A DNA stretch of 34,926 nt from NCBI GenBank assembly GCA_902612235.1, contig CACMCJ010000009.1:1-34926 (forward strand), read 5' to 3'. Of this stretch, positions 1 to 34,926 are shown in pieces. The notes under the pieces are model-generated. The model saw nothing but the letters and a program-made list of their open reading frames with translations, did no database searches and was not told where the DNA came from. The position numbers and the translations under genes are program-made. This DNA is from an uncultured Pelagibacteraceae bacterium (GTDB taxonomy: Bacteria > Pseudomonadota > Alphaproteobacteria > Pelagibacterales > Pelagibacteraceae). The first letter of the stretch is position 1; every line of letters starts with the position of its first letter.

Positions 1-1059
1 CGAAGTGTTCATACCTTAGCAGTAAAAGCTACAAATAGGTTTGAGGAAACAAGAGATATTGTTAAATCTTACATAAACGCAAAACATAGAGAAGAAATAA
101 TTTTTACAAAAGGAGCTACCGAAGCAATTAATCTTGTAGCTAACTCATTTGGTGAAAAATATATTAAAACTGGAGATGAAATTCTTGTCACTGAGCTAGA
201 GCACCATTCAAATTACGTGCCTTGGCATTATTTAAGAAAAAAAAAAGGAGCAATTATAAAATTTGCCTCAGTAGATAATAATGGAGAAATAGATGTTAAT
301 GAGTTTAAAAAACAAATAACTGATAAAACTAAAATAATTGCTTTTACACATATTTCTAATGTTACCGGTACAGTAATGCCTGTAAAACAAATTATTGATT
401 TAGCGAAGTCAAAAAAAATTCCAGTTTTAATTGATGGTACACAAGGTGCCCCACACTCAGTTCTTGATGTTCAAGATCTAGATTGTGATTTTTATGCAAT
501 TTCTTGCCATAAAATGTATGGCCCTAATGGACTTGGTATTCTTTACGCAAAAAAAAAATGGGTCGATGAACTACCGCCATATCAGGGAGGAGGGGGCATG
601 ATCAATGAAGTAAAAAAAGACGAAGTAACATATGCTGATTCACCCACAAAATTTGAAGCTGGTACGATGCAAACAGCGGAAGTTGTGGCTTTTGCAAAAT
701 CAATAAAGTTTATTCAAGAATTAGGTATAAAAAATATAGAAAATCATGAAAGCCAAGTTCTAGAATACGGATTAGAAAAATTAAGAAAAAACAATTCTGT
801 AAATATTATTGGTAATCCAAAAAAAAGAGCTTCTATAATGTCTTTTACAATTAAAGGTATTCATCCACATGACATTGCAACAATTTTAGATGACGATGGA
901 GTAGCTATAAGAGCTGGACATCATTGCTGTCAAATATTACATGATAAGCTCGGAATTCCTGCAACAGCTAGAGCCTCAATTGGAGTATACAATACAAAAG
1001 AAGATATAGATGTCCTATGCAACTCTATTGATAAATGTAAGAAAGTATTTCAGGTTTAA
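1..1059 (+). CDS. sufS: Cysteine desulfurase SufS (5' end outside window)
   Basis: Pyridoxal-phosphate enzyme that takes sulfur from L-cysteine as a persulfide for iron-sulfur cluster assembly by the cytosolic Suf machinery. The reading frame is open from base 1 (frame 1), giving 352 residues; the family is usually a little over 400, so about 50 N-terminal residues are missing. The PLP lysine is in SCHKMYGPNG (codon 511-513), after the LIDGTQGAPH stretch with its cofactor-contacting Asp and His. The persulfide cysteine is in RAGHHCC (codon 925-927), followed by ARASIGVYNT, the pattern of SufS-type (group II) rather than IscS-type enzymes. A second Cys directly follows the catalytic one. Two A10 runs (lysine codons near 237-246 and 549-558) lie in the frame. 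Abuts sufU with no spacer, so it is almost certainly the same mRNA; sufBCD are expected upstream. Very sure of the family. Confidence 0.96.
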   Translation, partial: RSVHTLAVKATNRFEETRDIVKSYINAKHREEIIFTKGATEAINLVANSFGEKYIKTGDEILVTELEHHSNYVPWHYLRKKKGAIIKFASVDNNGEIDVNEFKKQITDKTKIIAFTHISNVTGTVMPVKQIIDLAKSKKIPVLIDGTQGAPHSVLDVQDLDCDFYAISCHKMYGPNGLGILYAKKKWVDELPPYQGGGGMINEVKKDEVTYADSPTKFEAGTMQTAEVVAFAKSIKFIQELGIKNIENHESQVLEYGLEKLRKNNSVNIIGNPKKRASIMSFTIKGIHPHDIATILDDDGVAIRAGHHCCQILHDKLGIPATARASIGVYNTKEDIDVLCNSIDKCKKVFQV

Positions 1060-1509
1060 ATGGAACTTAAAGAGCTATATCAAGAAATAATTTTAGACCA
1101 CGCAAAAAATCCTAGGAATCAAGGCAAGTGCGAAGGCTATAATTATGACGCTAAAGCACATAATCCCTTATGTGGTGATAAAGTTCACATTTATTTAAAA
1201 CTAGATAAAGATGAAAATATTTCAGGTTTAAGTTTTGAGGGAGAGGGTTGTGCAATTTCTTTGGCCTCAGCCTCAATTCTTACCGATACGCTCAAAGGAA
1301 AAGATTTACAGTTTTCAAGAAAGTTAACTAATGACTTTTTAGATATGTTGAAAAATAAATCAAAAATAAGACTTAACAGTTTATCTGAAGATCAGTTGAC
1401 AACAATATCATCTTTGTCAGGGGTTCAAGAATTCCCAATGAGAATAAAATGTGCAACAATGGCATGGCATACACTTTTATCTGCGGTTAAAAAAAAGAGT
1501 AAAATATGA
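1060..1509 (+). CDS. sufU: SufU-type zinc protein, sulfur acceptor for SufS
   Basis: 149-residue IscU-fold protein. Visible ligands are Cys38 and Asp40 (in PLCGD), Cys64 (GEGCAIS) and Cys131 (IKCATMAW), matching the Cys-Asp-Cys-Cys zinc site of SufU. Two features separate it from scaffold IscU: an extra stretch of about 20 residues between the second and third cysteines, and no LPPVK chaperone-binding motif before the last Cys (here FPMRIKC). In characterised Gram-positive systems SufU is the zinc-dependent partner that relays persulfide from SufS to SufBCD; the same role is inferred here from its place directly after sufS. ATG follows the sufS stop at once and the end overlaps sufT by 4 bases. 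It could alternatively be annotated simply as an IscU/NifU-like protein. Confidence 0.92.
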   Translation: MELKELYQEIILDHAKNPRNQGKCEGYNYDAKAHNPLCGDKVHIYLKLDKDENISGLSFEGEGCAISLASASILTDTLKGKDLQFSRKLTNDFLDMLKNKSKIRLNSLSEDQLTTISSLSGVQEFPMRIKCATMAWHTLLSAVKKKSKI

Positions 1510-1808
1510 ATGATTTAAAAGAGAAAATTATTTCGGAAATAAAGAAAATCTATGATCCAGAAATTCCTGTTAATATCTATGAACTCGGTCTGATATATAA
1601 AATAGAAATAAATGATGATAAAAAAGTCCTAATAGAAATGACCTTAACCACACCTAATTGCCCTGTAGCTGATAGTTTGCCAAAATTAGTAAAAAATAAT
1701 ATACTAAAGATTGACGATGTAAACGATGTTGATCTCAAATTAGTTTGGGATCCTCCTTGGACAAAAGAAAAAATGTCAGAAGCTGCAAAACTAGAATTAA
1801 ATTTATGA
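1506..1808 (+). CDS. sufT: SufT / MIP18 (DUF59) iron-sulfur assembly factor
   Basis: 100-residue protein that is essentially one MIP18/DUF59 domain. It shows the family signatures YDPEIPVNIYELGLIY near residues 17-32 and TTPNCPVAD near 55-63, with the single conserved Cys, and a DPPWTKEKMSE motif near the C-terminus. SufT proteins help mature Fe-S proteins under high demand; the exact step is not settled for the family. The start overlaps the sufU stop by 4 bases (ATGA) and the stop overlaps the next gene's start by 4, so translation is probably coupled along the operon. The length is normal for the stand-alone SufT form. Confidence 0.92.
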   Translation: MNDLKEKIISEIKKIYDPEIPVNIYELGLIYKIEINDDKKVLIEMTLTTPNCPVADSLPKLVKNNILKIDDVNDVDLKLVWDPPWTKEKMSEAAKLELNL

Positions 1809-2140
1809 ATAAACAGATTATCAAACTTAGCGACAGCGCAGTTGTAAGGATAAAAGAAATTATGTCAGAGGCTGAAAATTCAACAATTGGCGTGAGAGTT
1901 GGAGTTAAGTCTGGGGGTTGTGCGGGGATGTCTTATGTAATGGAATACGCAAAAGATATTAAACCAAACGAAGAAGTAATTGAAGATAATGGAGTAAAAG
2001 TATTAATTGATCCTAAGGCTATTATTTATCTTTTGGGTACAGAAATGGATTACAAAAAAGAAAAGTTTTCGTCGCAATTCATATTCAAAAATCCGAATGA
2101 AACTGAGAGATGCGGATGTGGTGAATCTTTTAAAGTTTAA
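1805..2140 (+). CDS. sufA: A-type iron-sulfur carrier (SufA/IscA/ErpA family)
   Basis: Start chosen at the ATG at 1805, which overlaps the sufT stop as ATGA; an upstream ATG at 1745 lies inside sufT and would add 20 residues unrelated to the family. The product has 111 residues. It carries the three conserved cysteines: Cys39 in KSGGCAGMSY and Cys103/Cys105 in RCGCGESF. These proteins accept Fe-S clusters from the scaffold and pass them to targets. Last gene of the suf operon; its stop shares the tetranucleotide TTAA with the convergent glnA stop. I call it sufA from operon position; sequence alone does not exclude an ErpA-like role. Confidence 0.93.
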   Translation: MNKQIIKLSDSAVVRIKEIMSEAENSTIGVRVGVKSGGCAGMSYVMEYAKDIKPNEEVIEDNGVKVLIDPKAIIYLLGTEMDYKKEKFSSQFIFKNPNETERCGCGESFKV

Positions 2141-3543
2141 CCACTGTAATACATTTCAAATTCGATAGGATGCGGAGTATGTTCGAACTTGTAAATTTCT
2201 TGGAATTTTAAATCAATATAAGCGTCTATTTGATCATCTGTGAACACTCCACCTTGAGTTAAAAACTTTCGATCTTTGTCTAAATTTTGCATGGCCTCAC
2301 GTAAAGAACCACAAACAGTGGGTAATTTTTTAACTTCATCCTCAGACAAAGTATATAAATCTTTATCAAACGATTTGCCAGGGTCGATCTTATTTTTTAT
2401 TCCATCAATACCAGCCATTAACATTGAAGCAAAAGTTAAGTATGGGTTTCCTGCAGCGTCAGGAAATCTTATTTCCATTCTTGCTGCTTTTGGGTTCATT
2501 ATTACTGGAATCCTACATGAAGCAGATCTATTTCTAGCAGAGTAGGCTAAGATTACCGGGGCTTCAAATCCTGGTATTAATCTTTTATAACTATTAGTAG
2601 TAGCATTGGAGAATGCGTTGATAGCTCTAGCGTGTTTTAAAATTCCACCAATGTAATATAATGCTGTTTTAGATAAACCGGCGTACTCCTTACCCATAAA
2701 AACTGGAGTATCTCCTTTCCAAATTGATTGGTGACAATGCATACCAGAGCCATTATCTCCTTTAACAGGCTTAGGCATGAAAGTTGCTGTTTTACCAAAA
2801 GAGTGAGAAACCATTTGTACGGCATATTTGTATAATTGGAGGTTATCGGCCATATTTGTTAATGTTCCAAAATACATTCCAAGTTCATGTTGACTAGGAG
2901 CAACTTCATGATGATGTTTTTCAACTTTCACTCCCATATCTTTTAAGGCTTTTAAATATTCACCTCTCATATCTTGAGCGCTATCAACTGGAGGCACAGG
3001 AAAATATCCACCTTTAATACCAGGTCTATGTCCCATATTTCCATTTTCGTATTTTTTCCCCGTATTATAAGGACCCTCCGAACTATCAATACTAAAGCTG
3101 GTCTCATTCATATCATTTTTAAATCTTACATCGTCAAATACGAAAAATTCTGGCTCTGGGCCAAAATAAGACTTATCTCCAATTCCTGATTTTTTTAAAA
3201 ATGCTTCTGCTTTTTTGGCTGTTCCTCTTGGATCCCTTTCGTATGGATCTTTTTTCACAGCATCCATAATATCGCAAAAAATATTCAAAGTTGTGTGAGA
3301 ATTAAATGGATCAATGATAGGTCTGTCCAAATCTGGTTTTAGTATCATATCAGACTCATTTATTGCTTTCCAACCAGCAATAGATGAACCATCAAAAAAC
3401 ACTCCGTTACTTAGTAAATCTTCGTCTACAACACTCGCGTCCATTGTTAGGTGTTGAAGTTTACCTCTAGGGTCCGTAAATCGTAAATCGACAAACTCAA
3501 CTTGCTTGTCTTTCAATAATTTTAGAATATTTTTACTACTCAT
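2137..3543 (-). CDS. glnA: Glutamine synthetase, type I
   Basis: 468 residues, the standard length for dodecameric GSI. Makes glutamine from glutamate, ammonia and ATP; the main entry of ammonium into biomass. Signatures in order: FFDGSSIAGW (49-58), FGPEPEFFVFD (127-137), HHHEVAPSQHE (210-220), NGSGMHCHQS (264-273), NSYKRLIPGFEAP (317-329), ARNRSASCRIP (336-346) and MEIRFPDAAGNPYL (356-369), which supply metal, nucleotide and glutamate ligands. Tyr397 in DLYTLSEDE is at the position adenylylated in GSI-beta enzymes, so control by covalent modification is possible; the modifying enzyme is not in this window. Convergent with and overlapping sufA by 4 bases at the 3' end; transcribed from the 122-base gap it shares with the EamA gene. 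Confidence 0.97.
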   Translation of the reverse strand: MSSKNILKLLKDKQVEFVDLRFTDPRGKLQHLTMDASVVDEDLLSNGVFFDGSSIAGWKAINESDMILKPDLDRPIIDPFNSHTTLNIFCDIMDAVKKDPYERDPRGTAKKAEAFLKKSGIGDKSYFGPEPEFFVFDDVRFKNDMNETSFSIDSSEGPYNTGKKYENGNMGHRPGIKGGYFPVPPVDSAQDMRGEYLKALKDMGVKVEKHHHEVAPSQHELGMYFGTLTNMADNLQLYKYAVQMVSHSFGKTATFMPKPVKGDNGSGMHCHQSIWKGDTPVFMGKEYAGLSKTALYYIGGILKHARAINAFSNATTNSYKRLIPGFEAPVILAYSARNRSASCRIPVIMNPKAARMEIRFPDAAGNPYLTFASMLMAGIDGIKNKIDPGKSFDKDLYTLSEDEVKKLPTVCGSLREAMQNLDKDRKFLTQGGVFTDDQIDAYIDLKFQEIYKFEHTPHPIEFEMYYSG

Positions 3544-3665
3544 TTGAATTTATTTACTTTGTAATGTTTTTAATTTTCACGAACATACATAACTATTGAT
3601 TTCAATATATAATAATTAGTATATATCAGCTATGCATTTTATTCATAATACAATCTCTACTTGAA
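3544..3665. promoter_or_regulatory. Divergent intergenic region between glnA and the EamA gene
   Basis: This 122-base AT-rich gap is the only place from which glnA (minus) and the exporter gene (plus) can start. A perfect -10 hexamer TATAAT lies at 3608-3613 on the plus strand, but I see no convincing -35 at 16-18 bases upstream. On the minus strand TATACT (3623-3618) is a possible -10, also without a good -35. No sigma54 element (GG-N10-GC type) or NtrC-like palindrome was recognised. Base composition alone would produce such hexamers, so only the region, not the exact sites, is supported. Confidence 0.35.
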
Positions 3666-4565
3666 ATGAGAGAAGCTAATACTTTCGATTTATCACTGTT
3701 AATTATACTAGCCATAATTTGGGGTTCAGCCTTTTTTAATATTAAAATTGCAACACATTCTTACGATCCATTTACTCTCGCATTAGTAAGAGTAATGTTT
3801 GCTAGTATTCCTTTATTAGTTTTGTGTAAAGTAAAAGAAATTAAAATTGAAGCTTTCAGTAAAAACTGGAAATTATATTCGTTAATAGGTTTATGTAATA
3901 TTGCCATCCCTTTTGTTTTAATTGCTATAGGGACAGCTAAAATAAATAGTTACCTTGCAGCTATATTAATGAGCACTACACCTCTGAGCGGATCAATTCT
4001 TGCGCATTTTTTTATCAAAGATGAAAAGCTTTCTATTCCTAAATCATTAGGAGTTTTAATTGGATTTAGCGGTATCGTATTATTATTTTTTGATAAAGTA
4101 ATAATTAATAGTGAAAATTATATTTACGCTTTAATCACCATTTTAGGATCAACCTTTTATTGTATTGGTGGATTATTGACTTTAAAATTAAAAAATAAAA
4201 AAAATGAAAATGTTACTACTTCTACAACCTTGTGGTCGGTAATATTTTTATTACCATTTTCACTTATATTTGAAGAACCATGGAACTCATCTCCGTCTTT
4301 TGAGTCAACTTTATCATTGTTATACTTAGGAGTTGTAGCAACTGGTTTGGCTTGGATGATTAGATTTAGAATTTTAACAGTAAATGGCTTAGTTTTTCAG
4401 ACTCAAGTAGCTTATTTAATTCCAATTTTTGGAATTATATTTGGATATTTTTTAATGGATGAAATAATTACATGGAGAGTTTTAATTTCATTAGCTATAA
4501 TCTTATTAGGTATTTATATTTTTAAAAAAAACAACAAAGGTATAAAAAGGAAATATGCAAACTGA
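3666..4565 (+). CDS. EamA-family (drug/metabolite) transporter
   Basis: 299 residues, very hydrophobic, consistent with about ten membrane helices in two EamA repeats (about 10-140 and 150-290), the usual architecture and length. The first repeat begins with IIWGSAFFNIKIA, the typical start of the fold, and has the EKLSIPKSLGVLIGFSGIVLL pattern of helices 4-5; the second ends with GIIFGYFLMDEIITWRVLISLAIILLG in the same pattern. Members of this superfamily export or import amino acids, nucleotides or other small solutes; no substrate can be read from the sequence. It ends in a basic tail and overlaps the following glycosyltransferase gene by 11 bases, so both are probably co-transcribed. Confidence 0.88.
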   Translation: MREANTFDLSLLIILAIIWGSAFFNIKIATHSYDPFTLALVRVMFASIPLLVLCKVKEIKIEAFSKNWKLYSLIGLCNIAIPFVLIAIGTAKINSYLAAILMSTTPLSGSILAHFFIKDEKLSIPKSLGVLIGFSGIVLLFFDKVIINSENYIYALITILGSTFYCIGGLLTLKLKNKKNENVTTSTTLWSVIFLLPFSLIFEEPWNSSPSFESTLSLLYLGVVATGLAWMIRFRILTVNGLVFQTQVAYLIPIFGIIFGYFLMDEIITWRVLISLAIILLGIYIFKKNNKGIKRKYAN

Positions 4566-5625
4566 AATCGAATTAAGTTTTTTATCAATTTTTGCATTTA
4601 TAACTTTTTTTATTTTTTTAATTATTAGCAAATATTCATACAAAATTAACAATGGCGCTCTCTTAGATAATGATTTTTTAAAACCCCAGGCTTTTCATGA
4701 GGAGGCTATCCCGAGAAGTGGGGGAATAGCAAGTATAATTTGTTTATTTATTTTATTTGGAATTTATTATCTTCTTTTTTACAAGGTTCCTTACGAATAC
4801 GTTTTTTTGTGCTCAAGTTTATTTGTTGTTGGTTATTTAGATGATATTAAATTAAACATTAGCCCAAATATTAGACTTTCATTAATGATTATTTTTTTAA
4901 TAATATCAGTATCTTTTTTTCCTATTAAAATTTTTAATATAGATTTGTTGTTTTTAAATTCTTGGATAGAAAATAAATTTTTTTCTACAATTTTTATAAT
5001 GTTGTGCATTTTATTTATAATTAATGGCGCTAATTTAATTGATGGATTTAATGGTCTATTAACAATAAATTTAATAATCATAAATTCAGTTTTGTTGTTT
5101 ATTAACTTAAAAAATAATCAACTTGAATTTTCATTTTTTTTAACTGCTCAAATAATAATTTTACTTTCTTTTCTAATATTTAATTTTCCAAAAGCAAAGA
5201 TGTTTTTAGGTGACAGTGGATCATATTTATTTGGCTCTCTAGTTTCATTAAATACAATCATAACAAATAATGTTAATTCTCAAATCTCATCATTTTTCTT
5301 TTGCATTTTGTTGTCCTACTTATTTTTTGAAGTATTTTTTTCATTTGTAAGAAAGTTGTACCAAAAAAAATCTCCAGTTCTTCCAGATAAAAGTCATTTA
5401 CATATGCTAAGTTTCGCACAAACCTCAAAAATCTTTGGAGCTGATAAAAGTAATTATATGAATTCAGTTATAATAAATTTAGTTTATTCAATTTTAGTAT
5501 TACCAGCTATATATTTTGCTGATAACGGCCTAATTTGTAAATTTTGGTTTTTCTCTATTATTTTTATCTATTTACTGTTCTATTACAGACTTTATCATTT
5601 AACAAAAAAAAATTTTGATATATAA
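4555..5625 (+). CDS. WecA/MraY-like polyprenyl-phosphate sugar-1-phosphate transferase
   Basis: 356-residue integral membrane enzyme of the glycosyltransferase 4 superfamily, which moves a sugar-1-phosphate from a UDP-sugar to undecaprenyl phosphate at the inner membrane and so starts synthesis of a surface glycan. Visible signatures: FHEEAIPRSGG near residues 47-57, the Asp pair in VGYLDDIKL, NGANLIDGFNGL, MFLGDSGSYLFG and the cytosolic histidine motif DKSHLHML. About ten helices alternate with these loops. The context (no peptidoglycan genes nearby) favours a WecA-like lipid-carrier role over MraY, but the sugar cannot be read. A Shine-Dalgarno-like AAGGA (4547-4551) precedes the ATG, inside the upstream exporter gene. 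tRNA-Leu follows 17 bases after the stop. Confidence 0.88.
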   Translation: MQTEIELSFLSIFAFITFFIFLIISKYSYKINNGALLDNDFLKPQAFHEEAIPRSGGIASIICLFILFGIYYLLFYKVPYEYVFLCSSLFVVGYLDDIKLNISPNIRLSLMIIFLIISVSFFPIKIFNIDLLFLNSWIENKFFSTIFIMLCILFIINGANLIDGFNGLLTINLIIINSVLLFINLKNNQLEFSFFLTAQIIILLSFLIFNFPKAKMFLGDSGSYLFGSLVSLNTIITNNVNSQISSFFFCILLSYLFFEVFFSFVRKLYQKKSPVLPDKSHLHMLSFAQTSKIFGADKSNYMNSVIINLVYSILVLPAIYFADNGLICKFWFFSIIFIYLLFYYRLYHLTKKNFDI

Positions 5626-5642
5626 ATCATCGCAAACAATTT

Positions 5643-5727
5643 GGGCAAGTGGCGGAATTGGTATACGCGCTGGTCTTAGAAACCAGTGCCGCAAGGCTTA
5701 AGAGTTCGAGTCTCTTCTTGCCCACCA
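5643..5727 (+). tRNA. tRNA-Leu (anticodon UAG)
   Basis: 85 bases with a complete cloverleaf. The acceptor GGGCAAG pairs perfectly with CTTGCCC, the anticodon stem is CTGGT/ACCAG around loop CTTAGAA (anticodon TAG), a long variable arm has stem GCC/GGC as expected for a class II tRNA, and the T stem is AAGAG/CTCTT. The 3' CCA is encoded (5725-5727). It lies only 17 bases after the transferase gene and 8 bases before tig, so it is probably cut out of a longer transcript. Confidence 0.98.
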
Positions 5728-5735
5728 TTTAAAAT

Positions 5736-7109
5736 ATGAAAACAGTAGTTCAATCTAAAAAGGGTTTAAAAACTATTTTATCAATAGTTGTCGAAAAGAA
5801 AACTATTCAAAAAAAAATGGACGAAAGACTTTTAGAACTTCAAAAAGAAGTTGCATTAAAAGGATTTAGAGCAGGGAAGGTTCCCCCATCAGTTATAAAA
5901 AGTCAGTTTGGTAAATCTATTTATGGAGAAGTGATAGATAAGATTTTAAGAGAAACTTCATCAAAAGCAATAGAGGAAAAAAAAATTAAAGTTGCTGGAC
6001 AACCAAAGATCGAACTTAAAACATTTGGAGAAGGTAAAGATTTAAACTATGAACTTCAGATAGACACGCTTCCACAAATAAAACTTAAATCATTCGAAAA
6101 TTACCAAGCAGCAGAATATAAAATTAAAATTGAAGATCAGATAATTGAAACAAAATTAAAAGAAATATCAGTTAATAACAAAAGTTTTGAAGACAAGAAA
6201 GATAACGAGGAGGCAAAAAGAGGAGACCAAGTAACATTTGATTATTCTGCGACAGTTGACGGTAATAAATTTGAGGGAAGTGAGGGCAAAGGCGTTAAGT
6301 TAGAATTAGGAAAAGATTTATTTTTAAAAGGATTTGATGATCAATTAATAGGAGTAAAAAAAGGGGACTTAAAAAAATTAGATGCTACATTACCTGCTAA
6401 CCATCCGAAAAAAGAATTAGCTAATAAAAAAACAATTTTTGAATGTAAGATTTTAAATATTAAAAAATCTATTCAAAATAAAATTGATGATGAGTTTGCA
6501 AAAAAAATGGGAGCAAAGGATATAAATGATTTAAGAAAAATGATTGAAAAACAAATTTCAAATCAGTATTTACAAGCTCTTAATTCAATCACAAAAAAAG
6601 AAATACTTGATCAAATAGAAAAAAATCATGATTTTGAACTTCCACAAAACTTAATTGATCAAGAAGTTTCTATTATGACGAAAAATTTAAAAGACGAAGA
6701 AAAAAAGAAACACAAATTAAATAATGAGAAGCTTGCAAAATCAAGAATTAAACTAGGTTTACTTTTAAATGAGTACGGAGAAAAAAATAATTTAAAAGTC
6801 TCTGACGCTGAGGTAAAATCAGAAATTCAGAAACAAATACAAAGCATGCCTGGTCAAGAAAAAATGGTTCTTGATTATTACCAAAAAAATCCTCATGCTT
6901 CTCAGAGTTTAAAGGGCTCGATTTATGAGGAAAAAATTATTTCATTAATTAAATCAAAAATAAAACTCACTACGAAAACTATAAATACGAAACAAGCTGA
7001 AAAAATCATATCTGATTTTAATAAACTCTCTCAAGATCAAGTTAAACCAAAAAAATCTCAATCTTCTGAAAAATCTAAAGTTAAATCAGAAAAAATTAGT
7101 AAAAAGTAA
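5736..7109 (+). CDS. tig: Trigger factor, ribosome-associated chaperone and prolyl isomerase
   Basis: 457 residues, close to the family norm. The N-terminal ribosome-docking domain has the signature GFRAGKVP (43-50). A central FKBP-type peptidyl-prolyl isomerase domain (about 160-245) starts at RGDQVTFDYSA and contains LGKDLFLKGFDDQL. The rest is the helical C-terminal chaperone domain, and the last 30 residues are a Lys/Ser-rich low-complexity tail. It binds nascent chains at the ribosome exit. The ATG is only 8 bases after the CCA of tRNA-Leu and has no Shine-Dalgarno sequence. First gene of the tig-clpP-clpX-lon block, with clpP 22 bases downstream. Confidence 0.96.
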   Translation: MKTVVQSKKGLKTILSIVVEKKTIQKKMDERLLELQKEVALKGFRAGKVPPSVIKSQFGKSIYGEVIDKILRETSSKAIEEKKIKVAGQPKIELKTFGEGKDLNYELQIDTLPQIKLKSFENYQAAEYKIKIEDQIIETKLKEISVNNKSFEDKKDNEEAKRGDQVTFDYSATVDGNKFEGSEGKGVKLELGKDLFLKGFDDQLIGVKKGDLKKLDATLPANHPKKELANKKTIFECKILNIKKSIQNKIDDEFAKKMGAKDINDLRKMIEKQISNQYLQALNSITKKEILDQIEKNHDFELPQNLIDQEVSIMTKNLKDEEKKKHKLNNEKLAKSRIKLGLLLNEYGEKNNLKVSDAEVKSEIQKQIQSMPGQEKMVLDYYQKNPHASQSLKGSIYEEKIISLIKSKIKLTTKTINTKQAEKIISDFNKLSQDQVKPKKSQSSEKSKVKSEKISKK

Positions 7110-7131
7110 CCAATAGTTGTATAAAGCACTA

Positions 7132-7743
7132 ATGAGTCGGAATTTTGAAGAACAAATGAATAGTTTAATTCCAATGGTTGTTGAACAAACAAGCAAAGGG
7201 GAAAGAGCTTACGATATTTATTCTAGACTTTTAAAGGAAAGAATAGTTTTCTTAGTCGGTCCAGTTAATGATAATGTAGCTTCTTTAGTAACAGCGCAAC
7301 TTTTGTTTTTAGAGTCAGAAAATCCTAAAAAAGAAATAAATTTTTATATTAATAGTCCCGGTGGACTAGTTACTGCTGGTCTAGGAATTTATGATACTAT
7401 GCAGTATATTAACTCTCCAGTTTCTACTTTATGCATAGGCCAGGCATCTTCAATGGGCTCTTTTTTACTTGCTGCAGGAGAAAAGGGAAAAAGATATTCA
7501 CTACCAAACTCAAGGATAATGGTTCATCAACCCTCTGCTGGATTTCAAGGTCAAGCAACAGATATTCAAATTCATGCAAAAGAAATTTTATCTTTGAAAG
7601 AAAGATTAAATAATATTTATTCAAAACATACTGGAAAATCTCCCGATGAGATCGCAAAAGCTCTTGAGAGGGATAATTTTATGACTGCTGAGGAAGCTAA
7701 GAAATTTGGTTTGATAGACTCTGTTGTGGAAAAAAGAAAATAA
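7132..7743 (+). CDS. clpP: ATP-dependent Clp protease proteolytic subunit
   Basis: Serine peptidase that forms the double heptameric chamber of ClpXP. I start it at the ATG at 7132 (203 residues, [10 protein letters not shown]); an in-frame TTG at 7117 would add five residues (MYKAL) with no support. The catalytic triad is complete and correctly spaced: Ser107 in GQASSMGS, His132 in [10 protein letters not shown] and Asp181 in ERDNFMTA, the same intervals as Ser97/His122/Asp171 of mature E. coli ClpP. The N-terminal [22 protein letters not shown] segment fits the propeptide/axial-loop region. It sits between tig and clpX, the common proteobacterial order, and probably shares the tig transcript since the gap is only 22 bases. 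Confidence 0.97.
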
Positions 7744-7776
7744 AACACCATATATTGATTAAGTTTCAACTTCAGC

Positions 7777-7805
7777 TTGATAACAATAATATAGACATTT
7801 ATTAT
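7777..7805 (+). promoter_or_regulatory. Putative promoter of clpX
   Basis: In the 79-base gap between clpP and clpX, TTGATA (7777-7782) and TATTAT (7800-7805) are separated by exactly 17 bases; each has one mismatch to the sigma70 consensus. Transcription would begin near 7812, leaving a leader of about 11 bases before the clpX ATG. The -35 also reads CTTGATA, one mismatch from the sigma32 -35 box, but the matching sigma32 -10 is poor. AT-richness makes chance matches possible. Confidence 0.45.
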
Positions 7806-7822
7806 AGTTATATTGATTCGTT

Positions 7823-9076
7823 ATGACTGAAAAAAATAATAAAAATATTCTATATTGTTCTTTCTGCGGTAAAAGCCAACATGAAGTAAGAAAATTAATT
7901 GCAGGACCCACAGTTTTTATTTGTGATGAATGCGTAGAATTATGTATGGATATTATTAAAGAAGAAAACAAGAGTTCTTTAATAAAACACCAAGATGGAG
8001 TTCCAACACCAAAAGAAATTTGTAATGTATTAGACGATTATGTTATCGGTCAAAAATTAGCGAAAGAAATTTTATCTGTTGCTGTTCATAACCATTATAA
8101 AAGACTTAATCATGAAACTAAAAATAATAAAGACATTGAGTTGTCTAAATCAAATATATTATTAGTTGGACCAACTGGTTGTGGAAAAACTTTATTAGCG
8201 CAAACTCTTGCTAGAATTTTGGATGTTCCATTTACTATGGCTGACGCTACAACATTAACTGAAGCTGGTTATGTTGGAGAGGATGTAGAAAATATAATTT
8301 TAAAACTTTTACAAGCTGCCGATTATAATGTAGAGAAAGCACAAAGAGGAATAGTCTATATCGATGAAGTAGATAAAATTAGTAGAAAATCTGAGAATCC
8401 TTCCATCACAAGAGATGTATCAGGAGAAGGTGTTCAACAGGCGTTATTAAAAATTATGGAGGGAACAATTGCAAGCGTTCCTCCGCAAGGTGGCAGAAAA
8501 CATCCACAACAAGAGTTTTTACAAGTAGACACTACAAATATTTTATTTATTTGTGGAGGTGCATTTGCTGGTTTGGATAAACTAATTGATAGTAGAGGAA
8601 AAGGAAGTTCAATAGGTTTTGGTGCTAAAGTAAAAAATTATAAAGAGCAACCTTTGTCGGAGATAATGAAATTGCTTGAACCTGAAGATTTAATCAAGTA
8701 CGGACTCATTCCAGAGTTCATAGGTAGAATGCCAATTATCGCGACACTTGATGATTTAGACGAAAAATCCTTAATTAAAATTTTGAAAGAACCTAAAAAT
8801 TCTTTGATAAAACAATATCAAAGGTTATTTGAATTTGAAAACGTAGAACTAGAGTTTCAAGATGATGCAATCTCAGAGGTGGCTAGAAAAGCCATATCGA
8901 AAAAAACTGGTGCTAGAGGATTAAGATCAATTTTAGAGAACATATTGCTTAAAACAATGTTTGAATTACCAGATCTTGAGGATGTCATTAAAGTCACAGT
9001 AGATAAATCATCTGTCAAGGGACTGTCTGAGCCTATAATTACATACGGTAAAAAACAATCAACATCAGTAGCTTAA
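7823..9076 (+). CDS. clpX: ATP-dependent Clp protease ATPase subunit ClpX
   Basis: 417-residue hexameric AAA+ unfoldase that feeds substrates to ClpP. The N-terminal zinc-binding domain has the four cysteines in YCSFC (12, 15) and CDEC (34, 37). Walker A GPTGCGKT is at 116-123, the substrate-gripping pore loop GYVGEDVE at 149-156 and Walker B YIDEVDK at 179-185. The [10 protein letters not shown] segment carries the RKH pore loop, and the sensor-2 ARGLRS motif is near the C-terminus. Length and motif order are those of ordinary ClpX. There is no Shine-Dalgarno sequence before the ATG; a candidate promoter lies just upstream. Confidence 0.97.
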
Positions 9077-9089
9077 CCGAAATTTGTTT

Positions 9090-9117
9090 CTTGAAATTAA
9101 TGTAGTAATTGCCATAT
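9090..9117 (+). promoter_or_regulatory. Putative sigma32 (RpoH) heat-shock promoter of lon
   Basis: CTTGAAA at 9090-9096 is an exact match to the sigma32 -35 consensus. After 14 bases comes GCCATAT (9111-9117), one mismatch from the CCCATNT -10 box; the spacer is within the known 11-16 range. Transcription would begin near 9124, 2-3 bases before the ATG at 9127. Lon is a classical sigma32 target, and cultured SAR11 is known to keep RpoH as one of very few sigma factors. Position, sequence and gene function agree; not tested experimentally here. Confidence 0.6.
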
Positions 9118-9126
9118 ATATGGAAT

Positions 9127-11508
9127 ATGAAAACTTCTTATATTAAACCATTATTACCGTTAAGAGACATAGTCATTTTTCCATCCATGGTAGTACCTCT
9201 TTTTGTTGGTAGAGAAAAATCGATAAAAGCGCTTCAAGAAGTTATGAAGTCAGACAAATCTATTGTTCTAGTTACACAAAAAAATTCTGAGGTAGACGAT
9301 CCTGAGGGTAAAGATTTATATGGCTATGGGTGTCTAAGTAAAGTTTTACAATTACTAAAATTACCAGATGGAACAGTAAAGGTTTTGGTGGAAGGTGAAA
9401 AAAGAGTAAAAATATTAAAACACAATTCAGAAAAAGATTTTATAAAATGTGAAGTTGAAGTAGTCGAAGATCAAAATGAGAGTAAAGAATTAGATGATTT
9501 TGCAATAGGTCTTGTTAAAAAATATGAAAAATTATTAATTTTGAGTAAAAAAGATTTTAATGAGACTACTAATAATCTTAAAAATCTAAGGAATGCTTCT
9601 CAAATTTCAAATAATATTTCTTCAAATTTAAGTATTCAAATTTTTGAAAAACAAGAATTACTTGAGATACTAGATGTTAAAAAAAGGCTAGAAAAAATAC
9701 ATGCATTAATAGAAAAAGAAACAAGCGTTCTTTCAGTCGAGAAAAAAATTAGGGGTCGCGTAAAAAACCAAATGGAAAAAACGCAAAGAGAATATTATTT
9801 GAACGAACAATTAAAGGCTATCCAAAAAGAATTGGGAGAGATTGATGAGGGAAAAGATGAGTTATCAAGTCTTTCGAAAGCGATTACGAATGCGAAAATG
9901 CCCAAATTGGCAAAAGAAAAATGTCTTTCAGAATTAAAAAAATTAAAATCAATGAGTCCAATGTCAGCAGAGGCTACTGTTGTTAGAAACTATTTAGATT
10001 GGATGACAGAGCTTCCTTGGTCTAATAAGTCTAAGATTAATACCGATTTAAAAAACGCTCAAAAGATTTTAGACGAAGACCATTACGGTTTAGAAAAAGT
10101 CAAAGAGAGAATAATAGAATTTCTTGCAGTACAAAAAAGAATTCAAAAGATGAAAGGTCCTATTTTGTGTTTAGTAGGCCCCCCAGGAGTTGGAAAAACA
10201 TCTTTGGGTAAATCAATTGCTAAAGCAACAAACAGAAAATTTGTTAGAATTTCACTTGGGGGAACTAGAGATGAAGCAGAAATAAGAGGACATAGAAGAA
10301 CTTACATAGGCTCTTTACCTGGAAAGATTATTCAAATGATGAAAAAAGCTGGAACTAAAAATCCACTTTTTTTATTAGACGAAATAGATAAAGTTGGAAA
10401 TGATTACAGAGGTGATCCGTCTTCAGCTTTACTGGAAGCTTTAGATCCAGAGCAAAATAAAGAGTTTAACGATCATTATTTAGAAGTAGATTATGATTTA
10501 TCAGATGTAATGTTTGTTACAACTGCAAACACTTTAAATATATTACCTCCACTTTTGGATAGAATGGAAGTAATTAGATTATCTGGTTACACAGAAGACG
10601 AAAAAGTAAACATTTCACAAAAGTATTTGATACCAAAACAAAGTCAAAATAATGGACTTAAAAAAGATGAGTGGGGGATAGATGAAAATGTTAATCGAAA
10701 AATAATAAGAAATTATACTAGGGAGTCCGGAGTTAGAAACCTTGAGAGAGAGATTTCTAAAATTGCAAGAAAATTAGTTAAAAAAATAGATAATAATGAA
10801 AATATAAACAATCCTGTTAAAGAAAATGATATGAAAGATTTACTAGGAGTTCAAAAGTTTAATTATGGAGAGATAGAAGAAGAAAACAGAGTTGGCGTAG
10901 TAACAGGTCTAGCTTGGACAGAAGTAGGTGGAGAAATTTTAAAGATTGAGTCTGCTGTAATGCCTGGTAAAGGAAAAATGCAAATCACTGGAAAACTAGG
11001 AGACGTTATGCAAGAGTCTGTAAAAGCTGCAAAATCATATATAAGATCTAAGAGCTTAGAATATGGAATAATACCCCCTGTATTTGATAAAAAAGATTTT
11101 CACATTCACGTTCCTGAGGGAGCAACACCTAAAGATGGACCTTCAGCAGGAATTGGAATGGTAACGTCAATCATTTCTGCTATCACTGAAATTCCTGTAG
11201 ATAAAAAAGTCGCGATGACTGGAGAGATCACTTTAAGAGGAATTGTTCTGCCAATAGGTGGGTTAAAGGAAAAACTTTTGGCCGCTCATAGAGCAGGAAT
11301 TAAAAAAGTTTTAATACCAAAAGAAAATAAAAAAGATTTAGCTGAAGTTCCAAAGACAATAGTAAATTCAATGGAAATAATCCCTGTCAAAAATGTTGAT
11401 GAAGTATTAAAAGTTGCTTTGACTAAACCGCTAAAAAGAGTTGAATGGGTTGAAGTTGATCAGATTTCAAATAAAAATAAATCTAAGGAAGAACTTAGCA
11501 CACATTAA
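9127..11508 (+). CDS. lon: ATP-dependent protease Lon
   Basis: 793 residues from the ATG at 9127. An in-frame TTG at 9109 would add MPYIWN, but it falls upstream of the transcription start predicted from the adjoining sigma32-like promoter. Domains: N-terminal LON substrate-binding domain (from [19 protein letters not shown]), a helical linker, AAA+ with Walker A GPPGVGKT (351-358) and Walker [10 protein letters not shown], and a C-terminal peptidase with the Ser-Lys dyad Ser673 (PKDGPSAG) and Lys716 (GGLKEKLL), 43 residues apart as in E. coli Lon. It degrades misfolded and some regulatory proteins in the cytosol. It closes the tig-clpP-clpX-lon block and is followed, two bases after the stop, by a convergent glycosyltransferase gene. 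Confidence 0.97.
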
Positions 11509-11510
11509 AT

Positions 11511-12401
11511 TTAATCAAGCCAATCTTTGTATTTTTCTAAATTATGATTAATGTAGCTTGGTAAATAATTTTTATCAATTGCCTTTAAAATTGATTTTCC
11601 CGACCACTTATAACCCTTTTGGTCCACTTTATGATCATACATAACTCTTTTTTCATGAATTAATTTTTTAAGATCATTAATATTTAAACCACTTTCCTCA
11701 TACTCATAATGATGTGCAAAATTTAATAATTTTTTTTCTAATTCCTGCGGTGTTCTTAAACATGTGAAATGCCAACCTCCATTTTTTATGAAAAATAAGT
11801 TGGAGTATTTTTTTTTAGAAAAAAGCACATCTATTCTCCACTTTGGATAATTTTTACCCTTTATATTTCTTAACCATTGGGGAGAAATAAATTGTTTTCG
11901 TTTTATACCTTTAGTTCCTTGCCAAACAAAATCTTCATAAAATAGATTCAATTTGTAATAAAACATTTTTTGTTCAAAAATAAGTATTCTATTTCCAATA
12001 TTTGAAAAATTTACATCTGAAAGATTTGGGATTTCATCTAGGTCACTTATTAGTATTAAATCTTCTGCTTGAGCATCTTTTATTCCATCAATTAATTTTT
12101 CCCTTTGATAATAATCTCGTGCCATACCATTTAAAATTAGTTTTTCTCCCTTTTTTTCTTTACTTTCTCCATCTTCCAGCTCAAGAAGAGTGGGAGGTTC
12201 TTCATCTACAACGATATACTTTATTTTATCTTTAAATTTACTAAATCGATTAATATCAAAGTTGAGTTTCTTTTTATTGCCATTATGGGTATATGTAGCC
12301 TCAGTAATTATAAATTTTTTAACATACTTATTAAGAATATTAAGTCTTAGATCTAAAAGCAGATCTTCGTCAAAATACATAAAGCAATCATAGATATTCA
12401 T
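11511..12401 (-). CDS. GT17-type glycosyltransferase
   Basis: 296-residue soluble protein. The N-terminus NIYDCFMYFDEDLLLDLRLNIL, the ITEATYTHNGNKK strand, the DYYQRE segment and LILISDLDEIPN (Asp120/Asp122, a DxD-like metal/nucleotide site) are the signature of glycosyltransferase family 17, named for the eukaryotic beta-1,4-mannosyl-glycoprotein beta-1,4-N-acetylglucosaminyltransferase. GGWHFT near residue 212 is also typical. Bacterial members occur in surface-glycan loci; donor and acceptor cannot be read. No signal peptide or membrane helix, so it should act in the cytosol. Divergent from the three-domain sugar enzyme (35-base gap), which suggests a shared pathway. Convergent with lon, 2 bases between stops. 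Confidence 0.85.
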   Translation of the reverse strand: MNIYDCFMYFDEDLLLDLRLNILNKYVKKFIITEATYTHNGNKKKLNFDINRFSKFKDKIKYIVVDEEPPTLLELEDGESKEKKGEKLILNGMARDYYQREKLIDGIKDAQAEDLILISDLDEIPNLSDVNFSNIGNRILIFEQKMFYYKLNLFYEDFVWQGTKGIKRKQFISPQWLRNIKGKNYPKWRIDVLFSKKKYSNLFFIKNGGWHFTCLRTPQELEKKLLNFAHHYEYEESGLNINDLKKLIHEKRVMYDHKVDQKGYKWSGKSILKAIDKNYLPSYINHNLEKYKDWLD

Positions 12402-12412
12402 GGTAATTGAGT

Positions 12413-12418
12413 TATAAT
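12413..12418 (+). promoter_or_regulatory. Possible -10 element for the three-domain sugar gene
   Basis: A perfect TATAAT lies in the 35-base divergent gap between the GT17 gene and the fusion gene, giving a start near 12425 and a leader of about 12 bases to the first ATG (12437). No good -35 is visible at the proper distance, and the upstream bases fall inside the GT17 coding region. In DNA this AT-rich the hexamer alone is weak evidence. Confidence 0.35.
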
Positions 12419-12436
12419 AAAAATTATTGTAAGTAA

Positions 12437-15004
12437 ATGCAAATAGACAATCTTATGATTAAAAAAATCATTATTACAGGTGGCTTAGGTTATATAGGCA
12501 CAGAGCTTTGCAAAATCTACTCAGGTGTTAGTTGGCATCACAAAATTATAGTAATTGATAATAGATTCATCTCTGAAAGAGTAAATCAGATTAGAAACTG
12601 GAATATGGAATTTATTCATGGTGATATTCTAGATAAAAATCTAGTTAAAAGATTATTCCAAGATGCCGACATTGTTCATCATTTAGCAGGTGTTACCGAT
12701 GTCCCGAGAACTAAAAACGAGTCAACAAAAGAAAAAGATCAGATAATAAAATCAGTGGGCGAAGAAGGTACACAAAATATTTTAGACAATATAAGTAAAG
12801 AATGTAAGATTATTTTTCCATCAACACATGTAATATATGAAGGGATAGATCATGTAAAAAAAGATATTAAGGAAGATGACGAGCCTAAACCAGTTCTCTC
12901 TTACTCATCTTCAAAAGCTATTAATGAAAAACAAATTAAAAATTCCGGAAAAAATTATGTAATTTTAAGATTAGGCTCTGTATACGGTTATTCTACTGAC
13001 ACAGCTCGAATTGATATAATGCCTAATCTATTTTCTAAAATTGCATCTCAAAACGGAACATTAAAGCTTTTTTCAGGAGGAAGACAAATTAAAAGTTTAG
13101 TCCCGTTAATGGATGTAGCTAGATGTTTCAAATTCATGGAAGAAAAACAAGATATTAATTCTGAAGTATTTAATCTTACCAAAGACACTTTAACAGTCAA
13201 AGAAGTAGCGGAAATTTGTAAAAAGCATAACCCACTTGTGACATTAAGGGAAACTAATGATGAAATACCAAATTTAGGTTTTTCTTTATCTAATAACAAA
13301 TTAATGAAAACTGGATTTAAATTTTTGTACAGTTTAGATGAAAGCATAAAAGAAATGATAAAAAAATGGTCAAAACAAATTATTATAAAAGATTTAGAGT
13401 ACGTAAAAGATGGGGAAAATTTATACTTAGATGATAGAGGAAAAATAAGCAATCACGAGTTAACAGAGCCTATAAATTTAATTGGCTTAATTGACTCAAA
13501 AAGAGGAACTATTAGAGCAAATCATTATCATCCTCAGCAGGAACAAAAATGCTTATTTACAAAAGGACAAATAATTGAAATTTTTCAAGATATTATTAAT
13601 CCTAACTCTCCAAAAATTACTCAAGTTGTTAACGAGGGCCAATTATCAGTGATCAAGCCTAATGTGGCACATACAATGGTTTTTACTAAAGACACAACTT
13701 TTTTAAATTTAGTAAGAGGAGAAAGAGATCATGAAAATTATGGAACAACTCATACAATCAAACATGTTTTTGTTGATGAAGAAGAAAAAGATATGTTAAT
13801 TAAATTTTATAAATTCGACTGCCGTTCTTGTGGCAACACAGATCTTAAAAGAGTTGTATCATTAGGCTACCAGCCTTTAGCAAACAATCTGCTAAATAAA
13901 AAGAATGAAAAATGTGAATTATTTCCATTAGAGGTAAATTTCTGCGATAAATGTTATAATTGTCAATTATCAGTATCTGTAGATCCAAAAAAGATGTTTT
14001 CAAATTATCTCTATACTTCATCTACATCTAAAGTTTTCAGGGATCATTTTGTTTCAGCTGCAAAAAAATATATTAAAGATTTTAAGCTAAACAAAAGAAG
14101 CTCAACAATTATTGATGTGGGAAGCAACGATGGAGTAGCATTGAAACCATTTTTAGAATTAGGTTTTAAAAATATACTAGGAATTGAACCAGCTAAAAAC
14201 TTAGCAAAAATGGCAAATAAGAATAAAATTAAAACATTTAATGGTTTTTTAGAATCAAAAAATTTGAAAAAAATAAAAAGAAAAAATGTTGATTTAATTT
14301 TAGCATCAAACGTATTTGCTCACTCTGATAAATTACAAGAAATGGCTGAGTGTATGTTAAAATTATTAAGTAACAAAGGGACTATAATTATTGAGGTTCA
14401 ATATTTATTAAATACTCTTAAAGATTTAACTTTTGATAATATATATCATGAACATTATAATTATTGGTCATTAACTTCTTTGGTAAATTTTTTCAATAAA
14501 TTTAATGCTAAAATATTTAGATCTGAAACTGTTAATACTCACGGTGGTTCAATTAGAATATATGTTAAAAAAGATAAAAAAGTAAAAATTGAGAATAGTG
14601 TAAAAAAAATGTTAAGAGATGAAAACAATTTTGGCATTAAAAAATTTGAAACATATAAAAAATTTGGCCAGGAAGTTTATAAAATTCGAGAGAACGTAAT
14701 TAGAAATATAAAAAAATATAAAAATAATAAATCAAAAGTTATTGGATTTGGAGCTCCAGCCAAAGCTACAACTGCTTTAAATTTTTTCGGAATAAATGAT
14801 GAAATAGATTTTATTGTTGAAGACAATAAATTAAAACATAATAAATTTATTCCTGGAGTTAAAATTCCTATTAAAAGTAAAAAAGAGATAAAAGATAAAA
14901 AAAATACCGTTATAGTCCTTGCTTGGAATTTTTTTCAGGATATTAAAAAGAATAATATAAATTTATCTGATAATTTTGTGAATATAAAAGACTTAGAAAA
15001 ATAA
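12437..15004 (+). CDS. Three-domain sugar-nucleotide enzyme: SDR + cupin + C-methyltransferase
   Basis: One uninterrupted frame of 855 residues. Domain 1 (about 8-312) is an extended short-chain dehydrogenase/epimerase with the NAD-binding TGGLGYIG (14-21), HHLAGVTDVPR and the catalytic YSSSK (Tyr156, Lys160). Domain 2 (about 315-450) is a cupin with HYHPQQEQ (His363, His365, Glu369) and a distal His412, resembling sugar isomerase/epimerase cupins. Domain 3 (about 455-855) is a sugar C-methyltransferase: a zinc site CRSC (462, 465) and CDKC (503, 506), the SAM motif DVGSNDG (560-566) and the C-terminal GFGAPAKA (770-777). Together they would oxidise/epimerise and C-methylate a nucleotide sugar. 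SDR plus cupin in this order is also the layout of CapF; the third domain extends it. The start could instead be Met7 (12455), nearer the SDR norm. Substrate unknown. Confidence 0.85.
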   Translation: MQIDNLMIKKIIITGGLGYIGTELCKIYSGVSWHHKIIVIDNRFISERVNQIRNWNMEFIHGDILDKNLVKRLFQDADIVHHLAGVTDVPRTKNESTKEKDQIIKSVGEEGTQNILDNISKECKIIFPSTHVIYEGIDHVKKDIKEDDEPKPVLSYSSSKAINEKQIKNSGKNYVILRLGSVYGYSTDTARIDIMPNLFSKIASQNGTLKLFSGGRQIKSLVPLMDVARCFKFMEEKQDINSEVFNLTKDTLTVKEVAEICKKHNPLVTLRETNDEIPNLGFSLSNNKLMKTGFKFLYSLDESIKEMIKKWSKQIIIKDLEYVKDGENLYLDDRGKISNHELTEPINLIGLIDSKRGTIRANHYHPQQEQKCLFTKGQIIEIFQDIINPNSPKITQVVNEGQLSVIKPNVAHTMVFTKDTTFLNLVRGERDHENYGTTHTIKHVFVDEEEKDMLIKFYKFDCRSCGNTDLKRVVSLGYQPLANNLLNKKNEKCELFPLEVNFCDKCYNCQLSVSVDPKKMFSNYLYTSSTSKVFRDHFVSAAKKYIKDFKLNKRSSTIIDVGSNDGVALKPFLELGFKNILGIEPAKNLAKMANKNKIKTFNGFLESKNLKKIKRKNVDLILASNVFAHSDKLQEMAECMLKLLSNKGTIIIEVQYLLNTLKDLTFDNIYHEHYNYWSLTSLVNFFNKFNAKIFRSETVNTHGGSIRIYVKKDKKVKIENSVKKMLRDENNFGIKKFETYKKFGQEVYKIRENVIRNIKKYKNNKSKVIGFGAPAKATTALNFFGINDEIDFIVEDNKLKHNKFIPGVKIPIKSKKEIKDKKNTVIVLAWNFFQDIKKNNINLSDNFVNIKDLEK

Positions 15005-15007
15005 TTA

Positions 15008-15541
15008 CTAATAAAAAAAATTATTTACAATATCTTTTATATTATTAATAGTTTCAAATAAGTGCTCTAAATACAATTGTGTAAATGGAAAATTAAATAT
15101 TACAACTTCTTGTGCAAAGTATAAAATTCTTAAAATCACAATTATTGATACAATAAAAAGTAATAATGAATTATAAAAACCAAAGCTAATTTGCTTTCCA
15201 CTGCTTATTGGTTTTTTTTGATCTATTTTTTTTTCATTTAATTTTATGCCGTGTTTCTTTGCTAAATACTCTGGAGAATATAAACTTGGACCCGTTTTTT
15301 TAGTAACTTTCTTAATTTTATTTTTTGTTATTTTTGTTTTAGCAGTTTTTTTTATACTGGCCTCTTTTTTGATTATTGGATCCTCAACTTTCTTAGGCGG
15401 TATTTTCGATGTTTCAGCTTTGACAGGAAATTGTTTCCATTTTAAACCACAATAACCACATTGTACCATTCTGCCAGAAACAGGTATAGAATTGTCAGGA
15501 AGTGTAAATTTCTTTTCACCGCAATTACAAGTTATAATCAT
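15008..15541 (-). CDS. Zinc-ribbon (MJ0042-type) membrane protein
   Basis: 177 residues. The N-terminal zinc ribbon has Cys5, Cys7, Cys28 and Cys31 (ITCNCGEKKF and VQCGYCGLKW). The first pair is CxC where this finger normally has CxxC. A Lys-rich, low-complexity linker of about 70 residues follows, then one membrane helix (about 124-142) and a short amphipathic C-terminus. This architecture is common in alphaproteobacterial proteins of unknown function; I do not assign one. Convergent with the sugar enzyme (3 bases between stops) and divergent from tRNA-Val. The predicted topology puts the zinc finger in the cytosol. Confidence 0.75.
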   Translation of the reverse strand: MIITCNCGEKKFTLPDNSIPVSGRMVQCGYCGLKWKQFPVKAETSKIPPKKVEDPIIKKEASIKKTAKTKITKNKIKKVTKKTGPSLYSPEYLAKKHGIKLNEKKIDQKKPISSGKQISFGFYNSLLLFIVSIIVILRILYFAQEVVIFNFPFTQLYLEHLFETINNIKDIVNNFFY

Positions 15542-15630
15542 AATATTTCAATAATACTGCTATTTATTAAAACTTAAATACTTTTTTACTTTATAAACTA
15601 TTTATTGTATATCTCGTTTTTGTTTAATTA

Positions 15631-15706
15631 GGGCGGTTAGCTCAGTTGGTAGAGCATCTCGTTTACACCGAGAGGGTCATAGGTTCGAGTCCTTTACCGC
15701 CCACCA
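15631..15706 (+). tRNA. tRNA-Val (anticodon UAC)
   Basis: 76 bases with encoded CCA. Acceptor GGGCGGT/ACCGCCC, D stem GCTC/GAGC, anticodon stem TCTCG/CGAGA around loop TTTACAC (anticodon TAC). The T stem reads ATAGG/CCTTT and has a T-T mismatch at its second pair. It is followed after 8 bases by tRNA-Asp, so both come from one precursor. Confidence 0.97.
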
Positions 15707-15714
15707 TAGCCAGT

Positions 15715-15792
15715 GGGGGTGTAGCTCAGTTTGGTTAGAGCGCCTGCCTGTCACGCAGGAGGTCGCGGGTTCGAGTCCCGTCACTCCCGCCA
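15715..15792 (+). tRNA. tRNA-Asp (anticodon GUC)
   Basis: 78 bases with encoded CCA. Acceptor GGGGGTG/CACTCCC (one G-T pair), anticodon stem CCTGC/GCAGG around loop CTGTCAC (anticodon GTC), T stem GCGGG/CCCGT. Tandem with tRNA-Val and upstream of the nuo operon; the 156-base gap after it contains a candidate nuo promoter. Confidence 0.98.
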
Positions 15793-15883
15793 CTAATTGA
15801 TAATGATTTTCATCTACAAAAAATTTAGCTCTATTGCTGATCAAATAGTGCTACCATCTTGTGCTGTACACTTTGATTTTAAA

Positions 15884-15892
15884 TGCTATAAA
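15884..15892 (+). promoter_or_regulatory. Possible extended -10 promoter of the nuo operon
   Basis: TGCTATAAA fits an extended -10 element (TGn followed by TATAAA at 15887-15892). Transcription would begin near 15899, giving a leader of about 50 bases to nuoA. No good -35 is seen at 16-18 bases. It is the best candidate in the 156-base gap, which is the longest non-coding stretch in the window; the rest of the gap holds no ORF or recognisable RNA. Confidence 0.4.
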
Positions 15893-15912
15893 TTAGTTAT
15901 TAATATAAGAAT

Positions 15913-15934
15913 CCTTGAGCTAAATGTATCAAGG
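15913..15934 (+). repeat. Inverted repeat in the nuoA leader
   Basis: CCTTGA (15913-15918) and TCAAGG (15929-15934) are perfect 6-base inverted arms around a 10-base AT-rich centre, ending 14 bases before the nuoA ATG. It may be an operator for a dimeric regulator or a weak hairpin at the ribosome-binding region. No T-tract follows, so it is not an intrinsic terminator. Confidence 0.45.
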
Positions 15935-15948
15935 TAGGTATTAACAAA

Positions 15949-16317
15949 ATGATTTATAACTTTTTATCTGATTACTTATCTATAATAATCTTTTTATTCA
16001 TTTCTCTAGTATTGAGTATAGGTTTTATTGCTATTAATTTTTTAGCCTCTCCAAATAACCCAGATCCAGAAAAACTATCTGCATATGAATGTGGATTTGA
16101 CGCATTTGATGACTCAAGGATGGAGTTTGACGTTAGATTTTATCTGGTGGCTATATTATTTATAATTTTTGACTTAGAAATAGCTTTCCTTTTCCCTTGG
16201 GCAATTTCATTAGGAAATATCGGTATTCTAGGTTTTTGGTCGATGATGTTTTTTTTAGGAGTGTTAACAATTGGTTTTATTTATGAATGGAAAAAAGGAG
16301 CTTTAGAATGGGAATAA
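15949..16317 (+). CDS. nuoA: NADH-quinone oxidoreductase subunit A
   Basis: 122 residues, three membrane helices (about 9-31, 62-86, 92-112). Small membrane-arm subunit of proton-pumping complex I, near the quinone site. The long loop between helices 1 and 2 has the conserved YECGF (Cys48) and [11 protein letters not shown]; helix 2 has the acidic FDLEIAF (Asp75, Glu77). First gene of the nuo cluster. The end overlaps the nuoB start by 10 bases, and the nuoB Shine-Dalgarno lies within its last codons. Confidence 0.96.
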
Positions 16318-16844
16318 ACAATTTACCATTTCAAAATAGACAAAAAGAAATTCCTGAAGAGTTTAAAACTTTAGCAAAAGATTTTGCAGACAAAGGATTT
16401 ATAACAACTTCTTCTGAAAACTTAATTAATTGGGCAAGAACTGGCTCTCTTCATTGGATGACCTTTGGTTTAGCGTGTTGTGCAGTAGAAATGATGCAAA
16501 CATCAATGCCTAGATATGATCTAGAAAGATTTGGTGCAGCTCCTAGAGCATCACCTCGACAATCAGATGTAATGATAGTGGCTGGCACACTAACAAACAA
16601 AATGGCTCCAGCTCTAAGAAAAGTATATGATCAAATGCCTGAACCAAGATATGTAATTTCAATGGGTAGCTGTGCAAATGGTGGCGGGTACTATCATTAT
16701 TCTTATTCAGTTGTAAGAGGTTGCGATAAAATTGTTCCGGTAGATATTTATGTTCCAGGATGTCCTCCATCAGCAGAAGCTTTGCTTTATGGAATTCTTC
16801 AACTCCAAAAAAAAATTAGGAGAGAGGGAACTATTAAAAGATAA
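16308..16844 (+). CDS. nuoB: NADH-quinone oxidoreductase subunit B
   Basis: Start set at the ATG at 16308 because AAGGAG (16295-16300) sits 7 bases upstream; an in-frame ATG at 16287 would add seven residues encoded within nuoA. The product has 178 residues. It carries the N2 iron-sulfur ligands Cys57 and Cys58 (GLACCAVE), Cys122 (MGSCANGG) and Cys152 ([12 protein letters not shown]). N2 is the last cluster in the chain and reduces quinone; the subunit sits at the junction of peripheral and membrane arms. nuoC follows after 7 bases. Confidence 0.96.
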
Positions 16845-16851
16845 AAGATAT

Positions 16852-17469
16852 ATGATAAATAATAATCTACAAACCCTTGAAAAACTTATTAATTCAGAAT
16901 TAGCAAATAAAGTAAAGTTTTCAAGAATTAATAATAACGAATTACTTTTTGAAATTAATAAAGAGGATATTTTAGAAGTTATTCAATTTTTAAAATCAAA
17001 TGACAAATGCAAATTCAAACAACTTATAGATATTGTAGGAGTTGATTATCCTGAGGATGAAAGAAGATTTCAATTAATCTATTTATTCTTATCACATGAA
17101 TATAATTTACGAATTAAACTTCTTATTAAAATTGGAGAAAAACAATCTATCCACTCAGTAGTAAAAATTTTTCCCTCAGCTAACTGGATGGAAAGAGAGG
17201 TATTTGACATGTATGGAATTAAATTTAACAACCATCCAGACCTACGAAGGATTTTAACAGACTATGGTTTTAAAGGTCATCCCTTGAGAAAAGACTTTCC
17301 TTTGACTGGATTTAATGAAGTTAGATATAGTGAAAAAGATAAAAAAGTGATTTATGAGCCGGTAAAACTAGAGCAAAACTATAGAAATTTTGACTTTGAG
17401 AGTCCATGGGAAGGAACTAATTATATTAAAGAAATAAAAAAATCTGAAACAAATGAAAAAAAAAACTAA
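16852..17469 (+). CDS. nuoC: NADH-quinone oxidoreductase subunit C
   Basis: 205 residues from the ATG at 16852; the open frame extends further upstream, but that part overlaps nuoB and is not family-like. Peripheral-arm subunit without cofactors. The family hallmark ([14 protein letters not shown], then [25 protein letters not shown]) is in the second half, and the C-terminus [13 protein letters not shown] is typical. It overlaps nuoD by 17 bases, and the last codons run through an A10 tract (17456-17465) shared with the first codons of nuoD. Confidence 0.96.
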
Positions 17470-18628
17470 ATCAATGAGCCTGAATTTTGGGCCTCAACAC
17501 CCAGCCGCTCATGGCGTGTTGAGACTTATTTTAGAATTAGATGGTGAAGTAGTTGAAAAAGCTGATCCACATATTGGTTTATTACATAGAGGCACAGAAA
17601 AGTTAATTGAACAAAAAACTTATACGCAAGCTTTACCTTATTTTGATAGATTAGATTATGTAGCTCCAATGAACCAGGAACATGCATTTGCTTTAGCTGC
17701 AGAAAAACTGCTTGATATTGAAGTTCCAATTAGAGCTAAATATATAAGAGTTATTTTTTGTGAAATTGGGAGAATATTAAGTCATATACTTAATGTTACT
17801 ACTCAAGCACTAGACGTAGGTGCTTTAACGCCTTCTTTATGGGGATTTGAAGAAAGAGAAACACTCATGACTTTTTATGAAAGAGCGTCAGGTTCTAGAT
17901 TACATGCAAATTATTTTAGGACAGGAGGAGTTCATCAAGATATTCCATTAAAATTAGTTGATGACATTGAACAATTTTGTAAATCTTTTCCAAAAATTAT
18001 TGATGATCTTGAGGGTTTATTAACTGATAATAGGATTTTTAAACAAAGAAACGTTGATATCGGCATTGTTTCCAAACAAGATGCATTAGATTATAGCTTT
18101 TCTGGAGTGATGCTTAGAGGATCCGGAGTACCTTGGGATTTAAGAAGATCACAACCTTACGAAATTTATAAAGATTTAGATTTTAAGATACCAGTAGGAA
18201 AAAATGGTGACTGTTACGATCGCTATCTTTGTAGGATTGAAGAAATGAGAGAGAGTGTAAAAATAATTTTGCAATGTATTGAGAGATTACCTAAAGGACC
18301 TGTAATTTCGGTAGATGGCAAAATTGCTCCTCCAAAAAGAGACGAACTAAAACAGTCAATGGAAGCATTAATCCATCATTTTAAATTATTTACGGAGGGC
18401 TATAGAGTTCCAAAGGGAAATATTTATTCCGCAGTAGAAGCACCAAAAGGAGAGTTCGGTGTTTATTTAATTTCTGATGGAAGTAATAAACCTTACCGAT
18501 GCAAGATTAGAGCACCAGGTTTTTCTCATTTACAAGCTATGGATTACTTGATTAGAGGCCATATGTTAGCAGATGTACCTGCAGTTCTTGGCTCGTTGGA
18601 TATAGTTTTTGGAGAGGTGGATAGATGA
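17453..18628 (+). CDS. nuoD: NADH-quinone oxidoreductase subunit D
   Basis: 391 residues (the 49-kDa homologue). It forms the quinone pocket together with NuoB. Signatures: [15 protein letters not shown] near the N-terminus with the quinone-contacting His20, [12 protein letters not shown] (40-51) and DRLDYVAPM with Tyr69. The C-terminus [18 protein letters not shown] is canonical, with the usual terminal Asp-Arg. An internal ATG at 17474 ([10 protein letters not shown]) lies 4 bases after the nuoC stop and is an equally plausible start; the seven extra residues are mostly lysine encoded by the A10 tract. Overlaps nuoE by 4 bases. Confidence 0.96.
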
Positions 18629-19230
18629 GTCTAAAAAAAATTCATGACAATCAACCAGATGATTTTAAGTTTTCTGAAGATAATTTAAAAAAAGCCGAGG
18701 AAATACTTAAAAGATATCCAAAGGAAAATAAAAAAAGTGCCGTAATGCCTTTTCTTTATCTAGCACAAAGACAAAATGATAACTGGATACCTTTATCTGC
18801 AATGAAATATATAGCAAATTATTTATCGATGCCTTACATTTCAGTTTATGAGGTAGCTACATTTTATTCGATGTATAACCTAGCGCCTGTAGGAAAACAT
18901 TTTATTCAAGTTTGCACAACTACTCCTTGTTTACTTCGAGGGGCAGATAAAATCGTTAAATTATGTAAAGAGAAAATTTCACCTAATGAAAATGAGTTAT
19001 CAAGCAAAGGAGATTGCTCTTGGATGGAGGTGGAATGCTTAGGAGCATGCGTTAGCGCTCCAATGATACAAATTAATAATGATTATTACGAGGATCTTGA
19101 TGAAAAAAATACAATTAAGATTTTAGAATCTTTAATTAATGGTAAACCTCTTAAACCAGGTTCTTTTAGGGGTCGTAAAAATACAGCTCCCGAGAATAAA
19201 AAAATAATGAATGGAGAAAAGCATGCTTAA
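18625..19230 (+). CDS. nuoE: NADH-quinone oxidoreductase subunit E
   Basis: 201 residues (24-kDa homologue) of thioredoxin-like fold, part of the NADH-oxidising tip. The N1a [2Fe-2S] ligands are Cys97 and Cys102 ([11 protein letters not shown]) and Cys138 and Cys142 ([15 protein letters not shown]). [20 protein letters not shown] before them is typical. The ATG overlaps the nuoD stop, and GGAG-type Shine-Dalgarno bases (18611-18620) lie in the nuoD end. A Lys/Asn-rich tail of about 25 residues after the domain overlaps the nuoF start. Confidence 0.95.
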
Positions 19231-20554
19231 ACCTGAAAATAAAATTTTTAAAAATCTCTATAATGAATTTGGATGGGAAATGGAAAATGCAATAAAACGA
19301 GATGATTGGAAAGATACTAAAAATTTGATTTCTAAAGGTAGAGAGTGGATTATAAATGAGATTAAAACATCTGAGCTTAGAGGTAGAGGCGGAGCAGGTT
19401 TTTCAACTGGATTGAAATGGTCATTTGCTCCAAAAGAAGTTGGAAAAAGACCACATTATTTAGTAATTAACGCGGATGAATCTGAGCCAGGCACATGTAA
19501 AGATAGAGATATACTAAGATTTGAACCTCAAAAATTAATAGAGGGTTGTTTAATTGCAGGTTATGCAGTTAACGCACACGTTTGTTACATATATATTAGA
19601 GGAGAATATTTTAATGAAGGAAAAAGATTACAAGAAGCAATTGACCAAGCTTACAAAAAAAAATACTTAGGAAAAAATGCGTGTGAAACTGGTTGGGATT
19701 TTGATATTCATATTCATTACGGAGCGGGAGCTTATATTTGCGGAGAAGAAACAGCCCTTTTAGAAAGTATAGAAGGAAACAAAGGTCAACCAAGATTAAA
19801 ACCCCCGTTTCCTGCATTAGTTGGATTGTATGGTTGCCCAACAATCGTAAATAATGTTGAAACTGTTGCAGTCGTTCCTACAATTCTTCGTAGAGGTGGG
19901 AAGTGGTTTGCATCTATTGGTAAACCCAAAAATACTGGGACTAAAATATTTTGTATTTCAGGAAATGTTAACTTTCCATGTAATGTCGAGGAAGAAATGG
20001 GAATATCTTTAAAAGAACTTATTGAGAAACATGCAGGTGGAGTTACTGGTGGTTGGGACAATCTTCAAGCCGTTATTCCTGGAGGATCATCTATGCCTTT
20101 ATTATCAAAAAAAATTTGTGATACAATAACAATGGATTTTGATACTTTAATTGATAATAAAAGCGGACTTGGAACCGCTGGTATAGTTGTCATTAACAAA
20201 CAGCAAGACATAGTAGCTTCTATGGCTAGAATAGCTAGGTTCTATAAACATGAAAGTTGTGGTCAATGTACGCCTTGTAGAGAGGGAGCCGGTTGGATGT
20301 GGAGAATATTAGATCGAGTAGTAAAAAGAAAAGCTACTTTTAGTGATTTAGATTTACTTTCAGATGTTACTAAGCAAATTGAAGGACATACTATCTGTGC
20401 TTTTGGCGAGGGGTCTGCTTGGCCAGTTCAAGGTTTATTAAGACATTTTAAAAAAGAACTAGAAAGTCGTTGTAGAGAAGAACCTATTATTAAGAAAAAA
20501 ATAAAGAATCCTTATTTAGTTGATCAACATTTATTAGAAAATAAAAATGCCTAA
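19223..20554 (+). CDS. nuoF: NADH-quinone oxidoreductase subunit F
   Basis: 443 residues from the ATG at 19223, which has GGAGA (19213-19217) 5 bases upstream; an ATG at 19211 would add MEKS. It binds NADH, FMN and the N3 [4Fe-4S] cluster and starts electron flow in complex I. The nucleotide/FMN loops are [14 protein letters not shown] (53-66) and [19 protein letters not shown] (168-184). The N3 ligands are Cys346, Cys349 and Cys352 ([12 protein letters not shown]) and Cys392 (HTICAFGEG). Overlaps nuoE and nuoG by 8 bases each. Confidence 0.96.
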
Positions 20555-22598
20555 AATTACAATAAACGGTAAAGAAATAGAATTTGAAAAAGGCATGACA
20601 GTATTACAAGCTTGTGAACTTGCTGACGTAGAAATCCCAAGATTTTGTTATCATGAAAAATTATCAATAGCAGGGAATTGTAGAATGTGTTTAGTTGAAA
20701 TGGAAAAATCTCAAAAACCAATCGCTTCATGCGCAATGCCAGCAGCTGAAGGGATGGTAATTAAAACTAATACTCCATTTGTAGAAAAGGCCAGAAAAGG
20801 TGTAATGGAATTTTTATTAGCCAATCATCCATTAGATTGTCCAGTCTGTGATCAAGGTGGAGAATGTGATTTACAAGATCAATCACTGTACTATGGAGTT
20901 GATAAATCTAGATTTGTTGAAAATAAACGACAAGTTAAAGAAAAGTATATGGGTCCACTCATTAAAACTCAAATGACGAGATGTATCCATTGCACAAGGT
21001 GCGTAAGATTTGCGACAGAGGTTGCTGGAGTGCCTGAAATTGGAGCTATTGGCAGAGGTGAAAATATGGAGATCACTACTTACTTAGAAAAATCCATGGA
21101 ATCCGAATTATCAGCAAATGTAATAGATCTTTGTCCAGTTGGAGCTCTAACTTCAAAACCTTATGCATTTGAAGCTAGACCTTGGGAATTAAAAAAAACT
21201 GAGAGCATCGATGTTATGGATGCAGTTGGATCAAATATTAGGGTTGACACTTATAACTGGGAAGTAAAGAGAATTTTACCACGTCTTAATAATGATATTA
21301 ACGAAGAATGGATATCTGATAAAACAAGATATGCTTGTGATGGTCTTTTAAAACAAAGATTAGATGTCCCTTATATTAAAAAAGATAACAAATTACAAAA
21401 ATCAAACTGGGATGAAGCAATAAACATAATTTCAAGTAAAGTGAAAGACTGTAATCCAAATGAAATTGCAGGTCATATTGGAGACATGATTAGTTTAGAA
21501 AATGCACTTGGACTCAAAAAACTTTTCAAGAGTTTTAATAGTAAAAATTTAGAATTTAGGGAAAAAAAATTTTATTTAAACCCAAAAGAAAAGATGAATT
21601 ATATTTTTAATAGTTCGATTAAAGGAATAGAAGAATCGGATTTAATTTTATTAATTGGCACTAACCCAAGATATGAAGCTACTATGCTCAATGCTAGAAT
21701 AAGGAAAACATTTGTAAATAAAAAAGTACCAATCTATTCTATAGGCGACCCTGGCGATTTAACTTATGAATATGAAATAATTGGAAACAAAACTGATGAC
21801 ATTAAAGCATTAATTAATAAAGAAAATCAATTTTCAAAAAAATTTTTAGCATCTAAAAAGCCAATAATTATAATAGGTGAGTCAGCCCTAGAATGTAAAA
21901 GTGGCAAGTATATTTTTGAAGAATTAAAGAACTTCTTAAATAAAAATAAATTTATTACTAAAGATTGGAATGCATTAAATATTTTAGTTCAAAATTCATC
22001 TACTGTTGGAATGATTGATCTTAAAATATTTCCAAATGAAATAAGTGATTATAGTTTTTTTGACGCTCTGAATAATGATAAATTTAAACTTCTCTTTCTT
22101 CTTGGATCAGATAATTTAGATTTTAAAAAAAAGGGAGAATTTGTAGTTTACGTTGGAAGCCACGGTGATAAGGGTGCTGAGATTGCTGATATAATTTTAC
22201 CAAGTGCTGCATATACTGAACAAAATGGTCTATTTATTAATCTAGAGGGAAGAGTTCAAGAATGTAAAAAGGCCTCTTACCCAATAGGTGAAGCAAAAGA
22301 AGAGTGGAAAATCTTTAATTTAATTTGCAAAGACTTACAAATCAATGATGACTCATTAAAATTCGATTCTCTGAGAAAAGAAGCTATAGGCCATATAGCT
22401 AGCTTCTCGAAATTGAATGAACTACCAAATTTTAATTTAAAGCAAAATCAAAAAATTGAATCAGAATTTTTTAGCGAATTCATAAAGATAAGAGATATTA
22501 ATTATTATTTTTCAAACTCAATTTCACGAGCATCAAAAACAATGAGCGAATGCTTTCAAGCAAGACAAAAAATAAAAAAAACTGGAACAGAAAATTAA
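20547..22598 (+). CDS. nuoG: NADH-quinone oxidoreductase subunit G
   Basis: 683 residues (75-kDa homologue). The N-terminal ferredoxin domain binds [2Fe-2S] N1b through Cys34, Cys45, Cys48 and Cys62. N5 has the His-Cys3 set His94, Cys98, Cys101 and Cys107 ([15 protein letters not shown]), and N4 is bound by Cys146, Cys149, Cys152 and Cys196. The remainder (about 220-680) is the degenerate molybdopterin-oxidoreductase fold with no cofactor. The extra N7 cluster motif found in E. coli NuoG is not evident, as in alphaproteobacteria and mitochondria. The middle part is AT-rich and Lys/Asn-rich. The stop overlaps the nuoH ATG by one base (TAATG). Confidence 0.96.
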
Positions 22599-23605
22599 TG
22601 ACTGAATATTTATTTATTTTAGGCCAAGAAATTTATAAAATTTTATTTTTACTTATACCAATTTTAGTTTCTGTTGCTATGATTGTTTGGCTTGATAGGA
22701 GAGTCTGGGGGCTGGTTCAAAAAAGAAAAGGACCAAATGTTGTTGGACCTTTTGGATTATTACAAACAATAGCTGATGCATTAAAATATATTTTTAAAGA
22801 AATCATTATACCTGCTAGTGCAAATAAAACAGTATTTATTTTAGCTCCTATTGTTACAATGACCTTAGCCTTGGTCGCCTGGGCAGTTATTCCGATGAGT
22901 GAAAAATTAATTTTGTCAGATATCAACGTTGGCATTTTATATTTATTTGCAGTTTCCTCATTAGGTGTTTATGGAATTATTATGGGCGGCTGGGCTTCCA
23001 ACTCAAAATACCCTTTTTTAGGTGCGATCAGATCAGCTGCTCAAATGGTATCCTATGAAGTTTCTATTGGTATTATTATAATCAATGTACTTCTTTGTGT
23101 AGGATCCTTAAATTTAAAAGATATCGTGATAGCTCAAAAAGAACTTTGGTATGTAGTTCCTTTGTTTCCAATGTTTATAATTTTTTTCATTTCTGCTTTG
23201 GCAGAAACTAATAGACCACCATTTGATTTGCCTGAGGCAGAGGCTGAACTTGTAGCTGGTTATCAAACTGAATATTCAGGGATGATGTATGCAATGTTTT
23301 GGTTAGGCGAATATGCAAATATTTTATTAATGTGTGCAATGGGTTCGATTTTGTTTTTAGGCGGGTGGTTACCTTTAATTGATATTTACCCAATTAATCT
23401 AATACCTGCTCCACTATGGATGATTTTGAAGATTTTATTTTTATTTTTATTATTCGCTTTGGTTAAGGCAATAGTGCCTAGATATAGGTATGACCAACTC
23501 ATGAGGCTAGGTTGGAAAATATTTTTACCTTTTTCTTTAGTTTACTTAGTTTTAACAGCAAGTTTTTTATTTTATTTTGATAAACTACCAACAGGAAATA
23601 TTTAA
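22598..23605 (+). CDS. nuoH: NADH-quinone oxidoreductase subunit H
   Basis: 335 residues from the ATG at 22598 (TAATG overlap with nuoG); an upstream in-frame ATG lies inside nuoG and is not used. Membrane subunit with about eight helices that joins the quinone chamber to the pump modules. Signatures: [22 protein letters not shown] near residues 32-53 and the acidic loop [26 protein letters not shown] near 205-230. The start was chosen because [13 protein letters not shown] leads straight into helix 1. The end overlaps nuoI by one base. Confidence 0.96.
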
Positions 23606-24090
23606 TGAATATTTCAAGAATATTTAAAACAATTTTTTTAGTTGAATTTATTCAAGGTTTATTCATGGCTATTAAAGAATTATTTAAAAAATCAAAGACT
23701 ATTAACTATCCTTTTGAAAAAGGTTCAATTAGTCCTCGTATGAGAGGTGAACACGCATTACGAAGATACCCTAATGGAGAAGAAAGATGCATTGCATGCA
23801 AATTATGCGAAGCAGTTTGCCCGGCTCAAGCAATAACTATCGAGTCTACCGAAAGAACTGATGGGAGCAGAAAAACTACAAGGTATGATATAGACATGTT
23901 AAAATGTATCTACTGTGGTTTATGTCAGGAGTCCTGTCCAGTCGATGCCATAGTTCAAGGACCTAATTTTGAATTTGCAACAGAGACTAGAGAGGAACTT
24001 TATTATAATAAACAAAAATTACTAGATAATGGCGACAGATGGGAAGCTGTCCTAGAAAAAAATCTTAAATTGGATAAGCCATATAAATAG
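23605..24090 (+). CDS. nuoI: NADH-quinone oxidoreductase subunit I
   Basis: 161 residues (TYKY homologue), an 8Fe ferredoxin carrying clusters N6a and N6b between NuoG and NuoB. The two Cys4 sets are Cys62/65/68/72 with a following CPA, and Cys101/104/107/111 with CPVDAI. The N-terminal amphipathic helix (about 1-30) and [18 protein letters not shown] precede the first cluster as usual. ATG overlaps the nuoH stop (TAATG), and nuoJ begins at the base after the stop. Confidence 0.97.
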
Positions 24091-24717
24091 ATGATAGCTC
24101 ACTCAATATTTTTTTATTTCTTTTCAGTAATTGCAATTTTTTCTTCTTTGATGGTCATCACCTCAAGAAGTACTGTTAATTCAGTCTTTTTTCTTATTTT
24201 AGATTTTATATCAGTAGGCTGCTTATTCATAATGGTTGGTGCTGAATTTTTAGGGATGATAATTTTAATTGTTTATGTTGGAGCTGTTGCTGTTTTATTT
24301 TTATTTGTAGTAATGATGCTTAATGTTGCTGAACAAAAGCAATCATGGTTTATCGGAAAGAAATCTACTCATATACCTACAGGTTTAATTGTAAGTGTAT
24401 TGATTTTTTTAGAATTATTAGTAGTTGTAGGTGGTTGGAAATATAAGGACAATTTGATGACAAGCAGCTCACTTTCTTTATCAAATATATCTAACACACA
24501 TCAACTAGGATTAGTTATGTACACTGATTATATTCTTTACTTTCAGTTAGCAGGTGTAATTCTTTTATTATCAATGATTGGTGCAATTTTGTTAACATTC
24601 AGAAAAAGACCTGGGTTAAAAAGACAAGATTATTTTAAACAAATTTCAAGAGATCCTTCTTCTTCAATAGAGCTTAAAGAGGTTCAATCAAACAAGGGAG
24701 TAAAAATAGATGATTGA
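24091..24717 (+). CDS. nuoJ: NADH-quinone oxidoreductase subunit J
   Basis: 208 residues with five predicted membrane helices (about 4-23, 28-48, 53-76, 92-112, 145-170) and a charged C-terminal tail of about 35 residues. The helix-3 motif [26 protein letters not shown], with the interruption that forms a pi-bulge in solved structures, is clear. It couples quinone chemistry to the antiporter-like pumps. Directly follows nuoI and overlaps nuoK by 8 bases. Confidence 0.95.
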
Positions 24718-25021
24718 AATTGGATTAGGTCATTATTTAACTTTAGGAGCTATTATATTCTTTTTAGGGGTGATGGGAATCTTTTTAAACAGAAAAAATG
24801 TAATTGTTATATTAATGTCTATTGAACTTATTCTCTTAGCAGTAAATATCAATTTAATTTCATTTTCTATATTTTCTGGAAATATAGTTGGTCAAGTTTT
24901 TACAATGCTAACATTGACGGTTGCAGCAGCGGAAGCGGCAATAGGATTAGCAATAATTGTTATATATTACAGAAATAAAGGATCAATTAGAGTTGAAGAT
25001 ATTCATGGGATGAAAGGATAA
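24710..25021 (+). CDS. nuoK: NADH-quinone oxidoreductase subunit K
   Basis: 103 residues with three membrane helices, the homologue of mitochondrial ND4L. The two membrane glutamates needed for pumping are Glu39 ([11 protein letters not shown]) and Glu75 ([12 protein letters not shown]), 36 residues apart as in E. coli (36/72). A GGGAG Shine-Dalgarno lies in the nuoJ end. nuoL begins at the base after the stop. Confidence 0.96.
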
Positions 25022-26929
25022 ATGGCATATACAATAATCTTTTTGCCATTGTTAGGATCAATTATAGGTTACGTGGGAAAATCTTTTACAAAGAATTTTT
25101 CTGAAGTCACTACAAGCATTTTTGTAATTATTGCAGCAATTTTATCACTTTTTGTATTTTGGGACGGAATACAAAATGATAATTATGGAAACTATAAGAT
25201 TTTTGAGTGGATTAGTTCTGGCAATTTTATAGCGAATTGGTCAATTAATATTGATCCATTAAGTTCAGTTATGTTAGTTGTTGTGACTTTAATTTCTTCG
25301 CTAGTTCATATTTATTCAATTGGTTACATGAGTCATGATCCTCATAAACCAAGATTTATGTCTTATCTTTCTCTATTTACTTTTTCAATGCTTGTTCTTG
25401 TAGTTTCCGACAATTTTTTGCAATTATTTTTTGGTTGGGAGGGTGTTGGTCTATGTTCTTATTTGCTTATAGGTTTTTGGTATAAAAAAGAAGCAGCTAA
25501 TAATGCTGCTATAAAAGCATTTATAGTTAACAGAGTTGGAGACTTTGGTTTAGCAGTAGGGATATTTTTAATTTTTTTTTATTTTGGCACTATTAACTTT
25601 AATGAAGTTTTTCAACTTGTCCCTCAATTTGCTGAAAAAAATTTTGTATTTTTTGGAGCTGAAATTAACTTAATAACATTAATATGTTTTTTTCTTTTTA
25701 TTGGAGCTATGGGTAAGTCAGCTCAATTTTTACTTCATACTTGGCTGCCTGATGCAATGGAAGGACCAACTCCAGTTTCAGCTCTAATTCATGCCGCGAC
25801 CATGGTAACTGCTGGAGTTTTTTTAGTAGTAAAATGCTCACCAATATTCGAATTTTCACAGACTGCTTTAAATTTAATCACAGTTATTGGGATGATAACT
25901 GCTATATTTGCTGCATCTGTTGCTTTAGTCCAAAACGATATTAAAAAAATTGTAGCTTACTCGACTTGTAGTCAGTTAGGTTACATGTTTTTCGCAGCAG
26001 GTATCGGAGCTTATCATGTTGCTATGTTTCACCTATTTACTCATGCTTTTTTCAAAGCTTTATTATTTTTAGGATCAGGTTCGGTAATACACGCATTTAA
26101 AGATGAACAGGATATTAGAAAGATGGGAGGAATAAGGAAAAGACTTCCTTACACTTATTCTTTTATGTTAATAGGGACTTTAGCTTTAACTGGATTTCCT
26201 TTACTTTCAGGCTTCTATTCAAAAGATGCAATAATTGAATTTGCTTATCTTAGCGAATCTATTCTAGGTAATTATGCAATAGCGATTGGTATATTTACTG
26301 CATTTTTAACAGCAATATACTCTTGGAGACTATTTTTTAAAACATTTCATGGAACTTATAATAATAAAATTGTACCGATTGAAAAAACTCATGAGTCGCC
26401 ATTGCTTATGCTCATTCCTTTATTCTTACTTAGCATAGGTGCTATTACAGCAGGATTTGTTTTTAAAGAAATTTTTATTGGACATAATGGAGATGATTTT
26501 TGGAAGTCTTCAATCTTTTTCCTTGAAAAAATAAGTCATGATAAAATACCCTTATGGTTTTTGTTAATTACACCTACGATTGTTGTAATTGCAATACCAT
26601 TATCTTTTTACTACTTCATTTTAAACACAAAAGTTTTAGAAGAAATTAAAATTACCAATCTACCATTATATAATTTTTTATTAAATAAATGGTATATTGA
26701 TGATTTTTACGAAATAGTTTTTGTTACACCAGCTAAAAAAATTGGCTCTTTCTTATGGAAAAAAGGTGATGAAGGAACTATTGATAGATTTGGTCCAGAT
26801 GGAATTTCAAGAATAATAAAAGTAATTTCTGACAAAGCAGGTCGTTTTCAAACAGGATTTATTTATGATTACGCTTTTGTAATGTTAATTGGTTTATCAA
26901 TTTTATTAACCTATTTGATATTAAATTAA
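25022..26929 (+). CDS. nuoL: NADH-quinone oxidoreductase subunit L
   Basis: 635-residue antiporter-like subunit at the far end of the membrane arm. It has 14 core helices, plus the lateral helix and terminal anchor expected of NuoL (about 540-635). The key charged residues are visible: Glu140 in GWEGVGLCSYLLIG, Asp174 in NRVGDFGL, the Lys in AMGKSAQFLLHTWLPDAMEGPTPVSA and a later FFKALLFLGSGSVIHA. An AAAGGA (25014-25019) close to the ATG may serve as ribosome-binding site. A single base separates it from nuoM. Confidence 0.97.
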   Translation: MAYTIIFLPLLGSIIGYVGKSFTKNFSEVTTSIFVIIAAILSLFVFWDGIQNDNYGNYKIFEWISSGNFIANWSINIDPLSSVMLVVVTLISSLVHIYSIGYMSHDPHKPRFMSYLSLFTFSMLVLVVSDNFLQLFFGWEGVGLCSYLLIGFWYKKEAANNAAIKAFIVNRVGDFGLAVGIFLIFFYFGTINFNEVFQLVPQFAEKNFVFFGAEINLITLICFFLFIGAMGKSAQFLLHTWLPDAMEGPTPVSALIHAATMVTAGVFLVVKCSPIFEFSQTALNLITVIGMITAIFAASVALVQNDIKKIVAYSTCSQLGYMFFAAGIGAYHVAMFHLFTHAFFKALLFLGSGSVIHAFKDEQDIRKMGGIRKRLPYTYSFMLIGTLALTGFPLLSGFYSKDAIIEFAYLSESILGNYAIAIGIFTAFLTAIYSWRLFFKTFHGTYNNKIVPIEKTHESPLLMLIPLFLLSIGAITAGFVFKEIFIGHNGDDFWKSSIFFLEKISHDKIPLWFLLITPTIVVIAIPLSFYYFILNTKVLEEIKITNLPLYNFLLNKWYIDDFYEIVFVTPAKKIGSFLWKKGDEGTIDRFGPDGISRIIKVISDKAGRFQTGFIYDYAFVMLIGLSILLTYLILN

Positions 26930-26930
26930 A

Positions 26931-28424
26931 ATGAACTTTCCTATTCTATCTACACTTATTTTTCTTCCTTTGGTAAGCTCATTTTTTATTTTTTTATCTA
27001 AAGACCAAAAAAATAATTATAGCTCTGTATATATATCTGTATTTAGTAGTTTAGCCACTTTTGTTCTTTCTTTATTTTTATGGTATTCACTAGACTTAAA
27101 CTCACCAGATTTTCAATTTGTTGAAGAGCATTCTTGGATTAATGATTTTATAAAATTTAAATTAGGTGTGGATGGAATATCAATTTTATTTATTATATTA
27201 ACAACATTCATAACACCAATTTGTATAATCTCATGTATTAACAGTGTAAAAGACAGGGTTAAAGAATTTTTAATAGCCATTTTAATACTAGAGACACTAA
27301 TGATTGGAGTTTTTTGTTCATTAGATCTTGTTATTTTTTACCTGTTTTTTGAAGCTGGTTTAATCCCGATGTTCATCATTATAGGAGTTTGGGGCGGACC
27401 TAAAAGAGTTTACTCAGCTTTTAAATTTTTTCTTTTTACATTATTAGGCTCCGTATTGATGTTAGTTGCGATAATTGCAATTTATTGGATAACTGGAACT
27501 ACCGATATTACAGAAATTTATAAAATAAAAATTCCAAAAGATTATCAAAATTTATTATGGTTAGCATTTTTTAGTTCATTTGCAGTCAAAACTCCAATGT
27601 GGCCAGTACATACTTGGTTACCAGACGCTCATGTTGAAGCACCTACAGCTGGTTCAGTTATCTTGGCCGCTATTCTTTTAAAAATGGCAGGTTATGGATT
27701 TTTAAGATTTTCTATCCCAATGTTTCCTGTTGCTTCTGAATTTTTTACACCTTTAATTTATACTTTAAGTATAATTGCAATTATTTACACCTCTTTAGTT
27801 GCTTTAATGCAAGATGACATGAAAAAATTGATTGCATATTCCTCCGTTGCTCACATGGGTTACGTCACACTAGGTATTTTTACTTTCACAAAACAAGGAA
27901 TAGAAGGAAGTATTTTTCAAATGATAAGTCATGGCTTAATATCGGCTGCTTTATTTCTATGTGTTGGGGTTGTTTATGATAGATTACATTCGAGACTTAT
28001 AAGCTCGTACGGTGGGTTAGTTAATTATTTGCCAAAATATTCTTTCTTATTTTTATTATTTGCTTTAGCAGCGTTAGGTCTTCCAGGCACTACAGGATTT
28101 CTCGGAGAATTTTTAGTTTTAACAGGAAGTTTTCAAAAAAACTACATTGTGGCCATGTTAGCAACGATAGGTGTTGTTTTAGGCGCTGCTTACATGCTTT
28201 GGCTTACTAAAAGGGTTATTTTTGGAAAAAACGTGAAGGATGAAATAAAAAAATTAAAAGATACAAATAAATTGGAAATTTTGATGTTAACAACTTTAGC
28301 TTTTTTTATAATTTTTTTTGGTTTTTATCCTTTACCACTTTTTGAAACTCTTAACGTGTCTGTAGATAACCTGATTTTAAATTATGAACAAAATCTCAAC
28401 GATCTAAAAATAGTAGAAAAATGA
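26931..28424 (+). CDS. nuoM: NADH-quinone oxidoreductase subunit M
   Basis: 497-residue antiporter-like proton-pumping subunit with about 14 helices. Glu141 in FYLFFEAGLIPMFIIIGVWGG is the conserved helix-5 glutamate. KTPMWPVHTWLPDAHVEAPTAGS carries the helix-7/8 motif, and GLISAALFLCVGVVYDR the helix-12 motif. Normal length. Ends with ATGA overlap onto nuoN. Confidence 0.97.
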   Translation: MNFPILSTLIFLPLVSSFFIFLSKDQKNNYSSVYISVFSSLATFVLSLFLWYSLDLNSPDFQFVEEHSWINDFIKFKLGVDGISILFIILTTFITPICIISCINSVKDRVKEFLIAILILETLMIGVFCSLDLVIFYLFFEAGLIPMFIIIGVWGGPKRVYSAFKFFLFTLLGSVLMLVAIIAIYWITGTTDITEIYKIKIPKDYQNLLWLAFFSSFAVKTPMWPVHTWLPDAHVEAPTAGSVILAAILLKMAGYGFLRFSIPMFPVASEFFTPLIYTLSIIAIIYTSLVALMQDDMKKLIAYSSVAHMGYVTLGIFTFTKQGIEGSIFQMISHGLISAALFLCVGVVYDRLHSRLISSYGGLVNYLPKYSFLFLLFALAALGLPGTTGFLGEFLVLTGSFQKNYIVAMLATIGVVLGAAYMLWLTKRVIFGKNVKDEIKKLKDTNKLEILMLTTLAFFIIFFGFYPLPLFETLNVSVDNLILNYEQNLNDLKIVEK

Positions 28425-29836
28425 TTAATAATTTAAATATTTTATTACCTGAAATTTTTTTAACACTATCTATATTCTCTATTTTAATGATAGGTGTTTT
28501 TATAAGAAAAAGTTTTAATCTTGTCTTTAATTTATCTTCAGTGATAATTGTTATTACATTAGTCATGATTTTAAATTTACCCACTCAACCTGAAAAAATA
28601 TTTTTAGATAGTTTTGTTAGAGATAATTTTTCAAACTTTTTCAAAATATTAATACTTGCATCAAGTTTGTTTGTTTTAAACTCATCTAAAACTTTTATTA
28701 CTGAGAATAAAATCGATAAATTCGAATATCCCATAATTATCTTAATTGCAATTTTAGGTATGTTTTTTATGGTTAGTTCAAATGATCTTATACTCTTTTA
28801 TCTAGGTCTGGAGTTACAATCATTAGCTCTTTACATACTAGCTTCAATAGACCGTGATAATTTAAGATCTTCAGAGTCAGGTATAAAATATTTTGTTTTA
28901 AGTGCATTATCATCAGGCTTACTGTTATATGGATGTTCTTTACTTTACGGTTTTACCGGCTCTACAAATTTTGATTTTATAGCTAATGAATTAGATAAAC
29001 AAAATACCGGAGCAATATTTGCCATGGTTTTCATATTAGTTGGATTAGCATTTAAAATTTCAGCAGTTCCTTTTCATATGTGGACTCCTGATGTGTATGA
29101 GGGGGCGCCTACATCAATTACAAGCTTCTTCGCTGTTGTTCCAAAAGTAGCTGGGCTTGCACTTTTAATTAAATTCATGCACATACCGTTTGCCAATATT
29201 CTTTTAGAGTGGCAGACAATCATAATTTTTATTTCTATTTCCTCAATGATTCTTGGTGCTGTAGCTGCAATTATTCAAAAAAATTTAAAAAGACTTTTGG
29301 CTTACAGTTCTATTGGTCATATTGGATATGCTTTAGCAGGTGTAGCAACTGGTGCTAAGTCTGGATATGAGAGTGCTATAGTTTATATATCAATTTATGT
29401 TGTGATGAACATAGGAGCCTTTTCATGCTTATATTTAATGAAAAAAGATGGAAAGTATAAAGAAAATATATCCGATTTGTCGGGTATTTCAAAAAAACAT
29501 CCACTGTTGGCTATTTCATTTTTAATAATATTGTTTTCTCTTGCAGGCATACCGCCATTGGGAGGATTCTTTGCAAAATTTTATGTCTTTACATCAGTAA
29601 TTGAACATAAAATGTATGCATTAGCTATTGTTGGTTTGTTAACAACAGTCATTTCTGCTTTTTATTACTTAAGAATAATTAAAACAATCTATTTTGATGA
29701 CAGCAGCATTTCATTTGATGTAGCAAAAAATAAAGTTGCTCAAATTACTATTTTGATAAGCTGTAGTTTTCTAATAACTTTCTTTTTATATCCCTCCTTG
29801 CTTAATAATGTGGTCAATACGTTATTAATAAATTAA
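28421..29836 (+). CDS. nuoN: NADH-quinone oxidoreductase subunit N
   Basis: 471-residue antiporter-like subunit next to NuoK. Glu131 in FYLGLELQSLALYIL is the conserved membrane glutamate. FKISAVPFHMWTPDVYEGAPTSITSF is the helix-7/8 signature, and PLGGFFAKFYVF is near residues 380-391. It closes the complex I set; the last base is shared with the birA ATG (TAATG), so the operon goes on. Confidence 0.97.
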   Translation: MINNLNILLPEIFLTLSIFSILMIGVFIRKSFNLVFNLSSVIIVITLVMILNLPTQPEKIFLDSFVRDNFSNFFKILILASSLFVLNSSKTFITENKIDKFEYPIIILIAILGMFFMVSSNDLILFYLGLELQSLALYILASIDRDNLRSSESGIKYFVLSALSSGLLLYGCSLLYGFTGSTNFDFIANELDKQNTGAIFAMVFILVGLAFKISAVPFHMWTPDVYEGAPTSITSFFAVVPKVAGLALLIKFMHIPFANILLEWQTIIIFISISSMILGAVAAIIQKNLKRLLAYSSIGHIGYALAGVATGAKSGYESAIVYISIYVVMNIGAFSCLYLMKKDGKYKENISDLSGISKKHPLLAISFLIILFSLAGIPPLGGFFAKFYVFTSVIEHKMYALAIVGLLTTVISAFYYLRIIKTIYFDDSSISFDVAKNKVAQITILISCSFLITFFLYPSLLNNVVNTLLIN

Positions 29837-30399
29837 TGAAAATTAAATTAATTAGAATAAATAAAGTGAAAAGTACTAATGACGAGGCTTTAAAATTAAT
29901 TAAAAAGAATAAGATATATCCGACAATAGTTTTTTCTGATAAACAAACAAAAGGAAGAGGCACTAATGGAAAAAAATGGGTGTCATTAAAAGGCAATATG
30001 TTTCTATCTATTTTATTTCAATTTAATCCAAAAAAAATAAATTTTAGACAATATGCAATTTTAAACGCTTATTTAATAAGGCAAATTTTGAATAAATACA
30101 TAACAAAAAAAGTGAGAATAAAATGGCCTAATGATCTCGTAATTGAAAAAAAAAAAATTTGCGGTATTTTACAAGAAGTTATTAACTATAAAGAAAATTT
30201 TTTTTTGATAGTCGGTATTGGAATAAACACTCACTTCTCACCTTCAATTTTAAATTTTAAAGCTTGTTCATTAGCCAATTTTTCTCAGAAAAAAGTAGAT
30301 AATAATAGAATTTTAAAGGATATTATTAAATCATATGAAAAATTTATTAGTGACTGCAAAAAATATAATTTTGAATTTCTAAAGAAAAGATTAAAATGA
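29836..30399 (+). CDS. birA: Biotin--[acetyl-CoA-carboxylase] ligase, minimal form
   Basis: 187 residues, only the catalytic biotin-ligase domain: STNDEAL (14-20), KGRGTNGKKWVS with the biotinyl-adenylate loop, and IKWPNDLVIEKKKICGILQE with the conserved Lys. It attaches biotin to the carboxyl-carrier protein of acetyl-CoA carboxylase. There is no N-terminal helix-turn-helix, so it is not a repressor. It also stops right after the catalytic fold, so the small C-terminal SH3-like domain of most BirA proteins seems absent. An A12 run (30146-30157) lies in the KKK codons. Overlaps nuoN by 1 base and coaX by 4. Confidence 0.9.
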   Translation: MKIKLIRINKVKSTNDEALKLIKKNKIYPTIVFSDKQTKGRGTNGKKWVSLKGNMFLSILFQFNPKKINFRQYAILNAYLIRQILNKYITKKVRIKWPNDLVIEKKKICGILQEVINYKENFFLIVGIGINTHFSPSILNFKACSLANFSQKKVDNNRILKDIIKSYEKFISDCKKYNFEFLKKRLK

Positions 30400-31142
30400 A
30401 TTATATAGTTGGTGATATTGGTAATAGTCTTATTAAAATTTCTATTTTAAATAACAAATATGAGATCAAACAAATATACAATTTTGAAACTCGTAAAGTT
30501 TTTTCAAAGTCAATCAAAGAAAAATTTTTAAAAAAGATTATTAAAAAAAAATTATATAAAAAAGCTCTTTTTTCAAGTGTAGTCCCTAAAGCTTATCTCG
30601 AAATTAAAAGATATTTGTCTCAAAATAAATTTAAAGTTTATGAAATAAAAGATCTAAAGATAAGAAAAATCTTAAAAATTAATGTTAAAAATTATAATCA
30701 ATTAGGTTCTGACAGAATATCGAATGCCTTAGGTTCAGTGAACTATAAGAATTGTATAATAATTGATTTTGGAACTGCTACTACTTTCGATATTATTAAG
30801 AACGGTTTTTATGAGGGTGGGGTCATTTCACCTGGTGTAAGACTCTCTATGATGAGTTTGAACCAATCTACCGCTTTATTGCCAATTTTAAATTTAAAAA
30901 ACAAACAAAATACTGTTGGTAAAAATACACAAGAGGCTTTAAATGCAGGTTTTCTATGGGGTTATGAAGGGTTGATAAATAATATAATAAAAAGAATATC
31001 TTCCAAAAATAGAAAAAACTTTAAAATTATTTTAACAGGCGGTTACGCAAAACTGTTTAAAAAATATATATATAAAAAAAGTTTCATTGATCAAAATATT
31101 ACTATAAAGGGTATTGCTGCAGTTTTAGAAAAATTATTATGA
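30396..31142 (+). CDS. coaX: Type III pantothenate kinase
   Basis: 248 residues of ASKHA fold. It phosphorylates pantothenate in the first step of coenzyme A synthesis. The N-terminal phosphate loop DIGNSLIKISI (7-17), the QLGSDRISNALG segment, the second phosphate motif IIDFGTATTFDII and GGVISPGVRLSMMSL near the active site are all present; the adenosine motif ILTGGYA is near residue 217. Type III enzymes often sit next to birA in bacteria, as here. It overlaps birA and rnj by 4 bases each. Lys/Ile-rich like its neighbours. Confidence 0.93.
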   Translation: MNYIVGDIGNSLIKISILNNKYEIKQIYNFETRKVFSKSIKEKFLKKIIKKKLYKKALFSSVVPKAYLEIKRYLSQNKFKVYEIKDLKIRKILKINVKNYNQLGSDRISNALGSVNYKNCIIIDFGTATTFDIIKNGFYEGGVISPGVRLSMMSLNQSTALLPILNLKNKQNTVGKNTQEALNAGFLWGYEGLINNIIKRISSKNRKNFKIILTGGYAKLFKKYIYKKSFIDQNITIKGIAAVLEKLL

Positions 31143-32800
31143 AGAAGGATGAGTTAGTTTTCTGCCCGCTAGGTGGTTCTGGAGAGATAGGGATGAATAT
31201 GAATCTTTATGCTTATGGACCTAAAGATAATCAGAAGTGGATTATCGTAGATATGGGTGTAACTTTTGCTGATGATTCCATTCCAGGAATAGACTTAATT
31301 TTTCCTGATCCTGGCTTTATCATTGATAAAAAAGAAGATTTGTTAGGAGTGGTTTTAACTCACGCACATGAGGATCACATTGGTTCTATCGTTCATGTTT
31401 GGCCAAATTTGAAATGTAAAATTTTTGCCACACCATTTACCGCACAATTAATTCAGGAAAAATTTAAAGAAAAAAAAATAGATATAACAAAATTTTTAAA
31501 TATTGTTCCTTTAAATTCTAAAATCAAATTAGGCCCATTTGAAATTGACTTTGTTACCTTAACACATTCGATTTTAGAACCTAATGGACTAAGCATAACA
31601 ACTCCTTTAGGAACAATTTTACACACTGGTGATTGGAAAATTGATCCAAATCCATTAATAGGAGGGAGTATTGATGAAAAAAAATTAAAAGAAATAGGAG
31701 ATAAAGGGGTATCAGTAATGATTTGTGACTCTACAAATGTTTTTAGTCCAGGAAGAGCAGGCTCAGAGTCTGATGTCAGAGATAGTTTATTGAAAATTAT
31801 GGAGACTAAAACAAAAAGAATTTTAGTTACATCTTTTGCTTCAAATGTTGCAAGGATGGAGACTATTTTTTATTGTGCAAGTAAAACTGGTAGATCAATC
31901 TGCCTGGTAGGCCGTTCGATGCAAAGAATTTATAAAGCAGCGAAAAAATGTGGTTATTTAGGTAATTTAATCGAGCCAATTGAGCTTAAAGATGCAAAAA
32001 ATTTATCAAAAAATAAAATTTTATATCTAGCTACTGGCAGTCAAGGAGAGCCTATGGGGGCTATGAATAGAATTATAAATGATATTCATCCTGATGTTTT
32101 TATTGAGGAGGATGATTGTGTTATTTTTTCATCAAAAATAATACCTGGAAATGAGAAAAAATTATATTTTCTCCAAAATTTAATAGTTAGAAAAAATATT
32201 GAGTTAATTACTGAAGAAAATGCTTTTGTGCATGTGTCCGGACATCCTAATAGAGAAGATTTAAAAGATATGTATAAATGGGTAAAACCCAAATGTATTA
32301 TCCCTGTTCATGGTGAGCATAGGCACATGAGGGAGCACGTAAATTTTGCGAAAGAAATGCAGATCTCGAAGACTCTTTTAATTGAAAATGGAGATATAGT
32401 TAAACTTCTTCCTGGAGCTGAACCAAAAATAATTGATAAAGCTCCTTCAGGTAGATTGTATCTTGATGGGAACCTAGGGGTAGATGCGGACTCACAGTCA
32501 ATAAAAGATAGAAAGAATTTATCTATTAACGGCTATTTAGAAATAACCTTAATTGTTTCAAATAATGGAAAAATAAAAAAACCTGTTATCTCATACAAAG
32601 GTATCCCTCTAAACGGCGAAATTGAAACTTTTATCTTCGATATGGAAGATGAAATAATTAATATTTGTAGAACTTTTTCACTTGAGAGCAAAAACCAAGA
32701 AAAAAATTTAATTGAAACTATTAAGCAAAATTGTAGAAAAATTGTAAAAGAAAAAACAGGTAAAAAACCTTTTACAAATATAAATATAGCAAGAATTTAA
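31139..32800 (+). CDS. rnj: Ribonuclease J
   Basis: 553 residues. Metallo-beta-lactamase/beta-CASP ribonuclease for RNA maturation and decay. The zinc motif LTHAHEDH gives His75, His77, Asp79 and His80; HTGDWKIDP holds the next metal ligand. The beta-CASP part includes TSFASNVARMETI, SQGEPMGAM, FVHVSGHPNRED and PVHGEHRHM. The C-terminal domain is present. RNase J next to birA-coaX and proS is a frequent alphaproteobacterial order. Overlaps coaX by 4 bases and the DUF1467 gene by 1; no Shine-Dalgarno before the ATG, so coupled translation is likely. Confidence 0.95.
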   Translation: MKKDELVFCPLGGSGEIGMNMNLYAYGPKDNQKWIIVDMGVTFADDSIPGIDLIFPDPGFIIDKKEDLLGVVLTHAHEDHIGSIVHVWPNLKCKIFATPFTAQLIQEKFKEKKIDITKFLNIVPLNSKIKLGPFEIDFVTLTHSILEPNGLSITTPLGTILHTGDWKIDPNPLIGGSIDEKKLKEIGDKGVSVMICDSTNVFSPGRAGSESDVRDSLLKIMETKTKRILVTSFASNVARMETIFYCASKTGRSICLVGRSMQRIYKAAKKCGYLGNLIEPIELKDAKNLSKNKILYLATGSQGEPMGAMNRIINDIHPDVFIEEDDCVIFSSKIIPGNEKKLYFLQNLIVRKNIELITEENAFVHVSGHPNREDLKDMYKWVKPKCIIPVHGEHRHMREHVNFAKEMQISKTLLIENGDIVKLLPGAEPKIIDKAPSGRLYLDGNLGVDADSQSIKDRKNLSINGYLEITLIVSNNGKIKKPVISYKGIPLNGEIETFIFDMEDEIINICRTFSLESKNQEKNLIETIKQNCRKIVKEKTGKKPFTNINIARI

Positions 32801-33054
32801 TGGGAATTACTGGATCAATAATCGTGTATGTTATGATTTGGTGGATAGTATTTTTCTCCATATTGCCCGTAGGCATAAAGTCTAATAAAGAAGTTTTTAA
32901 AGATAATATTGGAGGGATTGATCCAGGCGCACCAAAAAACCCAAAAATTGCTAAGAAATTTTTAATAACAACTATAATTACTTCTATACTGTTTATTGTG
33001 ATATATTATCTTTCAAACAAAGGTTTCTTAAATTTAAGGGAATATTTGCAATAA
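32800..33054 (+). CDS. DUF1467 family small membrane protein
   Basis: 84 residues with two membrane helices (about 3-24 and 53-72). The short charged loop between them holds the family-type PGAPKNPKIAKKF. The pattern of IVVYVMIWWIVFFSILPVGI-like helix 1 followed by a DPGAP loop is that of DUF1467, found almost only in alphaproteobacteria next to rnj and proS. Function unknown. It shares one base with each neighbour. Confidence 0.85.
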   Translation: MGITGSIIVYVMIWWIVFFSILPVGIKSNKEVFKDNIGGIDPGAPKNPKIAKKFLITTIITSILFIVIYYLSNKGFLNLREYLQ

Positions 33055-34367
33055 TGTATTTATCAAAACTATTTATACCTATTACAAAAGATCTTCCAGC
33101 TGAAGCAAAAATAAAGTCACATCAATTAATGCTTAGAACTGGCATGATAAAACAATCCTCAGCTGGAATTTATTCATGGCTACCTCTAGGTTTTAAAGTT
33201 ATGAAAAAAATAGAAAAAATCGTTAGAGAGGAACAAAATTTAATTGGAGCCCAAGAAATGTTAATGCCAACGATTCAGTCTTCTGAAATATGGAAAGAGA
33301 GTGGAAGGTATGAGGATTATGGTGAGGAAATGTTAAGAATGAAGGATAGACAAGGACGAGAAATTTTATATGGACCTACAAATGAGGAGCTTATTACAGA
33401 TATTTTCAGAACTAGTATTAAATCATATAAATCTCTTCCACAAATTCTTTATCACATACAATGGAAATTTAGAGATGAAATAAGACCAAGGTTTGGAGTA
33501 ATGAGATGTCGAGAATTTTTTATGAAAGATGCATATTCTTTTGATCTTAGTGACGAGGAAGCAAAAAATTCCTACAATAAGATGTTTTACTCTTACATAA
33601 GAACTTTTAATCGACTCGGTTTAAAAGCAATACCAATGGCTGCCGATACAGGACCTATTGGAGGAGATCTTTCTCATGAATTTGTAATACTGGCTGAAAC
33701 AGGCGAAAGTCAAATTTATGCTGATAAAAATATTCTTGAAATAGATCTTAACCAATACAAATTTAATGATTCATCTCTTCAAAAAATGCGAAATGATTTT
33801 TCAAAAATTTATGCAGTCACAGATGAAAAGTACAATGAGGATGAATTTAATAAAAAAGTAAAAAAAGATAATCAAATGATTACAAAAGGAATTGAAGTAG
33901 GCCACATTTTTTATTTTGGTGACAAATACTCTAAGCCTATGAATTGCTCGATAGATGATAAAGATGGAAAAAAAACTTCAGTCAAGATGGGCTCATATGG
34001 AATTGGAGTTTCAAGGTTAGTTGGTGCAGCAATCGAAGCAAATTATAATAACAACATAATGAAATGGCCTAAATCAATATCTCCGTTTGATGTGGTTATC
34101 ATACCAAGTATTAGTAAAAATAATAAAGAAAACCTTGAAAAAGCTAAGAAAATTTACCAAGACCTAAAAAATCAAAATATTGACGTATTGTTAGATGATG
34201 TTGATGAAAATATGTCAAACAAATTTAAAAAACATGATTTAATTGGAGTCCCTTTTCAAATAATTATTGGCTCAAAATCTGAGGGTAATAATTATGAATT
34301 TAAGGAATTAAATTCTAAAAGTGAGATATTAAATCTTGAGAAAATTAAATTAAAATTAAAAACTTAA
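33054..34367 (+). CDS. proS: Prolyl-tRNA synthetase, short alphaproteobacterial form
   Basis: 437-residue class IIa synthetase that charges tRNA-Pro. Motif 1 is around KIVREEQNLIGAQEMLMPTIQ and motif 2 is HIQWKFRDEIRPRFGVMRCREFFMKD. Motif 3 is GSYGIGVSRLVGA, followed by the anticodon-binding domain (about 345-437). The editing insert of about 180 residues between motifs 2 and 3 in E. coli-type ProS is absent, as in other alphaproteobacteria; a separate deacylase would be needed to clear Ala-tRNA-Pro. Starts one base inside the DUF1467 stop. The next gene begins 4 bases after the stop. Confidence 0.96.
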   Translation: MYLSKLFIPITKDLPAEAKIKSHQLMLRTGMIKQSSAGIYSWLPLGFKVMKKIEKIVREEQNLIGAQEMLMPTIQSSEIWKESGRYEDYGEEMLRMKDRQGREILYGPTNEELITDIFRTSIKSYKSLPQILYHIQWKFRDEIRPRFGVMRCREFFMKDAYSFDLSDEEAKNSYNKMFYSYIRTFNRLGLKAIPMAADTGPIGGDLSHEFVILAETGESQIYADKNILEIDLNQYKFNDSSLQKMRNDFSKIYAVTDEKYNEDEFNKKVKKDNQMITKGIEVGHIFYFGDKYSKPMNCSIDDKDGKKTSVKMGSYGIGVSRLVGAAIEANYNNNIMKWPKSISPFDVVIIPSISKNNKENLEKAKKIYQDLKNQNIDVLLDDVDENMSNKFKKHDLIGVPFQIIIGSKSEGNNYEFKELNSKSEILNLEKIKLKLKT

Positions 34368-34371
34368 TACA

Positions 34372-34926
34372 TTGTTTACAAAAGCTGAGAGAGTTATTTC
34401 TTTAAGAAATTTAAGACCTAAAAAAAAAGAGGGCTTTCTAAAAATTATTTCAATATTTTCATTTTTAGGGATAATGCTTGGTGTAGCAATTTTAATCATT
34501 GTTATGTCAGTAATGAATGGATTTAAAACTGATTTAACAAACAAAATTTTAGGTTTAAACCCGCATGTCGTAATTCAACCAAATAGTTTTGAAATTTCTG
34601 ATGAATTTATTTCAAAATTAAAGAAAAAATTTAAAAATATAAATTTAAGTAAAGCATATTCTGGCGAAGGTATTATTATTAGCAAAAATAATGCTAAAGG
34701 TGTAATTTTAAAAGGCGTAGACAAAAATGAAAAGAAAACAATTGAATTTTTCAATAATTTTATTTCAAAAGGAAATTTAAATAACTTTAATACAAACAAT
34801 ATATTTATCGGCTCAGAGCTCGCATTCAATCTAAATCTTAAAGTAGGAGACTCTTTAAATTTAATGTCATCAGTTTTTGTAGCGACTCCATTTGGTAGCT
34901 TACCAAAGCAAGAAAATTTTAAAATT
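34372..34926 (+). CDS. lolC: LolC/LolE-type lipoprotein-releasing permease (3' end outside window)
   Basis: The frame is open to the end of the window (185 codons). I start it at TTG 34372, four bases after the proS stop, because no ATG precedes the first membrane helix. The N-terminus LFTKAERVISLRNLRPKKKEGF followed by helix FLGIMLGVAILIIVMSVMNGF and NKILGLNPHVVI is the typical LolC/E opening. A periplasmic MacB-like domain then begins, with GVILKGVD and IFIGSELAFNLNLKVGDSLNL. With LolD it extracts outer-membrane lipoproteins from the inner membrane. The proS-lolC-lolD order is common in alphaproteobacteria. LolC and LolE cannot be told apart here. Confidence 0.88.
   Translation, partial: MFTKAERVISLRNLRPKKKEGFLKIISIFSFLGIMLGVAILIIVMSVMNGFKTDLTNKILGLNPHVVIQPNSFEISDEFISKLKKKFKNINLSKAYSGEGIIISKNNAKGVILKGVDKNEKKTIEFFNNFISKGNLNNFNTNNIFIGSELAFNLNLKVGDSLNLMSSVFVATPFGSLPKQENFKI

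Follow-up and report, generated by a model that had tools for sequence, protein, structure and literature searches.

CapF (Cap5F) is a bifunctional SDR-cupin enzyme of Staphylococcus capsule synthesis. SAR11 cells, the source of the DNA analyzed here, rank with the most abundant cells of the sea, and their genomes are very small. Cj1427 is reported to oxidize C4 of GDP-heptose with the help of tightly bound NAD(H) (PMC10680097), and in a scheme proposed in silico for virenose, C3 methylation is placed on a 4-keto-6-deoxy sugar (PMC3539893). Furthermore, jumbo phages are described as having sugar-modification clusters that include NAD-dependent epimerases, cupin isomerases and glycosyltransferases (PMC7824862), and the hypervariable surface-sugar island of SAR11, HVR2, is located between the 5S and 23S rRNA genes (PMC2217521). 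No description of a three-domain fusion of SDR, cupin and C-methyltransferase (CMT) was found in the open-licence PMC literature, as judged by titles and abstract openings. By analyzing a window of 34,926 nucleotides (the whole stretch of DNA under study) from an uncultured Pelagibacteraceae bacterium, we found such a fusion, most likely a trifunctional enzyme whose product, a branched (3-C-methyl) sugar in NDP-activated form, would go into a surface glycan.

Three domains in one reading frame

A preliminary description of this DNA had proposed three intact sugar-nucleotide domains in one 855-codon frame, the first two in the order of CapF and the third a TylC3-like CMT. All motifs quoted there are found in the frame, and Pfam, a cupin profile and fold matches agree both on the three domains and on the order SDR to cupin in one chain (Table 1). 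Pfam domains identified in the protein were Epimerase (PF01370, residues 11-247, 2e-24), the zinc domain Methyltransf_13 (PF08421, residues 462-521, 9.7e-17), Methyltransf_23 (PF13489, residues 547-692, 2.7e-13) and Methyltransf_14 (PF08484, residues 701-840, 1.1e-40), the last three above their cut-offs. These three Pfam parts, together with the zinc cysteines and the TcaB9 residues treated below, bear out the TylC3-like third domain. A named, widespread family was listed in the same description as a possible refutation; the fusion is indeed widespread, but of 19 matching NCBIfam models none reaches its cut-off. PHROGs matches consisted of an epimerase family and one weak unknown family, and nothing else.

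Table 1. Features of the fusion gene and its surroundings (positions in the window).
Feature	Position	Strand	Basis or remark
lon protease gene (presumed), left slot border	9109..11508	+	synteny
GT17-family glycosyltransferase, divergent	11511..12401	-	PF04724 5.3e-14
SDR-cupin-C-methyltransferase fusion ORF	12437..15004	+	855 aa, opened by ATG and free of internal stops
SDR domain, residues 8-312	12458..13372	+	Cj1427-like; PF01370, PDB 6vo6, Foldseek, conservation
Cupin domain, residues 321-446	13397..13774	+	Cap5F/FdtA profile matches, AlphaFold model, fold matches
Cupin-methyltransferase joint, residues 447-461	13775..13819	+	length constant; helix 448-457; viral split point
Zinc-binding N-terminal CMT part	13820..13999	+	PF08421; C462, C465, C503, C506
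SAM-binding CMT part	14075..14512	+	PF13489, TcaB9 alignment; H629, Y670, E672, H673
CMT C-terminal domain	14537..14956	+	PF08484 1.1e-40
Zinc-ribbon protein gene, right slot border	15008..15541	-	PF13717 3.7e-7; synteny

The best PDB relative of the SDR, among 28 matches at E 1e-5, was 6vo6 (Cj1427, E 3.8e-26), which was also found by Foldseek (6vo6_D, 1.6e-24, TMt 0.87). A GxxGxxG motif is present at residues 15-21, D41 corresponds to the NAD-binding Asp of Cj1427-like C4-dehydrogenases, and T130, Y156 and K160 align with the Thr-Tyr-Lys of Cj1427, residue 130 being T in 104 and S in five of 109 distinct SAR11 copies. By these alignments, the SDR is closer to a C4-dehydrogenase than to 4-reductases of the common type. 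4,6-dehydratases carry an Asp-Glu pair following the catalytic Thr; in the SDR this pair is absent and replaced by H131 and V132, both invariant in 28 aligned fusions, and the score against the 4,6-dehydratase model TIGR01181 (NCBIfam) is 65 bits with a cut-off of 365.1. Epimerases are also among the rows near the SDR. Since identity to Cj1427 amounts to 27-28% and epimerases are found nearby, the SDR reaction is not fixed by sequence.

The single cupin sequence of the window scored under the curated Pfam cut-offs for both Polysacc_synt_C (PF14667, E 0.0033, 18.0 bits against 28.7) and PF00908 (E 0.027), matched no NCBIfam model and reached E 0.25 at best in the PDB. A 47-row cupin profile, on the other hand, identified Cap5F (1.1e-4) and FdtA (1.2e-4). 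The AlphaFold model of the domain (pLDDT 90.2) matches NDP-sugar cupins, with Z 14.0 to a 3,4-ketoisomerase, 12.0 to CapF and 11-13 to 3,5-epimerase-type entries; as these fold scores overlap, the cupin could be an isomerase or an epimerase. H363, H365 and H412 are invariant in the 28 aligned fusions, and the first two correspond, by profile alignment and manual count, to H49 and H51 of FdtA, which are named as mutated in PDB titles.

For the CMT, the best PDB relatives were sugar 3-C-methyltransferases, i.e. 4rv9 (MtmC, 8.8e-58), KijD1 and TcaB9, and the same holds for the best Foldseek match (1.9e-34, TMt 0.87). The residues Y76, H181, Y222, E224 and H225, found in titles of TcaB9 mutant structures, correspond to Y524 (just upstream of the SAM-binding part), H629, Y670, E672 and H673, as counted by hand in an alignment with a numbering offset of 2. 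All five, as well as the four zinc cysteines, are invariant in the 28 aligned fusions. Judging from these alignments, the CMT is a complete TylC3/TcaB9/MtmC-type 3-C-methyltransferase, predicted to methylate C3 of an NDP-4-keto sugar, and catalytic residues are kept in all three domains. The full-length model has a pTM of 0.62, which leaves domain arrangement and any channelling uncertain.

Distribution, gene setting and origin of the fusion

We collected 109 distinct copies from Pelagibacteraceae in which one frame holds both SDR and CMT. They were chosen as frames with both matches by two routes, one of which took the best 80 of 223 scan matches, and therefore over-represent sequences closely related to the window; copies identical over the last 700 residues were counted once. 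By manual count, 82 of the 197 genomes of the family sample have a frame that extends from SDR into CMT, and no SDR with cupin was found outside the family at E 1e-25 among 398 phylum genomes besides the window's own; absence is soft in these samples, which include incomplete genomes and for which 2 to 4 candidates per genome were scored (as in the class sample). None of 158 matching plasmid records spanned 80% of the query at a single location.

A fusion confined to SAR11 is ruled out by viral matches. The fusion occupies one frame at 44 of 63 viral loci, with 47-68% identity per domain, and one of these lies in a 642-kb phage record; viral status was taken from IMG/VR and a few scanned neighbors. 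The large phages bearing the fusion appear to be T4-like, as inferred from SbcCD and clamp genes. The idea that separate genes were joined by sequencing or assembly error, put forward earlier as a possible refutation, finds some footing in broken copies, namely G549 (two frames, L129), G447 (truncated, L124) and viral L184 and L228. Against it stand the 109 distinct in-frame copies, which come from numerous genomes and from both single-cell and metagenome assemblies, along with the single-frame viral loci, and we assign it next to no probability. A true in-frame gene fusion, as first proposed, is further supported by viral locus L233, where an SDR-cupin frame of 450 aa ending in QILS and a CMT frame of 403 aa starting with MNKKECRSC overlap by 4 nt, the break falling exactly at the cupin-CMT joint.

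In the CMT tree, SAR11 fusions grouped in a single clade (99) next to the viral fusions (87). In the SDR tree, which had distant outgroups, a viral clade (97) fell within the SAR11 rows, a position that was weakly supported (83-84). Both are quick trees with SH-aLRT as the sole support measure; transfer may have run from SAR11 to viruses or the reverse.

The joint itself is constant, as the span 440-465 is 26 aa long in all 109 copies, and both interdomain linkers are uniform in length throughout (linker length was no selection criterion). Residue 453 of the window, a Met shortly before the CMT, had been taken as a possible surviving internal start. This Met is not conserved: codon 453 is ATG in seven copies and TTA in 70, and residues 440-461 are devoid of any ATG, GTG or TTG in 54. 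Together with the constant length and a modelled helix at residues 448-457, this argues against the internal start, which is rejected on the codon counts of the 109 copies.

In 85 of the 109 copies, the fusion gene is flanked by lon on one side and zinc-ribbon/nuo genes on the other; lon is at most four genes upstream in 91. In the window, the gene on the left is presumably lon, recognized from its sequence and matched in 12 out of 14 family genomes examined, and the gene downstream of the zinc-ribbon gene (15949 on) is what we take to be nuoA. From this lon-nuo position, we infer that the fusion gene is outside HVR2. The usual neighbor is a divergent GT17 gene (52.5 bits against PF04724 in the window, cut-off 26), adjoining the fusion in 78 copies, while lon itself is the upstream neighbor in 20, with no glycosyltransferase. 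A GT17-like ORF was also seen at 15 of the 63 viral loci (directly upstream in seven, not seen at 48), including the 642-kb phage (PF04724, 5.6e-22), and in a small comparison at none of seven intact viral loci with a free CMT.

In all ten other alphaproteobacterial genomes with matches at E 5.1e-31 or better, a free cupin is found directly upstream of a free CMT, on the same strand and separated by 32-89 nt. A Desulfolutivibrio plasmid has adjacent epimerase-family and CMT genes. A free SDR in one SAR11 genome (G451, L121; 62% identity) grouped with the SAR11 fusions (support 91). This placement among the fusions, moderate evidence with a very distant outgroup, led us to reject it as the ancestor, and it looks like a remnant instead.

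The adjacency of free cupin and CMT, the constant linkers and the 44 one-frame viral fusions all speak against the domains serving different sugars with no common pathway step, the fusion then being a chance product of genome compaction. SAR11 genomes are compact, and some viral loci do show other combinations, i.e. an SDR-cupin unit on its own, with a different CMT nearby (L231, L234, L242) or a CMT directly after another SDR-like gene (L238-L240, L243, L244, L247); even so, we consider this explanation very improbable.

A candidate route to a branched sugar

What was established directly is the identity of the domains, their catalytic residues, their union in one polypeptide, conservation, the gene neighbors and the adjacency of partner genes elsewhere. 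We hold it reasonably probable that a 3-C-methyl sugar nucleotide is built by this single polypeptide. In the most likely mechanism, the N-terminal SDR would use bound NAD to turn an NDP-hexose into its 4-ketone by oxidation at C4, the reaction of Cj1427 on GDP-heptose. The ketone would acidify the C3 hydrogen, allowing the cupin to epimerize C3 (CapF/RmlC-like) or shift the keto group (FdtA-like), after which the TylC3-type domain would move a methyl group from SAM onto C3. The SDR's NADH would then reduce C4 again, making the cycle redox-neutral, and the neighboring glycosyltransferase (GT17, elsewhere GT2) would transfer the sugar. The chemistry, the step order, the substrate and the use of the product by GT17 are all inferred. 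In this reading, the SDR makes the 4-ketone and probably re-reduces it. A link to GDP-heptose via GmhA was rejected, none scoring above cut-off in 27 SAR11 genomes (weaker matches in 10, seven of them among the 20 fusion carriers surveyed below).

Among 20 fusion-bearing genomes, 18 of which are at least 90% complete, RmlB, CDP-glucose dehydratase and Gmd were found above cut-off in 14, 14 and seven, respectively. At least one of these 4,6-dehydratases occurs in 18, the exceptions being G000 and G520, the latter with a Gmd-like gene at 399 bits (cut-off 415). Different dehydratases in different strains may therefore supply a 6-deoxy 4-keto substrate. In seven genomes without the fusion, RmlB was found in five, and CDP-glucose dehydratase and Gmd in two each, so that CDP-glucose dehydratase is somewhat commoner in carriers (14/20 vs 2/7), in groups that differ in genus. 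None of the three is common to all 20 carriers. Of the branched deoxysugar suggested in the preliminary description, the C-branching is well supported; deoxygenation is not, given the missing Asp-Glu pair in the SDR and given that no one dehydratase is shared by all carriers.

These counts bear on a classical deoxysugar route, in which an NDP-4-keto-6-deoxyhexose comes from a separate RmlB, Gmd or CDP-glucose 4,6-dehydratase, is epimerized by the cupin and is methylated at C3 by the CMT, leaving the SDR with only the final C4 reduction. It follows the combined logic of CapF and TylC3, as proposed in silico for virenose. The dehydratases in 18 of 20 carriers and the excess of the CDP-glucose enzyme are in its favor, as are the molecule names of known CMT relatives, which refer to deoxysugar pathways, the 4-keto-6-deoxy substrate of the virenose scheme (PMC3539893) and the CDP-glucose 4,6-dehydratase beside the Desulfolutivibrio genes. 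So are phage clusters with a Gmd-like gene near the fusion (L180, L181 and L185, 385-410 bits, cut-off 415); L182 and L183 have Gmd look-alikes. Evidence to the contrary is that no dehydratase occurs in all 20 carriers despite the completeness of 18, and that the SDR is nearer to a C4-dehydrogenase than to common 4-reductases. We regard this route as a real, if minority, possibility.

The redox-neutral order of oxidation, methylation and reduction is offered tentatively and is on the unlikely side, our confidence having been lowered after the dehydratase control in non-carriers. Slightly less likely still is the full version, in which an ordinary NDP-hexose undergoes C4 oxidation by the enzyme's own NAD, C3 methylation and C4 re-reduction without a 4,6-dehydratase, as a surface or virion glycan module of SAR11 and large phages together with GT17.

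Being common to many SAR11 relatives and viruses, the fusion points to a conserved route to an unusual branched surface-coat sugar. Despite very small genomes, many SAR11 retain this enzyme of some 850 residues for a single unusual sugar. The presence of the same three-domain protein in phages, among them one with a 642-kb record, suggests that the sugar matters at the cell-virus interface. Branched-sugar synthesis by one protein is a concrete, testable prediction.

Comparison with known systems

Cj1427, a GDP-mannoheptose C4-dehydrogenase, is the closest solved SDR by both sequence and fold, with the Thr-Tyr-Lys aligned, but it is stand-alone, with its partner epimerase and reductase described as separate genes (PMC10680097). 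The 3,4-ketoisomerases FdtA, QdtA and WlaRB are among the best fold matches of the cupin (Z 12.3-14.0) and share the two named His; they are stand-alone or acetyltransferase-fused (FdtD), and 13-20% identical to the fusion cupin. In the passages on jumbo-phage clusters, neither a three-domain fusion nor a C-methyltransferase is named (PMC7824862), unlike what is found here. A Klosneuvirus KNV1 "Methyltransferase" (A0A1V0SJ68, 743 aa) matches most of the fusion in Foldseek (E 1.4e-50); in this comparison by fold match only, it is shorter, 21% identical and at TM 0.42-0.48. CapF has the same order of SDR and cupin in one chain (profile 1.1e-4, Z 12.0), but has no methyltransferase. The fusion SDR is nearer to Cj1427, no Cap5F row occurring among the 28 PDB matches at E 1e-5, and with Polysacc_synt_C under its cut-off the fusion is not filed as CapF. 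Lastly, TylC3, TcaB9, KijD1 and MtmC share with the fusion CMT the three Pfam parts, the four zinc cysteines and the five residues mutated in TcaB9; these are free-standing chains of 416-426 aa, whereas the fusion CMT makes up the C-terminal half of an 855-aa protein.

The fusion and its conservation in Pelagibacteraceae

A single frame encodes an SDR, a cupin and a sugar 3-C-methyltransferase of the TylC3/TcaB9/MtmC type (CMT), in that order. Every single domain falls in a known family, and the CMT is complete, with all three Pfam parts present. As a single sequence, the cupin of the window protein stays under Pfam's cut-offs. A profile built from 47 relatives, both fused and free, was compared with PDB sequences and hit Cap5F (1.1e-4) and FdtA (1.2e-4), and a cupin-only AlphaFold model (pLDDT 90.2) matched the folds of 3,4-ketoisomerases (best Z 14.0), CapF (12.0) and 3,5-epimerase-type entries (11-13). 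In the AlphaFold model of the whole fusion, based on an alignment of 27 fusions (mean pLDDT 85.9, pTM 0.62), the three domains are predicted to be well formed, their placement relative to each other being uncertain. A fold match over most of this model (E 1.4e-50, 21% identity) was found in BFVD entry A0A1V0SJ68, a Klosneuvirus 'Methyltransferase' of 743 aa, which may be a separately arisen or shortened fusion of a protist-infecting giant virus.

Fusion gene, protein domains and selected SAR11 and viral loci (L numbers)
Sequence	Position	Feature	Basis
Window	12437-15004 (+)	Fusion gene, uninterrupted 855-aa frame, stop-free	Translation
Fusion protein	residues 11-247	NAD-dependent epimerase (SDR) domain	Pfam
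Fusion protein	residues ~321-446	Cupin, between SDR and CMT	Profile and fold
Fusion protein	residues 462-521	CMT zinc domain	Pfam
Fusion protein	residues 547-692	CMT SAM domain	Pfam
Fusion protein	residues 701-840	CMT C-terminal domain	Pfam
L129 (SAR11)	2523-5070	Broken fusion	
L124 (SAR11)	6098-6895	Broken fusion	
L126 (SAR11)	7100-9676	Full-length fusion, genome G469	
L127 (SAR11)	4411-6960	Full-length fusion, genome G469	
L121 (SAR11)	5651-6583	Free-standing SDR	
L225 (viral)	5992-9366	Fusion of 1124 aa	
L231 (viral)	5992-7383	SDR-cupin only	Own tally of viral loci
L242 (viral)	6013-7398	SDR-cupin only	Own tally of viral loci
L234 (viral)	1409-2779	SDR-cupin only	Own tally of viral loci
L233 (viral)		SDR-cupin only, its CMT next	Own tally of viral loci
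L238-L241, L243, L244, L247 (viral)		CMT only	Own tally of viral loci
L246 (viral)		SDR plus cupin-CMT	Own tally of viral loci
L184, L228 (viral)		Apparently broken frames	Own tally of viral loci
L229, L237, L245, L248, L249 (viral)		Cut or fragments	Own tally of viral loci

By scanning one genome per species, we found 231 stretches, 223 of which encode a relative. The comparison covered the best 80 of the 223; all of these 80 are in records titled Pelagibacteraceae, Pelagibacterales or Pelagibacter, with a near-complete query span and a best segment of 75-84% identity. In the family sample, the SDR runs into the CMT in a single frame in 82 of 197 genomes (own table count; SDR partial at some contig ends), while 9 further genomes had broken, contig-cut or partial matches of at least 57% identity. 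From fetched loci we then gathered 109 distinct copies, each at least 825 aa long and with SDR and CMT matches sharing one frame. The linkers at residues 305-335 and 440-465 measure 31 and 26 aa, respectively, in every copy. An artefactual fusion is ruled out by these constant linkers together with the relatives in the scan and family sample.

The gene is not universal in the family. In genome G020, lon directly adjoins the zinc-ribbon gene and the fusion is absent there and elsewhere in the genome, and five genomes of other genera (G158, G267, G357, G448 and G454; 99-100% complete) gave zero matches at E 1e-60. Two SAR11 copies are broken, one split over two frames (L129) and one that stops once most of the SDR is encoded and is followed by unrelated genes (L124). 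The two fusions of G469 differ, one following a GT2-like gene and the other lying beside GT17, and may stem from two organisms, the assembly being 4% contaminated. The free-standing SDR of L121, found in one Pelagibacteraceae genome and 62% identical to the fusion's SDR, has neither cupin nor CMT adjoining, and clusters with the SAR11 fusions in an SDR tree.

The preliminary description had proposed Met453 as a possible internal start. Codon 453 is TTA in 70 of the 109 copies and ATG in just 7, and 54 copies lack any start-like codon at residues 440-461, so this methionine is incidental. The domain boundary near it is real, since viral locus L233 divides there into two genes with a 4-nt overlap, one for SDR-cupin (450 aa) and one for the CMT (403 aa); the break falls between the equivalents of residues 456 and 457 (alignment judged by eye).

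Proposed chemistry

By alignment, the CMT retains its four zinc cysteines and all five residues mutated in TcaB9 structures. Methyltransferases of the TylC3/TcaB9 kind require a 4-ketone. The SDR of the fusion would generate this ketone itself; among solved structures it is closest to Cj1427, a C4-dehydrogenase that works by a ping-pong mechanism and binds NADH tightly (PMC10680097). A scheme with the 4-ketone as the need of a 3-C-methyltransferase also appears in PMC3539893. Alternatively, the SDR may be a CapF-like reductase acting only at the end, fed by diverse 4,6-dehydratases. Of 20 fusion-bearing genomes, 14 have RmlB over cut-off, 14 have CDP-glucose 4,6-dehydratase and 7 have Gmd; the corresponding numbers for 7 non-carriers are 5, 2 and 2. 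Carriers G000 (84% complete) and G520 have none of these enzymes over cut-off. The counts favour an SDR making its own ketone, without proving it. Against this reading, one or more of the dehydratases occur in 18 of the 20 carriers, and the CDP-glucose enzyme is commoner in carriers.

Viral fusions

Six matching records were found by tblastn among 50,697 phage records. One, LR756502.1 (642,428 bases; 97% query cover, 55% identity), we take to be the complete 642-kb phage reported by Al-Shayeb and others (PMC7162821), the sizes agreeing. Two IMG/VR scans combined gave 62 loci. In the viral set of 63 loci, which includes some identical or near-identical copies, 44 have the three domains in a single frame, truncated by a contig end in three cases, with identities of 50-62% (SDR), 54-68% (cupin) and 47-60% (CMT). 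Phage-like scanned neighbours include SbcC/SbcD-like proteins and a sliding clamp (L179), an SbcC-like protein (L243), collagen-like tail fibre proteins (L178) and ribonucleotide reductase (L233). The long fusion of L225 has ~250 additional residues after the three domains. L231, L242 and L234, which lack the cognate CMT, have another CMT (32-38% identity) upstream and, 1-2 genes downstream, a far more distant C-methyltransferase-like gene (25-26%), an arrangement that looks like an exchange of the methylating part.

In a quick CMT tree including 38 viral fused rows, the SAR11 fusions form one clade (support 99) neighbored by the viral ones (87). The two groups together stand apart from free CMTs of cellular origin (99). 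The split forms found in viruses are nested among the fused ones and therefore look like later fissions.

Genomic setting and known systems

Directly upstream of the fusion lies a divergent GT17-family gene in 78 of the 109 copies, lon in 20 and another same-strand gene in nine, the upstream gene being absent from the fetched locus in two. Six of the nine same-strand genes, 2-6 nt upstream or overlapping, are GT2-glycosyltransferase-like (one scanned, PF00535 1.8e-31; the rest judged from N-termini). In 85 of 109 copies, lon is found at most four genes upstream, with zinc-ribbon or nuo genes downstream. The stretch downstream of lon looks like a variable slot. Its cargo differs in other genera of the family (L164, L165 and L166), with, as guessed from sequence, a transporter-like set, a row of some twelve small ORFs, or a glycan cluster containing different CMTs. 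Among the 63 viral loci, 15 likewise have a GT17-like ORF; 13 of these loci belong to the 44 full fusions, and in seven the ORF lies directly upstream of the fusion or its SDR part; that of the 642-kb phage was confirmed (PF04724 5.6e-22).

A free cupin of another alphaproteobacterium served as query against 385 genomes of the class. It picked up the cupin of the fusion in the genome that contains the window (4.9e-15) and matched 10 others at E 5.1e-31 or better, besides three weaker or contig-end hits; in all 10, the free cupin lies 32-89 nt upstream of a CMT match on the same strand. On Brachyspira and Desulfolutivibrio plasmids, an epimerase-family gene adjoins a CMT gene, with rfbF in the former and rfbF and rfbG in the latter.

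No NCBIfam family exceeded cut-off for the fusion protein, and a targeted literature search returned no description of a single protein with SDR, cupin and CMT in this order, nor of its being conserved among Pelagibacteraceae or occurring in phages. Jumbo phages are known to have clusters of sugar genes that include epimerases, cupin isomerases and glycosyltransferases; the descriptions consulted do not name the fusion (PMC7824862). Multi-activity sugar-nucleotide enzymes are already known as such from the plant RHM proteins, described as uniting dehydration, epimerisation and reduction (PMC4691112).
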